Source: Pseudohongiella sp.
Lineage (GTDB): Bacteria > Pseudomonadota > Gammaproteobacteria > Pseudomonadales > Pseudohongiellaceae
Assembly (NCBI GenBank): GCA_030696315.1
Contig: JAUYSM010000074.1
Location: forward strand, 1-64,000
Length of the DNA stretch: 64,000 nucleotides
Direction: 5' to 3'
Position 1 is the stretch's first letter. Every line of letters starts with the position of its first letter. Below are positions 1-64,000 of this stretch, piece after piece. The position numbers and the translations under genes are program-made. The notes under the pieces were generated by a model that saw only the letters and a program-made list of their open reading frames with translations, was not told the DNA's origin and made no database searches.

Positions 1-250
1 TTTTCTTTGGCTGCAAATGACACCCCTTGAGTCTGTTCGCCGTCGCGAAGCGTGGTATCAAGAAGTTGGACGTGTCTGCCTTGCGTCTGTGCGTTCATGC
101 CGTGTTGTTGTCCTGAGCTATTCAAGGGCACGGATTCTAGCAGATACTCTACGTGATCATAAGTCTGTCTGTGGCCGAGCACTGCGAGCTCTTGTTTTGC
201 TCAAGTTTCAGACCAACAGGTCGATAGCAAAGACAGTTGGAGAGGTATGT

Positions 251-817
251 ATGGCAAACGTGGTATCCCGATCAAAAAAATCAATGCTGTTATGCGCAAT
301 ATCGCATGGCCTTGCCATGTTGTTTTTTTATTGCGCCGGTGCCCTTGCCCAATTCCCTCAAAACAACGAAGTGCCTGCGACTGCAGCAATCAATCAACAC
401 CCTAAAACAGCCCTGAACCCAAGTCGTCTGTGGTTGCCGCCGCAACAGGCAAAGGTGGCTGGTTTATTGCTGACAGCTGCGAATCGTGCGCTTGAGCATC
501 CTGAATGCGCCGAAGTTTTGTATGGCGGTCTAAATGAATTTAGAACCGAGCGCGAAGGCACATCCTTCACAATCATGTGCATCAAGGATGCGCGTACCAC
601 GTTCAATCAGGTGTTTCACGAGCGTGATCTGCTGGCATCTGAAGTACGATCGCCCGCCGAAGAAGCTGCGGCTCGAGCTGAAATCGAACGGCTGCGTGGC
701 CTGATTCAGAATCCATCTGGGCAAGGCGGCGCCCAGACACCCGGTCAACTCCAGCGTCAACAGCAGCAGGCTCCACAACAGACGCAAGAGAATCAATCTG
801 GCCCGACGGTATTCTGA
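251..817 (+). CDS. Secreted hypothetical protein
   Basis: I do not recognise the family. The reading frame is open from base 17, but I chose the ATG at 251 because GGAGAGG (239-245) sits five bases upstream and the product then begins with a basic stretch, a hydrophobic segment and an ALA-Q signal-peptidase-like site near residue 34. That gives 188 residues. The mature part has two cysteines, a short charged helix (EEAAARAEIERLRGL) that may coil, and a glutamine-rich, low-complexity C terminus. It probably acts in the periplasm or envelope. The 250 bases before it show no recognisable gene. Confident that it is coding and exported; function unknown. Confidence 0.65.
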   Translation: MANVVSRSKKSMLLCAISHGLAMLFFYCAGALAQFPQNNEVPATAAINQHPKTALNPSRLWLPPQQAKVAGLLLTAANRALEHPECAEVLYGGLNEFRTEREGTSFTIMCIKDARTTFNQVFHERDLLASEVRSPAEEAAARAEIERLRGLIQNPSGQGGAQTPGQLQRQQQQAPQQTQENQSGPTVF

Positions 818-886
818 GTGCACGTTGCTGATGCGCCTGCGTTATACTTGCCGCCCCTGAGTTGAGTTGGTCGAGTTAACACTTAC

Positions 887-1405
887 ATGTCCAAAACCAA
901 GATTGAGAGACGCATAATCGCAGACCACGAATTGGCGCAATTGCCACGCGCCGGTTTGTTACGCCGGCTGGCCGCGTTGCTGTATGACATGTTTCTGGTG
1001 GCTTCGATCTGGTTGATTCTGGGATATGTCATCATTTTTACCTACGGCTTTTTTGCTGACAACACCAGCGTTTTGATAGAAGGTGAGGTGGTGACGCCGC
1101 GGCTGCTTTCATTGATACAGTTCATCATGATGGTCAGCACCATGACCTGTTTTTATGTCTGGTTCTGGCTTCGCACAGGGCAAACCCTGGGTATGATCGC
1201 CTGGCGCATAAGAGCATTAAATCTGAACAACCAACCCATGTCCCTGCGTCAGGCCTTGATCAGATATGCCTTGGCCTGGCCAAGCTTCTGGTGTTTGGGT
1301 ATTGGCTACTTTTATATGTATGTCAGTAGTACGGGTGATGCCATGCATGAAGCATTTTCTCGCACCAAAACGGTGGTGTTGCCTAAAGACGCGCGACCTT
1401 TTTGA
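887..1405 (+). CDS. RDD family membrane protein
   Basis: Small integral membrane protein of 172 residues. The first membrane segment carries the RDD-family signature: an arginine pair (LLRRLAALLYD) followed by an aspartate in the helix, then a second helix around residues 65-90 and a third near 120-145. The conserved GQTLGM-like turn after the second helix is also present. RDD proteins are mostly of unknown function; some have been linked to ion or sodium transport, which I cannot judge here. It lies 69 bases after the preceding secreted protein and is convergent with leuB. Family assignment is good; function is not established. Confidence 0.85.
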   Translation: MSKTKIERRIIADHELAQLPRAGLLRRLAALLYDMFLVASIWLILGYVIIFTYGFFADNTSVLIEGEVVTPRLLSLIQFIMMVSTMTCFYVWFWLRTGQTLGMIAWRIRALNLNNQPMSLRQALIRYALAWPSFWCLGIGYFYMYVSSTGDAMHEAFSRTKTVVLPKDARPF

Positions 1406-1439
1406 AGGGGCACGCGCCTAAACGCGATTGCAGTGAGAC

Positions 1440-2549
1440 TTAGGCGGGAACAGGCAGTTTTCGCAGTGCTTCGACCACACGGTCACCAAATGCCGGTGTG
1501 TTGATCATGGTTACACCTGAGCCGGGTTTGGACAGATCTGCCGTTGAGTATCCATCCGCAAACACGCTTTGCATGGCGTGCCAGACGTTTTTGGCTTCTT
1601 GATCCATACCAAAACTCATTTCCAGCATCATGGCAACAGACCCAATCATTGAATATGGGTTGGCAATATTTTTACCGGCGATATCCGGGGCTGAACCATG
1701 AGAGGGTTCGTAATACGCTTTATTGTCACCCACACAAGCAGAGGGCATAAGTCCGAGGGACCCAAGTATGCCGCCGCCCTGGTCACTCAGGATGTCGCCA
1801 AACATATTCTCCATTACCATGACGTCAAAACGACCTGGATTCAGGCACAGATAAGTGGCCGCGGCATCTACCAGAATATGCTCTATTCTGACCTCTGGGT
1901 AATCCTGCCCAACTTCTTCCATTACCGTATTCCACAGCACACTTGATTTCAGCACATTGCTCTTGTGGATGTTGTGCAACACCTTTTTACGCTTCATGGC
2001 GGTTTCGAAGGCGACTATCGCAATTCTTCGGATCTGGATTTCATCGTATTCCAGCACTTCTTTAACAAATCGTACGCCTTCGGCGGTGACGCCGGTTTCC
2101 TTGTGGCCAAAGTACAAACCGCCCACCAGTTCGCGAATAATCATGATATCGATGCCGTCACCAATGATCTCAGCTTTTAAGGGCGAAAAATGCGCCAGTG
2201 CTTTGGGCAGATATACCGGGCGGAAATTGGCGTAGGTGTTGTAGCGACGGCGCAACGGTAACAGCGCGCCACGTTCGGGTTGCATATCAACCGGGATTTT
2301 TTTGGAATCTTCGTGATTCAGTCCGATGGGGCCTTTAAGAATGGCATCTGCTTCATCACAGATTTTTTGAGTCTGCTCAGGAAATGGATGGCCGCATTCA
2401 AAGTATGCGCTGGCACCAAACGGTGCGTGAATCAGTTCGAAACTGACTTTATTGCGCTCAGCAACCAGGTTCAATACCTTGACTGCTTCTTTCATAATCT
2501 CGGGACCAATACCGTCCCCGTCCAACAATGCTATTTTGTAGTGGCTCAT
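1440..2549 (-). CDS. leuB: 3-isopropylmalate dehydrogenase
   Basis: Oxidatively decarboxylates 3-isopropylmalate with NAD in leucine synthesis, in the cytoplasm. The 369-residue length fits LeuB. The N terminus has the GDGIGPEI motif of the isocitrate/isopropylmalate dehydrogenase family, RELVGGLYFG at residues 139-148 (the LeuB form of the substrate loop), a metal-binding stretch MENMFGDILSDQGG near 246-260, and the NAD-binding EPSHGSAPDIAGKNIANP block. It stands apart from leuA and leuCD, which are not in this window, so it is probably transcribed alone. A perfect 8+8 base palindrome lies about 60 bases upstream of its start and may be an operator. Tartrate or other beta-decarboxylating dehydrogenase activity is a less likely alternative. 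Confidence 0.9.
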   Translation of the reverse strand: MSHYKIALLDGDGIGPEIMKEAVKVLNLVAERNKVSFELIHAPFGASAYFECGHPFPEQTQKICDEADAILKGPIGLNHEDSKKIPVDMQPERGALLPLRRRYNTYANFRPVYLPKALAHFSPLKAEIIGDGIDIMIIRELVGGLYFGHKETGVTAEGVRFVKEVLEYDEIQIRRIAIVAFETAMKRKKVLHNIHKSNVLKSSVLWNTVMEEVGQDYPEVRIEHILVDAAATYLCLNPGRFDVMVMENMFGDILSDQGGGILGSLGLMPSACVGDNKAYYEPSHGSAPDIAGKNIANPYSMIGSVAMMLEMSFGMDQEAKNVWHAMQSVFADGYSTADLSKPGSGVTMINTPAFGDRVVEALRKLPVPA

Positions 2550-2608
2550 GCGTGATCCCGTCTTTGAACGTAGGAGTTGTCTAAATCAAAGGGGCGGTAA
2601 TCTAGCAT

Positions 2609-2626
2609 GTTCACCTAGAGGTGAAC
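2609..2626. promoter_or_regulatory. Palindrome upstream of leuB, candidate operator
   Basis: GTTCACCT-AG-AGGTGAAC is a perfect inverted repeat with 8-base arms and a 2-base centre. It sits 60-77 bases upstream of the leuB start, where a promoter on the minus strand would be expected. A further half-site, GTTCACC, occurs at 2654-2660. The spacing and symmetry suggest a dimeric repressor site; which regulator binds it cannot be told from this window. It could also be a short transcript hairpin. Confidence 0.4.
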
Positions 2627-2682
2627 AAGAAAGGCGGGGAACTGTGGACGGGTTGTTCACCCCAGACAAGTCTCAGGATCTT

Positions 2683-2808
2683 TTAGAATAAAACCGAAAC
2701 CTGACGGATAAATACGATAACCAGAATGATCACAATCACATAAGTAATGGTATCGCTAATTTCGAAGCCAAAGAACTTTTTGGGTTTCTCGCCTTTGTTA
2801 TTTGACAT
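2683..2808 (-). CDS. Small single-pass membrane protein, 41 residues
   Basis: A short gene reading leftward from ATG at 2808 to TAA at 2683. The product begins with a lysine-rich cytoplasmic stretch (MSNNKGEKPKKFFGFE) followed by one hydrophobic helix of about 17 residues rich in Val and Ile, and ends RQVSVLF. The positive N terminus and single helix suggest an N-in inner-membrane peptide. The ribosome site is weak (GTAGG 5-9 bases upstream, GGAGGG further up). The helix faintly resembles the N-terminal anchor of signal peptidase I, but no catalytic domain follows. No larger gene occupies this gap between leuB and the VanX-like gene. Coding status is inferred from composition only. Confidence 0.5.
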   Translation of the reverse strand: MSNNKGEKPKKFFGFEISDTITYVIVIILVIVFIRQVSVLF

Positions 2809-3088
2809 CTGCCTACTAGCCCTCCGTGTCTTGAAGGCCCAATCTTACACACCTGTCAATTGTTTGACTAGCACCGAAACGGGGGGTATGAAAGAAAAAT
2901 GGAGGTTTTTTCGTAACTTGGGCTTGAGATTTAAGGTTTAAGGTGGTGGTCTGGCAAAAATTGTGCATTTTTAATGACACCACTGGCTTGCCGATGGCGA
3001 GTTGAGTGATTGCGCAGAGTCTCTTTACAAGCAAGCTTAAGGCGGGCATTGTTCGCTCGCTTGATAGATCACCAATAGAGATTCACCA
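2809..3088. other. Intergenic region before the VanX-like gene
   Basis: No convincing gene. It holds an A/T-rich stretch around 2885-2960 that could carry the promoter of the downstream dipeptidase gene, and short open frames on both strands that lack family features or ribosome sites. Confidence 0.4.
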
Positions 3089-3877
3089 GTGAATGACAAG
3101 ATAGATAACACAGCAGGAAACAAGAGTGTGCGCAATTTATTAATCGTGTTTGTAACAATTCTGGGTGTTGCCTGCAGCAACAAAAATGATCGACCAGATT
3201 TGCCCGACGGGTTCAGTTATCTGTCAGCCCTGGATGCCAGTATTCAGCATGATATGCGTTATACGGGTCATAACAACTTTCTGGGCCGGCCCGTGACAGG
3301 ATATGACGCAGCGGAATGTATTTTAACGACACCGGCAGCCGAAGCGCTTGTTCTGGTGCAGGAAGCGGTCAGTACCATCGGGTATTCTCTTAAAGTATAC
3401 GATTGCTTCAGACCGCAGCGCGCAGTGAATGATTTTATGCAGTGGGCTGCGGATCCAGACGATGTGTTGATGCGTACCAGTTATTATCCTGATGTGCCCA
3501 AAAGTGAGCTATTTTCGCGCGGTTACATCGCTGAACGCTCCGGCCATAGTCGTGGTAGTACGGTTGATCTGACATTGGTGCCACTTGGCACGTCTGTGCC
3601 TGAGGCAGATCCATTGGCCCGCGAATATGATTGCAGGGCATCGGCCACTGAGCGCTTTCCTGATAACAGTATTGATATGGGCACCGGTTATGATTGTTTT
3701 GATTTACGATCACACACCGATGACATCGCAGTTGGGGCCGTTGTGCTGCAACACCGTCACTTGTTGCGTAATCTGATGGAAGCAGCTGGTTTCACAAACT
3801 ATGAGCAGGAGTGGTGGCATTACACACTTAAAGACGAGCCTTTTCCGGACCAGTACTTTGATTTTCCGATACAGTAG
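3089..3877 (+). CDS. VanX-like D-Ala-D-Ala dipeptidase (M15D), exported
   Basis: Zinc peptidase of the M15D family, which cleaves D-alanyl-D-alanine or related murein dipeptides. The metal ligands are visible: SGHSRGSTVD gives His153 and Asp160, and EWWHY near residues 241-245 gives the catalytic Glu and third His ligand. The N terminus has a hydrophobic segment ending GVAC at residue 29, so the protein is probably a lipoprotein, though the lipobox is not ideal. GTG start at 3089; an ATG three bases on is out of frame. Family members serve either glycopeptide resistance (VanX) or use of murein peptides (DdpX). No vanHA genes are nearby, so a peptidoglycan turnover role is more likely. It precedes the RNase J-like gene by 21 bases. 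Confidence 0.85.
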   Translation: MNDKIDNTAGNKSVRNLLIVFVTILGVACSNKNDRPDLPDGFSYLSALDASIQHDMRYTGHNNFLGRPVTGYDAAECILTTPAAEALVLVQEAVSTIGYSLKVYDCFRPQRAVNDFMQWAADPDDVLMRTSYYPDVPKSELFSRGYIAERSGHSRGSTVDLTLVPLGTSVPEADPLAREYDCRASATERFPDNSIDMGTGYDCFDLRSHTDDIAVGAVVLQHRHLLRNLMEAAGFTNYEQEWWHYTLKDEPFPDQYFDFPIQ

Positions 3878-3898
3878 CTGCGCCGGATCACCCAAGGC

Positions 3899-5257
3899 AT
3901 GAATCCTACTCACAAAGACTTCTGGTTTCTACCACTGGGAGGATGCGGCGAAATCGGCATGAACCTGAACCTGTATGGTCATGCTGGCAAGTGGTTGATG
4001 GTCGATTGTGGCATTACGTTTGAAAAGTCCCCGTCAGGATTTGGAAATCGTGTTGAAATGCCCGATCCGATTTTTATCAGCAGCCGGCATCAATCGCTTG
4101 TTGGAATCATCGCAACACACGCGCATGAAGATCATATTGGTGCACTGGCTCATCTTTGGGAACAATTCCGCTGCCCCATATACACCACGGCGTTTACCCG
4201 GCAAGTGCTGATTCGAAAACTGCGCCAGAAAGGTATCGATGCACCTGTCATTGTGGTTGAGGAAGGCGCCACAGTGACCTTGGGTCCGTTTGAGGTGCGC
4301 TGGATTCCCATCACACACTCAACACCGGAAACCAACGCATTGCTGATCAGCACACCCGTGGGCAGGGTGTTGCACACCGCAGACTGGAAAATTGATTTGT
4401 CACCTGTTGTGGGTGATGCCATCCAGACAGAACATTACAGCCGTCTTGCAGCCATGAGTATTGACGCTATTGTGTGCGATTCGACCAATGCCAATCATCG
4501 TGGCAGTTCGGTATCAGAAGGTGAGCTGTTTGAGGGCTTGCTGGCATCCGTACGCGGCTCCGGTGGGCGAGTTGTGCTGGCGTGTTTTGCCAGTAATATT
4601 GCCCGATTGCAAACTCTTGGTAATGTCGCCCATGTCGCAAAACGTTATCTGGGTTTGTTGGGTCGCTCACTTCATAACATGGCTGCCTGCGCCAAGGCGG
4701 CGGGGTATCTGCATCAAAACTTCAAACTGGTTAACAACGAGGATCTGGCCTACTTGTTGCCCGCTGAGGTCATGCTGATAGCGACCGGTAGCCAGGGGGA
4801 AGTTAATGCAGCTTTGCACCGACTCGCTGTGGATAATCATCCAGATATCAGCCTCGCGGCTGGCGATCACGTGGTGTTCAGTGCCAAAACTATTCCGGGT
4901 AATGAGCTTGACGTGGAACGTCTGGTGAAAGCGTTTGAGTCCCGCCAGATCAGGGTGACGCATGCTTCACACCTGGCAGACAACGACAGGCCGCTGCATG
5001 CCTCTGGCCATCCATGTGCTGACGAATTGCTACAAATGTATCATTGGGTCAAACCGCGTATTGCCATCCCCGTTCATGGTGAGCGCGAGCACATGCGTTG
5101 TAACGCTGCGATTGCTAAAGCGGCAGGTGTGCCATTCCAACTTCAGGGTCTGAACGGAGACTTGTTTGATCTGGTCAGTGGCACTGTCAAACGCAAGGCG
5201 GCCCCGGTGGGCCGCTTGTGGTTGGATGAACGCAAAAGTACTCTGGAAAAACTTTAA
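3899..5257 (+). CDS. RNase J-like metallo-beta-lactamase-fold ribonuclease
   Basis: Metallo-beta-lactamase/beta-CASP protein related to RNase J, which trims and cuts RNA in the cytoplasm. The start LPLGGCGEIGMN matches the RNase J N terminus. HAHEDHIGA at residues 74-81 is the zinc motif; a later DWKID-type aspartate, a beta-CASP region near 200-330, HASGHPCADEL and PVHGEREH supply the remaining family motifs. At 452 residues it is about 100 shorter than Bacillus RNase J, matching a shorter proteobacterial type and lacking most of the usual C-terminal domain. Most gammaproteobacteria rely on RNase E, so its presence is notable. Its stop overlaps that of the convergent aldo/keto reductase by four bases. 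Confidence 0.85.
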   Translation: MNPTHKDFWFLPLGGCGEIGMNLNLYGHAGKWLMVDCGITFEKSPSGFGNRVEMPDPIFISSRHQSLVGIIATHAHEDHIGALAHLWEQFRCPIYTTAFTRQVLIRKLRQKGIDAPVIVVEEGATVTLGPFEVRWIPITHSTPETNALLISTPVGRVLHTADWKIDLSPVVGDAIQTEHYSRLAAMSIDAIVCDSTNANHRGSSVSEGELFEGLLASVRGSGGRVVLACFASNIARLQTLGNVAHVAKRYLGLLGRSLHNMAACAKAAGYLHQNFKLVNNEDLAYLLPAEVMLIATGSQGEVNAALHRLAVDNHPDISLAAGDHVVFSAKTIPGNELDVERLVKAFESRQIRVTHASHLADNDRPLHASGHPCADELLQMYHWVKPRIAIPVHGEREHMRCNAAIAKAAGVPFQLQGLNGDLFDLVSGTVKRKAAPVGRLWLDERKSTLEKL

Positions 5258-6243
5258 GCCGAGGGCAGTGCGTCCACAGTGGCAATCATGCGTTGACGCA
5301 TGGCGGCATCTGGCAGACGACCCAGCATGCCACCAATGTTGTCTTCCATGTTCGATGGGCGACTGGTTGCCGGTGTGACAGCCGTGATGGCAGGGTGGCT
5401 CAATACAAACTTCAGGAAAAATTGACCCCAGGTGTGCGCATCAAATTCATGCGCATAATCTGGTACAGGTCGGTCGCCCACACGCGTCCACAAGCGCGTG
5501 CGTCCGAATGGCGCATAGTTTAATACCGCTATACCGCGTTCCATGGCCAAGGGCAGAATCACTTCTTCTACTTCCCGGTTATCCACCGCGTAGTCTGTGC
5601 CAATAAAATCCAGTGGTTCGTTGCGCATGACGTCGATGAGGCTGGCGTACTGCTCGGGGAAGGTGGTGGTAATGCCCAGGTAACGGATACGGCCTTGTTC
5701 CTTGAGCTCCCGCAGCAGACCAAGCTGTACGACCGGATCACCCATATTGTGCACTTGTATGAGGTCTATCACGGGTTTGCCGATGCGTTGAAAAGAATCC
5801 TCAAGCTGCGCGCGAGCAGCGACGGGATCAGCGGCGCCGCCACCACGCTGGGCAACATTGAGTTTTGTGGCCCAGAATAAGGTTTCATGTATGCCAAGCT
5901 CTTGGGCAATGGCGCCTGCAACTTCCTCTGAGGCGCCGTAACCGGGAGCGGTGTCAAAAACACGGCCGCCCAATTCCGCCATACGTGATAAAACGGAGCG
6001 AAGTGCGCTGATGTCTTCGCTACGCGCGATCTGCGCAAATGTTGCTGAACTGCCAAGCCCAACCGCAGGAATCATTTCGCCGGTTGACGGGATTGCGCGG
6101 GTAATCAATGTTGATTCCTGGGCCAGTGCCAGGAATGACGGGCTGAAGCTGATTGCTGCACCAGCGCCCAATGCTGCACCGAGAAATTGTCTGCGATTCA
6201 GCGCCGCCGGCCGATAGTTGTTCGCCTGGGTCCTTTGGGTCAT
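5254..6243 (-). CDS. Tat-exported aldo/keto reductase
   Basis: Aldo/keto reductase, 329 residues, carrying an N-terminal twin-arginine signal (NRRQFLGAALGAGAA, then a hydrophobic segment and an ALAQ cleavage site near residue 42). Tat export implies the protein folds with its nicotinamide cofactor before crossing the membrane. The catalytic set of the family is present: Asp in FDTAPGYG, the Tyr in the same motif, Lys in WATKLN and His in QVHN. The substrate cannot be deduced. A GAGG sequence about ten bases before the ATG supports the start. It is transcribed alone, convergent with the RNase J-like gene and divergent from the sulfatase-like gene. Confidence 0.88.
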   Translation of the reverse strand: MTQRTQANNYRPAALNRRQFLGAALGAGAAISFSPSFLALAQESTLITRAIPSTGEMIPAVGLGSSATFAQIARSEDISALRSVLSRMAELGGRVFDTAPGYGASEEVAGAIAQELGIHETLFWATKLNVAQRGGGAADPVAARAQLEDSFQRIGKPVIDLIQVHNMGDPVVQLGLLRELKEQGRIRYLGITTTFPEQYASLIDVMRNEPLDFIGTDYAVDNREVEEVILPLAMERGIAVLNYAPFGRTRLWTRVGDRPVPDYAHEFDAHTWGQFFLKFVLSHPAITAVTPATSRPSNMEDNIGGMLGRLPDAAMRQRMIATVDALPSA

Positions 6244-6393
6244 GATGATTTGTCCTCGGAGGTGTTGGTTGAACAGCTGGGAACTGAAGTTTACCCAGAG
6301 TATTTGTTATCTGACAATCATTCTCATCCGGTATGCTGCTACTATCGTATCCAGACCGTCGACATCCATAACTTCTTCCAGTAGAAACCCCGC

Positions 6394-8046
6394 ATGTTTG
6401 AGCTGACCCGCCTGTATAACCGCTGCCTTGAAAATCGGATTGTGCAGAGTATGTTGACTGTGCTGGCCATCTGGTTCTTGTTTACGGCTTTTGTGGTGCC
6501 CAACCGCGTCGATTGGATTCAGTGGTGGTATCTGTTTTATTTTCCCGTTGAGGCCGTGATTTTTCCTTTGTTGCTGATGGTACGGGGGCGGGCAGGGGCC
6601 TGGATACTCAGCGTGAGCAGCATCGTTATCGCCGCGGGATTGATATTCAGAATCGCGGATATGGCTGCGCATATGATTTTTGCCAGGGCGTTTAATCCTG
6701 TGCTGGACGCCTACCTGTTGAGTAATGGTTTTCATCTGCTGGGCTCGAGCATCGGTTATATCGGCGCGGTGCTGGCATCTGCTCTGATGGTGTTGGCGGT
6801 GATGCTGATTTTTGTTGCAAGCTGGCTTTCACTTGCACGCGTCAGGGCCGTGTTGTGGGCAGTTCCGCGACGCTGGATGTTTGGATCATTAGTCGCAGTG
6901 CTGGGCCTGTGGAGTGTTATGTCACTCGCTGGCTCTGCAAAAGCATCGCGTTATTTTCACGACCAACTGGTTTCGCACGTACGCACTGCCTTCAATAGCA
7001 TGCTTGAGTTGCGCGCATTCCGTGAAATTGTCAATGAAGATGTCTACACCCATGTGCCGGGAGACCAGCTGTTTGGCGCCTTACAAGGCAAAGATGTGTT
7101 GGTGATTTTTGTGGAATCGTATGGTCGGGTCTTATTGGACAGCCCGCGTTATGCGCCGGCTATTCGCCCGCTGCTGGAGGACGCGACAAACAGACTTGCT
7201 GCTCAGGGGTATGCATCATCAAGCGCCTTTCTGGCCTCTTCCACAATTGGGGGATTAAGCTGGCTGGCACATGGCACCGCCATGTCGGGATTATGGATTG
7301 ATAGTCAATTACGCTATGACGCGTTGATGATGAGTCAGCGGCCTACCCTGATCAGTCTATTCCGGCGCGCTGGCTGGCGAACACTGGGGGTGATGCCTGC
7401 CATCACCCTGGCTTGGCCGGAAGGACAGTATTTTGGCTATGACCACATTTATGATGCCGCCGCGCTTGAGTACCAGGGGCTGCCTTTTAATTATGTGACC
7501 ATGCCAGATCAATTTACGCTGGCGCGGTTCCAGCAACAAGAGCGCGATCCTGTTGACCGTCAGCCGGTCATGGCGGAACTGGCGTTGATTTCGTCGCATG
7601 CGCCATGGACGCCCATTCCTGATGTGATTGACTGGAGTCTGATAGCGGATGGCACAGAGTTTAATGAGCAAGCCCAGCGTGGCCCCAGAACAGACCAGGT
7701 CTGGCAGGATCTGGATCTGTTAAAAAGTCAGTATCGGGATTCGGTGGAATACGTCGTAAATACGCTGGTGTCCTACATCACGCAATATGGCGATGACAAT
7801 CTGGTCCTGCTGATACTGGGCGACCATCAGCCCATGCCATTGATTGCCGAAGGAGCCTCGGCGCCCGATGTGATGGTTCATATTGTCAGCTCTGATCCCG
7901 CCGTCATGCACGCGGTTGAAGCGTGGCAATGGACACCTGGCATGTTGCCGGCAGATGATGCTCCCGTGTGGCGTATGGATAGCCTCAGAGATCGTTTTAT
8001 TGAGACTTTTTCTCCGGGAATGCCAGCACGTCCAGATGCCCGATGA
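6394..8046 (+). CDS. Sulfatase/LtaS-like membrane hydrolase or transferase
   Basis: Alkaline-phosphatase-superfamily protein, 550 residues. About five hydrophobic helices lie between residues 20 and 190, followed by a periplasmic catalytic domain. FVESYGR near residue 238 and GDHQP near 478 match metal-binding motifs of the sulfatase/phosphoglycerol-transferase fold; the serine/threonine cluster in ASSTIGGLSW near 285 probably holds the nucleophile. This architecture is shared by lipoteichoic acid synthases, OpgB and lipid A phosphoethanolamine transferases. The substrate is open: sulfate ester, phosphoglycerol or phosphoethanolamine. Its 3' end overlaps the convergent methyltransferase by 50 bases, placing it at the edge of the pterin/lipid cluster. 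Confidence 0.8.
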   Translation: MFELTRLYNRCLENRIVQSMLTVLAIWFLFTAFVVPNRVDWIQWWYLFYFPVEAVIFPLLLMVRGRAGAWILSVSSIVIAAGLIFRIADMAAHMIFARAFNPVLDAYLLSNGFHLLGSSIGYIGAVLASALMVLAVMLIFVASWLSLARVRAVLWAVPRRWMFGSLVAVLGLWSVMSLAGSAKASRYFHDQLVSHVRTAFNSMLELRAFREIVNEDVYTHVPGDQLFGALQGKDVLVIFVESYGRVLLDSPRYAPAIRPLLEDATNRLAAQGYASSSAFLASSTIGGLSWLAHGTAMSGLWIDSQLRYDALMMSQRPTLISLFRRAGWRTLGVMPAITLAWPEGQYFGYDHIYDAAALEYQGLPFNYVTMPDQFTLARFQQQERDPVDRQPVMAELALISSHAPWTPIPDVIDWSLIADGTEFNEQAQRGPRTDQVWQDLDLLKSQYRDSVEYVVNTLVSYITQYGDDNLVLLILGDHQPMPLIAEGASAPDVMVHIVSSDPAVMHAVEAWQWTPGMLPADDAPVWRMDSLRDRFIETFSPGMPARPDAR

Positions 8047-8803
8047 CACATCGACCATCATGCAGGTGCGATAGACGATACGCTTCCCAGTCATCAAGTA
8101 CCTGGCTGTCGAGCCCGTAGTTTTCCGACACTGCCGCTTTGATGCCGCGCACAAGATCGGCAACGAGCAGCGCATGCTCTGGCCCCAGGTGCCACGCGCT
8201 GTCAGCAAGCTGCACAGTATACCCGGCCGACTCAAGTGACTTGCTCAGATAGGCTGCGCTTTGTGGGCCCAGTGCAGGGCCCATGCCTTTGTCGCGTTGT
8301 TGATCCAGATTAAACGCCTGCAAGACAGCATCATCCAAAGGATGAGCCGGAGACCAAAGTGTGCGGCCATCATAGTTAAGCGCTGCATACAAAGCCGTTG
8401 ACTGTCGCGCTATTCTTTCCACAAGACCATCAACAACATCGCGCGAAACCAGATCGTACAGGGCTGAGGCAGACAACAGTTTTGCTGCGCCCAGTGGCAG
8501 CGCATCTATCTCCAATAAGTCAGCCTCATAATCCTCAATGATTTCTTGCTGGCCATGCCGCCGCAGTGCTTCATTCAGTAACGCCGGATCATGATCAACC
8601 AGCCGCCAGACGCATTGATGTGCACCCAGGGCAGTCAGCGCGCGCAATGTAGAACCGGTGCCTGAGCCAAGGTCAACCACCACCGGTGAAATGTCTGCGT
8701 CTGCCTGCAGATAATCGACGACTTGTGTTGCCAATGAGTGGTCCCGGGCGGCTCGGTCAGCCGGTTCGCGCAGATCCAGCCAGTTGATTGAAAATCCACT
8801 CAT
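7997..8803 (-). CDS. Class I SAM-dependent methyltransferase (cluster)
   Basis: Methyltransferase of about 268 residues with a Rossmann SAM-binding motif VVDLGSGTGSTLRAL near residue 41 and an acidic LVDHDPALL strand after it. I chose the ATG at 8803 because it overlaps the stop of the upstream glycosyltransferase in the arrangement ATGA, typical of translational coupling, and because homologous-looking sequence starts there; the frame is open a further 21 codons upstream. The methyl acceptor is unknown. The coupling to a glycosyltransferase and the neighbouring GTP-derived heterocycle genes suggest a small metabolite or lipid head group. Its last 50 bases run antisense to the end of the sulfatase-like gene. 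Confidence 0.82.
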   Translation of the reverse strand: MSGFSINWLDLREPADRAARDHSLATQVVDYLQADADISPVVVDLGSGTGSTLRALTALGAHQCVWRLVDHDPALLNEALRRHGQQEIIEDYEADLLEIDALPLGAAKLLSASALYDLVSRDVVDGLVERIARQSTALYAALNYDGRTLWSPAHPLDDAVLQAFNLDQQRDKGMGPALGPQSAAYLSKSLESAGYTVQLADSAWHLGPEHALLVADLVRGIKAAVSENYGLDSQVLDDWEAYRLSHLHDGRCVIGHLDVLAFPEKKSQ

Positions 8804-9867
8804 ACTGAGGGCCTCGCAGTTATAGTCATAAACAGATTTGCTAATGTACTTGCAGTGGATTGCCAATCTGGCAGTTGTTTGCCAGCGGCTTGCGCGCCCG
8901 CTCTCAACAGCTCAAAACGCGGCCGGTCAGTCAGTAATTCATGGAGCGTTAGCGCCAGATTGGTGGCGTTGTCCGCTGGAACCAGCACACCCGCAGTCTC
9001 CGGGACTACATCGGGTACCGCGCCCGCGCGGGCGGCCACAACCGGCAAACCAAACGAAAGTGCTTCCGCAAACACCATGCCATAGCCTTCAAAACGTGAG
9101 GGTAAAACAAACAGATCAGCTGTTGAGTATTCGGCAGTCAAATCAGCGACGCTGCCAACAAAGCTGATACGTTCGCCAAGCTCCAATGCGTCAGTCATTT
9201 TTTTTAGTCTGGCTGCCCAGGCCGGATCAAACTCTGACCCACCCACAAACCGCGCATGCCATGAAAGATTGGTGATGCGCGATAACGCATCGATCAACAC
9301 GTCATGCGCTTTGCGCTGGGTGAGGGTGGCAACCGTCAGCAATACTGGAGGTTGGCCTTGGCAGGCGGCAAATATTTGTTGCTGTGTGCCAGGCAGCGCA
9401 ACGGTCAATTTGCCGATTGGGACATTGTAGGCTTTATGTAAAAGTTCGGCGGTAGCTCGGCTGGTAACCACCACGGCAACAGAGCAATCCAAGGCAATTT
9501 TTTCAGTTTTAAACAAGGCGCTTTGTTGTTCAACAGACAGACCCGCTTCAAACGCTAGTGGATGGTGACACAGGGCAATCAGATGCAAGCGGTGATGCTC
9601 AGCTTGAGCAATGTCATCCATGGCGCCCCATGCAAGGCCATCAGCCAACACCAGAGCGCCATCTGGAATTGCGGCCATGCGCAGCGCCGCGTCAGCCAAG
9701 GCCTCGCGATCAGGAAAAGGGAACTTTGCAGACAGCTCGATATGATGGACTGTCATTCCAAGTGCTTCCAGTCCGGCCTTCAAGCGGCGGTCATATTCAT
9801 AACCACCCGTCAGAGTCGACAATCTGCCCGGAATCACAAAATAGAGGTCAATGTTCAATACATACAT
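8800..9867 (-). CDS. Glycosyltransferase family 4 (GT-B) (cluster)
   Basis: Retaining GT-B glycosyltransferase. The N terminus LYFVIPGRLSTLTGGYEYD has the GG loop that binds the acceptor side. The C-terminal half carries LLTVATLTQRKAHDVLIDAL near residue 190 and the nucleotide-sugar motif FVLPSRFEGYGMVFAEALSFGLPVVAARAG (split across residues 258-287), including the E-x7-E pattern of family 4. I favour the ATG at 9867, giving about 355 residues, since the 15 codons upstream look untranslated; the ribosome site is weak. It is divergent from ribA with roughly 190 bases between them, which should hold both promoters. Donor and acceptor unknown. Confidence 0.85.
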   Translation of the reverse strand: MYVLNIDLYFVIPGRLSTLTGGYEYDRRLKAGLEALGMTVHHIELSAKFPFPDREALADAALRMAAIPDGALVLADGLAWGAMDDIAQAEHHRLHLIALCHHPLAFEAGLSVEQQSALFKTEKIALDCSVAVVVTSRATAELLHKAYNVPIGKLTVALPGTQQQIFAACQGQPPVLLTVATLTQRKAHDVLIDALSRITNLSWHARFVGGSEFDPAWAARLKKMTDALELGERISFVGSVADLTAEYSTADLFVLPSRFEGYGMVFAEALSFGLPVVAARAGAVPDVVPETAGVLVPADNATNLALTLHELLTDRPRFELLRAGAQAAGKQLPDWQSTASTLANLFMTITARPSV

Positions 9868-10059
9868 CCAAAGTGCAAAAAGCAGGATAAATACCGGACA
9901 GCACTGTGACAATCTATGAAATTCAAGTCAACAGCAAAACCAATTGCCGGGGTACAAGCGTATAAGCCACAAGTTGTATGCACGCTAGATTGTCTATTGG
10001 ACTCACTACTGGAGGCGGTAGCTTGCCTTAAAAAAGGCTGCACCGTAGTATGCCGCACT

Positions 10060-10767
10060 ATGTCTAAACTCAGCGCTTTCAAAAAATCTTCTATGAAGAC
10101 ATCAGTCACACGGATGACGTCCGGGCGGATACCCACCGAGCACGGTGATTTTCAATTGGTGTACTACACCAACACGCTGGACAATAAAGAACATCTCGCA
10201 TTTTGTATGGGGGATGTCAGCAATTGTGAAGACGTACTTGTTCGTGTGCATTCCGAGTGTTTTACCGGGGATGTCATGGGCTCGCGCCGTTGCGATTGTG
10301 GTGAACAATTGCAGCGCTCCATGGCTATGGTTGCCAGTGAAGGGAAAGGCGTTATTGTCTATCTTCGACAGGAAGGCCGTGGCATTGGTCTGATGGCAAA
10401 ACTGGATGCCTATAATTTGCAGGATCAAGGCTACGATACAGTGGATGCCAATCTGATGCTGGGACACCAGGCTGACGCTCGCGAATATTCATTGGCGGCC
10501 TGTATTCTGGAGGAGCTTGGGATCAAGTCCGTTCGGTTGATGACTAACAATCCATTAAAGATAAGTGCGCTGCAGTCTGAAGGTGTCATCGTCAATACAC
10601 GCGTTTCACTCGAGGCGCCGGTGAATGCTGATAATGAAGCTTACCTGTTGACCAAGGTCAGGCGTATGGATCATATGCTGCCACTGCAGTCATTTACGCC
10701 TGCTGGTCTGAAACCTGTGCCACCTGTGTTTGTCAGGGATGTGCATGACTCTCAATCAGCAAATTGA
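10060..10767 (+). CDS. ribA: GTP cyclohydrolase II (cluster)
   Basis: Opens the imidazole ring of GTP to give 2,5-diamino-6-ribosylamino-pyrimidinone phosphate, formate and pyrophosphate. Zinc cysteines are in CFTGDVMGSRRCDCGEQL, the catalytic stretch is YLRQEGRGIGL, and TNNPLK lies near the end. It lacks the DHBP-synthase domain found in RibBA fusions. The frame is open from 9916, but the first 48 codons resemble nothing, so I place the start at 10060 or at the ATG at 10093; neither has a clear ribosome site. It overlaps the RibD-like gene by 23 bases. It could serve riboflavin synthesis, but its neighbours suggest a dedicated branch using the GTP-derived pyrimidine or a pterin. Confidence 0.9.
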   Translation: MSKLSAFKKSSMKTSVTRMTSGRIPTEHGDFQLVYYTNTLDNKEHLAFCMGDVSNCEDVLVRVHSECFTGDVMGSRRCDCGEQLQRSMAMVASEGKGVIVYLRQEGRGIGLMAKLDAYNLQDQGYDTVDANLMLGHQADAREYSLAACILEELGIKSVRLMTNNPLKISALQSEGVIVNTRVSLEAPVNADNEAYLLTKVRRMDHMLPLQSFTPAGLKPVPPVFVRDVHDSQSAN

Positions 10768-11452
10768 GCAATGGCTTGGTGAGCGCTTGTTGGTGTTTTC
10801 CCAGGCGGATCGACCGTTTGTGACCTTAAGTTATGCACAGAGCTGGGACGGCAGTATTACCCTGCGCTCTGGCAAATCCCTGGCACTGAGCGGTGATGAG
10901 TCTGCATGTTTGACACACCAGCTGCGCAGTCTGCACACTGGCATTCTGGTTGGCATCGGGACCGTGCTGTCTGATGATCCGCGATTGAACGTGCGTTTGT
11001 GTGCTGGGCCAGACCCACAACCCATTGTTTTGGATGCCCATTTACGTTTTCCTCCCAGTGCCCGTTTGTGCCACTTGCCTGATAAACGTTGCTGGGTGCT
11101 GACCAGTGCTGGTACCAATGTGCCGCACGCTGCGAACCTGGAGATCATTCGATTACCGGGCGACAGCGAAGGCCGTGTTTGTCTGATAGCGGCCTTGCAA
11201 GAACTCAAAAAGCGTGGCATCGACAGTTTGATGGTGGAAGGCGGCGCCAAAGTGATCAGCGCGTTTCTGAGCCATAAATTGGTAGACGCCATGGTGGTGA
11301 CGGTTGCGCCGCGTTTGGTAGGCGGCTACAAAGCGGTGACAGATCTGGGTTTTGATACCGTGCTTGAATTGCCTGAAATTTCACCCTGGCACAGCGGCAG
11401 ACTGGGAGAAGATCTGATTATGTGGGGCGATGTGCGGTACCAGACAACATGA
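10745..11452 (+). CDS. RibD-type reductase domain protein (cluster)
   Basis: NADPH-dependent reductase of the RibD C-terminal/dihydrofolate-reductase-like fold, 235 residues, with no deaminase domain. The signature RPFVTLSYAQSWDGSI, the LRSLHTGILVGIGTVLSDDPRLNVR block and the late VEGGAKVISAFL motif are all visible. In riboflavin synthesis this domain reduces the ribosylamino side chain to ribityl. Start ATG at 10745, inside the end of ribA; an in-frame ATG at 10730 is possible. Its stop overlaps the next start as ATGA. A reductase acting directly on the product of the preceding cyclohydrolase, or on a pterin derived from it, is a reasonable inference. Confidence 0.85.
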   Translation: MTLNQQIEQWLGERLLVFSQADRPFVTLSYAQSWDGSITLRSGKSLALSGDESACLTHQLRSLHTGILVGIGTVLSDDPRLNVRLCAGPDPQPIVLDAHLRFPPSARLCHLPDKRCWVLTSAGTNVPHAANLEIIRLPGDSEGRVCLIAALQELKKRGIDSLMVEGGAKVISAFLSHKLVDAMVVTVAPRLVGGYKAVTDLGFDTVLELPEISPWHSGRLGEDLIMWGDVRYQTT

Positions 11453-12483
11453 CTTTTTTAAACCCTCAAGCGACCACAACACATCAGCTTTGGTTTGCAG
11501 CACCTCACGAGGTCGAGATCCGACAGGTCGTGCTTGATGCACCAGTTGCCGATCAAATATTGGTCAAGACGCTTTACTCAGCAGTCAGTGCGGGCACAGA
11601 AATGCTGGTGTATCGAGGTCAGATACCCGAGCAGATGGCATTGGATGCCAGTCTGGACACGCTGCAGTCGCAAGCATGTTATCCGCTGCAATATGGTTAC
11701 GCCTGTGTTGGTGAAGTGATTGCGCGTGGACCCGATGTCGACGCGCAGTGGATAAACAAACGGGTGTTTTCGTTTCAACCCCATGCCTCACATTTTTTAA
11801 CAAAACCAGATCAACTTATTGTCATACCCGATGATATCGCTGCCGATGCAGCAGTGTTCCTGGCGAACATGGAAACCGCGGTCAGCCTGGTTCAGGATGG
11901 CGCTCCCATATTGGGTGAACAGGTTGTTGTGTTGGGGCAAGGCATTGTGGGTTTATTGTTATCGGGGATTCTGGCCCAGTATCCATTAACATCGCTGGTG
12001 ACGCTGGATAGCTATGAACGTCGTCGTGCAATGTCTCTGACTCTGGGCGCCACCGCCAGTTTTGATCCGCGCGCAGGTATGGGAGATTTGCGTCGAACGC
12101 TGTCTTGGCCAAAGGGTGCAGATTTGATCTATGAAGTCAGTGGTGTGCCTGAGGCGTTAAATGGTGCGATCAGTCTGAGCGGTTTTGACAGTCGTGTTGT
12201 GATCGGATCCTGGTACGGCAATAAAGCCGCAGTGATTGCGCTGGGTGGCGATGCCCATCGTAATCGATTAAAAATCAGTACCAGCCAGGTCAGCAGTCTG
12301 GCGTCAAATCTCAGCGCGCGCTGGGACAAAACCCGCCGATTTGGGGTTGCCTGGCAAATGATCCGACAACTTTGCCCTCGGCAGTTGATTACACACCGTT
12401 ACCCCTTAAATGACGCCCGTTTGCTTTACCAAGGCCTGGACAAAAATCCTGATCAGGTTCTGCAAGCGGTGTTTGAGTATTAA
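11449..12483 (+). CDS. BchC-like medium-chain dehydrogenase without zinc cysteine (cluster)
   Basis: Medium-chain dehydrogenase/reductase, 344 residues. A GroES-like N-terminal domain is followed by a nucleotide-binding domain with VVVLGQGIVGLLLSGILAQ near residue 160. Where zinc alcohol dehydrogenases have GxCGTD, this protein has AVSAGTEMLVYRG, so the catalytic zinc cysteine is absent, and the structural zinc lobe is missing too. The SAGTE pattern resembles bacteriochlorophyllide dehydrogenase BchC and its relatives. ATG at 11449 overlaps the previous stop (ATGA). It probably oxidises or reduces an intermediate bound to the cluster's heterocycle or sugar. No chlorophyll genes are nearby. 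Confidence 0.8.
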   Translation: MTFLNPQATTTHQLWFAAPHEVEIRQVVLDAPVADQILVKTLYSAVSAGTEMLVYRGQIPEQMALDASLDTLQSQACYPLQYGYACVGEVIARGPDVDAQWINKRVFSFQPHASHFLTKPDQLIVIPDDIAADAAVFLANMETAVSLVQDGAPILGEQVVVLGQGIVGLLLSGILAQYPLTSLVTLDSYERRRAMSLTLGATASFDPRAGMGDLRRTLSWPKGADLIYEVSGVPEALNGAISLSGFDSRVVIGSWYGNKAAVIALGGDAHRNRLKISTSQVSSLASNLSARWDKTRRFGVAWQMIRQLCPRQLITHRYPLNDARLLYQGLDKNPDQVLQAVFEY

Positions 12484-12529
12484 CAAAAGTCTTCGCAGTT
12501 TGTGCGTATTTTTTAGTTCAAGGAATGTT

Positions 12530-12907
12530 ATGTATACCGTTGCCGTCACCAAAGATTTTATTGCCAGTCACTTTTTGATTGGAGGCGATTGGGGGAGCGA
12601 AAATTTCCCCCACGCTCACCACTATGTGGCTGAAATCAGTATCGAAGCCGCCGAGCTGGATAAACACGGATATCTGGTGGATATTGTTGATATCGAAGCA
12701 GCTTTGGACAGCATTGTTAAGGATTTCAAAGACAGCCTGTTAAACGATAAACCTGAGTTTGCGGGATTGAATCCAAGCATTGAACACTTCAGCCGCATCA
12801 TCTGCGAGCGCATGCTGGCGAATATTCACCCGCCTGGCAGTGGTATTTTGCAGGTGAAACTCTGGGAAAACGCGACGTGTTGGGCTGCCTATAAAAAGGC
12901 CTTTTAA
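12530..12907 (+). CDS. Divergent 6-pyruvoyl-tetrahydropterin synthase/QueD homologue (cluster)
   Basis: T-fold protein of 125 residues. Zinc-ligand histidines are retained: SHFL near residue 14 and PHAHHY near 26-31. The catalytic cysteine of PTPS and QueD, four residues before the first H of HxH, is replaced by glutamate (SENFPHAH), as described for PTPS-III enzymes. The usual catalytic Asp-His pair before LN (LDHxxLN) reads FKDSLLN, so it is lost. The C-terminal pterin-anchoring glutamate is present in KLWENATC. AAGGA (12520-12524) precedes the ATG by five bases. It probably acts on, or binds, a pterin-like substrate with altered chemistry. Its stop overlaps that of the convergent UPF0104 gene by four bases. 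Confidence 0.85.
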   Translation: MYTVAVTKDFIASHFLIGGDWGSENFPHAHHYVAEISIEAAELDKHGYLVDIVDIEAALDSIVKDFKDSLLNDKPEFAGLNPSIEHFSRIICERMLANIHPPGSGILQVKLWENATCWAAYKKAF

Positions 12908-13896
12908 CGCAGAAATCGCGCACACAACAGTCCTGCAATCAGCACAAGCGCATCGCGAAAGCGCATGATTGCAATGAGTCCAAGGGCGGCGCTGGCGGGA
13001 AGACCCAGCGCCTGGAAGGACCAGAATACAGATGCTTCCAGTGTGCCAATGCCCCCTGGAAGCGGCAGCAAAAGTGCCAGTCTCATGGCGACCAGAATCA
13101 GGATCAACTCACGGGCTTGCAGCTGGACTTCGAAAAAACCAACCACCAGCCACATTTCAAAAACAATCAGAGCCCAGCCTGCAAATGAATACATCAGCGC
13201 TGCGAACAACGCAGGTTTTTGAGTGCGAATGGCGGTTCTGAGGTCACTGCCCAGAGATTGCCAATGATCGTCCAGTGACGTCAGTCGGGGGCTACTCAAC
13301 CAGCGTGCACTGAGTTTTTCCAATTGTCTGGATATCAATGCCGGTTGTTTGAACGCCAAGACCGCCAGCGCAGACAGCAGCACTAACGCCGCAGAGATGA
13401 TCCACAGTATGCGTTGCCAGTTACTGGTATCACTTTCAAGTCCGTTAATAGAAGGGACCCACAGCATCAACAGGCTCACGCCCAGTATCAGCATCAGAAA
13501 GTTGATCCAGAGCTCAAAAAAACGATCCAGCCCCAGTGCAAGCACTGCGCGATGAATCGCCATACCGGTGTGTTTGTATAGCCAATAGATTTGCAGGGGT
13601 TCGCCGCCAAATTGCGGGCCAGGTGTTATAAAACTGACAGTTTGGCCTGCTTGTCGAATCAGTAACAGTCTGATAAAACCGACTGATCCGCCCACCATGC
13701 GCGTGAGTGTCAACCAACGCACGTTGCCAACAACAATCACCAGAATATTCACCGCCAACCATGCACTCCAATCGACCCATGCCAATTCACGGAGTGTTAT
13801 GCCGATTTCAGCCAGTGGCATCTGACTTAATGTCCAGACAACTAACGCCAGGGCCACAATCCAGAGCACGGTACCAGTCCAACGATACTGTGGCAT
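12904..13896 (-). CDS. YbhN/UPF0104 (LPG synthase transmembrane-like) membrane protein (cluster)
   Basis: Integral membrane protein of 330 residues with about eight helices, matching the lysylphosphatidylglycerol-synthase transmembrane domain family (YbhN, UPF0104). Family cues are the VGNVRWLTL stretch after the second helix, FITPGPQFGGEPLQIYWL near residue 92 and LPLPGGIGTLEA near 292. Members without the aminoacyl-transferase domain are thought to handle polyprenyl or lipid substrates, possibly as flippases. Its start overlaps the stop of the CDP-alcohol phosphatidyltransferase by one base (TGATG), so the two are co-translated. A role in moving the lipid product of the cluster across the membrane is an inference. 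Confidence 0.82.
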   Translation of the reverse strand: MPQYRWTGTVLWIVALALVVWTLSQMPLAEIGITLRELAWVDWSAWLAVNILVIVVGNVRWLTLTRMVGGSVGFIRLLLIRQAGQTVSFITPGPQFGGEPLQIYWLYKHTGMAIHRAVLALGLDRFFELWINFLMLILGVSLLMLWVPSINGLESDTSNWQRILWIISAALVLLSALAVLAFKQPALISRQLEKLSARWLSSPRLTSLDDHWQSLGSDLRTAIRTQKPALFAALMYSFAGWALIVFEMWLVVGFFEVQLQARELILILVAMRLALLLPLPGGIGTLEASVFWSFQALGLPASAALGLIAIMRFRDALVLIAGLLCARFLR

Positions 13897-15032
13897 CAGG
13901 CACCATCCTGTCGGTTGACCCAGTGATCATCCGCCTGCCACAGGCTGAAGCGGCCGCAGCCAAGCAGTAAGATGGCAATCGAGATAAACAAACACAAGGC
14001 AAACGGCGCTTGATCAAGGGGTAAAGGGCTGCGCCACGCCAATACCATCAGCATCAACATCGCGCCGGCGCGCCCGGCAAGCCCGGATACCATCATCGCA
14101 GCGGATAACACCAGAACAAACAGAATAAATCTATGTGCGTCAGACGCGTCTGCCCAAGTAAACACGAGTGTTATAAGCAACACAAACCGGACCACCGGCA
14201 GCAAGTATGTGTTGGTGAAAGTTTTGAGCCGGGCAAAAATGCTGCCGCCATCGGTTGCATACGGATCAAGACGACCACTGACCACCCACCAATCCACCAG
14301 AAATCCCGCCAGCAGCGGTAACATAAAACCGAATCCTGCCAACACAGTGACCTCAGGATTAAACGGTGGCCACAGCACAACAGCAACATACGCCATCTGG
14401 AATCCGGCCAGTGTTCGGCGCAATTCGCTGGGAGCCAGAGGGTAAACGACATGTTGCTTGTGTTTTCGGATTTTAATGCCGATCACAAAAAGGTAGTAGG
14501 CGACACTCACCAGCAGGTAGGTCCAGTGGATTTTCCCAAGTTGCAAGGCCAGCAATGGCGCGACCATGAGACCCAAGGCGTCAAACACGGTGTCAAGTTC
14601 AGCACCGAGCTGAGTACTTTGTTGAGTTTTGCGCGCTACAAAGCCATCAAGTCGATCAAAAATGGCGGCGATGGAGTATGCCGCCGACGCAGCCCAGACC
14701 ACAGCAGCCGAGTTTTCCAGGAGCGCTGGTGTGACCAACAGGCCTGCACACGCGGCGATCAGCCAGCCACGTGTGATCGTCATCCGGTTGGCCCAGCCGA
14801 GTTTGGTGAACAGGGCTGTGTCGGCATTGGCACGGTTCAGTGCCAGTCGTTTGGAGGTTTGTGTAATCACCAGCAGCCAGAAAAATGTACTGACAATAAA
14901 CCAGGAGAAACCTGTGGTGGGTGTGGTGCTGGCCCACAGAACCAGTGCCAATACAGCAATCGTGACAAAACCCGATAAACCTATTCTGCTTGTCTCACGC
15001 TGCAGTTGTCGAATTATCGGGCTTTGCGTCAT
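13896..15032 (-). CDS. CDP-alcohol phosphatidyltransferase (cluster)
   Basis: Integral membrane enzyme of 378 residues that transfers a phosphatidyl or phospho-alcohol group from a CDP-linked donor. The full family signature D-x2-D-G-x2-A-R-x9-G-x3-D-x3-D is seen in DRLDGFVARKTQ...GAELDTVFD near residues 144-169. It is longer than the typical 180-200 residues: two extra helices precede the catalytic core and several follow it. The donor and acceptor are not known. It is coupled to the UPF0104 gene downstream and lies 12 bases after the MAPEG gene, so all three probably share a transcript, facing the pterin-type genes tail to tail. Confidence 0.85.
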   Translation of the reverse strand: MTQSPIIRQLQRETSRIGLSGFVTIAVLALVLWASTTPTTGFSWFIVSTFFWLLVITQTSKRLALNRANADTALFTKLGWANRMTITRGWLIAACAGLLVTPALLENSAAVVWAASAAYSIAAIFDRLDGFVARKTQQSTQLGAELDTVFDALGLMVAPLLALQLGKIHWTYLLVSVAYYLFVIGIKIRKHKQHVVYPLAPSELRRTLAGFQMAYVAVVLWPPFNPEVTVLAGFGFMLPLLAGFLVDWWVVSGRLDPYATDGGSIFARLKTFTNTYLLPVVRFVLLITLVFTWADASDAHRFILFVLVLSAAMMVSGLAGRAGAMLMLMVLAWRSPLPLDQAPFALCLFISIAILLLGCGRFSLWQADDHWVNRQDGA

Positions 15033-15044
15033 AGCAGGGCCAGA

Positions 15045-15431
15045 TTAACCGGCGTAACTCATAACTGCCCCGGCAATGCCGCCCAGCGCAAGAATGACCG
15101 ACGGGAGAAACGTCAACATAAAACCCAACTCACGTGACTTGGGTTCTTTGACGTAGGCGTGCAGATACAGCTGGCGGCCGATAATAAACACCACACCCAG
15201 GCCTGCGGCGATTTCTGCGCTGATGTAGGTGGCAAAGATAAATATGGAGGGTAAAAAGAATACAAGACTTTCCAGGGTATTCATGTGCACACGGTAATAA
15301 CGTTCAAAAATCGGATCGCCTGACACGGCAGGTGCTTCCACTTTGTATTTCATGCGAGCCCGTCCCACCAGTGCACCAAACACGGTGTACTGAATCAATG
15401 CTGCTAACACCACAATTGCTACCAGTTCCAT
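15045..15431 (-). CDS. MAPEG family membrane protein
   Basis: Small membrane protein of 128 residues with four predicted helices, of the MAPEG family (membrane-associated proteins in eicosanoid and glutathione metabolism). The characteristic FERYYRVHMNTLESLVFFLP segment, with its Arg, Asn and Glu in the second helix region, is at residues 43-62, and the GRQLYLHAYV motif follows near 104. Bacterial members may have glutathione transferase or peroxidase activity. AAAGGA about six bases upstream of ATG supports the start. It is the first gene of a three-gene leftward unit with the CDP-alcohol phosphatidyltransferase; whether it belongs to the same pathway is uncertain. Confidence 0.85.
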   Translation of the reverse strand: MELVAIVVLAALIQYTVFGALVGRARMKYKVEAPAVSGDPIFERYYRVHMNTLESLVFFLPSIFIFATYISAEIAAGLGVVFIIGRQLYLHAYVKEPKSRELGFMLTFLPSVILALGGIAGAVMSYAG

Positions 15432-15567
15432 TTTTTATCCTTTTAATGATTGTTAATTCGATGGGTGTCAGGCTATACGTATCACCTGTAGTCGCCGATC
15501 ATAGGCATGCCGGAGGTATTACACAAGTACCCGGAAAACTCTCTATTTTTATTGGAAATTTGTAAAC

Positions 15568-16431
15568 ATGTCCGAGTCCCGGAAAGTACCAGAAGCCAGC
15601 GTTGATGATATTGCTGCCTACTACAATAAGAATACCCGTCTGTTTCTGGATCTTGGGGGCAGTGGCGACGTGGCAGCTATCCACCGCGCCATCTGGGCGC
15701 CAGGTGTGACCAATAAAACGGAGGCGTTTAATTATCTGAATGTACAAGTCGCACACGCCTTACAGGCTGGTATCAAAGAGCAGGGAGCACACGTGCTGGA
15801 TCTGGGGTGCGGGGTGGGAGGGACATCTACCTGGCTCGCATCAGTATTGAATGCAGATGTGACGGGAGTTACCATCAGTGCCGAGCAACAGAAGCTGGCA
15901 ACACAACGTGCCGAACAGCTGGGACTGAGCAACAGAGTGCGGTTTGTGCAGGGCGATTTTGCGGCGATGCCTAAGCTCGAGGCAGCTGATGCAGCATTTG
16001 CGATTGAGTCTTTTGTCCACGCCCGCTCGGCAGATACATTTTTTGAGATGGCTGCCCGTCATATAAAACCTGGCGGTTGTTTGGTGATTTGTGATGACTT
16101 TTTAAATTCGTCCATCCCTAATCAAGAACAAGGTGCTGCCAACGACTGGATTCAACGTTTTCAGCGCGGCTGGCATTTGAACAATCTGGTCACCCCCGAT
16201 CAGACAATCACTAGCGCTTCACGCGTTGGCTTCAAACTCCTGCACGCCAGCAACCTGTCGGCGTATACCCGGTCCTTCAATCCGATTGTATTGTTTCTGG
16301 TCAGCCAGCTTACGCGTTTGCCATTGCCCTGGGCCTATTGGCAAAACATGGCGGGTGGCACCGCGTTACAGATTTGCCTTCGGCGCGGCTGGACTCAATA
16401 TCATGTGCTGGTCTGGCAACATGAGGGATAA
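15568..16431 (+). CDS. SAM-dependent methyltransferase, sterol/UbiE-type
   Basis: Methyltransferase of 287 residues. Motif I is VLDLGCGVGGTSTWLAS near residue 76; the GVTISAEQQKLA strand-helix is typical of the family that methylates sterols, tocopherols and other lipids or secondary metabolites. A CLVICDDFL post-motif strand follows near 170. The first 60 residues (a YYNxNTRLFLDLG stretch) match the usual N-terminal extension. The acceptor is unknown. It is divergent from the MAPEG gene with about 135 bases between, and 93 bases before the DUF305 fusion. A link to the adjacent heterocycle/lipid cluster is possible but not shown. Confidence 0.83.
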   Translation: MSESRKVPEASVDDIAAYYNKNTRLFLDLGGSGDVAAIHRAIWAPGVTNKTEAFNYLNVQVAHALQAGIKEQGAHVLDLGCGVGGTSTWLASVLNADVTGVTISAEQQKLATQRAEQLGLSNRVRFVQGDFAAMPKLEAADAAFAIESFVHARSADTFFEMAARHIKPGGCLVICDDFLNSSIPNQEQGAANDWIQRFQRGWHLNNLVTPDQTITSASRVGFKLLHASNLSAYTRSFNPIVLFLVSQLTRLPLPWAYWQNMAGGTALQICLRRGWTQYHVLVWQHEG

Positions 16432-16524
16432 GTAGTCCTGAAATCTATGTTGTTTTGCCAGTGGATTCCAGATCATTTCCGTTGTAGCCTTCCGTTTAAA
16501 TTGGAACGGTTTACGGAGATAACC

Positions 16525-18951
16525 ATGTTGCGTCATACACGCTTGTCATTAGCAATTTCAGCTGTTTCCCTGTTTGCTGCAGGTCAGGCTTTTGCCCAGC
16601 CACCGATTATCCAACCAGGCGCGCCCGGTCAGGTCAGTCGTCAGATCAGTATCGAGGAGGCTTCTGCCTTAGCCGGCACGCGCGTCACTGACGCCGATGT
16701 CACGTTTATGCAGGACATGATCATGCACCACGATCAGGCTGTTCAGATGACAGCCATGATCGAAGGACGCAGTCAGCGTGATGAGGTTCGCCAGTTGGGC
16801 GAACGCATTTCAGCCTCTCAAGATGATGAAATGCAGTTTATGGTGGATTGGCTGGAAGAGCAGGGTCAACCTGTCATGCCGCCGGCCGCTGATCGCTCGG
16901 CACATGCTCATCACTCAGGTCACTCAACCATGGCTGGCATGTTGACTGATGCAGAGTTGGCAAATTTGCGCGCGGCCCAAGGTAATCAGTTTGACACACT
17001 GTTTATGCAGTTCATGATCAAACACCACCAGGGCGCCATCACCATGGTGGATGAATTGCTCGCCAAACAAGGCACCGCGCAGGATCCCGTGCTGTTTGAA
17101 TTTATTTCTGAGGTCAAGACCGAACAGAACAGCGAGATTGAGCGCATGACAGCCATGCTGGCGACGTTTTCGCCCGATCCTCGTGTCGGACTTGGCGCGG
17201 GCTATTACGACGCGGGTCAAGCGTCAATGAACATGAATCTGCTGGCGGCTTTGCCCAAACCGGATGGTTTTTTTGATCCAGCCAACCCGATGGGCTTGCC
17301 TATGAGCCGGCTTAATCAGGCAGGCGAGGCGGCTGGTGAAGATGATGAAGAAGCTGAGCCAAGGCCCAGTCTGCTCGATTTTGCTAACACTGACATGGCG
17401 TTTTCAGGCGACGTGATGATCGCGGGTAACTATCACGGTTTTAATGCCTACGATATCAGCAATCCGTTGCGTCCTGTGCACTTGAGCTCGGTCGTTTGTC
17501 CGGGCGGTCAGGGCGACGTCTCAGTGGTTGGTAATCTGTTGATCATGTCAGTTGAGCAGAATCGTGGTCGTCTGGATTGCGGGCTGGAAGGTGTGGCAGA
17601 ACGCGTCAGTGGTGAACGTTTCCGTGGTATCCGTATTTTTGATGTCAGTGATTTCAGAATGCCTATTCAGGTCGCAGCCGTTCAAACCTGCCGTGGATCT
17701 CATACACATACCGTCGTGAAAGATCCAGATGACGATGGCAAATTGCTGGTCTACATTTCAGGTACCAGTTATGTGCGCCCGGGCGAAGAGCTGGAAGGTT
17801 GCATTGATGAGTCGCCGTTTAAGGATGAAGATTCAGCACGATTCCGCATTGAGGTTGTTGAGATCCCGGTAAACAACCCGGAAGATTCACGTATTGTCAG
17901 TCGGCCTCAGGTGTTTGCCGATCCGGTGACCGGGGTAATTGCATCCTTGTGGGAAGGCGGCGACCATGGTCCGGATACTAACCGTACCGGTGAAACCAAT
18001 CATTGCCATGACATCACTGCGTTCCCGCAACTGGGCGTGGCGGCAGGTGCCTGTTCGGGTAACGGTATTCTGTTTGATATTTCAGATCCTTTGAATCCAC
18101 AGCGCCTGGATCAGGTGATTGACACGGGTTTTGCCTATTGGCACTCGGCAACTTTCAATAATGATGGCACCAAGGTGTTATTCACCGATGAGTGGGGCGG
18201 TGGTTCGCGCGCCCGTTGTCGTTCATTCGATCCAATGAATTGGGGCGGCAATGCCATTTATGACATCGTGGATGGCAAGCTTGAGTTCCGTGCTCACTAT
18301 AAAATGCCTGCGCCGCAATCTGAGGAAGAGAATTGTGTCGCTCACAATGGTTCGCTGGTGCCGGTGCCGGGCCGCGATATTTTTGTGCAATCCTGGTATC
18401 AGGGTGGCATTTCGGTGATGGATTTTACCGATTCGTCTAACCCGCGGGAAATTGCGTTTTTTGACCGCGGCCCGGTTGATTCAGAAGAGTTGGTGATGGG
18501 TGGCTATTGGTCGTCTTATTGGTACAAAGGTGTGATTTATGGGACGGAGATTGCACGTGGTGTGGATGTGCTTGAGTTGGTGCCGAGTAATTTCCTGTCT
18601 GAAAATGAAATTGCAGCTGCAAATCTGACAGCAACAGCGGTGTTGCACAATCCTCAGCAGCAGCGTCAAATCGATTGGCCGGCAGAGCCGGTTGTAGCTC
18701 TAGCATATATGGATCAGTTGCGGCGCGATGATGCTTTGCCTGCGGCGCAGGATCAGGCGTTGACGGCGGCGTTGGATCGTGCGGCGACGGTGTTTGAGGA
18801 CGGTAATGGTCTGGATGCGGCGGGTGCTGAGCAGTTGGAGGCGTTGGCGGTGTCGTTGGCGGGAAGTGCGGGTGGCTTTGAGGGTATGACTCAGAAGCGT
18901 TATGTGGAGTTGGCGTCTACGGTGCGGGAGATTGCTGCGCGGTTGCGGTGA
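16525..18951 (+). CDS. Exported DUF305-DUF305-LVIVD repeat protein
   Basis: Large secreted protein of 808 residues. Start ATG at 16525, with GGAG at 16515-16518, followed by a clear signal peptide ending AFAQP. Two DUF305 units come first: FMQDMIMHHDQAVQM near residue 68 and FMQFMIKHHQGAITMV near 165, each with the M-x2-HH-x2-A helix that resembles a metal site. A beta-propeller of LVIVD-like repeats follows from about residue 285 (GFNAYDISNPLRPVHLSS, FDVSDFRMPIQVAAV, FDISDPLNPQRLDQV, VMDFTDSSNPREIAF). The C-terminal 110 residues are alpha-helical and alanine-rich. Both domains are uncharacterised biochemically; a periplasmic or surface metal-linked role is a guess. The frame is open 26 codons upstream of the chosen start. 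Confidence 0.85.
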   Translation: MLRHTRLSLAISAVSLFAAGQAFAQPPIIQPGAPGQVSRQISIEEASALAGTRVTDADVTFMQDMIMHHDQAVQMTAMIEGRSQRDEVRQLGERISASQDDEMQFMVDWLEEQGQPVMPPAADRSAHAHHSGHSTMAGMLTDAELANLRAAQGNQFDTLFMQFMIKHHQGAITMVDELLAKQGTAQDPVLFEFISEVKTEQNSEIERMTAMLATFSPDPRVGLGAGYYDAGQASMNMNLLAALPKPDGFFDPANPMGLPMSRLNQAGEAAGEDDEEAEPRPSLLDFANTDMAFSGDVMIAGNYHGFNAYDISNPLRPVHLSSVVCPGGQGDVSVVGNLLIMSVEQNRGRLDCGLEGVAERVSGERFRGIRIFDVSDFRMPIQVAAVQTCRGSHTHTVVKDPDDDGKLLVYISGTSYVRPGEELEGCIDESPFKDEDSARFRIEVVEIPVNNPEDSRIVSRPQVFADPVTGVIASLWEGGDHGPDTNRTGETNHCHDITAFPQLGVAAGACSGNGILFDISDPLNPQRLDQVIDTGFAYWHSATFNNDGTKVLFTDEWGGGSRARCRSFDPMNWGGNAIYDIVDGKLEFRAHYKMPAPQSEEENCVAHNGSLVPVPGRDIFVQSWYQGGISVMDFTDSSNPREIAFFDRGPVDSEELVMGGYWSSYWYKGVIYGTEIARGVDVLELVPSNFLSENEIAAANLTATAVLHNPQQQRQIDWPAEPVVALAYMDQLRRDDALPAAQDQALTAALDRAATVFEDGNGLDAAGAEQLEALAVSLAGSAGGFEGMTQKRYVELASTVREIAARLR

Positions 18952-19016
18952 GCTCAGGCAGAGTTGCAACGGAAACCTGAGCGGGTGGCCACAACGCTAA
19001 CTTGTGCCGGGCCTGC

Positions 19017-19088
19017 AACGGTAGCCTTAACGGGGGCCTGAACGGGGGCCTGAACGGGGGCCGCAACGGGGGCCGCAACGGGAGCCAG
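19017..19088. repeat. Six 12-base tandem repeats
   Basis: Six head-to-tail units based on AACGGGGGCCTG: units start at 19017, 19029, 19041, 19053, 19065 and 19077. The middle four are nearly identical (final two bases TG, TG, GC, GC). More degenerate copies may extend left to about 18966. The last unit runs into the left arm of the adjacent inverted repeat, so the two structures form one element. Not part of a convincing gene, though the frame stays open as an NGG-rich peptide. Confidence 0.85.
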
Positions 19089-19254
19089 GCACCGTGTCGG
19101 ATCGGCCGCATCCTCTGCCGATCCGACCGGTGCTGCGGAACTCGACCTTCGCGGCTGCGCCGCTCGGGACTCGGACAATCCTCGCACTTTTCGGTCGGAT
19201 TGGCAGAGGATAGGCGCGGCCTGATTGATCCGGCACGGTGCCTGGCTCCCGTTG
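19076..19254. repeat. REP/BIME-like large imperfect inverted repeat
   Basis: A perfect 21-base inverted repeat pairs 19076-19096 with 19234-19254; the core is CCAGGCACCGTG against CACGGTGCCTGG. A second, inner pair matches 19110-19129 with 19192-19211 at 19 of 20 bases (TCCTCTGCCGATCCGACC type). Together they would fold into a long interrupted stem around a roughly 60-base centre. Size, dyad symmetry and extragenic position fit a REP/BIME-like element or a miniature transposable element. No transposase or RAYT gene is in the window. There is no T-tract, so it is not a classical terminator. Confidence 0.8.
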
Positions 19255-19333
19255 CTCACTCCGGAATTGCGTTCTGGGGGGCGCGTTGTCGATTTTGGGA
19301 TTCGCTGGTTGGTTTCGCTCATGTTGCTTTGAG

Positions 19334-20353
19334 GTGGCTTTGTTGTTGGTAATTGGCAAAATTGTTCGGGCTGTTTTTGTGTTGTGGATGTGTGCTGCAG
19401 GTATGGTGCTGCATGCTCAGGATTTGTCGCGGGTGACGGTTACTCGTTTGCTCGACAGGCCCATCATCACGGCGGACATGGATGCGCGCATGGGGACCAA
19501 CATTCAGGGGCCGTCGTTGATTCGTGTGCCGGGCTGGGTGGAGAACCCGCTGGGCAAGTACTATCTTTATTTTTCTGAACATAAGGGTGAGTACATCCGG
19601 CTTGCGTATGCGGATGAAGTGACGGGTCCCTGGACGGTGTATTCGCCTGGGACTTTGCAGTTGTCGCAGTCATTTTTTCCGGAGACTTGTCCGCCTTGTT
19701 CGGTGCCGGAAGACAGTGTGGTGCGGGCATATGCGCATATTGCGTCGCCAGATGTGATTGTGCGTGAGGATCGTAAAGAGCTGGTGATGTACGTGCATGG
19801 GCGCGAGCCGATGGTGCAGGTGACGCGTTTGGCGCGATCTTCAAATGGAATTGATTTTGCGGGGGAGCCAGAGATTCTGGGTAGACCTTATTTCCGCACG
19901 TTTCTGTACAAGGACCATTGGTATGGTCTGGCGATGCCGGGCTTTTTCTATCGATCTGTGGATGGTTACACCGGATTTGAGGAAGGCCCGCGCTTTTTTA
20001 ACAATGACATGCGACATTCAGCGGTGCTGGTGCGTGGCGATACCCTTTATGTGTTCTGGACACAAGTGGGCCATGCGCCGGAAAGTATTTTGCTGACGGC
20101 AATCAGCATGAGTGATGACTGGACTGAATGGACGGAGTCGGAGACTGTTGAAGTGCTCAGACCGGAGCACGCTTGGGAGGGCGCTGATTTGCCGGTGCTA
20201 CCTTCGGTCAGAGGTGATATCACGGTGCCGGCCAATCAATTGCGTGATCCGGCGGTGTTTGAAGAAGATGGGCAGGTTTATTTGCTGTATGCGATTGCCG
20301 GGGAGAGTGGCATTGCCATTGCGCGTGTGGACGGCATTCCACCTGTCAACTGA
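19334..20353 (+). CDS. Exported GH43-like five-bladed propeller protein
   Basis: Secreted protein of about 340 residues. It has a hydrophobic N-terminal segment ending MVLHAQD and repeated propeller-like strands of the glycoside hydrolase 43/62/117 type: YYLYFSEHKGEYIRLAYA, ASPDVIV, FRTFLYKDHWYGLAM, LRDPAVFEEDGQVYLLYA and GIAIARV. Such folds hydrolyse plant or algal sugars, but I cannot identify the catalytic acids with certainty. Start uncertain: GTG at 19334 is my choice; the frame is open to 19238 across the inverted repeat and TTG starts lie nearby. Base use is G/T-rich compared with neighbours, and it lies next to a repeat element, so it may have been acquired. Confidence 0.7.
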   Translation: MALLLVIGKIVRAVFVLWMCAAGMVLHAQDLSRVTVTRLLDRPIITADMDARMGTNIQGPSLIRVPGWVENPLGKYYLYFSEHKGEYIRLAYADEVTGPWTVYSPGTLQLSQSFFPETCPPCSVPEDSVVRAYAHIASPDVIVREDRKELVMYVHGREPMVQVTRLARSSNGIDFAGEPEILGRPYFRTFLYKDHWYGLAMPGFFYRSVDGYTGFEEGPRFFNNDMRHSAVLVRGDTLYVFWTQVGHAPESILLTAISMSDDWTEWTESETVEVLRPEHAWEGADLPVLPSVRGDITVPANQLRDPAVFEEDGQVYLLYAIAGESGIAIARVDGIPPVN

Positions 20354-20431
20354 TAAGAACCTGAAGTGACAAGAACCTGAAATGACAAGAACCTGAAGTG
20401 ACAAGAACCTGAAGTGATCAGAGTTTGTAAT
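20352..20431. repeat. 16-base tandem repeat array between convergent genes
   Basis: Four close copies of GACAAGAACCTGAAGT start at 20352, 20368, 20384 and 20400 (single-base differences in the first two), followed by a degenerate fifth at 20416-20431 (GATCAGAGTTTGTAAT). The first unit begins inside the stop region of the GH43-like gene, and the array ends just before the stop of the convergent HAD gene. No T-tract or hairpin is obvious. It looks like a replication-slippage minisatellite. Confidence 0.85.
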
Positions 20432-20433
20432 GA

Positions 20434-21255
20434 TCAAAGATTAAAGCGCTCGCGCAAAAATACGGCAATGCCGTCTTCGTCATGGTGGCCTATGACACCG
20501 GTTGATGCGGCCTTGACGACGTCTTTGGCATTGGCGGGTGCGTAGGCTTCATCTGCCATGGCAAACATGCTGAGATCATTGTCACTGTCTCCAAAACACA
20601 GTATGCGACTGGCACCCAGACGGGTTCCCAGTTGTCTTAAAGCATTACCTTTGCTGGCCTGGCTGTGGTGAATATCCATCCATTTCAGGTTCTTGTTTTC
20701 CATGGCCATGCCGGAGTAAGCCACCAGGTGAGCTTCATCTGAAATGTTCATCTCAATGGCCGAAATGGTCGCACTGGTGCCAAGCATACTGATGTTGGTG
20801 ATCTGTGAGTTGGCCGGCATTTGTTGTAAGGGCAGTACGTTGGAGACCAATCTGGAAAAAAACATGTCCACCAGTCGCTGCTCAAAATCATGCTGCACGG
20901 GCGGGTGGTAAATAAAGTGTCGATGATCTTTCGTCACGCAATGAACAAAAGGTGTAACGTTTTCAGCGATGGCTGCCCGGATGACATGTTCTGCTTCAGC
21001 GTTGCTCAGGAAATTGCCCAGTGACAGTGATTCACTGCCCGGATCCCAGACAATCACGCCATTGATGTATATATGTGGCAATAAAAATCCGTGACCCCGA
21101 ATAATCTCTTGTGCAGAGTGCAGGTTGCGTCCTGTTGCCACCGTGTACGCAATATTGTTGGCGGTCAGACGTTTGAGCGTGTCCGCAGTGAAATCGGAAA
21201 TTCGATGGTCTGCCCCCAGCAGGGTGCCGTCCAAGTCAAATACTACAAGTTCCAT
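20434..21255 (-). CDS. HAD superfamily hydrolase, Cof type
   Basis: Phosphatase of the Cof/YidA subfamily, 273 residues, acting on small phosphorylated metabolites in the cytoplasm. Motif I is VVFDLDGTLL at residues 3-12, motif II TVATGRN near 41, and motif IV CFGDSDNDLSMF near 223, with the C2-type cap between. I took the ATG at 21255, which places motif I in its usual position; the frame remains open 30 codons upstream without family sequence. It is divergent from the thioesterase gene. The physiological substrate is unknown. Confidence 0.88.
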   Translation of the reverse strand: MELVVFDLDGTLLGADHRISDFTADTLKRLTANNIAYTVATGRNLHSAQEIIRGHGFLLPHIYINGVIVWDPGSESLSLGNFLSNAEAEHVIRAAIAENVTPFVHCVTKDHRHFIYHPPVQHDFEQRLVDMFFSRLVSNVLPLQQMPANSQITNISMLGTSATISAIEMNISDEAHLVAYSGMAMENKNLKWMDIHHSQASKGNALRQLGTRLGASRILCFGDSDNDLSMFAMADEAYAPANAKDVVKAASTGVIGHHDEDGIAVFLRERFNL

Positions 21256-21390
21256 GATATTCCACTGTTCCTGACGTCCGCGTTTGAAGTCCAAGCATAA
21301 ACCAAAACCACTCTCGTCTACCATTGGAAGCAAACAACACTGCAATGTTATGCTCTTGCGGTCAAGACAGCTTGTACAGGAAACCCTTGC

Positions 21391-21825
21391 GTGAACTGGG
21401 ACAGACAGGATCCATTTACAGTATTAATCTCAGTCGATAACTCAGATATCGATGAACTGGGCCATGTAAACAATGCTGCTTACGTGCGCTGGCTGGAGCG
21501 TTGTGCCTGGCGTCACTCTGAATCTCTTGGATTGGGTGTGGCAGAATACAAAACACTGGATCGCGCCATGGTGGTGCTGCGCCACGAAATTGATTATCTG
21601 GCTGCAGCTTATCTGGATGATCAAGTGATGGTGGCTACGTGGATTACCGAATCTGACAATAAGTTGCGTCTCACCCGTCATTTTCAAATTATCCGACCCG
21701 CAGATAAGATGACTTTATTGCGCGCACGCAGTACGTTTGTCTGTATTGAACTGAGCAGCGGTAAAGCCCGCCGAATGCCAGCGATTTTTGTGGATACCTA
21801 TGGGCAGGCAATAAAAATAAACTAG
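21391..21825 (+). CDS. Acyl-CoA thioesterase, 4HBT/YbgC family
   Basis: Hotdog-fold thioesterase of 144 residues. The signature is DIDELGHVNNAAYVRWLE near residues 19-36, where the Asp of the HVNN region is the usual catalytic or structural site, and RHEIDYLAAAYLDDQV follows. It hydrolyses acyl-CoA esters in the cytoplasm; chain length cannot be inferred. GTG start at 21391, with AGGAAA about eight bases upstream. It lies seven bases ahead of a membrane-protein gene, so the two are likely co-transcribed. Confidence 0.87.
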   Translation: MNWDRQDPFTVLISVDNSDIDELGHVNNAAYVRWLERCAWRHSESLGLGVAEYKTLDRAMVVLRHEIDYLAAAYLDDQVMVATWITESDNKLRLTRHFQIIRPADKMTLLRARSTFVCIELSSGKARRMPAIFVDTYGQAIKIN

Positions 21826-21832
21826 CCGGGTA

Positions 21833-22459
21833 GTGTCTATGCGTGAACGTGCCAAACAACAGATGCCAATGGTACTGCTGACTTTGCTCAGTATTATTCA
21901 GGCTCTGGCGCTGGAGTTATTATGGGCCCATATCCGGGCCGAACCGGATCTGCTGGTTTTTGGTTGGCCAGCATTTTTAAGCTGGCTACAGATCAGCGTC
22001 ACCTTGATGGGCATCATCCTGATCTGGTTGTTATACAGCAGTGTGACCATGAGATTTACCTGGACACCCACGCCCGGTGATTCAGTGATTCCGTTTTTTG
22101 TGGGTATTCTGGAATTTACCTTGATCGCATCGTTAGGCTTGGACTACCTTCCTGTGTGGTTTGTGCTGCTGGCCATGTTGTTTGGCCTCATGCCGGCAAC
22201 CCTGCAATCGATTTTTCGCCGTGCTCGCCTCGAAAAAGAAAACAGCGCCTTTTTTGATGGTTTAAAACCCGCCACCTTGCGCGATTTTTACCCTGTAATC
22301 CTGGTGGTTTTGGTGTTGACGACACTGGGCATGGCGCTGGCGGTAACCGGTGACCAATTTATACTCGCCCTTATTGCGCTGTTGATTGCCGCTGCTGCAC
22401 ATGCCTACCAGATGTATTTGAGTTCAGTGCGTTGGCAAAAGGCTATGCAGTTATTGTAA
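21833..22459 (+). CDS. Hypothetical multi-pass membrane protein
   Basis: I do not recognise the family. The 208-residue product has about six hydrophobic helices (near 12-30, 43-68, 80-100, 106-125, 150-170, 172-195) and a charged loop RRARLEKENSAFFDG in the middle. Start is GTG at 21833 or ATG at 21839. It follows the thioesterase gene closely and precedes the B3-type hydrolase gene by 66 bases. Coding status is well supported by the membrane pattern and tight spacing. Confidence 0.7.
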   Translation: MSMRERAKQQMPMVLLTLLSIIQALALELLWAHIRAEPDLLVFGWPAFLSWLQISVTLMGIILIWLLYSSVTMRFTWTPTPGDSVIPFFVGILEFTLIASLGLDYLPVWFVLLAMLFGLMPATLQSIFRRARLEKENSAFFDGLKPATLRDFYPVILVVLVLTTLGMALAVTGDQFILALIALLIAAAAHAYQMYLSSVRWQKAMQLL

Positions 22460-22525
22460 TGGCTGCGTTGGTAAAAGAATTTTTATTGTTGGGTGAACAC
22501 TTGTTTTGTTCCAAGAGGTGTATTG

Positions 22526-23479
22526 ATGAAGTTGTCCAGGATTTTAGTGGCGGGTTTATTCGCAAGTACAATGTCCGCGCCGCTTGTGGCACAAGACCTC
22601 AGCCAGCCAGAAAATGTCGGTCGACCTGGCCGGCTCGATCTGCTGACGCTGGAACAAAAAGTCGCCAATGGGCAGTCTTTTCACACGCATCAGTCTGAAC
22701 CGGTAGAACCCTTCCGCATATTGGGTAATATCTATTTTGTTGGAGCCAGCAATATCGCGTCGTATTTGATTACCTCACCTGAGGGACATTTTTTGCTGGA
22801 CACCGGTGTGCAGGGCATGACGACTTCGATTAAACACAACGTTGAGGCCTTGGGATTCAAGATGGGCGACATCAAAATTATCCTCTCCAGCCATGCGCAC
22901 TTTGACCACATTCAGGGGCATGCGATTATGCAGCGCCTGACAGGGGCGCAAGTATTTGCGCTGGCGGCGGATGCCGATGCACTGGAAGCGGGCAGGGATT
23001 TGTCGCCGCTAGGGTTTGAAGGCTGGGAACCCGTCAAGGTAGACAGGCGTTTGCAGGATGGTGAGTCAATTGAACTGGGCGGAGTGACACTGACGCCAAC
23101 CTGGGCGCCTGGGCATTCGCCTGGCTGTACCACCTGGAGTATGGACACACAGGATTCAGGCGAAACACTGCGTGTGGTATTTTTTGGTTGTAACGGGCCT
23201 AACGATGGCGTTCAGTTGATTAACAATCCACGTTTCCCGACGCTGGTTGAAGACGCCCTGTTTGGCTTCGATAATATGGCCAAACTGCAAGCGGATCTCT
23301 ATCTGACGGGGCATCCACAAGTGCCTTTTGAGGGTATTGAGCACTTGATGCGTGTTCAGGTCAGGCCGCATCCTTTACTGAATCAGCAACCCTGGGCAGA
23401 GTTTATTGCCGCCAGAAAACAGGACTTTGAAGCACGGGTCCGCGCTGAGCGGGATTCACTGCAGCAAACAACGCCTTAG
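22526..23479 (+). CDS. Exported subclass B3-like metallo-beta-lactamase-fold hydrolase
   Basis: Secreted protein of 317 residues. ATG at 22526 with AAGAGGTG five bases upstream, then a signal peptide ending LVAQD. Zinc motifs are SSHAHFDHIQG near residue 125, APGHSPGCTTW near 202 and LTGHP near 270. The GHSPGCTTW form is characteristic of subclass B3 beta-lactamases, and all six expected metal ligands (His, His, Asp, His, His, His) appear present. It may hydrolyse beta-lactams in the periplasm, but B3-like environmental enzymes often have other substrates such as lactones. No regulator of the AmpR type is adjacent. Confidence 0.85.
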   Translation: MKLSRILVAGLFASTMSAPLVAQDLSQPENVGRPGRLDLLTLEQKVANGQSFHTHQSEPVEPFRILGNIYFVGASNIASYLITSPEGHFLLDTGVQGMTTSIKHNVEALGFKMGDIKIILSSHAHFDHIQGHAIMQRLTGAQVFALAADADALEAGRDLSPLGFEGWEPVKVDRRLQDGESIELGGVTLTPTWAPGHSPGCTTWSMDTQDSGETLRVVFFGCNGPNDGVQLINNPRFPTLVEDALFGFDNMAKLQADLYLTGHPQVPFEGIEHLMRVQVRPHPLLNQQPWAEFIAARKQDFEARVRAERDSLQQTTP

Positions 23480-23513
23480 TCGATTGCTGCAGCGCAGGTG
23501 CTTTCAGCAACCG

Positions 23514-24383
23514 TCAGGGGAAAACCTCAGGCATATCGCTGGACACCTTGGTGCTAAACACCGGGTCTCGTTTTTGCAAAAATGCCTGAATACCTTCTTT
23601 GCCATCGCCTTGACTGGTGTAAAACACCGCCAGTGATTCCACTTTGTGGGCTTCAAGCGGGTGAATCAGCGCAGCGTTCCTCAGCATCATCTGACGTGCC
23701 AGCGCAATGGCGACGGGCGAACGATGCTGAATGTAACTGCGTGCCAGCTTTTTTGCTTCCGTCATTAATTGGTCTGCCGGAAATGCGGCCTTTGCCAGCC
23801 CCTTTGCCACAGCATCCGCACTGGAGATCAGTTCACCGGTATACACCCAGTCCAGTGCCTGGGAAATTCCAACCAGTCTTGGCAGAAACCAGGTGGAACA
23901 CGCTTCCGGTACGATGCCAATTTTGCCAAATACAAAACCCATCCGGGCTGACTCAGACAGCAAACGTACATCCATCGCCAGGGTCATAGTGGCACCAACA
24001 CCCACGGCAGCACCATTGATTGCGCCAATCACCGGTTTGTTGCACTGATAGATCGCCAGTGATACGCGGCCACCGGTGTCGCGCACACCACTGATCATGT
24101 TGGCGTCTTCAAAACCTTGTTCCAGCTCCGCTGGCGTAGGATGCATGGTTTCATCAAGACCAAACACATTGCCGGCAACAGACAGATCCATTCCCGCACA
24201 AAACGCTCGGCCAGCGCCGGTAACAATGACAGCTCCGACCGCATCATCAGCACTGGCCCGGTTAAATGCATCAATCAGCTCGTTGGCCATGGTGACAGTA
24301 AAGGCGTTCATCTTATCCGGACGATTCAGCGTGATGGTCAGTATGCGATCGTCGATTTGGTAATCCAGCGTGGTGTAGGACAA
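23514..24383 (-). CDS. Enoyl-CoA hydratase/isomerase family protein
   Basis: Crotonase-fold enzyme of 289 residues. The oxyanion-hole motifs are GRAFCAGMDLS near residue 58 and INGAAVGVGATMTLAMD near 121; the FVFGKIGIVPEACSTWFLPRLVG block supplies the catalytic glutamate region near 150. It acts on acyl-CoA thioesters, most likely in fatty-acid or branched-acid breakdown. An insertion around residues 73-100 is common in this subgroup. It is transcribed leftward and is convergent with the B3-like gene, 34 bases away. Confidence 0.88.
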   Translation of the reverse strand: MSYTTLDYQIDDRILTITLNRPDKMNAFTVTMANELIDAFNRASADDAVGAVIVTGAGRAFCAGMDLSVAGNVFGLDETMHPTPAELEQGFEDANMISGVRDTGGRVSLAIYQCNKPVIGAINGAAVGVGATMTLAMDVRLLSESARMGFVFGKIGIVPEACSTWFLPRLVGISQALDWVYTGELISSADAVAKGLAKAAFPADQLMTEAKKLARSYIQHRSPVAIALARQMMLRNAALIHPLEAHKVESLAVFYTSQGDGKEGIQAFLQKRDPVFSTKVSSDMPEVFP

Positions 24384-24564
24384 AAGGGGAGTCTCCTTAA
24401 AAAAACAGGTCAGATAATCGTTATGGCTTTCTATTGTAATGGCGGTCTATCGTTAGGGTTGGTGTGTGCAGATAATGTACCATCAGAATGTCAGCGGAAA
24501 CGCGCTGCTGGCACGACAATTTTTCCGCACATTTTGTTAGCTGAGAAACAGCCCGGAGGCCTTT

Positions 24565-25149
24565 GTGTCAGACATGCCCATCAGTCGTTTTCCCGTCCCG
24601 GACATTCATGATTTGCCGGATGATATCCGCAACAGAATTTTGGCTGTTCAGGAAAAGTCAGGGTTTGTACCCAATGTATTTCTGGCATTGGCACACCGAC
24701 CAGAAGAGTTTCGTGCATTTTTTGCCTACCATGATGCACTCATGGATAAACCCGGTGGTTTGAGCAAGGCTGAGCGCGAGATGATTGTGGTAGCAACTTC
24801 TGGGCTGAATCAATGCATTTACTGTGTAGTGGCGCATGGCGCTATCCTGCGAATCCGCGAGAAAAACCCGCATATTGCCGATCAGCTGGCGACCAATTAT
24901 CGCAAAGCAGATGTCACTGTCCGCCAAAAGGTGATGCTTGAATTTGCTGTCAAAGTCTCGCAACAGGCGCACAGCGTCAGTGAAACAGATATTGAAAGCT
25001 TACATGAACATGGATTCAGCCATGATGATGTGTGGGATATTGGTGCGATTGCGGCGTTTTTTGCGTTATCTAACCGACTCGCCAATATGAGCAGTATGCG
25101 CCCCAATGATGAGTTCTATCTGATGGGGCGACTCCCAAAAGCGCCATAA
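24565..25149 (+). CDS. AhpD-like peroxidase-related protein (CMD family)
   Basis: Carboxymuconolactone decarboxylase/AhpD-fold protein, 194 residues, of the uncharacterised peroxidase-related type. The redox motif is CIYCVVAHG near residue 83, with the two cysteines and distal histidine typical of AhpD. The protein would reduce peroxides with a thiol partner in the cytoplasm. GTG start at 24565 with GGAGG at about 24555. It is convergent with the SRAP gene, 24 bases away. Confidence 0.87.
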   Translation: MSDMPISRFPVPDIHDLPDDIRNRILAVQEKSGFVPNVFLALAHRPEEFRAFFAYHDALMDKPGGLSKAEREMIVVATSGLNQCIYCVVAHGAILRIREKNPHIADQLATNYRKADVTVRQKVMLEFAVKVSQQAHSVSETDIESLHEHGFSHDDVWDIGAIAAFFALSNRLANMSSMRPNDEFYLMGRLPKAP

Positions 25150-25173
25150 GCGCCCGTGATTCAGGGGCGTGAG

Positions 25174-25875
25174 TTACTCGGACTGTTCAGCAGACCGTGG
25201 CTCGGGATCGAGCATGAACGACTCGCCAATCGGATTCCACTGACTGGGTTTGCCGATGGGTGTCACGCGCTGTGGGCTGCGGATGTGAGGCTTGAGCAGG
25301 CTTTCAAACTGACTGACGTCTTGTTGTTTCGGGTCCAGCCAATTGTTTATCAACGCTGTGTCCTGAGCGGGGAGCATCAAAGGCATCGACTTTGGGTGTA
25401 TATGTTGCCACTGAGGTAATGGGCCGAGTGTGATAATGCTGGCAGTGTAAATAGACTCACCGGTGTGTGGGTCAAGATAGTGTTTGTACAAGCCGCCAAA
25501 CGCGATCGCCTCATTCTGTAATTCGATTTGATGATAGGTGCGGCGATCTCCCAGGCCCTCTATAAACGCACTGGCCGGTATGACACATCGACCTTGCCGG
25601 TATGGCTGATACGCCAGCGAGCCTTTGGTATTGAGTTTGTCCCAACGACTGTTAAAGCTGGCATAGTCATAGTTCGGTTTTAATGTCTGCCGATCCAGCA
25701 TCAACCACCAGATGGCATCACATACCTGTCGACCTTGCTCAGACTGGCGAATGATCGAAATGGTCGCGCCAGGCGCCATGTCTCCGGAATAGCGCAATTG
25801 CGCTCCTTCCACCGCTAACAATTTGAGCAGCAGTTGCACCTCAGGCGAGTCGAATACGTTAAAACGTCCACACAT
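25174..25875 (-). CDS. SOS response-associated peptidase (SRAP/HMCES, YedK family)
   Basis: Shields abasic sites in single-stranded DNA by forming a covalent link through Cys2. The chosen start at 25875 yields MCGRFNVFD, exposing Cys2 after methionine removal, which is essential to the family; the open frame upstream is not. Further motifs are the NARSE-like region replaced by FNSRWDKL near residue 85, GRCVIPASAFIEG near 105 with the Glu, and a late HIHPKSMPLML carrying the active-site His. Length 233 residues fits. It is divergent from the chemoreceptor gene. Confidence 0.9.
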   Translation of the reverse strand: MCGRFNVFDSPEVQLLLKLLAVEGAQLRYSGDMAPGATISIIRQSEQGRQVCDAIWWLMLDRQTLKPNYDYASFNSRWDKLNTKGSLAYQPYRQGRCVIPASAFIEGLGDRRTYHQIELQNEAIAFGGLYKHYLDPHTGESIYTASIITLGPLPQWQHIHPKSMPLMLPAQDTALINNWLDPKQQDVSQFESLLKPHIRSPQRVTPIGKPSQWNPIGESFMLDPEPRSAEQSE

Positions 25876-25931
25876 AGCATTGTCCGAAATGTTAACTGGC
25901 AACGGTCTTCTGGCTGGGTTGTTCAAAAAGT

Positions 25932-25945
25932 TTAAGATAGATCAA
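25932..25945. promoter_or_regulatory. Possible FNR/Anr-type site before the chemoreceptor gene
   Basis: TTAAGATAGATCAA matches the FNR/Anr consensus TTGAT-N4-ATCAA at eight of ten defined positions, with one half-site perfect. It lies about 100 bases upstream of the PAS chemoreceptor start and 57 bases upstream of the SRAP start. Oxygen-linked control would suit an Aer-like receptor, but a single site of this quality can occur by chance. Confidence 0.3.
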
Positions 25946-26046
25946 TTATTTTTCAAAGTAGTAAGGATATCCCTACAGTATTTATAGGCGAGTGCCGATA
26001 TGGGCTACGTAGACCACACGGTCTTCCGATAAAAAGGAAAATAAGC

Positions 26047-27591
26047 ATGTCACAACGCCGCCGATTCAGCTCAACACAGAAACTGGTTTCCACTACCGAC
26101 TTAAAAAGTTACATCACGTATGCCAACAAAGAGTTTATTGATATATCCGGGTTTGCGGAACAGGATTTGATAGGGTCACCACACAATCTGGTGCGTCATG
26201 GCGATATGCCAAAAGATGCATTTAAATCGCTCTGGTCTACAGTTCAGTCCGGTAACGCCTGGATGGGAATGGTCAAAAACCGCTGTAAAAACGGCGATTT
26301 TTATTGGGTGGATGCCTATATAACGCCCGTGCAGGAGCATGGTCAGGTGGTGGGTTACCAATCTGTGCGCGTCAGCCCTGAAGAAACTCATGTTGATAAT
26401 GCCATCGCGCTATATAACAAGCTGGTCTCCGGTACACGCGTCAGTCTTCAGGCTTTGTTGGGATGGCGACAGAAACAACATGTGGCACAACTGCTGACAG
26501 GTGTGCTTGCCGTAGCTGTGATGTTAATGCCCATCGAATCAGTGGCATTAAAACTGCTTGCCGGGTTCGGATTGGTATTGATCGGCCTGGGTGTTAACCT
26601 GGCCTTGGCCAGCCAGCTCAATTCTGTCCTGGACAAATGTCAGGCGATTACTTCAGATCCCCTCGCACGTGCAGTTTACACGGGCAGAAACGACGAGCTT
26701 GGTTGGATAGAACTGGCACTCAAGTTTAATAAATCCAGAATCGATACCATTTTGACGCGTGTTGATGAGTCATCGAATCGGTTAGCAGAAATTGCCAATA
26801 ATTCTGCGCGTGCAGTGCAGGCGACCGATACAGCTATTCAACGTCAGCAGGCTGAATTGGCGTCGGTTTCCTCGGCGGTGACTGAAATGTCCAGCGCCAT
26901 CAACGAGGTGTCATCAAACACCACCAATACGTCTTCAGCGGCTGAAGAAGCGGAATTGAGTGTGAATCAGGGGCACGCGTCGATTCAACAGAGTCAGTCC
27001 GCCACGACCTTGTTGGCCCGCAATATCGACGAGATTACCCAGTTGGTTCAGGAGCTTGGTCAGGACAGCACTGCCATCGGATCTGTTGTTGAGGTCATCA
27101 ACAGTATTGCCGAACAAACAAACCTGTTGGCACTCAATGCTGCCATTGAGGCCGCACGCGCCGGTGAGCAGGGCCGTGGTTTTGCGGTAGTCGCAGACGA
27201 AGTGCGCACGCTCGCCAGTCGTACTCAGAAATCAACGGTGGAAATCAAAGCGTTGATCAACAAGGTTCAGTCCAGCACCCGCACGTGTATTACCAGCATC
27301 GGCGAGGCGCAGGACAAGGCGCAGCAGTGTGTGCACTTTAATGAGGCCGCCGGCAATTCTTACAGCAGCATCAGCCAGGCAGTGTCGTCGATCAGAAATA
27401 TGGCCTTCCAGGTCGCGACTGCCGTTGAGGAGCAGAGTGCGGTCGCTGAAGAGGTGACACGCAATCTGGTGAATATTCAGACACACTCAGAACGTACAAG
27501 TGAAGCGTCTACCTTGACGTCCGAAGCGAGCAAACACCTGGTTGGCGATGTCACGTCGCTGCGCGAGATGGTCGCTCAGTTTTCAGCCTGA
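26047..27591 (+). CDS. PAS-containing methyl-accepting chemotaxis protein, Aer-like
   Basis: Chemoreceptor of 514 residues. The N-terminal PAS domain (about residues 20-110, with [15 protein letters not shown] and GYQSVRV) resembles Aer, which senses redox through FAD. Two membrane helices follow near 145-180, a HAMP-like region, then the cytoplasmic signalling domain with the conserved hairpin [20 protein letters not shown] near residue 355. There is no periplasmic domain, so sensing is intracellular. AAAAAGGAAAA precedes the ATG. A strong terminator follows at 27633. It is not near other chemotaxis genes. Confidence 0.92.
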
Positions 27592-27632
27592 TCGCTGGTT
27601 AATCGCAATACTGCGGTTGGTATGTAGTATTT

Positions 27633-27677
27633 ACGCCTGTTGTGCGCTGACCCTCAGCCAACAGGCGTTTTTTTTTT
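27633..27677 (+). terminator. Intrinsic terminator after the chemoreceptor gene
   Basis: A 10-base stem ACGCCTGTTG (27633-27642) pairs with CAACAGGCGT (27659-27668); the run of T continues to 27677. The loop is 16 bases. It ends the chemoreceptor transcript before the amidohydrolase gene. Confidence 0.88.
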
Positions 27678-27736
27678 GAACTCTTCCCACCAAGCTTCTA
27701 TGATGGCGCTTTACCTCGCTACATCGGAGTGTACCC

Positions 27737-30676
27737 ATGGTGATTTTTTTGATCAGACGAGTCGTTGTGAGTCTGGTGGTATTGATCGCAACAACGTCTT
27801 TGGTGTTTGCGCAAGAAACAGCAAGACCCAACGGCATTGCAGATAACCGCAGCGAAGCGCTTGCACTGACCGGGGCGACGCTTTATCTGCCAGACGGTCA
27901 AATGCTCGAGAATGGCACCTTATTGATCCGTGATGGCGTCATTGTGGATGTGCTGTCTTCTGCCACCGTGCCGGCAGGCTATTTTGTGATTGATCTGGCC
28001 GGTCGGTATGTCTATCCGGGCTTGATCGACATAAACACCGGTTATGGCTTGCCAGCAGTTGGACGCCCTGCAGCGGGTGGAGGGGCGGAAGTCCTGGAAT
28101 CGAGCGGCTTGGCGTATAACGCCAACGACGCCATTCGTGCTCATTACCGTGCTGTTGAAGAGTTCAAACCTGATCAGACACGCGCCGAGGAACTGCGCAA
28201 ACTGGGTTTTACCACCGTGCTGAGTTTGCGCGCTGATGGTATCGCCAGAGGCACGTCCAGTCTGGTTCAGCTCGGCAGTAAAAATGCCAATGAGTCTGTT
28301 TTATTGTCGGATGCCGCCGCACATTATTCGCTGAGCAAAGGCAGTTCACGGCAGTCACTGCCGTCATCCTTGATGGGCGCCATCGCGCTACTTCGTCAAA
28401 CCTACCTGGATGCTCAGTGGTTTGAACAACATAATCCACAACCCTTTGTGGACGAATCTTTGGAAGCCTGGATTAAAAACCGGTCTTTGCCGCAAGTCAT
28501 GGAAGTAGGCAATTGGCATCAGGCACTTACCCTGCATGAAGTCGCCAGAGAGTTTGGTGCCGAGTATCTGATTAAAACAGGTAACGATGCCTACCAACGC
28601 GCACCAGAGTTGGCAGCAACAGGTGCCAGTTTGATTGTGCCGGTGAATTTTCCGGACGCACCTGAGGTGGCCGATCCGTTTGTGGCGGACGATGTGTCTT
28701 TCACCGACTTGAAACACTGGGAGCTGGCACCCTTCAATTTGCGTTTGCTGCACGAGCAGGGCATCCGGTTTGCAATTACCAGTGCGGGTGCAGAACAAAA
28801 ATTTCACGACAATGTTCGTCTGGCCGTGCGTAATGGTTTGCCAGCCGACGTGGCAATCGCGGCGTTGACACAAGTGCCTGCCGAGATGTTGAGCGTCGAC
28901 GATCGTGTGGGCAGCCTGCAAACGGGTCGTCTCGCCAATCTTTTGGTGGCATCCGGCCCATTGTTTGATGATGGCACCAGACTGTTAGAGAACTGGGTGC
29001 AGGGTGAGCGCTTTGTGCTATCAGACAGCCCAGAGTCGCATCGTGGTCGTTATGAGTTGCTCGCAGGTGAACGTCGGCTGGCCGTGAATATTGATTTTAA
29101 AGCGGGCAAGCCCGACGGCAAATTGATGGAAGCCACGGGTGATAACGCGATTGAGGGTGCTCATATTTCGATAAACTTGACGCCCGAATTGATGACCATC
29201 AATTTTGGTCTTGCAGATGATGCCGGCACTACCAGACTGAGCGGTTGGGCAAATACCAATGGTTGGCAGGGCAGCGGCTTGACCGCAACGGGTGAGGCCA
29301 TTACCTGGCAGTTGAGTCGGGTTGCCGATCTGCCAGAAGAGGTCAGTGAACAACAGGCTGCAGATGACGCTGCAGTAGCCTTGCCATCGCCTGTTCTGTA
29401 TCCCTTTGCTGCTTATGGCAGCGAAACCTTGCCAGTGCCACAAGATACCCTGATTCGAGGTGCCACGGTGTGGACCAACGAAGATGCAGGCATCATACAG
29501 ACGGATGTATTGGTTCGTGCGGGCAAGATCGCCGCCATCGGCAACAATCTTGATGCAGGCAATGCGCTGGTCGTTGATGGAACAGGCCAGCATCTGACGC
29601 CCGGCATCATTGATGAGCATACCCATATTGCATTATTTGCAATCAATGAAGGTGCGACTAACTCAAGCATGGTGCGCATCCGCGATGTGGTCGACTCGCA
29701 AGACGTCAATATCTATCGCAACCTCGCAGGGGGTGTTGTCGCCGCGCAGCAGTTACATGGTTCGGCCAATCCGATTGGCGGACAATCATCCTTGATCAAA
29801 ATGCGCTGGGGACTCAGTCCACAAGGCTTGCGCATTGAAAATGGTGCAGAGTTCATCAAATTTGCACTGGGTGAAAACGTTAAACGCAGCACCAATCCGG
29901 CCTCTCTGCGTTATCCCCAGACGCGCATGGGTGTGGAGCAGGTTTTTATTGATGCCTTCAGTCAGGCGCGAGAGTATGAACAGCGTTGGAACAGCTACAA
30001 CGCCTTGTCTGCCGCGCAGCGTCGCAGCGCACTTGCTCCGCGGCGTGATCTGGTTAATGAGGCCATGCTGGAAGTATTAAACGGTGAGCGTTACGTGACA
30101 GCGCATTCCTACGTACAGTCAGAGATCAATATGCTGCTGCACGTGGCAGACAGTTTTGATTTTACGATCAACACCTTCACGCACATTCTGGAAGGTTACA
30201 AAGTCGCTGACAAAATGGCAGAACATGGGGCCGGTGGTTCTACATTTGCCGATTGGTGGGCTTATAAATGGGAGGTGCGTGAGGCCATTCCCTACAATGC
30301 GGCGTTGATGCAACAGGCCGGTATGGTGGTGGCATTGAACTCGGATGACGCAGAGATGTCGCGCCGCCTGAATCAGGAAGCCGGAAAAATGGTCAAGTAT
30401 GGCGAAGTCAGCGAGTCAGATGCCTTAAAAATGGTCACTCTGAATCCTGCCAAATTGCTGCATCTCGACGACAGAATGGGCAGTATCCGGGTTGGTAAAG
30501 ATGCCGACCTGGTGCTGTGGAATGACCATCCTTTGTCTGTGTATGCCTTGGCACAAACCACCTGGGTAGATGGCGTTGCCTATTTTGATCGTGCGCGCGA
30601 TCAACAGTTACGACGCAACATTGCCGATGAACGTGCCAGAATCATTTCCAAAATTACTGCAGCAAAACAGGAGTAA
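27737..30676 (+). CDS. Exported tandem amidohydrolase-family protein
   Basis: Secreted protein of 979 residues made of two imidazolonepropionase-like amidohydrolase modules. A signal peptide ends VFAQE near residue 26. In the first module the metal motif is absent: the strand ends VYPGLIDINTGYGLP rather than HxH. In the second module LTPGIIDEHTHIA near residue 620 has the HxH pair, followed by THILEGYK and NSDDAEMSRR with the metal-binding Asp near 875. So only the C-terminal half looks catalytic. Such proteins often cleave peptides or lactams in the periplasm; substrate unknown. It overlaps functionally with the gene three bases downstream, a shorter paralogue. Confidence 0.85.
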   Translation: MVIFLIRRVVVSLVVLIATTSLVFAQETARPNGIADNRSEALALTGATLYLPDGQMLENGTLLIRDGVIVDVLSSATVPAGYFVIDLAGRYVYPGLIDINTGYGLPAVGRPAAGGGAEVLESSGLAYNANDAIRAHYRAVEEFKPDQTRAEELRKLGFTTVLSLRADGIARGTSSLVQLGSKNANESVLLSDAAAHYSLSKGSSRQSLPSSLMGAIALLRQTYLDAQWFEQHNPQPFVDESLEAWIKNRSLPQVMEVGNWHQALTLHEVAREFGAEYLIKTGNDAYQRAPELAATGASLIVPVNFPDAPEVADPFVADDVSFTDLKHWELAPFNLRLLHEQGIRFAITSAGAEQKFHDNVRLAVRNGLPADVAIAALTQVPAEMLSVDDRVGSLQTGRLANLLVASGPLFDDGTRLLENWVQGERFVLSDSPESHRGRYELLAGERRLAVNIDFKAGKPDGKLMEATGDNAIEGAHISINLTPELMTINFGLADDAGTTRLSGWANTNGWQGSGLTATGEAITWQLSRVADLPEEVSEQQAADDAAVALPSPVLYPFAAYGSETLPVPQDTLIRGATVWTNEDAGIIQTDVLVRAGKIAAIGNNLDAGNALVVDGTGQHLTPGIIDEHTHIALFAINEGATNSSMVRIRDVVDSQDVNIYRNLAGGVVAAQQLHGSANPIGGQSSLIKMRWGLSPQGLRIENGAEFIKFALGENVKRSTNPASLRYPQTRMGVEQVFIDAFSQAREYEQRWNSYNALSAAQRRSALAPRRDLVNEAMLEVLNGERYVTAHSYVQSEINMLLHVADSFDFTINTFTHILEGYKVADKMAEHGAGGSTFADWWAYKWEVREAIPYNAALMQQAGMVVALNSDDAEMSRRLNQEAGKMVKYGEVSESDALKMVTLNPAKLLHLDDRMGSIRVGKDADLVLWNDHPLSVYALAQTTWVDGVAYFDRARDQQLRRNIADERARIISKITAAKQE

Positions 30677-30679
30677 CCC

Positions 30680-31987
30680 ATGCGCACCTACTCAGCTTTA
30701 ATCCTGACAACGCTGCTGACAGTTTCCGTACCCATGTCGCAGGCCATTGTGCCAACGCCAGCGCCCGATCAGGCGGAACCCATTGCAATCACCAATGCCA
30801 CGATTCATGTGGGCGATGGCACCGTCATCAATAACGGTGTGCTGGCCTTTGATAAGGGGGTGATCACCTATGTAGGTACTGATAACAATCGCCCCGAATT
30901 TTTTAATCACCAGCTCATCAATCTGCAAGGCTTGCATGTGTATCCGGGATTTGTGTTGCCCAATACCGAGTTGGGTCTATCGGAAGTGGCCAATCTGCGT
31001 GCCACCAACGATGTGGTTGAAACCGGCGATATCAATGCCAGTGTGCGCTCGGCGATCGCCTACAACACCGATTCCGAATTGATACCAACTTTTCGGTTTA
31101 ACGGTATTCTGACGGCAGGTGTCACCCCGGAAGGCGGTTTGATTTCAGGCAGATCCAGCGTATTCAAACTGGATGGCTGGAACTGGGAAGACTCATTACT
31201 AAAGTCCGATGCCGCCATGCACATGAACTGGCCTTCCAGAATACGACGGCAACGTAATGAGACCACAGGTGTGTTTGAAAATGCCGACAACACCGATTAC
31301 CCGTACATGACACAAATGCTGCACAGCTTGTTTCAGGATGCACGCACGTATACGGGTGCGCCGTTCAACCTGAACCTTGAGGCCATGCAACCCTTGTTCA
31401 GCGGCGATGCCAAGTTGTTTATCCACGCCAATGATGCCCGTGACATTATCGCCAGTGTGCAATTTGCACGCAGTTACGGTGTCAGCGATATTGTTGTTGT
31501 GGGTGGGCGCGATGCCCTGAAGGTTAAAGATCTGTTGCTAGCAGAATCAGTGTCGGTTGTTTACGAGTCTGTACATGCGCTGCCAGCCCAGGAATGGTAT
31601 GACGTCGATGAGCAATATAAAGTGCCGTTCCAGTTGCACGAGGCGGGCATACTGGTTGGTATAGGCGGTGGCGAAACTGATCTCAACTCTCAGCGCAATC
31701 TGCCGTTTTTTGCAGGTACTGCCGCAGGTTACGGGCTTGATCGGGAAACAGCCCTCTCGATGATCACCTCACACAACGCTAAGATTCTGGGCGTGGATGA
31801 CCGCGTAGGTACTCTGGAAACAGGCAAGGATGCGACATTTTTTATATCGGGTGGTGATGCGCTGGATATGCGCACCAATCAGTTACAAGAGGCATTTATT
31901 CAAGGGCGCCTGATTGACTTGTTTGGTACTCAGCAAGCGCTGTACCAGCGTTTTTATGAGCGGTATTCCAATTTGCCAATGGAGTAA
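30680..31987 (+). CDS. Exported amidohydrolase-like protein lacking metal ligands
   Basis: Paralogue-like protein of 435 residues with a signal peptide (MRTYSALILTTLLTVSV). It has the beta-sandwich and late GTLETGKDATFFI segment of the amidohydrolase superfamily, but at the HxH position it reads VYPGFVLPNTELGLSE, so the first metal ligands are missing. The layout matches the first, also HxH-less module of the preceding protein. It may be an inactive partner or scaffold in a complex with that protein. Start ATG at 30680, three bases after the upstream stop, so both are co-translated. Confidence 0.8.
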   Translation: MRTYSALILTTLLTVSVPMSQAIVPTPAPDQAEPIAITNATIHVGDGTVINNGVLAFDKGVITYVGTDNNRPEFFNHQLINLQGLHVYPGFVLPNTELGLSEVANLRATNDVVETGDINASVRSAIAYNTDSELIPTFRFNGILTAGVTPEGGLISGRSSVFKLDGWNWEDSLLKSDAAMHMNWPSRIRRQRNETTGVFENADNTDYPYMTQMLHSLFQDARTYTGAPFNLNLEAMQPLFSGDAKLFIHANDARDIIASVQFARSYGVSDIVVVGGRDALKVKDLLLAESVSVVYESVHALPAQEWYDVDEQYKVPFQLHEAGILVGIGGGETDLNSQRNLPFFAGTAAGYGLDRETALSMITSHNAKILGVDDRVGTLETGKDATFFISGGDALDMRTNQLQEAFIQGRLIDLFGTQQALYQRFYERYSNLPME

Positions 31988-32043
31988 AACATCAACAATT
32001 AAAAACCTGACAACGGCTTGGCGCAGCTCATACGGACCATAAG

Positions 32044-32940
32044 GTGAAGACACGTAGTACACAGATTTTGGTTGTGGTATCGCTGCTGCTATTGTCCGCA
32101 TGCTCGTACCGAGAAGCGCCGCAGACGTTTGATCAGGCCAGAATCACGCTGCGTCAAGCTGTCTACCATGACAGAAATAGCGAAGGTGATTTCTATTGTG
32201 GCTGTGAGTGGCGGTGGGTGGGTGAGTCCGGCGGTCGCACCGATCTGGCCGGCTGTGCTTATCAGGTGCGTGCTCAAGCAGAGCGCGCTGCCAGAACAGA
32301 GTGGGAGCACATAGTTCCCGCCTCGGCGTTTGGTCAGCCGCGTCAATGCTGGCGTAATGGTGGTCGCGAAAATTGCAATCGCACTGATGCTGTTTTTAAC
32401 CGTATGGAAGCGGACTTACACAACATTGTGCCTGCGCTGGGTGAAGTTAATGCGGATCGCTCTAACTATCGTTTTAATGAGATAGAAGGGGAGCCTTATC
32501 AGTATGGTGCCTGTGAGTTTGAAGTGGATTCCAGGCAAGGTCTGGCTGAACCTCGTGATGAGGTGAAGGGTCAGGTGGCCAGAATCTACTTTTATATGCA
32601 CCAACGTTATGAGTTGAATCTGTCCGCAACAGAGCAACAACGTTTTTTGCAATGGCATCAGCAATTTCCGGTATCAACCTGGGAACGCGAGCGAGATCGA
32701 CGCATCGCAGCGATCATGGGGCATCACAATCCGTTTGTGACGGGGGAGCAGCAGTGGATATTTCAGGCTGCACCCGAGTCGGATCTGCAAATACGTGGCA
32801 ATCGCAACAGCAACATCTATCATTTGTCGGAGGGCTGCCCGGGTTACGCGCAGGTGGCTGAGTCAAACCGTGTGAATTTTGAATCGGAACAGGTAGCCTT
32901 GGCTGCGGGTTATCGCAAAGCAGGTAATTGCAGGCAATAA
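32044..32940 (+). CDS. Lipoprotein endonuclease I with C-terminal small domain
   Basis: Endonuclease I (EndA/Dns) family protein, 298 residues. It starts with a signal and lipobox LLSACS near residue 19, so it should be anchored in the outer membrane. Nuclease motifs are EWEHIVPASAFG near residue 86 (catalytic His), NRTDAVFNRMEADLHNIVPALGEVN split over residues 113-136, and YGACEFEVD. Cysteines are numerous, as in secreted family members. After residue 250 a separate short domain with NIYHLSEGCPGYAQV and RKAGNC resembles the small Ada-metal-binding/'sunset' module attached to extracellular nucleases. GTG start at 32044. Likely role: extracellular DNA digestion for nutrients. Confidence 0.87.
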   Translation: MKTRSTQILVVVSLLLLSACSYREAPQTFDQARITLRQAVYHDRNSEGDFYCGCEWRWVGESGGRTDLAGCAYQVRAQAERAARTEWEHIVPASAFGQPRQCWRNGGRENCNRTDAVFNRMEADLHNIVPALGEVNADRSNYRFNEIEGEPYQYGACEFEVDSRQGLAEPRDEVKGQVARIYFYMHQRYELNLSATEQQRFLQWHQQFPVSTWERERDRRIAAIMGHHNPFVTGEQQWIFQAAPESDLQIRGNRNSNIYHLSEGCPGYAQVAESNRVNFESEQVALAAGYRKAGNCRQ

Positions 32941-32950
32941 CAAAAGTCTT

Positions 32951-32986
32951 AAAAAAGTACGGCGCCCGAGGGCGCCGTATTTTTTG
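32951..32986. terminator. Bidirectional intrinsic terminator
   Basis: The hairpin TACGGCGCCC-GA-GGGCGCCGTA (32958-32979) is flanked by A6 on the left and T6 on the right, so it can end both the nuclease transcript and the convergent TonB-receptor transcript. Confidence 0.92.
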
Positions 32987-33002
32987 TAGCAAACGTGCTG
33001 GA

Positions 33003-36000
33003 TCAGAATCTGATACGTGCACCCATCTGCATGGACCAACGTGATTCACCACGGTTATCACGCAGGGTCAGGTCACGAATATCGGCCTGGTTGAAGTTAT
33101 AAACGTATTTGCCGGTGGCAGGGTCTATACCCGCAAAGCGAGCCACACCAGATCCGCCGGGGAAACCTACTTCACGAATTACACCCCAGTCTTTGTTGAG
33201 CATGTTGCCGAGGTTGGCAATGTCAAACCAGACTTCGCCTTTTCTGCCAGCAATAAATGGAAACTCCTGGGAGATGCGCAGATCGAACTGACGTACGTAA
33301 GGAGCCTGTGCGCCGTTAACGGTTGCGATACCACCTTTATCTCGTGCCAAATATTTCTGGCTGTCCAGATAGTTGAAGAATGCGGCTTCCATTGCAGAAC
33401 CGCCGGTGAAAATAACTTCACCTGGTGCAGCAGGAACGTAGAAAGGATCTACGCCGGAACGACCGTCGCCGTTGGCGTCATTCACAAAGGTATAAGTGAA
33501 GGGTTTGCCGCTGCGCGCTTCAAAGAACAGACCAAAACTGGTTTCATAACCAGCGATGAACTCTTTGCGATAGTTCAGGCTCGCGGTGAGTCGGTCTTTG
33601 ATGGCATACACAGAGTTTTCTGCAACGTCAGCATTACGATCAGCGCGTATGGCGTTATTCCAGTTGCTGGCCGCTTGAGAGCTGGTTAACGTGTTCACTT
33701 CAGTAGCATTGGTGCGAGTGTACGCAACGCCCCATGACCAATTGTAGTCAGGACGTCCCTGTAAGCTCAGTGTCAATTGTTCGCCATCACCTTTGCTGGT
33801 GGGACGCGCAATGGTGGTGTCTACACTGTAGGCGCGGTTACGGTTCGCAGTGTTCTGAGCGGCTGCACCGGTGAACACGCCGGGAACAGTTGTTGTCCAG
33901 TAGTGTGGTCGGCCATCTGGCGTTGTGCCACGTGGCGCGCCGAGGTTGGGTTTCTCATAACGGATACCTTCCTGCACTTCTGTCATGACCACTTCAGCAC
34001 TGGCTACCATCTCGTACCATGGTAATTCATAGTCAACAGCGAGGTTGGCTTTCCAGGAAGACGGTAACTTCAATGACGGATCTACGAAGTCTACTATACC
34101 GCCCTGTCCGGGTGGCGGACGACTTCCTGGCTGATTATTCGGGTCAGGACTGAAGGTAATCCGGTCAGCGGTTGGATTGTTGCTGGTAATGGCGCCGGTA
34201 TTGACGCTGTTATTTGAAAACGGGTTCGACAGCCAAACTTTGGCGGCAATTCCCTGGAACAGGCCTACACCCCCGCGGACCTGAACGCGCTGCGCCATCT
34301 CGGGCTGCCAGTTAAAGCCCAATCGTGGCTGCAGCAGACGATTGCCGTTAATGGTTGAGTCGTTGCGCAGACCAAAGGCAGTAGAAGCACCCGCATTAAA
34401 CAAGGGAATGTCATTGGTGCGCGGAATATCCAGACGCAGGCCAGCAGTGATATTCAGCGTGTTTGTCAGATCAATGGTGTCCTGTACAAAAAACGCGACG
34501 TTTTCCAAAGTCCATTCAGCAGCGCGTGTACGCACATCACCTTGTGTTGGGTAAAACAAAGAATATGAACCTGGGCGGCCTTGTCGGAACGCTTCGATAC
34601 CATAGAAGTCGTAGACCCCAAACTGGTCGCGACCGAACAGGTTGTAAAGATCCTGTGACTGGTACTCAGCACCAAATTTCACTTCATGACGGCCGTTATA
34701 CCAGGTCGCAGCACCGGTGACGTTGTCAGTTTGTGTGATCAGTTCGTTGACGTGACGGAATCGCTCGCTGCCTATCCACAGTGAATCCGCGCCTGAGCAC
34801 GTCGCGCTATTCAAACAAATACGAATAGACGGCAAGGGTTGGCCGATATCCCAGAGGGATGACTGATCCGCACGGCTGACTGACAGCTCCGTATACAGAT
34901 TGGGTGTCCAGTCGCTGTACAGTTGGGCTACATAACTCTCAAATTCCTTGATGTTGTTCTGCCAGAAGCTGGACAGTGACAACTGACGGGCATCGAAGTT
35001 GCGCAGGAACGGCTCAACCTGTTCAGTCGAGTTATAACGGAAGCTGGCACGATGATTGTCGTTAATGTTCCAGTCAACTTTTAACAGGATATCTTCGATA
35101 TCGGTGTCAAGACTGGCGGGTGCTTCGAAACTGCCCGCTTCAAAACCCCAGACATTTTTGGCTATGTTTTGTACGTCCTGAATGTTGGCGGTTGTGATGC
35201 CGGTAACGATCTGTGCGGCATTGGAGCCTGCAGGGCCAAACGTTGGAGCAGCGGCCGAGCGGGTGAACTTCTCGTAACTGCCAAAAACAAACAAGCGGTC
35301 TCTGATAATCGGTGCGCCAATGGTGAAGCCCATGGTGCTTTCATCCTGAAAGCCGGTAAAACGATTGCCATTACGCTTGCCAGTCCAATCGCTATCACCA
35401 AAAACGCCGTACACGGTGCCGGTAATTTCATTGGTGCCCGAGCGGGTTACTGCATCAACACTGGCACCGGTAAAACCGGAGCGCGACACGTCAAAGTTGG
35501 TCAGTGCAATGTTGATGGATTCAATGGAGTCGATGCTGATGGGCTGACGTGCAGTCGGCAGGTTGTTTGATTCCAGACCAAAAGCGTCATTGGTTGATAC
35601 ACCATCAATGCGGATATTGTTAAAACGAGTGTTCTGACCGCCAGCGGAAATTTCGCCACGCTCTTTGTCGGTCTGTGCAATACGAGGGTCTGTGCGGATG
35701 TAATCCTGGATATTACGGCCTATGGATGGCAATGCTTCAATCTGGTCACGACCAACAACTGAACCGCTGCCCATACGGCTACTGTCAAACACGCTGCCAA
35801 CACGTGAGCCAGTAACGGTAATCTCTTCTACGGACACACTGGCAGACGAGGCCAGTACCAACTCAAGTGCGGAAGTGTCGGACAACTCAAAATACTGGCC
35901 GTCCAGTGTGGCTTCCAGATTGTTGCCTGAAGCGATAATGCGGTAAGGGCCACCAACACGCAGTCCGCGTGCACTGAAGCGACCTTCAGCATCTGTGGTC

Positions 36001-36191
36001 AATCGACTGACGGTGCCCGTTGGAATGTGTACTATTTCGACTTGTGCACCAGACACGGGTGCACCTTGGGCGCTCAAAACACGACCGCCAGCGGCTGCTG
36101 ACGTCATCTGAGCATACACTTGGGGGGCATTCATGGTGCCGACAATCAGACCTATGCTGAGCGCAAGTGTCGATAGTTTTTTGATTTTCAT
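33003..36191 (-). CDS. TonB-dependent receptor with carboxypeptidase-like regulatory domain (Oar-like)
   Basis: Outer-membrane receptor of 1062 residues. A signal peptide ends VYAQM near residue 28. A CarboxypepD_reg-like/CnaB-type domain comes next (GGRVLSAQGAPVSGAQVEIV), then a plug domain (residues about 120-270, with EITVTGSR as a TonB-box-like start and NNIRIDGVSTND), and a long beta-barrel ending GARIRF with the terminal phenylalanine needed for barrel assembly. This matches OmpA-related Oar-type receptors that import or export large substrates such as peptides and glycans. Promoter region unclear; AGGAGACACA lies before the ATG. Substrate unknown. Confidence 0.9.
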   Translation of the reverse strand: MKIKKLSTLALSIGLIVGTMNAPQVYAQMTSAAAGGRVLSAQGAPVSGAQVEIVHIPTGTVSRLTTDAEGRFSARGLRVGGPYRIIASGNNLEATLDGQYFELSDTSALELVLASSASVSVEEITVTGSRVGSVFDSSRMGSGSVVGRDQIEALPSIGRNIQDYIRTDPRIAQTDKERGEISAGGQNTRFNNIRIDGVSTNDAFGLESNNLPTARQPISIDSIESINIALTNFDVSRSGFTGASVDAVTRSGTNEITGTVYGVFGDSDWTGKRNGNRFTGFQDESTMGFTIGAPIIRDRLFVFGSYEKFTRSAAAPTFGPAGSNAAQIVTGITTANIQDVQNIAKNVWGFEAGSFEAPASLDTDIEDILLKVDWNINDNHRASFRYNSTEQVEPFLRNFDARQLSLSSFWQNNIKEFESYVAQLYSDWTPNLYTELSVSRADQSSLWDIGQPLPSIRICLNSATCSGADSLWIGSERFRHVNELITQTDNVTGAATWYNGRHEVKFGAEYQSQDLYNLFGRDQFGVYDFYGIEAFRQGRPGSYSLFYPTQGDVRTRAAEWTLENVAFFVQDTIDLTNTLNITAGLRLDIPRTNDIPLFNAGASTAFGLRNDSTINGNRLLQPRLGFNWQPEMAQRVQVRGGVGLFQGIAAKVWLSNPFSNNSVNTGAITSNNPTADRITFSPDPNNQPGSRPPPGQGGIVDFVDPSLKLPSSWKANLAVDYELPWYEMVASAEVVMTEVQEGIRYEKPNLGAPRGTTPDGRPHYWTTTVPGVFTGAAAQNTANRNRAYSVDTTIARPTSKGDGEQLTLSLQGRPDYNWSWGVAYTRTNATEVNTLTSSQAASNWNNAIRADRNADVAENSVYAIKDRLTASLNYRKEFIAGYETSFGLFFEARSGKPFTYTFVNDANGDGRSGVDPFYVPAAPGEVIFTGGSAMEAAFFNYLDSQKYLARDKGGIATVNGAQAPYVRQFDLRISQEFPFIAGRKGEVWFDIANLGNMLNKDWGVIREVGFPGGSGVARFAGIDPATGKYVYNFNQADIRDLTLRDNRGESRWSMQMGARIRF

Positions 36192-36283
36192 TGTGTCTCC
36201 TAGTGGGAAGAGTTTTGGTGTGCGTACACGCTGTGATCATGACTTTAGGGTCTGGATTTGTGACTGGCTTCCAGAACTAGTTT

Positions 36284-37375
36284 TTATACGGGTAATTGTA
36301 GTGCATTGGACTGCTTTTGTGGTTGCGTTATATTGCTGCGTCCCTTTACTTGAGACCAGACTCTGTTCGAAAGGTCTTGAACAGTTGCAGTTGGGCGATC
36401 AAACGACTCTTTGGCGATCCATTTGGCCAACTCACTGGCAACATCCGGGTAGCATACCTGCACCGATTTCCTGTTTTCCAACCACTGATTTACTGCCTCG
36501 CTCTCGATGTCGTTGATACTGTCTGCCAGTCCCAACAGCTTCAAATTCATCACATTGGAAAGCTGTTCAACCTGTCCTTTAAGTGGTTTTACCAGCAATG
36601 GGCAACCCATATGCAGCGCTTCACTGGCCAGTTCAAATCCAGCATTACCGATGATCCCGCTGCAACGCGCCATCGATTGTTGGAACGCTTGTCTGGCCGG
36701 TTTAAATACGCTGACATTATTGAACTTTTTGTTCTCGACCGCGTCGGGATGGTAAACCTCAAACTGTGTATGTGTAAGACGATTCAGGATAGACACCAGA
36801 TCAGGCAAATTCTCGAATGGCAGATAGACAAGAATCAGGTTGTCCTGGATGTCGCGCGCAAAGGGGTTGCTTTCAATGATCGGCGGTAATATCGGCTCAC
36901 CAAACGAGTCCCAGTGACAACCGAGCTTGATGTCTGCCGGCGCATAATAAGAAAACACCAGTTGGCCAACACCAGACGGCACCTTAGGAATGCTGTAGCA
37001 AAATGCATATTGTCTGCTGATACCAATGCAGCGTTTTCCGGCGAGTTTGGCCGCCCACGCCGTCACTGGTTCAAAGTCAGTCAACACAAGATCATATCCA
37101 GATAAATCCAGATTTCGAACCTCATGGATAAAACGTGCAGGTTTTGCTTGTTTTAAGGTTTTGAATCGATCAATACGACCATTTTTTACAACAAAACTCA
37201 TGCCATGACGTAGTTGGAAATTCCCAAATGGTTCCATGTCAAAGTAGCGTTCAGCGGGCCGACCGCTGAACAGGTAATCGACTTCAAGGCCCTGATCAGC
37301 GAGTGCAGGCGCCATCGCTCGTGCGCGGGAAATATGACCATTTCCAGTGCCTTGCACCCCGTACAAAATTTTCAT
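36284..37375 (-). CDS. MJ1255/UGT-like glycosyltransferase
   Basis: GT-B fold glycosyltransferase of 363 residues, similar to the MJ1255 group and MurG-like enzymes. The N terminus ILYGVQGTGNGHISRARAMA has the glycine-rich acceptor-side loop. The C-terminal half shows GIIGNAGFELASEALHMGCPLLVKPL near residue 238, typical of the nucleotide-sugar site. The start ATG at 37375 overlaps the stop of the PAP2 gene as ATGA, so the two are translationally coupled. A lipid acceptor is plausible from that coupling, but donor and acceptor are not known. Confidence 0.83.
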   Translation of the reverse strand: MKILYGVQGTGNGHISRARAMAPALADQGLEVDYLFSGRPAERYFDMEPFGNFQLRHGMSFVVKNGRIDRFKTLKQAKPARFIHEVRNLDLSGYDLVLTDFEPVTAWAAKLAGKRCIGISRQYAFCYSIPKVPSGVGQLVFSYYAPADIKLGCHWDSFGEPILPPIIESNPFARDIQDNLILVYLPFENLPDLVSILNRLTHTQFEVYHPDAVENKKFNNVSVFKPARQAFQQSMARCSGIIGNAGFELASEALHMGCPLLVKPLKGQVEQLSNVMNLKLLGLADSINDIESEAVNQWLENRKSVQVCYPDVASELAKWIAKESFDRPTATVQDLSNRVWSQVKGRSNITQPQKQSNALQLPV

Positions 37376-37950
37376 AACAGCACCGCGTAATGGATAGAAA
37401 CAGTTGTTAAAGAACCCAGCGTGGCGCCAGCCAAAGTGTCGCCAGGAAAGTGTACTCCCAGCATGACTCTTGATAGGCCGACCATCACAGCCCAGCAGTA
37501 AACGGCAATAACCATCAAGGTTTCAGAATTGACGCCCGCTATAAAATTTGTATCTGCTAGCGACAAAGAAAGTGCTGTCGCAAAAATAAACGCGCCCGAG
37601 GTATGTCCTGACGGAAAGCTGAAATGGTCGGAGGGAACGATAATACTGGTGAAGCCTGGGATGATCTGGGCAGGCCTGTTTCGCTTCAGACCGTTTTTTA
37701 GAATCAAGTAGATTGGACGTTCCACCATAAAGCTGATGCACAGCAAACTTAAAAAGTGTGATCCGGGTTCTCTGATCCAGATCCAACAGAACAATGCGCA
37801 GATCAGATACAGGTGGCCGTCGGCACTGGAAGATATTTTTCTGAAGGGGGCACGAGCCCGATCGCTGCGAAAGGCTTTGTGGAAAGCAGCCTCATCCAGC
37901 CTTTGCAAGGCATACAACAGGGGTATGCAATTGGCTATGATTTTTGTCAT
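37372..37950 (-). CDS. PAP2-family membrane phosphatase
   Basis: Integral membrane lipid phosphatase of 192 residues. The three PAP2 motifs are seen: a lysine/arginine-rich KNGLKRNRP near residue 87 (K-x6-RP), FSFPSGHTSGAF near 111, and SRVMLGVHFPGDTLAG near 160 (SR-x5-H-x3-D). It would remove phosphate from lipids such as phosphatidic acid, lipid A or undecaprenyl pyrophosphate on the periplasmic side. It is the first gene of a two-gene leftward operon with the MJ1255-type glycosyltransferase. Confidence 0.9.
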   Translation of the reverse strand: MTKIIANCIPLLYALQRLDEAAFHKAFRSDRARAPFRKISSSADGHLYLICALFCWIWIREPGSHFLSLLCISFMVERPIYLILKNGLKRNRPAQIIPGFTSIIVPSDHFSFPSGHTSGAFIFATALSLSLADTNFIAGVNSETLMVIAVYCWAVMVGLSRVMLGVHFPGDTLAGATLGSLTTVSIHYAVLL

Positions 37951-38057
37951 GGGCTTACTGTAACGCGGTAAGTTGACATTTTTATGTCAGTGTTTATGAT
38001 CGCCGGCGTTACGTAGTCCAGGATTTGTATGCGATAGTAGGTGACCTACTCATCACG

Positions 38058-38441
38058 GTGTTTAAATTGAAAACAACTTACTCAGAAAGACCCGCAATGT
38101 TCAGAAGTAATCCAATTGGATTTATATTGGCCCTGATGCTGGTGCCAGTCGGGATTGGTTTGATTATTTTTCTGGTGTGGTACCTGAAATGCATCTCAAC
38201 GCGTCTGGAACTTGTCAGCAATGATCTGGTGCTCACAGAGGGCTTGCTGAGCAAAGAGCGCACCGAATTGGACATTACGGGGATTCGCACGGTCAAGGTT
38301 TACCAGTCCTTACTCAATCGAATGTTTAATGTCGGGACAATTTCTGTTTTTACCGCAGGTGATGATGCCGAAATAGTGGTGTCCGGATTGCCAGATCCTC
38401 ATGATCTGCGAGAGTTGATCAATCTCCGTCAAGATGGCTGA
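38058..38441 (+). CDS. PH-domain (DUF304/YdbT-like) membrane protein
   Basis: Small membrane protein of about 127 residues with a bacterial PH domain. A YSERPAMFRSNPIGFIL start, one or two membrane helices (residues 25-50) and the DITGIRTVKVYQSLLNRMFNVGTISV core match the family, which binds at the inner membrane with unknown function. Start is uncertain: family members begin just before the YSxRPxMFRxxP motif, so I chose the GTG at 38058 (TTG at 38067 is equally likely), although an ATG at 38025 is in frame and the ATG at 38097 would cut the motif. A hairpin follows at 38463. Confidence 0.78.
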   Translation: MFKLKTTYSERPAMFRSNPIGFILALMLVPVGIGLIIFLVWYLKCISTRLELVSNDLVLTEGLLSKERTELDITGIRTVKVYQSLLNRMFNVGTISVFTAGDDAEIVVSGLPDPHDLRELINLRQDG

Positions 38442-38462
38442 TTTCTCCATAGAGCAGCCTGC

Positions 38463-38482
38463 GGCCCCGAATCTCAGGGGCC
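38463..38482 (+). terminator. GC-rich hairpin after the PH-domain gene
   Basis: GGCCCC (38463-38468) pairs with GGGGCC (38477-38482) around an 8-base loop. No T-tract follows, so termination would be weak or Rho-aided. Confidence 0.4.
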
Positions 38483-38570
38483 CATCTTGCAGACAAGATT
38501 ATTGTCACAAAAGTGTCGCCTGACTCCAGCCATACTCGGCCACTGGTCCATCGCGATTAAGGCATCGAAA

Positions 38571-39728
38571 ATGAAAATCTGGCTGTTGTCATACGTCACC
38601 TGTTTGTCACTTGCTCTGCTCGTCCCCGCGCAAAGTGCAGCGGATACCGACTGTTCAAACTTGACCGCCACCAACACTGAACAGTGCCTGAGGCTGAATC
38701 ATATGCAGGTGCTGGGCACACATAACAGTTATAAACGATGGCCGTTGCCAGAATTGATCGACTTACTTGATGAACATCGGGATGGCTGGGCGCGAGACAT
38801 CAGTTACGAGCACAAGCCTCTCTCAGAACAACTTGAAGGCTTGAATATTCGTCAGTTTGAGCTTGATGTGTTCGCAGATCCTGCCGGAGGCTTGTATGCC
38901 GATCCTGCCGGAGCCCGCTTGGTTGATGATCCTGCTGTTGCCCAAAACCAGACCTTGTTGCAGCAGCCGGGCTTGAAGGTGTTACATTCGCAAGATATTG
39001 ACTATCGCAGTACCTGCGTGACGCTGGTTTTGTGTCTACAGGAAATTCGGGATTGGTCGCTTGCCAATCCGACTCATCTGCCAATTATGGTGATGATCGA
39101 ATTCAAAGATGGCGCTCGTCCAGACTGGGGGCCGGTGGAGTATGTTGTGCCAGTCATCTTTGATCAGGCACTTTTGTTAGATGCAGACAAAGAAATCTGG
39201 CAGGTATTCGATCGGGACCATGTGATTACCCCTGATGACGTGCGCGGTGACTATGTGACCCTTGAGCAAGCGGTGTTGGAAAATGGCTGGCCAACTTTGT
39301 CAGCAAGTCGTGGCAAGATACTGTTTGCAATGGATAATACCGGCAGGCATCGTGAGGAATATCTGGCAGGCGCGCCAGTGCTTGAGAACCGGGCACTGTT
39401 TGTCAGTGCTGAGCCGGGCCATCCTGCGGCGGCTTTTATCAAGATGAATGACGCGCTGGCTGACCATGCCCGAATTCGGGAATACGTAGCCCTCAACTAT
39501 CTGGTCAGAACACGATCAGATGTACCCACTGACGAGGCAAGAACCGGTGATACCACGCGACAAACCCTTGCCTTGGAAAGCGGAGCTCAGTTTGTCAGTA
39601 CCGATTATGTTGAGCCTTCACCGTTTGGATCAGGCTATCAAGTGGTATTGCCAGACAGTAATGGTGTTGCACGCTGCAATCCGGTGTCAGCCCCTTCGCG
39701 ATGTAAGCCGTCGCATTTTGATGAGTAA
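38571..39728 (+). CDS. Exported Ca2+-dependent PI-PLC-like phosphodiesterase
   Basis: Secreted protein of 385 residues belonging to the calcium-dependent phosphatidylinositol-specific phospholipase C-like group. The signal peptide ends QSAADT near residue 25. Catalytic motifs are VLGTHNSYK near residue 46 (first His) and IRQFELDVF near 90 (metal Glu and Asp); HSQDIDYRSTC near 140 may carry the second His. Substrates could be glycerophosphodiesters or phosphatidylinositol-type lipids. ATG at 38571 places the signal at the N terminus; the frame is open 28 codons further upstream. Transcribed alone. Confidence 0.82.
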   Translation: MKIWLLSYVTCLSLALLVPAQSAADTDCSNLTATNTEQCLRLNHMQVLGTHNSYKRWPLPELIDLLDEHRDGWARDISYEHKPLSEQLEGLNIRQFELDVFADPAGGLYADPAGARLVDDPAVAQNQTLLQQPGLKVLHSQDIDYRSTCVTLVLCLQEIRDWSLANPTHLPIMVMIEFKDGARPDWGPVEYVVPVIFDQALLLDADKEIWQVFDRDHVITPDDVRGDYVTLEQAVLENGWPTLSASRGKILFAMDNTGRHREEYLAGAPVLENRALFVSAEPGHPAAAFIKMNDALADHARIREYVALNYLVRTRSDVPTDEARTGDTTRQTLALESGAQFVSTDYVEPSPFGSGYQVVLPDSNGVARCNPVSAPSRCKPSHFDE

Positions 39729-39784
39729 ATCGACTCACAAGCTCCGCTTTACGAATCATTACGATAATAAAATACGATTAATAG

Positions 39785-42073
<2,289 letters not shown>

Positions 42074-42101
42074 GTGATCTGGTAAGCAGTGTGTGAAAAA
42101 A

Positions 42102-42135
42102 GCGGCAACGTTCTCAGCGTTGCCGCTTTTTTTTT
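42102..42135 (+). terminator. Intrinsic terminator after katG
   Basis: GCGGCAACG (42102-42110) pairs with CGTTGCCGC (42118-42126) around a 7-base loop, followed by nine T and preceded by six A. It can end the katG transcript and would work from either strand. Confidence 0.92.
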
Positions 42136-42261
42136 GGTTTTGATGTGCGTCAATATGCCGCACCCATTTTGTTGATCCTGCGCCTGATCTCGCCTTTAAT
42201 ACGCCTCGCAATTGTAGCCTGCCAAAAATACTTAAAAATCAGCGCTGTCTGGGGAGTTGTC

Positions 42262-44529
42262 ATGAGGTTTGTACGCGTTCTGTGTTTGTTATTGCCATTT
42301 TTTGTGATACCCGTGCATGCGCAAACAAGCAATGGTGGTCCCTCAATGGTCATTCCCGTACTGTCTTCCGTACCGCAATTGAGCGATTTTGTGGGTATGA
42401 CTCCAGCAACTGCCGTTGCGCGCCAGATGACCCGAGTGGACAGCTTTATTCAACGCGAACCAATCGATGGAGTTGCCGGGTCGCAACGCACTGAGGTCTA
42501 CCTTGGCTATGATCAACGTACGCTATACGCGATCTTTCTGGCATTTGATAACGAGCCACAGTTAATTCGGGCAAACCTCTCGTCGCGCGAGAGTATTGAT
42601 GGTGACGACAGTGTTGAACTGACAGTTGATACCTTTAACGATCAGCGCACTGCGTACAGTTTTCGGGTAACGCCCCTTGGCATTCAGCGCGACGCGCGTT
42701 GGTCTGAGAACCGGGATTTTGATGTCACCTGGGATGCTGCCTGGCAGTCAGATGGTCTGGTGACCGATCAGGGTTACATGGTGCGAATCGCGGTTCCGTT
42801 GACCAGTATTCGTTTTCCTGCCGCCAGTGATCAAGTGTGGCGCGTTCAGTTTGGACGCCAGATACCTCGTCTCAGTGAACAAATGTATTGGCCAGCCTAT
42901 TCAACGCGCCAACAAAGTCGATTGGGGCAGGCTGCGTTGATGACGGGCATTCGCGATGTTGCGCCAGGCAGTAACAGTCAATTTGTGCCGTATGCTTTCA
43001 GCCGGGCAGCTAATACGCTGGATCGCAACGCAGCGGGTGGCCCAAAGCTGAAAAGCGCTACCGAGCTTGAACTCGGTCTGGACGCAAAGTTTGTTGTGCG
43101 AGATGCCTGGGTACTGGATTTGACGTTGAACCCGGATTTTTCACAGGTTGAATCAGATCTTCCCCAAGTCACCGTGAATGAGCGTTTTGAGGTGCTGTTT
43201 CCGGAGCGTCGTCCATTTTTTGTTGAGAACGCTGACTTCTTTAAGCCGACAGATGCCAATTTGCTTTTTACACGTCGCATTGTGGATCCGGAAGCGGGAC
43301 TGCGCTTTACCGGACGACAGAACGGCTGGGGGTTTGGTGCCATGTTGATGAATGACGAGGCCCCGGGTCTCAATCGTGCGGCAACAGACCCTTTGTACGG
43401 GGAAAAGGCACGTATCGGAGTGATTCGTGGTTTTCGTGATCTTCAAGGGCAAAACCGTATTGGGGCGATGGTGACAGAGAGACAGCTGGCTGATGGTTAT
43501 AATCGTGTAGCCGGTGTTGATGGTCGTTTTGTGCTGAATGCCAACTGGACAACAATTGCGTCGGCGTACCGATCAGAGCAGGAGCCGTCGACTGGTGGTA
43601 ACACCATCAGTGGTGTGCAGCGTGATGTGTTGGTGGAGCACCGTGGGCGCAAACTGACTGCGCACATACATGCGATTGATACTGATAGGAACTTTCGCTC
43701 AGAACTTGGCTTCCAGAATCGATGGTATCGTTCAGACACATCAGGAGTGCACAGCTTCTTTAATGTGAACTTGTATCCTGAACAATCAATACTGACCAGT
43801 TGGGGGCCGCGGCTGTCAGCCTCGTATCAGACAGATCAATCCGGGGTAAAAATCTACTCATCAGTAGGACCGTCTGTGCAGTGGAATTTTAATACCACGC
43901 GTTTTAATGTGAGTGTCACAGATACGGCCGAGACCTTGCGACCAATTGATTTCAGAGGCCTGCCGCAGGCGCGGGTTTATGACTACACAAGCTGGGGTGT
44001 TCAGTTGGTCGATGAAAGTCTGTCGCAAGTCACCCTTGATGCGCGTTACAACGAGGGAGAAGCGCTCAATATTGTGCCAGCCGCAGGTAACATGCCATCA
44101 GTTGCAGACAATCGGCGCGTAGATTTGAGTCTGCTCTGGCGCCCGATTGAACGTTTGCGCGTCGATAATACTTACCTCAATACTTCGTTAAAGACACAGC
44201 AAGGTGTCAAGGTTTTTGACAACGAGATCCTGCGCAGCAGTTGGAATTATCAGTTCACGAAGGAGATTTCGCTTCGTCTGATAGCGCAATACGAAGAAAC
44301 CAATGCCGGGCCTGCAACACGCCTGGTTGATAGTAAAAACCTGAATTTTGATGTATTGCTGCGTTACGTTATCAACCCCTTGTCAGCGTTTTATCTGGGG
44401 TTCAACTCGAATGCGCGTAACTTTGACATTGTCGAAACAGCGACGGGCAGGGAGTTGATTGCGTCAGATTCCTTAACAAAAGATGGCGAACAAGTATTTG
44501 TAAAATTCTCGTACCTGTTTCAACGCTGA
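42262..44529 (+). CDS. Outer-membrane DUF5916/CBM9-like protein
   Basis: Exported protein of 755 residues. ATG at 42262 with GGGGAG (42251-42256) upstream; the signal peptide ends VHAQT. Residues about 55-220 form a carbohydrate-binding-family-9-like sandwich (LGYDQRTLYAIFLAFDNE, DDSVELTVDTFNDQRTAYSF, YMVRIAVPLTSIRFP). The rest fits the DUF5916 beta-barrel, with alternating aromatic strands and a terminal KFSYLFQR. It probably sits in the outer membrane; the ligand is unknown, though CBM9 relatives bind sugars or haem. Follows the katG terminator; the open frame before the ATG is not supported. Confidence 0.82.
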   Translation: MRFVRVLCLLLPFFVIPVHAQTSNGGPSMVIPVLSSVPQLSDFVGMTPATAVARQMTRVDSFIQREPIDGVAGSQRTEVYLGYDQRTLYAIFLAFDNEPQLIRANLSSRESIDGDDSVELTVDTFNDQRTAYSFRVTPLGIQRDARWSENRDFDVTWDAAWQSDGLVTDQGYMVRIAVPLTSIRFPAASDQVWRVQFGRQIPRLSEQMYWPAYSTRQQSRLGQAALMTGIRDVAPGSNSQFVPYAFSRAANTLDRNAAGGPKLKSATELELGLDAKFVVRDAWVLDLTLNPDFSQVESDLPQVTVNERFEVLFPERRPFFVENADFFKPTDANLLFTRRIVDPEAGLRFTGRQNGWGFGAMLMNDEAPGLNRAATDPLYGEKARIGVIRGFRDLQGQNRIGAMVTERQLADGYNRVAGVDGRFVLNANWTTIASAYRSEQEPSTGGNTISGVQRDVLVEHRGRKLTAHIHAIDTDRNFRSELGFQNRWYRSDTSGVHSFFNVNLYPEQSILTSWGPRLSASYQTDQSGVKIYSSVGPSVQWNFNTTRFNVSVTDTAETLRPIDFRGLPQARVYDYTSWGVQLVDESLSQVTLDARYNEGEALNIVPAAGNMPSVADNRRVDLSLLWRPIERLRVDNTYLNTSLKTQQGVKVFDNEILRSSWNYQFTKEISLRLIAQYEETNAGPATRLVDSKNLNFDVLLRYVINPLSAFYLGFNSNARNFDIVETATGRELIASDSLTKDGEQVFVKFSYLFQR

Positions 44530-44544
44530 CAGACGCTACGGGAT

Positions 44545-44579
44545 CTGCTCTGCCGGTCACAAAATGACCGGCAGAGCAG
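44545..44579. terminator. Long perfect hairpin between convergent genes
   Basis: CTGCTCTGCCGGTCA (44545-44559) pairs perfectly with TGACCGGCAGAGCAG (44565-44579) around five bases. There is no T-tract on either side. Its position between convergent stops suggests a terminator or mRNA-stabilising stem for both genes. Confidence 0.65.
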
Positions 44580-44583
44580 GCAA

Positions 44584-46422
44584 TCACAAGGTGCTGTCTG
44601 CCATCAGGTCGATGATGGCGGGGACCGGCGCATTGCCAAAACTCAAAAATCGGTTATGAAATGTTTTAAGGTCAAAAGCACTGCCCATCTGAAATTTCAT
44701 CTGCTCACGAAAATCATATATTTCAGCGTAACCCGTAAAGTACGATGTGAGTTGTACCTGCGACAACTTCACCCGTCGCCATTTATTCTCCGCCTCGGTT
44801 TGTTCCTGAAATGCTTCGCGCAGCATCATGTCCATCGCTTGCTCCTGGGTCATACCGCGCACATGAACAGCATAATCAATGATGGCATTGGTCACCACGC
44901 GCAGGTTCCATTTTCCATACATCAACCACATTTCAGGTTCCTGATTGCCCCAGCCAGCCTCCAGCATCATGCGCTCAGAGTACACAGCCCAGCCTTCAAT
45001 CATTGCGCCGTTGCGCAGCAGGCTCTTGATCAGTCCAGTTGACTTATTGCCGTGCACAAGTTGGGTATAGTGGCCTGGAATGGCTTCATGGATATTCAGG
45101 ATCTGCAGCACCCAATGATTGTATTCGCGCAGATAACTCGCCGCCTGTTCATCGTTATAATCATCCAGTGGTGTGACATTGTAATAAGTGTCAGCGGTTG
45201 GGTTAAAAGGACCGGGAGCGCTGACTGAAGCGCCCGCACCGCTGCCTCGCATGTACTCGGGTGTAGCACGCACCACCAAGGGACGCGATGGGTCTTGTTC
45301 GAGCAGGTCTTTTTCAGTGACAAAGGTGGCAAGTAAAGGAATCTGACGCTCGATCTCGCTAATAAATTCATCACGGGCAATATGTTGATTGGACAGATGG
45401 TCAATCAGTTGTCCAATTCGATCCAGACGATCCTGCGGCATAGGTTGATCAGCAAAATACTTGGGCCACAACTCGGTTGTGATGCTGTCCATGTTGTCGT
45501 GTAAACGGTTTTTTTCCGCGACGGCACGTTCATACATTTCAAGCGCAGTAAAACCGGACTGGATGTCATACGCAAACTTGGATTCGTACAGCGCTGCGCC
45601 GATGCGGAAGTCGCGCCCACTCTGACGCTCGTCAATGTCAGACGAGAGAGTCTGCAACTCGGTAATAAACCCCTCAATTGTGCTGATTGCGTTCTGTCGA
45701 ATCTGTTCAAATTGCTCTTTTTCAGCCCGTTCGAGATTGGAGGCAGAGACGCGTTCTTGCAAGCTGGTGCCGAGCAGATTCAATGTGCCCCGGTTCTGTG
45801 TCACAGCCAATTCGGTGTGTTCTGCGGTTGGATCGATGATATTGGCTCGAGCAGCCTGGTAAAACGCCGGGACCTGTTCCAGCCTTGCCATTACGGTGCG
45901 TAGTCTGTCTTCTTCAGGTGCATAGGGTGTGTTCAGAATCAGGCCGATTGGTCCGGCTGCGTTATAACTGGCGGGATTCCATTGCCATTCCTTGAATTCA
46001 GTCAGGTACCAGCGCATGGACTCCAGACGATTGTTCAGCAGATTGTGATCGATACCAAGATCGGCTGGCAGAAGCGTCACATCAAATTGCGCTAATGCTG
46101 CCAATTCGGCGTCAATAAACAGCAGGTCTTCCGCTCTGCGCGTTTCATCGGGCAGGGTGACCTGATGCGCATTGTCATACAGCCCTGAATAGAGCGACCA
46201 CTCCGGATTGCGCTCCAGCATACGGCGCATCAATGATTCACTATAGTCAGCAAATTCGCTGATTATCAAGGATTGGGCTGGCTCTGGCGCAGCGCCTGTC
46301 CCGGCAGTATCCGGTGTGATGGGCGCCTCAGACATCGGCGCTGGTGCAGGCGAGCAAGCGGAAAGTATTGCCGTGAGCAGCACAAAAGGCAGTAAGCCCG
46401 GTGTTAAATAAGAAAAGCGCAT
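44584..46422 (-). CDS. DUF885 lipoprotein, putative metallopeptidase
   Basis: Lipoprotein of 612 residues with lipobox LSACS near residue 22, followed by a proline/alanine-rich linker. The DUF885 region carries HEAIPGHYTQL near residue 453, an HExxxGH-like zinc motif, with a downstream glutamate in EGWAVYSERM near 483. DUF885 proteins are related to M32-like or gluzincin-fold peptidases; substrates are not well known. It would act in the periplasm or outer membrane. Convergent with the DUF5916 gene and divergent from the S4-domain gene. Confidence 0.85.
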   Translation of the reverse strand: MRFSYLTPGLLPFVLLTAILSACSPAPAPMSEAPITPDTAGTGAAPEPAQSLIISEFADYSESLMRRMLERNPEWSLYSGLYDNAHQVTLPDETRRAEDLLFIDAELAALAQFDVTLLPADLGIDHNLLNNRLESMRWYLTEFKEWQWNPASYNAAGPIGLILNTPYAPEEDRLRTVMARLEQVPAFYQAARANIIDPTAEHTELAVTQNRGTLNLLGTSLQERVSASNLERAEKEQFEQIRQNAISTIEGFITELQTLSSDIDERQSGRDFRIGAALYESKFAYDIQSGFTALEMYERAVAEKNRLHDNMDSITTELWPKYFADQPMPQDRLDRIGQLIDHLSNQHIARDEFISEIERQIPLLATFVTEKDLLEQDPSRPLVVRATPEYMRGSGAGASVSAPGPFNPTADTYYNVTPLDDYNDEQAASYLREYNHWVLQILNIHEAIPGHYTQLVHGNKSTGLIKSLLRNGAMIEGWAVYSERMMLEAGWGNQEPEMWLMYGKWNLRVVTNAIIDYAVHVRGMTQEQAMDMMLREAFQEQTEAENKWRRVKLSQVQLTSYFTGYAEIYDFREQMKFQMGSAFDLKTFHNRFLSFGNAPVPAIIDLMADSTL

Positions 46423-46541
46423 AAAAACAAAGCCTCCGGGCGTAAAATAATGGCGCTGGCAGCAGCTGATTCTGAACGATTCTGAGAAAGTCGGCTACTA
46501 TGTGCGCTTTCAAAGCAATAACCCAGAGAGAAACGTCAAGC

Positions 46542-46772
46542 ATGAGGGTGATTACAGTAAACACAGTTCCCGTCGAACTCTATAAGATTTTGAAGTTTGA
46601 AGGTTTGGTTTCGAGCGGAGCGGAAGCAAAAGCCGCAGTTGCTGAGGGTCTGGTGAAGGTCAATGGCGAGATCGAAACGCGGAAACGCAAAATAATATTG
46701 GCCGGAGACTTGATCGAGTTCGGCTCGGAAACATTACGTATCGTTTTGGACGATACCCCTCAGGTAGATTGA
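46542..46772 (+). CDS. S4-domain RNA-binding protein (YbcJ-like)
   Basis: Protein of 76 residues made of a single S4 RNA-binding domain: LYKILKFEGLVSSGAEAKAAV and VKVNGEIETRKRKIILAGD. Similar small S4 proteins (YbcJ) are thought to bind structured RNA or ribosomal material. ATG at 46542. Its stop overlaps or abuts the next gene, which encodes a DUF1456 protein, so they form a two-gene unit. Confidence 0.88.
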   Translation: MRVITVNTVPVELYKILKFEGLVSSGAEAKAAVAEGLVKVNGEIETRKRKIILAGDLIEFGSETLRIVLDDTPQVD

Positions 46773-46777
46773 GCACT

Positions 46778-47242
46778 ATGAATCACAACGATGTTCTGCG
46801 CCGTATTCGGTATATTTTTGATTACGATGACAGTCAAATGATGGACGTTTTTGCCCAGGCTGATTACGCAGTGACCCGAGAGCAGGTATGCGGATGGTTG
46901 AAACAGGATGAGGACGCGGAGTTCATAAAAATAAAAGACCGCGAGATGGCCATTTTCCTGAACGGACTGATCAATCTACGACGTGGGCGCAGGGACGGGC
47001 CGCAAGCCGAGCCCGAAACCCGGCTCTCAAACAATATGGTACTGATGAAACTTCGGATTGCCCTGAATATGCAGTCAGACGATGTGCAGTCCTTGTTAGC
47101 GGAAACGGGTCTGAATTTTAGTAAACATGAAATCAGTGCCTTGTTTCGTAAACCCGGGCACAAACATTATCGCGATTGTGAAGATCAATTGCTGCGTAAT
47201 GTCCTGAATGGGCTTCAGAAACGTCTGCGTCAACCAGCGTAA
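46778..47242 (+). CDS. DUF1456 family protein (YehS-like)
   Basis: Protein of 154 residues with two tandem DUF1456 repeats: MNHNDVLRRIRYIFDYDDSQM at the start and NNMVLMKLRIALNMQSDDVQ near residue 88. Each forms a small helical domain found in YehS. Function is not known. I chose the ATG at 46778 because family members begin right there; TTG at 46769 would overlap the upstream stop. Probably co-transcribed with the S4-domain gene. Confidence 0.88.
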   Translation: MNHNDVLRRIRYIFDYDDSQMMDVFAQADYAVTREQVCGWLKQDEDAEFIKIKDREMAIFLNGLINLRRGRRDGPQAEPETRLSNNMVLMKLRIALNMQSDDVQSLLAETGLNFSKHEISALFRKPGHKHYRDCEDQLLRNVLNGLQKRLRQPA

Positions 47243-47420
47243 GACAGTCTTGCAGCCAACTATCTCACGCTGAGATCGACGGAGCTTGTCTGGGTTGTCG
47301 CCAATAACAGTGTGTGTTAAAAAAGGTTTGTATAAAAAAAAGAGCACGCCGTGTTCGTCAAAATGTTGTTGAGCGGCGCTGCCTATATCTTGAATATAAA
47401 GGTCTCCTGGAGTTTAGCTT

Positions 47421-48317
47421 ATGCGTTTTTTAGTGGCATTCATGGCGGTTCTGCTGTCAACAACAGCACTGGCTCAAAACACACTCAGTATCGATGCGGG
47501 GCGAGGCGATGTGCCTTTGTTTGTGCCGTCGGATTACGCCGGCAACGCACCAGCGCCGTTGATTGTGCTGTTGCATGGATATGGTTCCAATGGTGTGCAA
47601 CAGAATGAGTATATGCGCATCAGTGAACTGGTGGATCGTTTTGGATTCCTGTTGGCAACACCGGATGGCACACAGGAATCTGCCGGTCGTAATGCACGTT
47701 TCTGGAATGCGTCGGATGCCTGCTGTAACTTCTATGCAACCGATCTGGATGATTCAGCCTACGTGCTGGCAATTATTAATGCCGTGAAAGCGCAGTACAA
47801 TGTTGATGCGCGCAGAGTGTATTTGATAGGTCACTCCAATGGTGGATTTATGTCCTACAAAGCGGCTCACGATCATTCTGATGTGATTGCTGGCATTGCC
47901 AGTCTGGCTGGTGCAGAAGCGACAATTGCGCTGCCAGCGCCAGCAAATCCCGTGCATGTATTGCAGATTCATGGCACGGCAGATGGCACAATCGCTTACG
48001 ACGGTGGCAATATTCAGGGTAATGTCTATCCTGGAGCATTGGAAACCGTTTCTCGATGGGCAGCCTACAATGGTTGTGCGGATCAAGGGGTCGTGACTGC
48101 TGCACTGGATCTTGACCAGAGCCTCGACGGACTTGAAACAACCGCTACCCGTTACAGCAATACCTGCCAGCCCGGTGGTTCTGTCGAGTTATGGACAATT
48201 GCTGATGGCGCCCATATCCCGCAGATTTCAAGCGTGTTTCCAGAAAAAGTGGTTGAATGGTTATTGGCCCGACCTAAAATGAATAACAAAGAAGCGGTAG
48301 CCGTTTCACAAAACTAA
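47421..48317 (+). CDS. Secreted PHB-depolymerase/feruloyl-esterase-like hydrolase
   Basis: Alpha/beta hydrolase of 298 residues with a signal peptide ending ALAQN. LIVLLHGYGSNG near residue 47 is the oxyanion loop, LIGHSNGGFMSYKA near 137 carries the nucleophile Ser, and a DACCNF cysteine pair near 98 is typical of the LpqC/Esterase_PHB group. A late ADGAHIP provides the catalytic His. It probably hydrolyses esters of polymers or aromatic acids outside the cytoplasm. GGAG at 47409-47412 supports the ATG. Intergenic 47243-47420 shows no gene. Confidence 0.87.
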   Translation: MRFLVAFMAVLLSTTALAQNTLSIDAGRGDVPLFVPSDYAGNAPAPLIVLLHGYGSNGVQQNEYMRISELVDRFGFLLATPDGTQESAGRNARFWNASDACCNFYATDLDDSAYVLAIINAVKAQYNVDARRVYLIGHSNGGFMSYKAAHDHSDVIAGIASLAGAEATIALPAPANPVHVLQIHGTADGTIAYDGGNIQGNVYPGALETVSRWAAYNGCADQGVVTAALDLDQSLDGLETTATRYSNTCQPGGSVELWTIADGAHIPQISSVFPEKVVEWLLARPKMNNKEAVAVSQN

Positions 48318-48362
48318 TCAGAGCTGGCCACGGAGGGAGAGCAACTGACCCCCACACATTCT

Positions 48363-49430
48363 ATGTCTGTTGATAAATCCCAGAGACTGCGCTTTCAGCG
48401 CATGCTTTGGGGCTTTGTCAGTATGGGTTGCACCCTCGCAATTGTGCTGGGGCTCTACCTGTTTGGCATGTTGCCCGCATTACCAACCTTGGTCTACGCG
48501 GTAATCACCATGTTCATGGCTATCACGTTTGTGGTCTTGAACAAGTCAGGCCTGAATCTGCGTTTTAAAGACCCCAGTATGACTGCCGCGCAGATTATAA
48601 CGCCGCTCTGGCCCAGCATTTTTATTATGTATTTTGTGAGCGATCCGCAGGCACGCATGGCATTTTTGCTGATGGGCACCGGGGGATTGCTGTTTGGTAT
48701 GTTTGCGTTACCACGGCGCACGATGCTGTCGGTAGGCGCGCTGATTGTCACCAGTTATCTGGTCTTGCTCAGTGCTTTATTGAAGTGGGCGCCAGAACGT
48801 GTGAACTGGCGAGTTGAAGTTGTAATTGTTTTTGCATACTTTTCAGTCCTGATGATTGTTGCCTATCTCGGTAGTGTTATTGCCGGTATGCGGACCACCT
48901 TAAAAAAGCAAAACCAAAAACTGGAAATTCTTGCCAGTCGTGATGCGCTGACACAATTACCGAACCGACGCGCGTTGATGGATCAGTTAACACAGGAGTC
49001 TGCTCGTATTGATCGGCGAACTGCGGCGCAGAGTGAACTTTGCATCAGCATGTTGGACATTGATCACTTCAAGCGTATCAACGACACCTGGGGGCACGAT
49101 GCGGGTGATGCAGTATTGATGCAGGTCAGCCAGGCTTTACAGAAAACCATGCGGCAGGGCGACTTTGTGGGACGGTTTGGTGGCGAGGAATTTGTCATTT
49201 TGTTACCCGAGTCTACTCTGTCAGCCGCCATTCAGGCCGCTGAACGTATTCAGGCCTGTATCGCGGAACTCACCTTTCCGGAGCTACCCGATGGCACTCG
49301 CATCACGGTTTCACAAGGTATTTCTGTGCATCAACCGGGTGACAAAATCGAAGTGACCTTAAAACATGCAGACGAAGCCTTGTATCAAGCTAAAGCTCAA
49401 GGCCGCAACCGTGTTGTTGTCGCTTGCTGA
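48363..49430 (+). CDS. Membrane diguanylate cyclase (GGDEF)
   Basis: Makes cyclic di-GMP from GTP. The 355-residue protein has about six N-terminal membrane helices (residues 15-180), a short coiled linker, and a GGDEF domain with RDALTQLPNRRAL and GRFGGEEFVILLPES near residue 268. The inhibitory site R-x2-D (RQGD) is intact ahead of GGEEF, so product feedback is expected. The active-site form GGEEF is compatible with activity. The input ligand of the membrane domain is unknown. Confidence 0.92.
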   Translation: MSVDKSQRLRFQRMLWGFVSMGCTLAIVLGLYLFGMLPALPTLVYAVITMFMAITFVVLNKSGLNLRFKDPSMTAAQIITPLWPSIFIMYFVSDPQARMAFLLMGTGGLLFGMFALPRRTMLSVGALIVTSYLVLLSALLKWAPERVNWRVEVVIVFAYFSVLMIVAYLGSVIAGMRTTLKKQNQKLEILASRDALTQLPNRRALMDQLTQESARIDRRTAAQSELCISMLDIDHFKRINDTWGHDAGDAVLMQVSQALQKTMRQGDFVGRFGGEEFVILLPESTLSAAIQAAERIQACIAELTFPELPDGTRITVSQGISVHQPGDKIEVTLKHADEALYQAKAQGRNRVVVAC

Positions 49431-49478
49431 ATAGCCCACTGGGGTGCCATCTGAGGTGTCATCTGAGTTGCCAACAGT

Positions 49479-50018
49479 TCAGACAGTCAGAAAAAGAATG
49501 CCAACAGAGTAGGTGACAAAAAGCAGTGACCATAGCGTAAACCGGGATGGAATGAATATGGTCAATAACATCAATAAGATACCCGCGGATGGCACCGCGA
49601 CTGAAGGCAAAACCGCGTTGTTGTACATCACAATGTTGACGTAGGGTCCAACCAGGAAATACAGCAGCATGGATAAGGCTGATAACCTCCCAAGCTGCTG
49701 ACTTTGCAATCGCATGTCATAAACGTCATCGGAAGGCGTTGATAATGCCATTTCTGCCGCTCCGTACAGGAACGTACATCCGAAAACCAGCACAATAAAA
49801 TTCTGGAAAGTCCAGTTCTCAACCGCGCGCAGTCCCCAGCCCACCCACCAGAACTGCAGAATATACAGCATCACGCTGAATGCCCAGACTGCTGATGACC
49901 AGTGAAATACAACGCGATCGTGCGCTCTGATGATCATCGCAACAGTGTGCAGCAAGCGGGTAATCGCCAATCCGAGAATGATCGCAATGGCGATGGAGAT
50001 ATACTCGTGTTGAGTCAT
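49479..50018 (-). CDS. Hypothetical membrane protein
   Basis: I do not recognise the family. The 179-residue product has about five hydrophobic helices, with a tryptophan-rich stretch FWWVGWGLRAVENW near residue 56 and a short polar loop STPSDDVYDMRLQSQQ. It begins directly after the stop of the DUF4345 gene, with no gap, and so lies at the end of a three-gene leftward unit headed by a GGDEF gene. ATG at 50018. Coding status is well supported by spacing; role unknown. Confidence 0.7.
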   Translation of the reverse strand: MTQHEYISIAIAIILGLAITRLLHTVAMIIRAHDRVVFHWSSAVWAFSVMLYILQFWWVGWGLRAVENWTFQNFIVLVFGCTFLYGAAEMALSTPSDDVYDMRLQSQQLGRLSALSMLLYFLVGPYVNIVMYNNAVLPSVAVPSAGILLMLLTIFIPSRFTLWSLLFVTYSVGILFLTV

Positions 50019-50405
50019 TTAGTGGCTACTGCTGGTTTGGCGCAGGGCATAAGCGGCCAATGTGGCAGTCAGGCACTCGTATACAAAGGCGCCATAGGTG
50101 TACATCGTCACTGGTTCGCCGTTGACCAGAAAACCAAGGAGCCGTCCGACAGCGATTGCGCCAATCCCCAAGACCAGAATCACCAGTCCCGCTCGATAGT
50201 AAGCTGGTTTCAGGACAGCCAGCAGGCAGAACAATCCTATACCGGTCTGCAATCCACCATACATGGCAGCAATTTCGGCATAAGCATTGCCATTGCTAAT
50301 GATGAGCCCCGCAAAACCCGCTGGAACCGCAGGGGCGAAAAGACTGACCATCCCGTAACTGATAAAAACCAGCCCCGATATCCACAACACAATTTTTCCC
50401 GTCAT
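50019..50405 (-). CDS. DUF4345-like membrane protein
   Basis: Four-helix membrane protein of 128 residues resembling the DUF4345 family: an N-terminal helix with GLVFISYGMVSLFAP, a central AEIAAMYGGLQTGIGLF stretch (residues 42-58) and LGIGAIAVGRLLGFLVNG near 78-95. Function unknown. It starts 12 bases after the GGDEF gene stop and its own stop abuts the next gene, so all three are probably co-transcribed. Confidence 0.75.
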   Translation of the reverse strand: MTGKIVLWISGLVFISYGMVSLFAPAVPAGFAGLIISNGNAYAEIAAMYGGLQTGIGLFCLLAVLKPAYYRAGLVILVLGIGAIAVGRLLGFLVNGEPVTMYTYGAFVYECLTATLAAYALRQTSSSH

Positions 50406-50417
50406 AACAGGTCTACC

Positions 50418-51632
50418 TCAGTCAGCTTGTGTGAGGAGGTTTACGTTGCTTACGGGGGAGTTGGACTTCATCGACCCGGATTTTGATGCATTTTTTACGC
50501 GGTACATCGCCTGGTCGGCTTCTCGCAGCAGCGACTCCCTGTTTTGCCTGCCAGGCTCTAGTATGGCAACACCTATGGAACCCGAGCTGATATGGCGGAT
50601 TTTCTGTTCCTTGGCGGATTCAAGTACGTATTCCTGTTCGAGCTTGAGTCGCAGTGCATCCGCTTTCTCAAGTGCCATTTTTATCGACGAATCCAGATCG
50701 GTGGTTAATGCGGTCAACAACACCACAAACTCATCTCCACCTAAACGGGCAGGGACTTCGTTGCCGGCCATGCAGGATTGTATTCTGAGTGATGCCTGAC
50801 GAAGCAGTTCATCGCCCAGCGCATGGCCATAACGATCGTTAACAATTTTGAAATTATCCAGATCAATCAATAACAAGGCGCCGTAAACCCTGTTTTTATT
50901 GCAAGTTATGATGGTTTCATTAATGTGTTCGTAGATACATCGCCGATTGGGTAAACCGGTCAACTCATCAGATCTGGCCATAGACTCTGTTGCGGCTTCG
51001 GCCTGTTCCTTTTGCATCAACACCAGTCCCAATGCAATTGCAATGTTGATTAGCGTGATACTGATGAAGGTAAAACCTTGTATGAGACCAGGACTGTTTA
51101 AGCTAATGATGTCAGTAATTCCGAATGCAATTGCCATGGGGCGAGACAATGCAGCTGGTATGCCAATACCAAAGGCGACCATTAGAATGTACTTGCCGCG
51201 GCCAACCAATCGCTTATTGTTTTGAACCAGTAACATTAGCAGCAATAAACACTGTACGGTGTTGACCAACCCGATTAGCAGGATGCGTGTCTCTAATTCC
51301 TGAGCAAGTAGCGGAAACCCCAGTGCTATGACCAGCACAGGTGCCCAGATAAGCAATTTACTGAATTGCTCTTTCAGGAACATCTGCAGCCCTTGCGCAA
51401 AAAATGCGTAACTCGCCACAATCAGTGTGTTGGCAAGTACCACAGAGAGCACGTCAGGGACGCTGCCACGCAAGGCAAGCAGGACAAAACCCAGGCTGTT
51501 GATGAAAAAGCCTGCTGCCCAAAAAAGCAGACTGGTATCTGTTCCGCGGCCAACAACGGTTAAAACAGCTGAAATGATGAACCCAATCAGTATGATGACA
51601 ATAAATAGGGTATTAACGTCGATGATGGTCAT
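50418..51632 (-). CDS. Membrane diguanylate cyclase (GGDEF), I-site degenerate
   Basis: Cyclic di-GMP synthase of about 404 residues: roughly seven membrane helices (first 210 residues), then a GGDEF domain with RSDELTGLPNRRCIYEHI near 220 and ARLGGDEFVVLLTAL near 305. The inhibitory R-x2-D site is not conserved (AGNE at that position), so feedback inhibition is probably lost, unlike the other cyclase at 48363. Start ATG at 51632 places the first helix at the N terminus; a GTG at 51692 is also in frame. It heads a unit with the DUF4345 protein. Confidence 0.9.
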   Translation of the reverse strand: MTIIDVNTLFIVIILIGFIISAVLTVVGRGTDTSLLFWAAGFFINSLGFVLLALRGSVPDVLSVVLANTLIVASYAFFAQGLQMFLKEQFSKLLIWAPVLVIALGFPLLAQELETRILLIGLVNTVQCLLLLMLLVQNNKRLVGRGKYILMVAFGIGIPAALSRPMAIAFGITDIISLNSPGLIQGFTFISITLINIAIALGLVLMQKEQAEAATESMARSDELTGLPNRRCIYEHINETIITCNKNRVYGALLLIDLDNFKIVNDRYGHALGDELLRQASLRIQSCMAGNEVPARLGGDEFVVLLTALTTDLDSSIKMALEKADALRLKLEQEYVLESAKEQKIRHISSGSIGVAILEPGRQNRESLLREADQAMYRVKNASKSGSMKSNSPVSNVNLLTQAD

Positions 51633-51809
51633 ACGGTAGGGCAGATCGTGCAAATTATGGTTTTGTTGTTTGTGTTTAATCTCGCTCAACACATCCGCCG
51701 AGTCAAATGGAATTATGCGTCGAACACGACCCGCAAGCGATATTTCATAGACGGCAAGGTAATTCAGAGCTTATAAGTTCAAGTCATCAGATTGCAAAAG
51801 GGATGTCAG

Positions 51810-52700
51810 GTGATAAAACAGCTTTTAGGTGTTGCGCGTATTAATTTTCTGAGTTTGACGGTGGTGTGTATTGCTTTGGCTGCCGCAGCAAGTTGGCAGG
51901 CGGGCTTTTCATTTTCACCGCAACGGCTGGTCTTGGTCATGTGTCTTGGATTGTGTGCACACATCAGTGTGAATGCCTTTAATGAATATTTTGATTATAA
52001 ATCTGGCCTGGATCTGTTAACTGAGCGCACACCGTTCAGTGGTGGCAGTGGCACACTGCCTGCGTATCCGGATGCCAGCCAGATGACCTTGGTTCTTGCT
52101 GTGCTGAGTCTTTTGGTATTAATCGCCGGCGGCTTATACCTTGCGACTGAGTTGGGGTGGCGGTTATTGCTGTTTGGTTTGCCGGGGGTGTTATTGATTT
52201 ACGGCTATACCCAGTATCTGAATCGATCCCCATGGCTGTGCCTGCTTGCGCCTGGGGTCGGTTTTGGCTTGTTGATGACCTTGGGTGCTTACTGGGTGTT
52301 AGCAGACAGTCTCAGCCTTGCTGCTGTAGTACTGTCGCTGATCGTGATGCTGCTGGTCAGTAATCTGCTGCTGCTAAACCAGTTTCCCGATGTCGAGGCT
52401 GATCGCCAGGTGGGGCGCCGGCATTTGCCAATTGTTATTGGCCGTCAAGCAAGCGCTGTCGTGTTTACGCTGATTTTAAGTGGCTCTTATTTAGTGCTGC
52501 TGGTCGCGGTGGTTTTTGAGGTGCTGCCGTGGCAGTGTTTGTTAGCCTTGTTAACCTTGCCGATTTTGATAAAACTATTGCCCGGGATATTCACATTTGC
52601 CGAGCAACCTCGAAAACTGACGCAATTTATGGCCATGAATGTGCTGTTATGTCATGGTTATCCGATACTTTTGCTGACAGGGCTGATCTGGGCGTCATGA
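51810..52700 (+). CDS. UbiA-family prenyltransferase (MenA-like)
   Basis: Membrane prenyltransferase of 296 residues that attaches a polyprenyl chain to an aromatic acceptor. The two aspartate motifs are visible: NAFNEYFDYKSGLD near residue 58 and NQFPDVEADRQVGRR near 193, within about eight or nine helices. The pattern fits the 1,4-dihydroxy-2-naphthoate (MenA) branch better than UbiA, but this is not certain. GTG at 51810 has AAAAGGGA seven bases upstream; TTG at 51792 is possible. It lies 21 bases ahead of frdA, suggesting that its quinone serves the fumarate reductase. Confidence 0.8.
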   Translation: MIKQLLGVARINFLSLTVVCIALAAAASWQAGFSFSPQRLVLVMCLGLCAHISVNAFNEYFDYKSGLDLLTERTPFSGGSGTLPAYPDASQMTLVLAVLSLLVLIAGGLYLATELGWRLLLFGLPGVLLIYGYTQYLNRSPWLCLLAPGVGFGLLMTLGAYWVLADSLSLAAVVLSLIVMLLVSNLLLLNQFPDVEADRQVGRRHLPIVIGRQASAVVFTLILSGSYLVLLVAVVFEVLPWQCLLALLTLPILIKLLPGIFTFAEQPRKLTQFMAMNVLLCHGYPILLLTGLIWAS

Positions 52701-52721
52701 CAGCTACCTGGAGAACTTGCG

Positions 52722-54503
52722 ATGCTTCAACTGGATATGGACATTATTGTAGTGGGCGGTGGCGGCGCCGGATTGCGCGCTGCTATTGCCGCTGCTGAAG
52801 CGTCCCCAACACTGGATGTGGCTCTGGTATCCAAAGTTTATCCTATGCGTTCACACACCGTGGCGGCCGAAGGTGGCGCCGCCGCAGTTACCTTGAGTGA
52901 AGACAGTCTGCAATCGCATTTTTTTGACACTGTAGCTGGCAGCGACTGGCTGGCAGAGCAGGATGTGGTTGAGTATTTTGTGCAACATGCCTATCAGGAA
53001 CTGGTGCAACTGGAGCGATGGGGCTGCCCGTGGAGTCGCAAAAACGATGGTAGCGTGCAGGTGCGCCGATTTGGTGGCATGAAAACCGAGCGCACCTGGT
53101 TTGCTGCGGATAAAACCGGTTTTCATATTCTGCATACTTTGTTCCAAACCTCCCTGAAGTACCCCGCCATCGAGCGCTTTGATGAGTATTTTGTGCTGGA
53201 TCTGCTGGTGGTCGAGCAGCGCGTAGCGGGCGTGCTGGCCATCCGTTACAGCACCGGCGAATTAGTGCAGATACGAGCCAAATCAGTGATTCTGGCGACG
53301 GGCGGGGCTGGGAGAGTGTTTCACTACAATACCAACAGTGGCATCGTGACCGGAGATGGCATGGCCTTGGCGTTGCGCCATGGAGTTGCGCTACGCGATA
53401 TGGAGTTTGTGCAATATCACCCAACGGGTTTGCCCGGAAGCGGTATCTTGATTACTGAAGCCTGTCGCGGCGAAGGCGGAATTCTGCTGAATAAGGACGG
53501 TTATCGTTATCTGCAGGACTACGGACTGGGCCCGGAAACGCCACTCGGCGAGCCTCGTAATAAATGTATGGAACTTGGACCTCGTGACCGGTTGTCGCAG
53601 GCGTTCTGGCAGCAGCAGAAACTTGGGCTCACCGGCGATTATCAAGGCCATGCGGTGGTGTATCTGGATCTCAGACATCTGGGCGACAAACATCTGAAAG
53701 AACGCTTGCCGCTGATTTGTGAACTGGCGCGCGATTACGTGAACGTTGATCCGGCAAAAGCGCCCATTCCTGTGCGGCCGGCTGTGCATTACACCATGGG
53801 CGGCGTCATGACCAATATTGATTGCCAGACCAGCATTCAAGGTTTATTTGCGATCGGCGAGTGCGCCTCAGTGGGATTACATGGTGCCAACCGCCTGGGT
53901 TCAAATTCCCTCTCAGAACTATTGGTGTTTGGCAAAGTCGCTGGCGAGCGGGCAGCTGCCATGGCGCTGCAAAACGATTTTGTGAGTCACCAGTCAATTG
54001 CAGAGCAAACTGCGCGACAACAAGCTCTGTTATCCGTGTTGCAAGGACACAACACAGACGACTCGCTGGTGGCAATCCGCACTGCGATGACCAAAGCAAT
54101 GGAGGAGGGCTGTGGTATCTACCGCGATGCCGACAGTATGCAATACTGCCTTGATCACTTGATTAGCTTAAAACAACGTTATCAAGCGCTTAAGGTGGAA
54201 GATCAAGGTAAAGTCTACAACAACGCGCTGCTACAACATCTGGAATTGGGTTTCGGATTGGATGTTGCAATGGCGATTTGCAGCAGTGCTTTGGCCAGAA
54301 AGGAGTCGCGTGGTGCTCACCAACGCCTGGATGAGGGTATGACAACCCGTAACGATACTGAATTTTTGCAGCATAGCCTGGCGGTGCAACAACAAGACGG
54401 CAGTATTGATATTCGCTGGCAAGCGGTGACCATCACCAGCCTGCCACCCGCACAACGACTCTATGGTGATTGTGGTGCTGTCAATGAGGGCAAGACATCG
54501 TGA
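52722..54503 (+). CDS. frdA: Fumarate reductase flavoprotein subunit
   Basis: Catalytic subunit of quinol:fumarate reductase, 593 residues, on the cytoplasmic face of the inner membrane. [15 protein letters not shown] at residues 7-21 is the FAD fold and [10 protein letters not shown] includes the covalent-FAD His45. Substrate-site motifs are [20 protein letters not shown] (split, near 231-250), [12 protein letters not shown] near 355 and the [19 protein letters not shown] end of the FAD domain near 387. The full frdABCD order and separate C and D anchors match the enteric-type enzyme rather than succinate dehydrogenase, although it could run in either direction. GGAG at 52710-52713. Overlaps frdB by four bases. 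Confidence 0.93.
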
Positions 54504-55222
54504 CGCAGACCATTGTTATCGCGCGCTACAATCCAGAACTGGATGAAAAACCACACCAAGAAACCTATCAAGTTCAGTCGGATGACAACACCTCGGTGCT
54601 CGATGCGCTGCAACAAGTGCAGCAGCAGGATCCCAGTTTTAGCTTTCGCTGGTCCTGCCGGATGGCAATCTGTGGTTCCTGCGGGGTGATGGTTAATGGC
54701 GTGCCAAAACTAGGCTGCCAGACGTTTCTGCGTGATTATCCAGTCGGACTGGTGATCACACCTCTGTCCAATTTTGCGGTTGAGAAAGATCTGATCGTCA
54801 ATATGGAACCGTTTCTTGAGCATCTCAGCGCTATCAAACCCTGGCTGATCAACACCGCTGAGGGTACTCAGCCACACGTACAAACCCCGAAACAACTGGC
54901 TAAATATCAACAGTTTGCAAATTGTATTAACTGTGGTTTGTGTTATTCAGCATGTCCGCAGTTTGGATTAAATCCTGAGTTTCGCGGGCCAGCGGCACTG
55001 GCCTTGGCGCATCGGTATAATCTGGACAGTCGTGATCAGGGCAAGGCACAACGCATGCCCGAACTCAATGCCAAAAACGGTGTGTGGACCTGCACCTTTG
55101 TCGGGTTCTGCTCTGAAGTATGTCCCAAAAAAGTTGATCCTGCCGCTGCCATCAATCAGGGCAAGGTTGAGTCAGCTAAAGACATGATTGTCAGTGCTTT
55201 TAAACCGACAGGAGCTCGCTGA
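54500..55222 (+). CDS. frdB: Fumarate reductase iron-sulfur subunit
   Basis: Electron-transfer subunit of 240 residues. The 2Fe-2S cluster cysteines are in [15 protein letters not shown] and LGCQTF (residues about 53-76). The 4Fe-4S set is [12 protein letters not shown] near 146, and the 3Fe-4S ligands include [17 protein letters not shown] near 199-214. GTG start at 54500 overlaps the frdA stop (GTGA). Its stop shares one base with the frdC start (TGATG). It passes electrons from quinol through FrdCD to FrdA. Confidence 0.93.
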
Positions 55223-55611
55223 TGTCATCAGAGCACAATGGACGTCGACCGTATTTGCCGCCATTCAGGCGCGACTGGTGGCTGCAGCTACGTTTTTACC
55301 GCTTGTACATGTTGCGCGAAGCCACGGTGTTGCCACTGCTGTTTTTTGTGGGTTGTCTGATCTATGGCTTGTATAGTCTGGGTCAAGGACCGGCGCAGTG
55401 GCAGCTCTGGCTGGATTTTATGGCGCAACCCTGGGTGTTTGTGCTGAACCTGCTGACGCTGGCCGCCAGCCTGTTTCATGCCAAAACTTTTTTTGAATTA
55501 TTCCCGCGCGTGATGCCACTGGCGCCGCCCAGACTGATGATTGCCGGGCAGTGGCTGGGTACTGTGGTGGTGGCGATAGGCCTGATCGTGCTGCTGGGGG
55601 GATACTTATGA
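55222..55611 (+). CDS. frdC: Fumarate reductase membrane anchor C
   Basis: Membrane anchor of 129 residues with three helices, close in length and pattern to enteric FrdC. The YRLYMLREATVLPLLFF segment near residues 25-41 includes the glutamate that is important for quinol oxidation in the family. A conserved AASLFHAKTFFEL stretch sits near 76-88. It forms the haem-less quinone site with FrdD. Start overlaps frdB; stop overlaps frdD as ATGA, indicating one co-translated operon. Confidence 0.9.
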   Translation: MSSEHNGRRPYLPPFRRDWWLQLRFYRLYMLREATVLPLLFFVGCLIYGLYSLGQGPAQWQLWLDFMAQPWVFVLNLLTLAASLFHAKTFFELFPRVMPLAPPRLMIAGQWLGTVVVAIGLIVLLGGYL

Positions 55612-55985
55612 ACAATGGCACCAAACAACCCAAGCGCTCGGATGAACCGATCTGGTGGGCGTTGTTCAGTGCTGGTGGGGTCTGTTTTGCAGTCCTCATA
55701 CCCGGTGTGCTTTTGTCGCTGGCGGTGTTGTATCCGCTGGGGCTGATATCTGCCGAGATGCTGAGTTATGAGCGTATTCACTTCATGGTATTTGAAGCAT
55801 TTTTCGGACTTGCAGGCCTTGCATTTGTTGGAGCCGCGATTTGCCTGCCCCTGTTTCATGCGGTTCACAGAATCCATCATGGCTTGCATGATTTACAGTG
55901 GGCGCACGGACCCGTGGCTAAAGTGATTTGTTATGGCGCTGCGATCCTGATGTCGGCGATAGCGTTGGGATTATGGATTTTTTAA
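55608..55985 (+). CDS. frdD: Fumarate reductase membrane anchor D
   Basis: Second membrane anchor, 125 residues with three helices. A KRSDEPIWWALFSAGG start and a HAVHRIHHGLHDL loop near residue 85 match FrdD. With FrdC it binds low-potential quinone. ATG at 55608 overlaps the frdC stop. Its own stop abuts that of the convergent RidA gene with no gap. Confidence 0.9.
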   Translation: MNNGTKQPKRSDEPIWWALFSAGGVCFAVLIPGVLLSLAVLYPLGLISAEMLSYERIHFMVFEAFFGLAGLAFVGAAICLPLFHAVHRIHHGLHDLQWAHGPVAKVICYGAAILMSAIALGLWIF

Positions 55986-56345
55986 TCACTCTAAATCCCC
56001 GGCAGCGGCCACAAACGCGATTTCTACCAGATAACGCGAATCCGCCAGTTTTGCATTAATACAGGCACGACTGGGTGCAGTGTCACCATCAAACCAGGCG
56101 TCCCAGATTTCATTAAGTCCCGCCAGGTTGTCAAAGTCGGTCAGATAAATGGTTGCAGATAACAGGTGATTGCGGTCACTGCCAATTTTTGCCAGTGAGG
56201 CGTCGGCCTGAGCCAGCACTTGCCGGACTTGCCCGCGAATGTCGGCCGTCAGATCGGTATCCGGTACTTCCACAAAATAGGCGGTACCGTTGTAAACCGT
56301 GATATCTGACCAGCGGATGCCCGCATTAATGCGATGGATTTTCAT
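55986..56345 (-). CDS. RidA/YjgF-family protein
   Basis: Small trimeric enamine/imine deaminase family protein, about 119 residues. RidA motifs are IRWSDITVYNGTAYF near the start, VLAQADASLAKIGSDRNHL, and TAPSRACINAKLAD near 90, which carries the arginine that binds the substrate carboxylate. The first ATG at 56369 is possible, but I prefer the one at 56345 where the family begins. It lies 31-55 bases after the HD-GYP gene and could share its transcript. Precise substrate unknown. Confidence 0.87.
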   Translation of the reverse strand: MKIHRINAGIRWSDITVYNGTAYFVEVPDTDLTADIRGQVRQVLAQADASLAKIGSDRNHLLSATIYLTDFDNLAGLNEIWDAWFDGDTAPSRACINAKLADSRYLVEIAFVAAAGDLE

Positions 56346-56399
56346 GCGTTGCTGTACCGTAAAAGTCATGTGTAGCGTGTATTGATATCGCGTTTAAGC

Positions 56400-57536
56400 T
56401 CAGGCTGCAACCTCGGTCACGTCCCAATCCGCAAATCGGTTGGCAATGTCATGGAATTCTTGCTGAATCTCAAGAAAGGCGTCGACGATGTCGGGATCAA
56501 AATGCGAGCCCTTGCCGGTGACGATAATCTCAACGGCCTTGTCGTGTACCATGCTGGCCTTGTACACACGGCGGCTGATCAGTGCATCATAGACGTCGGC
56601 AAGTGCCATCAGGCGCGCCGCAATTGGGATGTTGTCGCCTGCCAGTCCTTGTGGATATCCACTGCCATTCCATTTCTCTTGATGTGACAGCGCAATTGAC
56701 TTGGCGCAGGACAAGAATTCGACGCTGGTACCCAACGCAGTTTCAGCACGCTGGATAGCATCGTGTCCGAGCGTGGTATGAGTTTTCATGATCTCGAATT
56801 CTTCATGGGTCAAGGCGCCAGGTTTGAGCAGGATGTAATCAGGTATGCCCACTTTGCCGATATCATGCAACGGAGCGGACTTGAACAGGATCCGTATATT
56901 GGCTTCGGTCAGGTACCATGCAAAACGCGGGTGGTTCCTGAGTTTTTCGGCGAGGGCTTTGACATAAAACTGTGTACGGCGAATGTGATTGCCGGTCTCC
57001 TGATCGCGGGTTTCCGCCATCGATGCCATAGCAAAGATAGTCACGTCCTGTATCGCCACAACTTCCTGGGTCCGTCGTTGTACTTCCTGTTCCAGAAAAT
57101 CGTTTTTGTCACGAAGGAAGTCATCAACGGCTTTGAGGGCAAGATGGGTCTTCACGCGCGCGATGACAATAGGCGGACTGATCGGTTTTGTAATGTAGTC
57201 TACCGCACCGAGCGCAAGACCGCGTTCCTCAGCAGCAACCTGATCCTTTGCTGTGAGAAAAATCACCGGGATATTCATGGTGCGAGAATCTCGTTTGAGG
57301 CGCTCGCAAACTTCATATCCGTCCATCACTGGCATCATGATGTCTAACAAGATCAAGTTGGGTTGCGGTGTCGCAGCTGCGATCCTGAGTGCATTCTCAC
57401 CGGAGTTGGCAATCTTCACCTTGTAGAATTCGCGAAGCAGGCCGTTCATCAGCGCCAGGTTGTCCGGGGTGTCATCCACGACCAGCACGGTTGCCCTTTC
57501 TGGCGGGCCGTCTTTATCCAAAACGGGTTCATTCAT
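56400..57536 (-). CDS. Response regulator with HD-GYP phosphodiesterase (RpfG-like)
   Basis: Two-domain regulator of 378 residues. The receiver (residues about 15-135) has [13 protein letters not shown], the phospho-acceptor in [13 protein letters not shown], and the LTAKD loop. A coiled linker follows, then the HD-GYP domain with [10 protein letters not shown] near 225 and [17 protein letters not shown] near 288, both intact, so degradation of cyclic di-GMP is expected. Its start overlaps the stop of the hybrid kinase as ATGA, so the two form a phosphorelay pair. Confidence 0.93.
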
Positions 57537-60484
57537 GGTGTATCTCCACCGGGCGCCATTGCCAGTTCCGGGTAAGTGGTGTCGACAGCGGCACCAAGGG
57601 CTGTCAATGCTTTGCTGAATTCAAATGTCTGAATGGCGATTTCGATGTCACTGAAGTGAGCAGGGAAGGCTGCTTTGAGCAGTGCTGCGTTGTTCTCGAG
57701 TATGTCAACGGCCTGAGCGTCATCGTCAGCGAGCAGGTTTGCAAGATTGGTACAGAGTGGTTTGAGTACCTGAAGATCTACCGCAACGGCCACAAGCTCT
57801 GGTTCGGCGGGCAGTTTCTCCTCGAGTTGCGCGATAAAATACGCAAGCGGTATTTCAAGTTCCTGGAGGCGTGCATCGAGTACTGTCCGTGCGGCCTGTT
57901 GTGCAATGTCAGTTTCGAGTTTTGCGGCAGCTTGTTGCAAGCTGAGTGCACCGATATTGCCTGCAACACCTTTAAGTGTATGGGCAAGTCGTTCTGCCAG
58001 CACATGGTCGTCAGCTTCCAGCGCGCTGGAAATAGCATAAGCGGCATTTTTTTGCCCTACACAGAATTTGCGTAGCATCGACAAATACAAGGGTTTCTTG
58101 CCGAGTACGCGGCGTAGCCCGTTTTGTACGTCAAGGCCATCGATCTCAGCGGGCATTGGTGTGTCGTTTACTGCAGCTATCACAACCGCTGTGTTCGTAG
58201 AGACGGTAGCCTGCGGTTTAGTCCACTTCAGCAGGGCTTTCCATAAATCTTCTGGTTCAATCGGCTTGGCCACGTGATCGTTCATGCCAGACGCGAGACA
58301 GCGATCGCGATCACCTTGCATGGCGTTGGCGGTCATCGCCACCACTGGCAGGTCATTGAAGCGCCCGTCACTGCGGATTGCACGCGTCGCTGTCTCACCG
58401 TCCATCACCGGCATTTGCATGTCCATCAGCACGATGTCGTAGTGGTGGGCTCTCACCATATCCAGAGCGATCTGTCCATTGCCCGCAAGATCAACGATAA
58501 GGCCTGCTTCACGCAGTAATTCGCAGGCGACTTCCTGATTAAGGTCGTTGTCTTCCACCAGCAGGACTTTGGCACCTTTGATCGTCGATAGTTGCTGAAA
58601 TGTGGTGGTCGGAGCATCAGCGCCGGTCCGGTCTCCGTCGACAGAACCGCCCAGCACACGCACAACGCACTCATATAACATGGATGCACTGACAGGTTTC
58701 ACGAGCACATCTTCGATGCCGGAAAGTTCGGCACCTTTGATCACTTCCTCGCGACCATAAGCTGTCACCATCATCAGGTGTGGCGGATGCGCAAGCGGTA
58801 AGGCCTTCAAGTGCCTGGCGGCCTCGGCGCCGTCCATGCCCGGCATGCTCCAGTCAAGAAAGACAATTTCATACGGCGTTCCCTGTTGTTCCGCGCGACG
58901 TACTTCTGCAATAGCACTGGCACCGGACTCCACCAGATCAATGATGAAACCCATCGCGGCGAGCATGTCCCGTAACACAATTCGGGCATTTTCATTGTCA
59001 TCAACCACCAGCACATGTTTGCCGCTCAAGTCGTTCGAGAGCATCATAGTGCGCGATCTTGCCTTACTTTTACCGAGACGTGCGGTGAACCAGAAAGCAC
59101 TGCCCTTGCCGGGTGTACTTTCCACGCCTACCTCGCCACCCATCAGTTCCGCCAGTTTCATGGCGATCACCAATCCAAGTCCGGTGCCCCCAAATTTGCG
59201 GGTAGTGGAGGTGTCGGCCTGGGAAAATTTGATAAATAACTTGCTAATCTGTTCGGCATCCAGACCGATGCCGGTGTCGTGTACTGTGCACAGCAGTAAC
59301 ACATCGTCCTCGGTTTCTTCTTTGACGCGCACTACGATGTCGATTTCACCTTCATGGGTGAATTTGACGGCATTATTGGCGTAGTTGATCAGGATTTGAC
59401 CTAGCCGCAACGGGTCGCCTATCAGACGTGTGGGGACATTTTTATCGATATTAAATACCAGTTCGAGACCTTTGGCAGAGGCCTTGTCACCAATCAGGCT
59501 GGTGACATTTTCGAGTACACGTTCAAATTCAAATTCGGTATGCTCAACTGATAGTTTGCCCGCTTCAATTTTAGAAAAATCAAGGATGTCATTGATAATG
59601 CTCAGCAGATGGCGACTGGCGTTCTGGATTTTTTTAACATAGTCGCGTTGCCGTGTGGTCAGTTCCGTGTTGAGCGCAAGATGCGACATACCTATGATGG
59701 CATTCATCGGCGTGCGGATCTCGTGACTCATATTGGACAGGAAGTCCGATTTGGCGAGATTGGCCTGTTCTGCCGCAGTCTTGGCGTCAGCTAATTCAGT
59801 GTTCTGTATTTGAAGGCGGTCCAGCAGGTGGCGGGTTTCAAGATGAATACGGTTTTGCAGTCGCCGTTGCGATTCGCGAACCATCAGGTAAACAAATGCA
59901 AACGCAAGCATAAGCGTCAACAGGCCGGTGCTTAGTATCGTAACAAGCATACGATTCATGCTTTCTTCGAATACGATTTCCTGCCAGGCAAGGGTTGCTT
60001 CTTCCTCTACGTTGAAGAGGGCCATCTCGGCACGGATTTCATCCATCAACTGTTTTCCGGAGCCGCTATTTACCTGAGCAATAACTGCGTCCATGTTGCC
60101 TTGGCGGCGCATAGCAATGACGTTTGCCATTTCTATCAGCTTGGAATCAATCAAAACTCTGGCATTTATGATACGGGCATAACTGGGTCTGCCGGCATCG
60201 GTTTCGCTCAGTTTCTGGAGAGCGTTGCTGATATCAATGCGAGCAGCCAGGTAGGGTTGTAGAAATGTTTCTTGGCCAGTCAGTGCAAAACCGCGCTGGC
60301 TGCTTTCCGCATCCTTCAGGGCAGACATAATATCGTCTGCGTGTTGGATGACGTTTTTTGTATGTGCCCGGAGTTGTGTGGCCTGCTCCAGCTGACTGAA
60401 TCCCCACCACGATATGGCCAGCATGAGCCCGGCCAGTGCAGTCGCCCCGACAAGTGACACAACAACGACGAAGTTTATTTTCAA
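57533..60484 (-). CDS. Hybrid sensor histidine kinase (CHASE3-HisKA-REC-REC-Hpt)
   Basis: Large phosphorelay kinase of 983 residues. Order: TM helix (7-28), CHASE3-type periplasmic domain (about 30-180), second TM helix (182-204), coiled coil, HisKA with [18 protein letters not shown] (phospho-acceptor His254), HATPase (GTGLGLVIA near 430), two receiver domains ([10 protein letters not shown] near 493 and [10 protein letters not shown] near 640), then an Hpt domain with [14 protein letters not shown] near 870. Phosphate could pass on to the HD-GYP partner encoded downstream with overlapping ATGA. The stimulus is unknown. Confidence 0.93.
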
Positions 60485-60630
60485 TGTGCACCCGGTTGCA
60501 GGTAAGCGTAGACACTTAGTTTGGGTGATTGACTAGACACGAGTCTGTGGTCTGCCACACATTGCGAACAAGCAGATCAGATGATGGACTTAACCGATAC
60601 CATGCAAGAGTTGTATCACGTTCGAAGAAA

Positions 60631-62067
60631 TCAACCACCCACCCGCAGTATTTTCATGGTGTTGGTGCTGCCCAGCAAGGTGGTATCTCCGCTTGAAATG
60701 ATCACCTGGTCACCGTCAGCCAAGACCCCGACATCCTTAAGATGTTGCATCGCGCGTAAGTAGTCCTCTGCACAAGGTCCGCTTGGGGTATCAAAGGCCA
60801 CCGGGTTAACCCCGCGATACAGTGCAACGCGTCGCTGTGTGCTGATATTGGGCGAGAACGCAAAAATGGGTAGTTGAGAACCAATGCGCGACATCAATCG
60901 CGGCGTACTGCCTGACTCTGTAAACGCAATGATTGCCTTGACGCCACCAAGGTGATTGGCGGTATACATGACAGCAAGGGCAATTGACTCATCGATAGAG
61001 CCAAACCTTTCATCAATCCGGTAACGACTGAAGCTGGCGGTGGGATGTTGTTCAGCACCCAAAATAATGCGCACCATGGCCTCAACCGTTTGTACAGGAA
61101 AATTGCCGGTCGCGGTTTCAGCGGACAGCATCACGGCATCAGTGCCATCGAGAACTGCATTGGCCACATCAAAAACTTCCGCACGGGTTGGCAGCGGGCT
61201 GTAGATCATGGATTCCATCATTTGAGTTGCGGTGATGGCCACTTTGTTCAGGGCGCGACAGCGTTCGATGATGTGTTTTTGCACGCCGATCAAAGCCGCA
61301 TCACCGATTTCCACACCCAGATCGCCGCGCGCAACCATGACCGCGTCGCTGGCGCGAATGATGTCGTCCAAGGTGTTGTTATTCGCAACAGCCTCGGCTC
61401 GTTCAATTTTGGATACCAAACCCGCCTTGCCGCCAGCGGCTTCAAGCAGGGCACGTGCGGTATTCATATCCTCAGCGCTACGCGGAAATGAGACGGCGAG
61501 GTAATCAACGTCAATGTCCGCGGCGGTTTTGATATCTGCGTAGTCTTTTTCGGTTAATGCGGGCGCGGTAAGTCCACCACCTTGACGGTTAATGCCTTTG
61601 TTATTGGATAAGGTGCCAGCAATTGTTGTGGTCGTATAAATTCTGCTGCCTACTATGCGATCAACATTGAGCACAATACGGCCATCGTCCAGCAACAGGA
61701 CATCGCCGGCATGGCAGTCGCCCGGCAGCTGTTTGTAGTCAATGCCAACCTGATGTTGATCACCTGCATCACTGGCAAGATCCGCGTCCAGAATAAATTT
61801 ATCGCCGATATTGAGCACTATTTTGCCTTGTGCAAAGCGGGCGATGCGGATTTTGGGGCCTTGCAAGTCGCCTAACACCGCAACAAAGAGTCCATGCCTT
61901 TTGGCGATGTCGCGCACCATCTGTGCGCGCTGACGATGATCCTGGGGTGAGCCGTGAGAAAAGTTCAGGCGCACTACATTAACGCCGGCAAGAATCAGTT
62001 TTTCCAGCATCTCATAGGAGTCAGATGCTGGCCCCAGCGTCGCGACGATCTTGGTACGTCTTAACAT
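60631..62067 (-). CDS. pyk: Pyruvate kinase
   Basis: Makes ATP and pyruvate from phosphoenolpyruvate at the end of glycolysis. Length 478 residues is standard. [16 protein letters not shown] at the start, [11 protein letters not shown] near 30, GDLQGPKIR near 66, [15 protein letters not shown] near 240, [11 protein letters not shown] near 273 and [15 protein letters not shown] near 305 are all present. The sequence resembles the PykA-type more than PykF, but I cannot be sure. It lies 38 bases after the cytochrome c gene and may be co-transcribed. Confidence 0.93.
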
Positions 62068-62105
62068 GGTTTTCCTATAGACCTATCAGCACAGCACAGC
62101 AAGAC

Positions 62106-62654
62106 TCAGTTTGCCGACACGTCGATAAACCCTTCGCGGTTAGGCATCTGCACCGCTGGCAGGGTGTTTTTGTCGAGCACAAAATTCTCGGCAATTACTC
62201 CATGCAAGTGCAACACATAGGCCGTCACCTGGTACACCTCGGTATTGCTCAGTGACTTGGGTGCTGTGGGCGGCATTGCGCGCCGTACGTAGTCAAACAG
62301 GGTGCTGGCATATGGCCAGTAACTGCCGACCGTTAACAAGGGCGGGGTGGTAGAGACGGATCCGCCCACCAGTGCAGGCGAGCCGCTTGCACCTTCACCC
62401 CCAGCGCCGTGGCAGGCCGCACACTTTTGTTGATAGACCGCTTGCCCTTGCGCAGCAGTGCCGTTGCCCTCAGGAAGATTGTGGCCATCAGGTGCAACAA
62501 TCAGATCCCAGTCGGCCAATTGCGCTTCGGTGATCGGGCTGCCGAGTGCTACAGGATTGGCGGGCGCGTCTGCAGCGAATCCGATTGAAGCCACGCCGAG
62601 CGTAACCACTCCCGCTGCAATCACAAGCATAGAAACAGATTTACGCATAAACAT
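62106..62654 (-). CDS. Exported monohaem cytochrome c, SoxD-like partner
   Basis: Periplasmic cytochrome of about 182 residues. The signal peptide ends GFAADAP; one haem site CAACHG lies near residue 86, with a likely Met ligand in RAMPPTAP near 130. Start: ATG at 62654 (MFMRKSV) or 62663, with GGGAG just upstream; either way it overlaps the end of the soxC-like gene, so the two are translationally coupled. SoxD of Paracoccus is a dihaem protein, whereas this has one haem, so it is only SoxD-like. It probably accepts electrons from the molybdoenzyme. Confidence 0.87.
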   Translation of the reverse strand: MFMRKSVSMLVIAAGVVTLGVASIGFAADAPANPVALGSPITEAQLADWDLIVAPDGHNLPEGNGTAAQGQAVYQQKCAACHGAGGEGASGSPALVGGSVSTTPPLLTVGSYWPYASTLFDYVRRAMPPTAPKSLSNTEVYQVTAYVLHLHGVIAENFVLDKNTLPAVQMPNREGFIDVSAN

Positions 62655-63912
62655 TTTTAACATCTCCCTGCGCTGACACAGACCAGCTCTGGATAGCATT
62701 GTAGTGATAGCGGTTTGCAGAGTTGTAAGCTGCCATCCAGCTATCACGGCCTGGTTGCACATTATTGCTGCTATCGGTTGCCCGGCTTTGCAGGATGGCT
62801 GGTGCGCCACTCCATTGCCAGGGCAGGCGGAAACGTGCCAGTGCCAGATGTTGCTGGCCTGCTTCAATGTGCGCATCTGCCCAGGTTCTGCCACCATCCG
62901 CTGAGATTTCCACACGTCGAATAGCGCCATGACCTGTCCAGGCCACGCCGGTGATTTCATGAATGCCCTGGCGCAGCAATTTCATCTGCCCGGATGGCGA
63001 CGTGATCACGGATTTAACACCCATCGGGTAGGTGAACTGCAGACTTTTTCCATCCGGCAGCAAGTCAGTATATTTAGAGGTTTCATCGCGAAAGTGCGCA
63101 GGCGCGTCAGTAACTTTTATCTGCGTCAGCCATTTCACACTGACATTGCCTTCCCAACCCGGCACAAACAAACGCATGGGATAACCTTGTTCCGGGCGGA
63201 TGGGCTCGCCGTTCTGGTACAGCGCAATCATGACATCATCAAGCGCCTTGGACAGCGGAATCGAGCGCCCCATACTGGCGGCATCAGCACCCGTTGCGGT
63301 GATCCAGGCAGCTGCGTCGGTGACACCTGCTTCTGCCAGCAGTGTCGACAAACGCACGCCAGTCCACTCTGCACACGAGAGCAGACCGTGGATGGCGGCA
63401 GCATTGGTATCGCCCGCGGTGGCAACCGTATTAGCGCCGCTGTTGCCTGAACACTCGAGGAAATAAATCTGGCTGACCATAGGGTAAGCCAGCAGGTCTT
63501 CGTAAGAAAAACTCAGCGCCTGGCGCACAAGCCCATGTATCACAAAACGATGCTGCGCCGGGTCAATGGCCGGCACACCACTGTGATGGCGCTCAAAATG
63601 CAGGCTGTTGGGAGTGATGGTGCCACGCAGCAGATGTAAAGGTGTGCGCGATACGCCTGAACCTGGCGCAGTTGCGCTGGGGCCGCCCGCCAGGCGTTTG
63701 ACGTTCGCTGCAAACGGCGAGGGTGCGCCATATTCCGATGGCCCGTTACCCGGTGCTTTTGACCAGGCCGGGATGCTTAACATGCCTGCGTCTGCACCGA
63801 GCGCTGAGCCCGCTGCCATTGAGCCGATGCCCGCAAGACCCAGGCCAAGCAGATGTCTGCGATGAATCAGGCCATTACCTGCGACATATTCCGGGTTGTT
63901 TTTAGTGTCCAC
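62641..63912 (-). CDS. soxC: SoxC-like sulfite/sulfane dehydrogenase molybdenum subunit
   Basis: Molybdopterin enzyme of 423 residues, sulfite oxidase family. GTG at 63912 has AGGAGA five bases upstream; an ATG at 63954 is also open. A twin-arginine signal (HRRHLLGLGLAG) near the N terminus means folded export. The Mo-binding cysteine is in FLECSGNSG near residue 151, and the C-terminal dimerisation domain contains GVAWTGHGAIRRVEIS near 320. Its sequence features fit SoxC better than YedY or SorA. No soxXYZAB genes are in view, so the substrate may be sulfite or another sulfur compound. It is followed by a coupled cytochrome. Confidence 0.87.
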   Translation of the reverse strand: MDTKNNPEYVAGNGLIHRRHLLGLGLAGIGSMAAGSALGADAGMLSIPAWSKAPGNGPSEYGAPSPFAANVKRLAGGPSATAPGSGVSRTPLHLLRGTITPNSLHFERHHSGVPAIDPAQHRFVIHGLVRQALSFSYEDLLAYPMVSQIYFLECSGNSGANTVATAGDTNAAAIHGLLSCAEWTGVRLSTLLAEAGVTDAAAWITATGADAASMGRSIPLSKALDDVMIALYQNGEPIRPEQGYPMRLFVPGWEGNVSVKWLTQIKVTDAPAHFRDETSKYTDLLPDGKSLQFTYPMGVKSVITSPSGQMKLLRQGIHEITGVAWTGHGAIRRVEISADGGRTWADAHIEAGQQHLALARFRLPWQWSGAPAILQSRATDSSNNVQPGRDSWMAAYNSANRYHYNAIQSWSVSAQGDVKNVYA

Positions 63913-64000
63913 TGGTGTCTCCTCGTTATTATTCTGGTGATCAGGTTTGAGCATAGATGACGCTTTGTGCGTTAGCTATCATAAGTTCTGATTATAGCTA

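Follow-up and report, generated by a model that had tools for sequence, protein, structure and literature searches.

The window, a stretch of 64,000 nucleotides from Pseudohongiella sp. (contig JAUYSM010000074.1), contains a conserved set of genes between positions 6394 and 15032 that almost certainly encodes one dedicated pathway. We lean towards a dedicated route from GTP to a lipid-linked, glycosylated and probably methylated compound of pterin-like (2-amino-heterocyclic) nature. A 2-amino pyrimidine or pterin product is highly likely, and its linkage to a lipid is probable. If correct, this would define a new class of GTP-derived lipids and a second way to build the pterin ring, and would explain what the orphan PTPS-IV proteins do, along with genes whose present riboflavin, queuosine or alcohol dehydrogenase labels come from homology.

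Gene content and layout of the cluster

The cluster is made up of the following genes.

6394..8046, forward strand: LtaS/PbgA/EptC-like membrane phosphotransferase of the alkaline phosphatase superfamily ("SULF"), N-terminal helices followed by the catalytic domain (AF2 and Foldseek)
7997..8866, reverse strand: SAM methyltransferase (MT) of the putative tailoring cassette; PF13649, E-value 1.9e-4, below cut-off
8800..9912, reverse strand: GT4 glycosyltransferase (GT) of the putative tailoring cassette; PF13692, E-value 9e-30
9916..10767, forward strand: RibA paralogue, a dedicated GTP cyclohydrolase II; TIGR00505
10730..11452 (likely start 10745), forward strand: RibD_C reductase without deaminase domain; PF01872
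11422..12483 (likely start 11449), forward strand: BchC-like MDR dehydrogenase (ADH), apparently without catalytic zinc ligands; TIGR01202
12530..12907, forward strand: PTPS-like T-fold protein of the GGDWGxEN...PHAH type; PF01242, 91.7 bits
12904..13896, reverse strand: YbhN-like / LPG_synthase_TM membrane protein, candidate flippase; PF03706, E-value 3.5e-33, TIGR00374 above cut-off
13896..15032, reverse strand: CDP-alcohol phosphatidyltransferase (CDPA); PF01066

Open reading frame and profile checks confirmed the nine genes named in the initial annotation, a MAPEG gene among them, at their positions and on their strands. The MAPEG gene was dropped as a cluster member because, of 105 loci (many of them short), the near-identical contig L094 alone gave a match, while the LtaS-like phosphotransferase gene also belongs to the unit. 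The methyltransferase gene at 15568–16431 and the gene at 16447–18951 were considered as further members and rejected, with close matches only in L094; the former has two further matches, at 28–36%, in L085 and L086. With the longest reading frames, and the PTPS gene starting at the ATG at 12530, the boundaries consist of overlaps of 50, 67, 38, 31, 4 and 1 bases and gaps of 3, 46 and 12 bases. If the downstream ATGs at 10745 and 11449 are used, the RibA/RibD_C overlap becomes 23 bases and the RibD_C/ADH overlap 4, so that overlaps of 1–23 bases, as originally described, hold for some of the boundaries but not for the rest. A promoter scan returned one site, against 0.5 expected, and was uninformative. 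Anti-phage defence was rejected as a role, as none of nine proteins matched PADLOC at E ≤ 1e-5.

The GTP-derived enzymes

The window RibA scores 253.4 bits with TIGR00505 (cut-off 205.85) and classifies as a GTP cyclohydrolase II. Its motif SECxTGDx5RCDC, containing three zinc cysteines, and the equivalent of the catalytic Tyr105 (E. coli numbering) are retained. At locus L110 a methionine occupies the Tyr105 position; SCO6655 has a Tyr-to-Met change of this kind. A creatininase gene occurs in four loci, the one scanned (L110) being nearer to MftE than to ArfB. The idea that it is a deformylase compensating for a RibA that makes a formylated product was abandoned: L110 combines methionine with creatininase, but L136 and L143 have both tyrosine and creatininase. 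RibA and RibD_C are fused in L092 and form a single long frame in L089, L132 and L133.

The RibD_C protein matches only PF01872 (139 bits), lacks the deaminase domain and scores 108.2 bits with TIGR00326 (cut-off 156.35), which separates it from bacterial RibD. With TIGR01508, the archaeal/fungal diaminopyrimidine reductase, it scores 114.3 bits, below the cut-off of 186.45. A passage in PMC3631187 describes the bacterial RibD lysine as favouring the deaminated substrate. The equivalent of this residue, Lys152, is a serine in the window protein, and the lysine is absent from all 92 aligned sequences and from 83 of 83 in a second, overlapping set; the host's own canonical RibD keeps it. The initial proposal of a GTP-derived heterocycle is supported, and with the lysine lost this heterocycle probably still carries its 2-amino group.

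Canonical copies of related genes are located elsewhere in the host genome: ribD, ribBA and ribA on contig C113, folE on C49 and queD on C36. The cluster rib genes are thus not the only riboflavin copies, and riboflavin synthase and RibBA, which mark a riboflavin operon when beside RibD, accompany the canonical ribD on C113 and are not part of the cluster. Synthesis of vitamin B2, folate or queuosine can therefore be set aside as the role of the cluster, in line with the earlier remark that simple vitamin synthesis does not explain the set. With folE already in the cell, there is no need for another route to the same pterin, and the product could be a different isomer or something other than a pterin.

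The ADH protein scores 71.7 bits with TIGR01202 (cut-off 291.25), which excludes it from BchC proper, and reads SxxSxGTE and YGYxxVG where zinc enzymes carry C and GHE, in a stretch over which the local alignment is weak. In the alignment of the PTPS-like protein, the catalytic cysteine and the Asp-His dyad are lost and the pterin-site glutamate is kept. It scores 44.2 bits with the QueD (PTPS-I) profile TIGR03367 (cut-off 89.25) and lacks the cysteine of CxxxHGH; it reads ENFPHAH in place of the PTPS-III motif ExxHGH and GGDWGSEN in place of the PTPS-IV motif FGPAQ. The closest solved structure is that of SCO6650 (PDB entry 3D7J, E-value 3e-9), a protein not known to contain zinc or to be active; this structure is already public. 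FGPAQ is present in PTPS relatives from similar operons (L030, L108–L111 and L113), and loci of the two types might make different products.

The precursor of F420 is deaminated, which does not fit a product that would have kept its 2-amino group, as the lost RibD lysine suggests, and in eight annotated regions (plasmid gene tables incomplete) the sole gene labelled F420 encodes an F420-dependent oxidoreductase, in Streptomyces. A redox cofactor akin to F420 or another deazaflavin is therefore an improbable product, although FGPAQ-type PTPS proteins are encoded in operons of the same make-up and a statement in PMC5041015, given there as an unpublished claim, has PTPS-IV acting in archaeal F420 synthesis.

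Distribution, inheritance and membrane components

Comparable gene sets are found in Gamma- and Alphaproteobacteria, Chloroflexi, Neomarinimicrobiota, Opitutales, Actinomycetota and haloarchaea. The neighbourhood is thus conserved in two domains of life, with gene order differing among phyla. The conserved set was found in 91 non-redundant loci, with GT in 83, MT in 63 and YbhN in 52; RibA was not found in 34 and CDPA not in 35, partly as a result of cut contigs. A less biased view comes from 276 gammaproteobacterial genomes, 17 of which, from 13 families, contain ADH. Stretches around ADH in all 16 further positive genomes contain PTPS (14), GT (13), RibD_C (13, two as fusions), CDPA (11) and MT (11). 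The pathway core is also widespread in haloarchaea, 86 of 145 genomes having ADH. Among 20 haloarchaeal loci inspected, PTPS is present in 18, GT in 17, MT in 12 and CDPA in nine. Here, the unrelated GTP cyclohydrolase IIa can replace RibA: it is present in nine of the loci and not nearby in the other 11, and in two genomes that were checked it is a single copy located elsewhere.

The patchy gammaproteobacterial distribution, together with ADH matches on 34 plasmid records, would suit a mobile cluster whose product is a secreted secondary metabolite, such as a deazapurine or an antibiotic. Against this, the cluster is retained in two genomes of only 1.0–1.1 Mb (G180 and G279), more than half of the haloarchaeal genomes have ADH, and no exporter or resistance gene was recognised among the families present in at least four loci, all but five of which could be identified. 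Transporter genes are, however, found near single clusters. We give this reading very little weight.

In 35 genomes of the family, CDPA is present in 26 of 26 ADH-positive and in none of nine ADH-negative ones. CDPA protein distances correlate with those of ADH, PTPS, RibD_C and RibA (rho 0.83–0.89); GT and MT distances correlate with each other (0.88) and to a lesser extent with these four proteins (0.34–0.57), while SULF distances track the core moderately (0.46–0.70). A host history common to the proteins inflates such values: opgH, probably a bystander, reaches 0.92 with ADH in the nine loci that have it. The sequence distances suggest joint inheritance of CDPA and the GTP-derived enzymes, with GT and MT as a swappable cassette, so the initial division into a heterocycle half and a glycolipid half is not a natural one. 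Co-occurrence and distances do support the original supposition that both halves serve one product. Chance interlocking of two unrelated units would agree with the opposite strands in the window, but is contradicted by neighbourhoods with other gene orders in several phyla, by the family-wide match of presence and absence and by the distance correlations, and is the least credible reading of all.

The window CDPA scores 64.9 bits with PF01066 (cut-off 22) and has the intact motif DxxDGxxARx8Gx3Dx3D, which identifies it as a CDP-alcohol phosphatidyltransferase. The best matches of its predicted structure (pLDDT 91.6) are to PGP synthase, with an E-value of 0.025 and a TMt of 0.68; the fold search gave no match at E ≤ 0.001, so that this similarity is not significant by E-value. 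A YceI lipocalin gene lies 3' of CDPA in five loci, which favours the lipid-linked reading. The AF2 model of SULF (pLDDT 88.5) is matched best by LtaP (PDB entry 4uop, E-value 2.8e-9, TM 0.39/0.51), followed by LtaS, PbgA, MCR-1, GacH and EptC. Its sequence matched no Pfam family at 0.001; it contains a GDHxP motif and the invariant residues E241, D477 and H478, which would belong to the metal site as in LtaS. Known LtaS-like relatives take headgroups from lipids, and the model suggests that SULF is a putative LtaS-like headgroup transferase. It is encoded in nine of the 17 ADH-positive gammaproteobacterial genomes, often unlinked to the cluster, and in none of the 259 ADH-negative ones, and is confined to ADH-positive genomes in both genome samples. 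The other eight positive genomes lack it, and none was found in the haloarchaeal loci inspected.

These membrane components bear on a competing reading: a soluble pterin carrying sugar and phosphate, whose two soluble parts CDPA would link through a phosphodiester, with YbhN as an accessory. Charged pterins have been reported from halophiles, and pterin glycosides are made by cyanobacteria. The CDPA product could be such a soluble phosphodiester: CDP-alcohol transferases joining soluble alcohols exist (NF041135, a weak match to the window CDPA), the core is common in haloarchaea and only some of the loci encode YbhN. The restriction of SULF to ADH-positive genomes, the recurrence of LPG_synthase_TM with both PTPS types and the resemblance of CDPA to PGP synthase above all, though weak, speak for a lipid instead, and we consider the soluble product a secondary, rather unlikely alternative.

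A link to periplasmic glucan is suggestive only. opgH is located within 10 kb of ADH in nine loci, one of them alphaproteobacterial, and a GH17+GT2 glucan-synthase-like gene adjoins an unlinked SULF gene in four (L116–L119; Pfam scan of the L118 gene). In E. coli, opgGH and yceI are close together on the chromosome, and inherited synteny of these genes may explain part of the pattern.

Proposed pathway and comparison with known systems

For the lipid-linked product we infer the substrates, products and order of steps as follows. GTP would be opened to 2,5-diamino-6-ribosylamino-pyrimidinone 5'-phosphate by RibA (in haloarchaea, by GTP cyclohydrolase IIa), and RibD_C would reduce the ribosyl group to ribityl with no deamination step, as in the fungal/archaeal order. 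The zinc-less ADH could then re-oxidise this chain, most likely at C2', and the PTPS-like protein could assist ring closure between the new ketone and the 5-amino group, so that a ring of dihydroneopterin type would form without GTP cyclohydrolase I; as drawn, these two steps are tentative. CDPA would couple the side chain, either phosphorylated or free, to CDP-diacylglycerol or, in haloarchaea, to CDP-archaeol; GT and MT would act as the swappable tailoring cassette, and the YbhN-like protein would carry the lipid to the other side of the membrane. The LtaS-like enzyme of gammaproteobacteria would then pass the phospho-headgroup on to an acceptor outside the cytoplasm; this might be a periplasmic glucan, although glucan as the acceptor is doubtful. 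Speculatively, bacteria and haloarchaea might share a lipid class with a redox- or light-active pterin-type headgroup, made independently of cyclohydrolase I, with a reductase and a dehydrogenase replacing the Amadori step; sugars and methyl groups would vary by lineage, and many gammaproteobacteria would move the phospho-headgroup to a periplasmic acceptor.

Literature searches found no characterised pathway for the gene set, as the initial annotation had supposed, although linkage of RibA (PF00925) and RibD_C to PTPS-IV was already in print in 2017, in a passage of PMC5445326. The archaeal/fungal riboflavin branch likewise pairs GTP cyclohydrolase II or IIa and a reductase without the lysine of bacterial RibD, which in that branch precedes the deaminase; of deaminase, lumazine synthase and riboflavin synthase, however, the cluster has none, and the canonical rib locus is separate. 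With the queuosine and folate routes (FolE, QueD) it shares a T-fold PTPS relative with the pterin-binding glutamate; it lacks FolE, QueE and QueC, and CxxxHGH and the Asp-His dyad are lost. CDPA has the motif and, weakly, the core fold of PgsA and phosphatidylinositol-phosphate synthases, but differs in extra helices at both ends and its own conserved Arg/Gln/Asp set, and is below the NCBIfam cut-offs in all matches listed. SULF has the fold and GDHxP motif of the LtaS/LtaP, OpgB and EptC-type transferases, and differs from them in its Pfam result and its restriction to ADH-positive genomes. In PTPS-IV of COG0720 (SCO6650), FGPAQ takes the place of the window motif GGDWGSEN...PHAH, and the ADH, GT4, MT, CDPA, YbhN and LtaS-like partners do not appear in the portion of the PMC5445326 text concerned; even so, FGPAQ members are located in operons of the same make-up as the window cluster.

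Gene set and occurrence of the cluster

The window corresponds to contig 67 in a genome of 3.96 Mb. Its cluster spans positions 6394 to 15032 and contains nine genes, in this order:

Starting at 6394, plus strand: SULF, an LtaS-like membrane phosphotransferase
Second, minus strand: methyltransferase (MT)
Third, minus strand: GT4 glycosyltransferase (GT)
Fourth, plus strand: RibA
Fifth, plus strand: RibD_C, a reductase-only RibD
Sixth, plus strand: ADH, the BchC-like dehydrogenase
Seventh, plus strand: PTPS-like protein
Eighth, minus strand: YbhN-like membrane protein
Ninth, minus strand, ending at 15032: CDPA, a CDP-alcohol phosphatidyltransferase

Packing is tight, six of the nine boundaries overlapping when the longest frames are counted. 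The MAPEG gene, counted as a member in the initial annotation, comes next after CDPA, yet is not conserved with the other genes and is left out. A large predicted protein (834 aa, 16447–18951) adjoins the cluster and is not conserved with it.

A single scan with ADH gave 73 named loci, the closest named relative being L033, from a Pseudohongiella metagenome-assembled genome (97% over ADH). After addition of plasmid and whole-genome loci and removal of near-duplicates and fragments (98 to 91), the set contained PTPS-like proteins in 85 loci, GT4 in 83, RibD_C in 76, methyltransferase in 63, RibA in 57, CDPA in 56, YbhN-like proteins in 52 and LtaS-like proteins in 29; many contigs are cut off early, so absences are overcounted, and every locus was chosen by ADH. 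Hosts include Gammaproteobacteria, Alphaproteobacteria, Chloroflexi, Neomarinimicrobiota, Opitutales, Actinomycetota and haloarchaea. The Chloroflexi clusters L072, L077, L081, L088, L092 and L093 share a small protein, roughly 118 aa long, with a weak DUF7475 match in L088.

A tool-drawn sample of 276 gammaproteobacterial genomes, less biased than the ADH-picked loci, contained ADH in 17 (E<=1e-25). In the 16 positive genomes besides the window's own, PTPS was found near ADH in 14, GT in 13, RibD_C in 13 (two as RibA fusions), CDPA in 11, MT in 11 and RibA in six. No PTPS was seen near ADH in L131, a short contig, or in L139. Two of these 16 genomes, G180 and G279 (L146 and L145), measure about 1.0–1.1 Mb; 96–99% complete, they retain ADH, PTPS, GT, MT, CDPA, RibD_C and the YbhN-like gene, with YceI, O-methyltransferase and rhodanese-type genes adjoining CDPA. 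Among haloarchaea, ADH is present in 86 of 145 genomes (E<=1e-40), and 20 loci hand-picked from these 86 contain PTPS (18), GT4-type (17), MT (12), GTP cyclohydrolase IIa (9) and CDPA (9) genes. The conserved neighbourhood extends over two domains of life: the gene grouping first noticed in the window is real and wider than initially described, and the cluster is a dedicated pathway, with a pterin-lipid as our best guess for its product.

Association of the two halves and the membrane side

Within the family of the window, CDPA occurs in 26/26 ADH-positive and 0/9 ADH-negative genomes (Fisher p 1.4e-8, a value made too small by shared descent). Outside it, G053 and G037 have an ADH match and no CDPA match at the threshold used within the family; in G053 a divergent CDPA nevertheless adjoins ADH. 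SULF is present in 24/26 ADH-positive family genomes (absent from G020 and G027), in 0/9 ADH-negative ones and also in G053. In the gammaproteobacterial sample, drawn twice in the same way (276 genomes each), SULF occurs in 9/17 ADH-positive versus 0/259 ADH-negative genomes (p 1e-12). In the eight SULF-positive genomes besides the window's own, the gene is on another contig in six and 1.9 Mb from the cluster in one, so linkage does not explain its co-occurrence with ADH.

Pairwise protein distances of ADH, PTPS, RibD_C, RibA and CDPA are strongly inter-correlated (Spearman 0.78–0.91), while YbhN reaches 0.67–0.81 and SULF 0.46–0.70 against these five; the values are inflated by shared host history, since opgH, a likely bystander, reaches 0.92 with ADH over nine loci. 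GT and MT correlate strongly with each other (0.88) but only at 0.34–0.57 with the five. What is informative here is this contrast inside a single locus set, and a wrong GT4 choice at some loci would also depress the GT values. From these sequence comparisons we read CDPA as probably belonging to the core of the pathway, with GT and MT as a replaceable pair. The co-occurrence of CDPA and SULF with ADH, and the correlated distances of CDPA and the GTP-derived enzymes, support the earlier proposal that the two halves serve one product.

CDPA has a complete catalytic motif. Its model (pLDDT 91.6) matched only PGP synthase at probability 1.00 (E 0.025, TM 0.68 on target length), and no structure at E 0.001 or better. 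Arg88 is invariant (34/34 rows), and Arg189 (30/34), Arg205 (33/34) and Arg206 (31/34) are conserved; these residues would suit a phosphorylated acceptor. The SULF model (pLDDT 88.5) matches LtaP/LtaS, PbgA, MCR-1, GacH and EptC. Downstream of CDPA, L114, L141, L142, L145 and L146 carry a YceI-type lipocalin gene, and such genes are also present in L078 and L135; an inositol-monophosphatase-type gene, a possible phosphatase, flanks the cluster in six loci and in Palleronia. Periplasmic-glucan genes near the cluster or near unlinked SULF genes make a glucan a candidate acceptor, although inherited synteny may account for part of this proximity. Unlinked SULF genes in G031, G016, G023 and G032 (L116–L119) have a GH17+GT2 glucan-synthase-like gene alongside, and those in five genomes congeneric with the window's own (L120–L124) are paired with an FkbM-type methyltransferase gene.

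Proposed GTP-derived chemistry and comparison with known enzymes

The cluster RibA keeps both the zinc-binding Cys set and the catalytic Tyr. In Streptomyces fungicidicus (L110:17596-18255) this Tyr is Met; all other aligned cluster RibA sequences covering the position have Tyr. Creatininase-family genes lie near FGPAQ-type clusters in L110, L136, L142 and L143, the L110 protein resembling MftE more than ArfB. L092 has a RibA–RibD_C fusion with two Pfam domains, and in L089, L132 and L133 the two form a single long frame. GTP cyclohydrolase IIa, an archaeal enzyme of another protein family than RibA, lies directly beside ADH in seven of the nine haloarchaeal clusters containing it and is also found in clusters of two annotated haloarchaeal plasmids; two haloarchaeal genomes without a clustered copy were checked, and both have one elsewhere. 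RibA and this enzyme are predicted to be two different GTP-attacking proteins at one pathway position.

A Lys gives bacterial RibD its selectivity for the deaminated substrate; this residue is Thr in fungi and Asn in archaea, both of which use the diamino compound (PMC3631187). Cluster RibD_C proteins have Ser, Cys, Ala, Gln, Thr or Gly there and Lys in 0/92 aligned rows, close relatives included; a further alignment, overlapping the first, sets 83 cluster RibD_C (a few misaligned frames among them) against the canonical RibD of the window's genome, and only the latter has Lys. Because this Lys is absent and RibD_C has no deaminase domain, the 2-amino group of the heterocycle is most likely retained.

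Simple vitamin synthesis is ruled out as an explanation, as initially argued: the genome has canonical ribD (with deaminase domain), ribBA and ribA together on one other contig, which also disposes of the possibility that the cluster rib genes are its sole riboflavin copies, and folE and a standard queD with CxxxHGH outside the cluster. The RibA, RibD_C and PTPS-like proteins of the cluster are additional copies with active sites of their own.

The initial statement that no characterised pathway has this set holds in that no description of the combination or of related compounds was found in the literature searched, most subscription literature lying outside the search, but PF00925 and PF01872 were already published in PMC5445326 as neighbours of PTPS-IV proteins, a group of 561 sequences with the motif FGPAQ. 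PMC5041015 ascribes to PTPS-IV a part in F420 synthesis, a claim given there as unpublished.

The motif of the PTPS-like protein is GGDWGxEN in the window type and FGPAQ at other loci, haloarchaea being intermediate; the closest solved structure is SCO6650 (3D7J). Of seven cluster proteins scanned, four PTPS and three ADH, none reached an NCBIfam cut-off, and the ADH score is far under that of BchC. The PTPS-like protein has lost both the catalytic Cys and the Asp-His dyad and keeps the ring-holding Glu. From the chemistry, ADH would re-oxidise the ribityl chain and the T-fold PTPS-like protein would close the ring, the two together standing in for the one-step reaction of GTP cyclohydrolase I. 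ADH belongs to the medium-chain dehydrogenase family, but where the zinc enzymes of that family carry their ligands it shows SxxSxGTE and YGYxxVG instead (one alignment over this stretch being weak).
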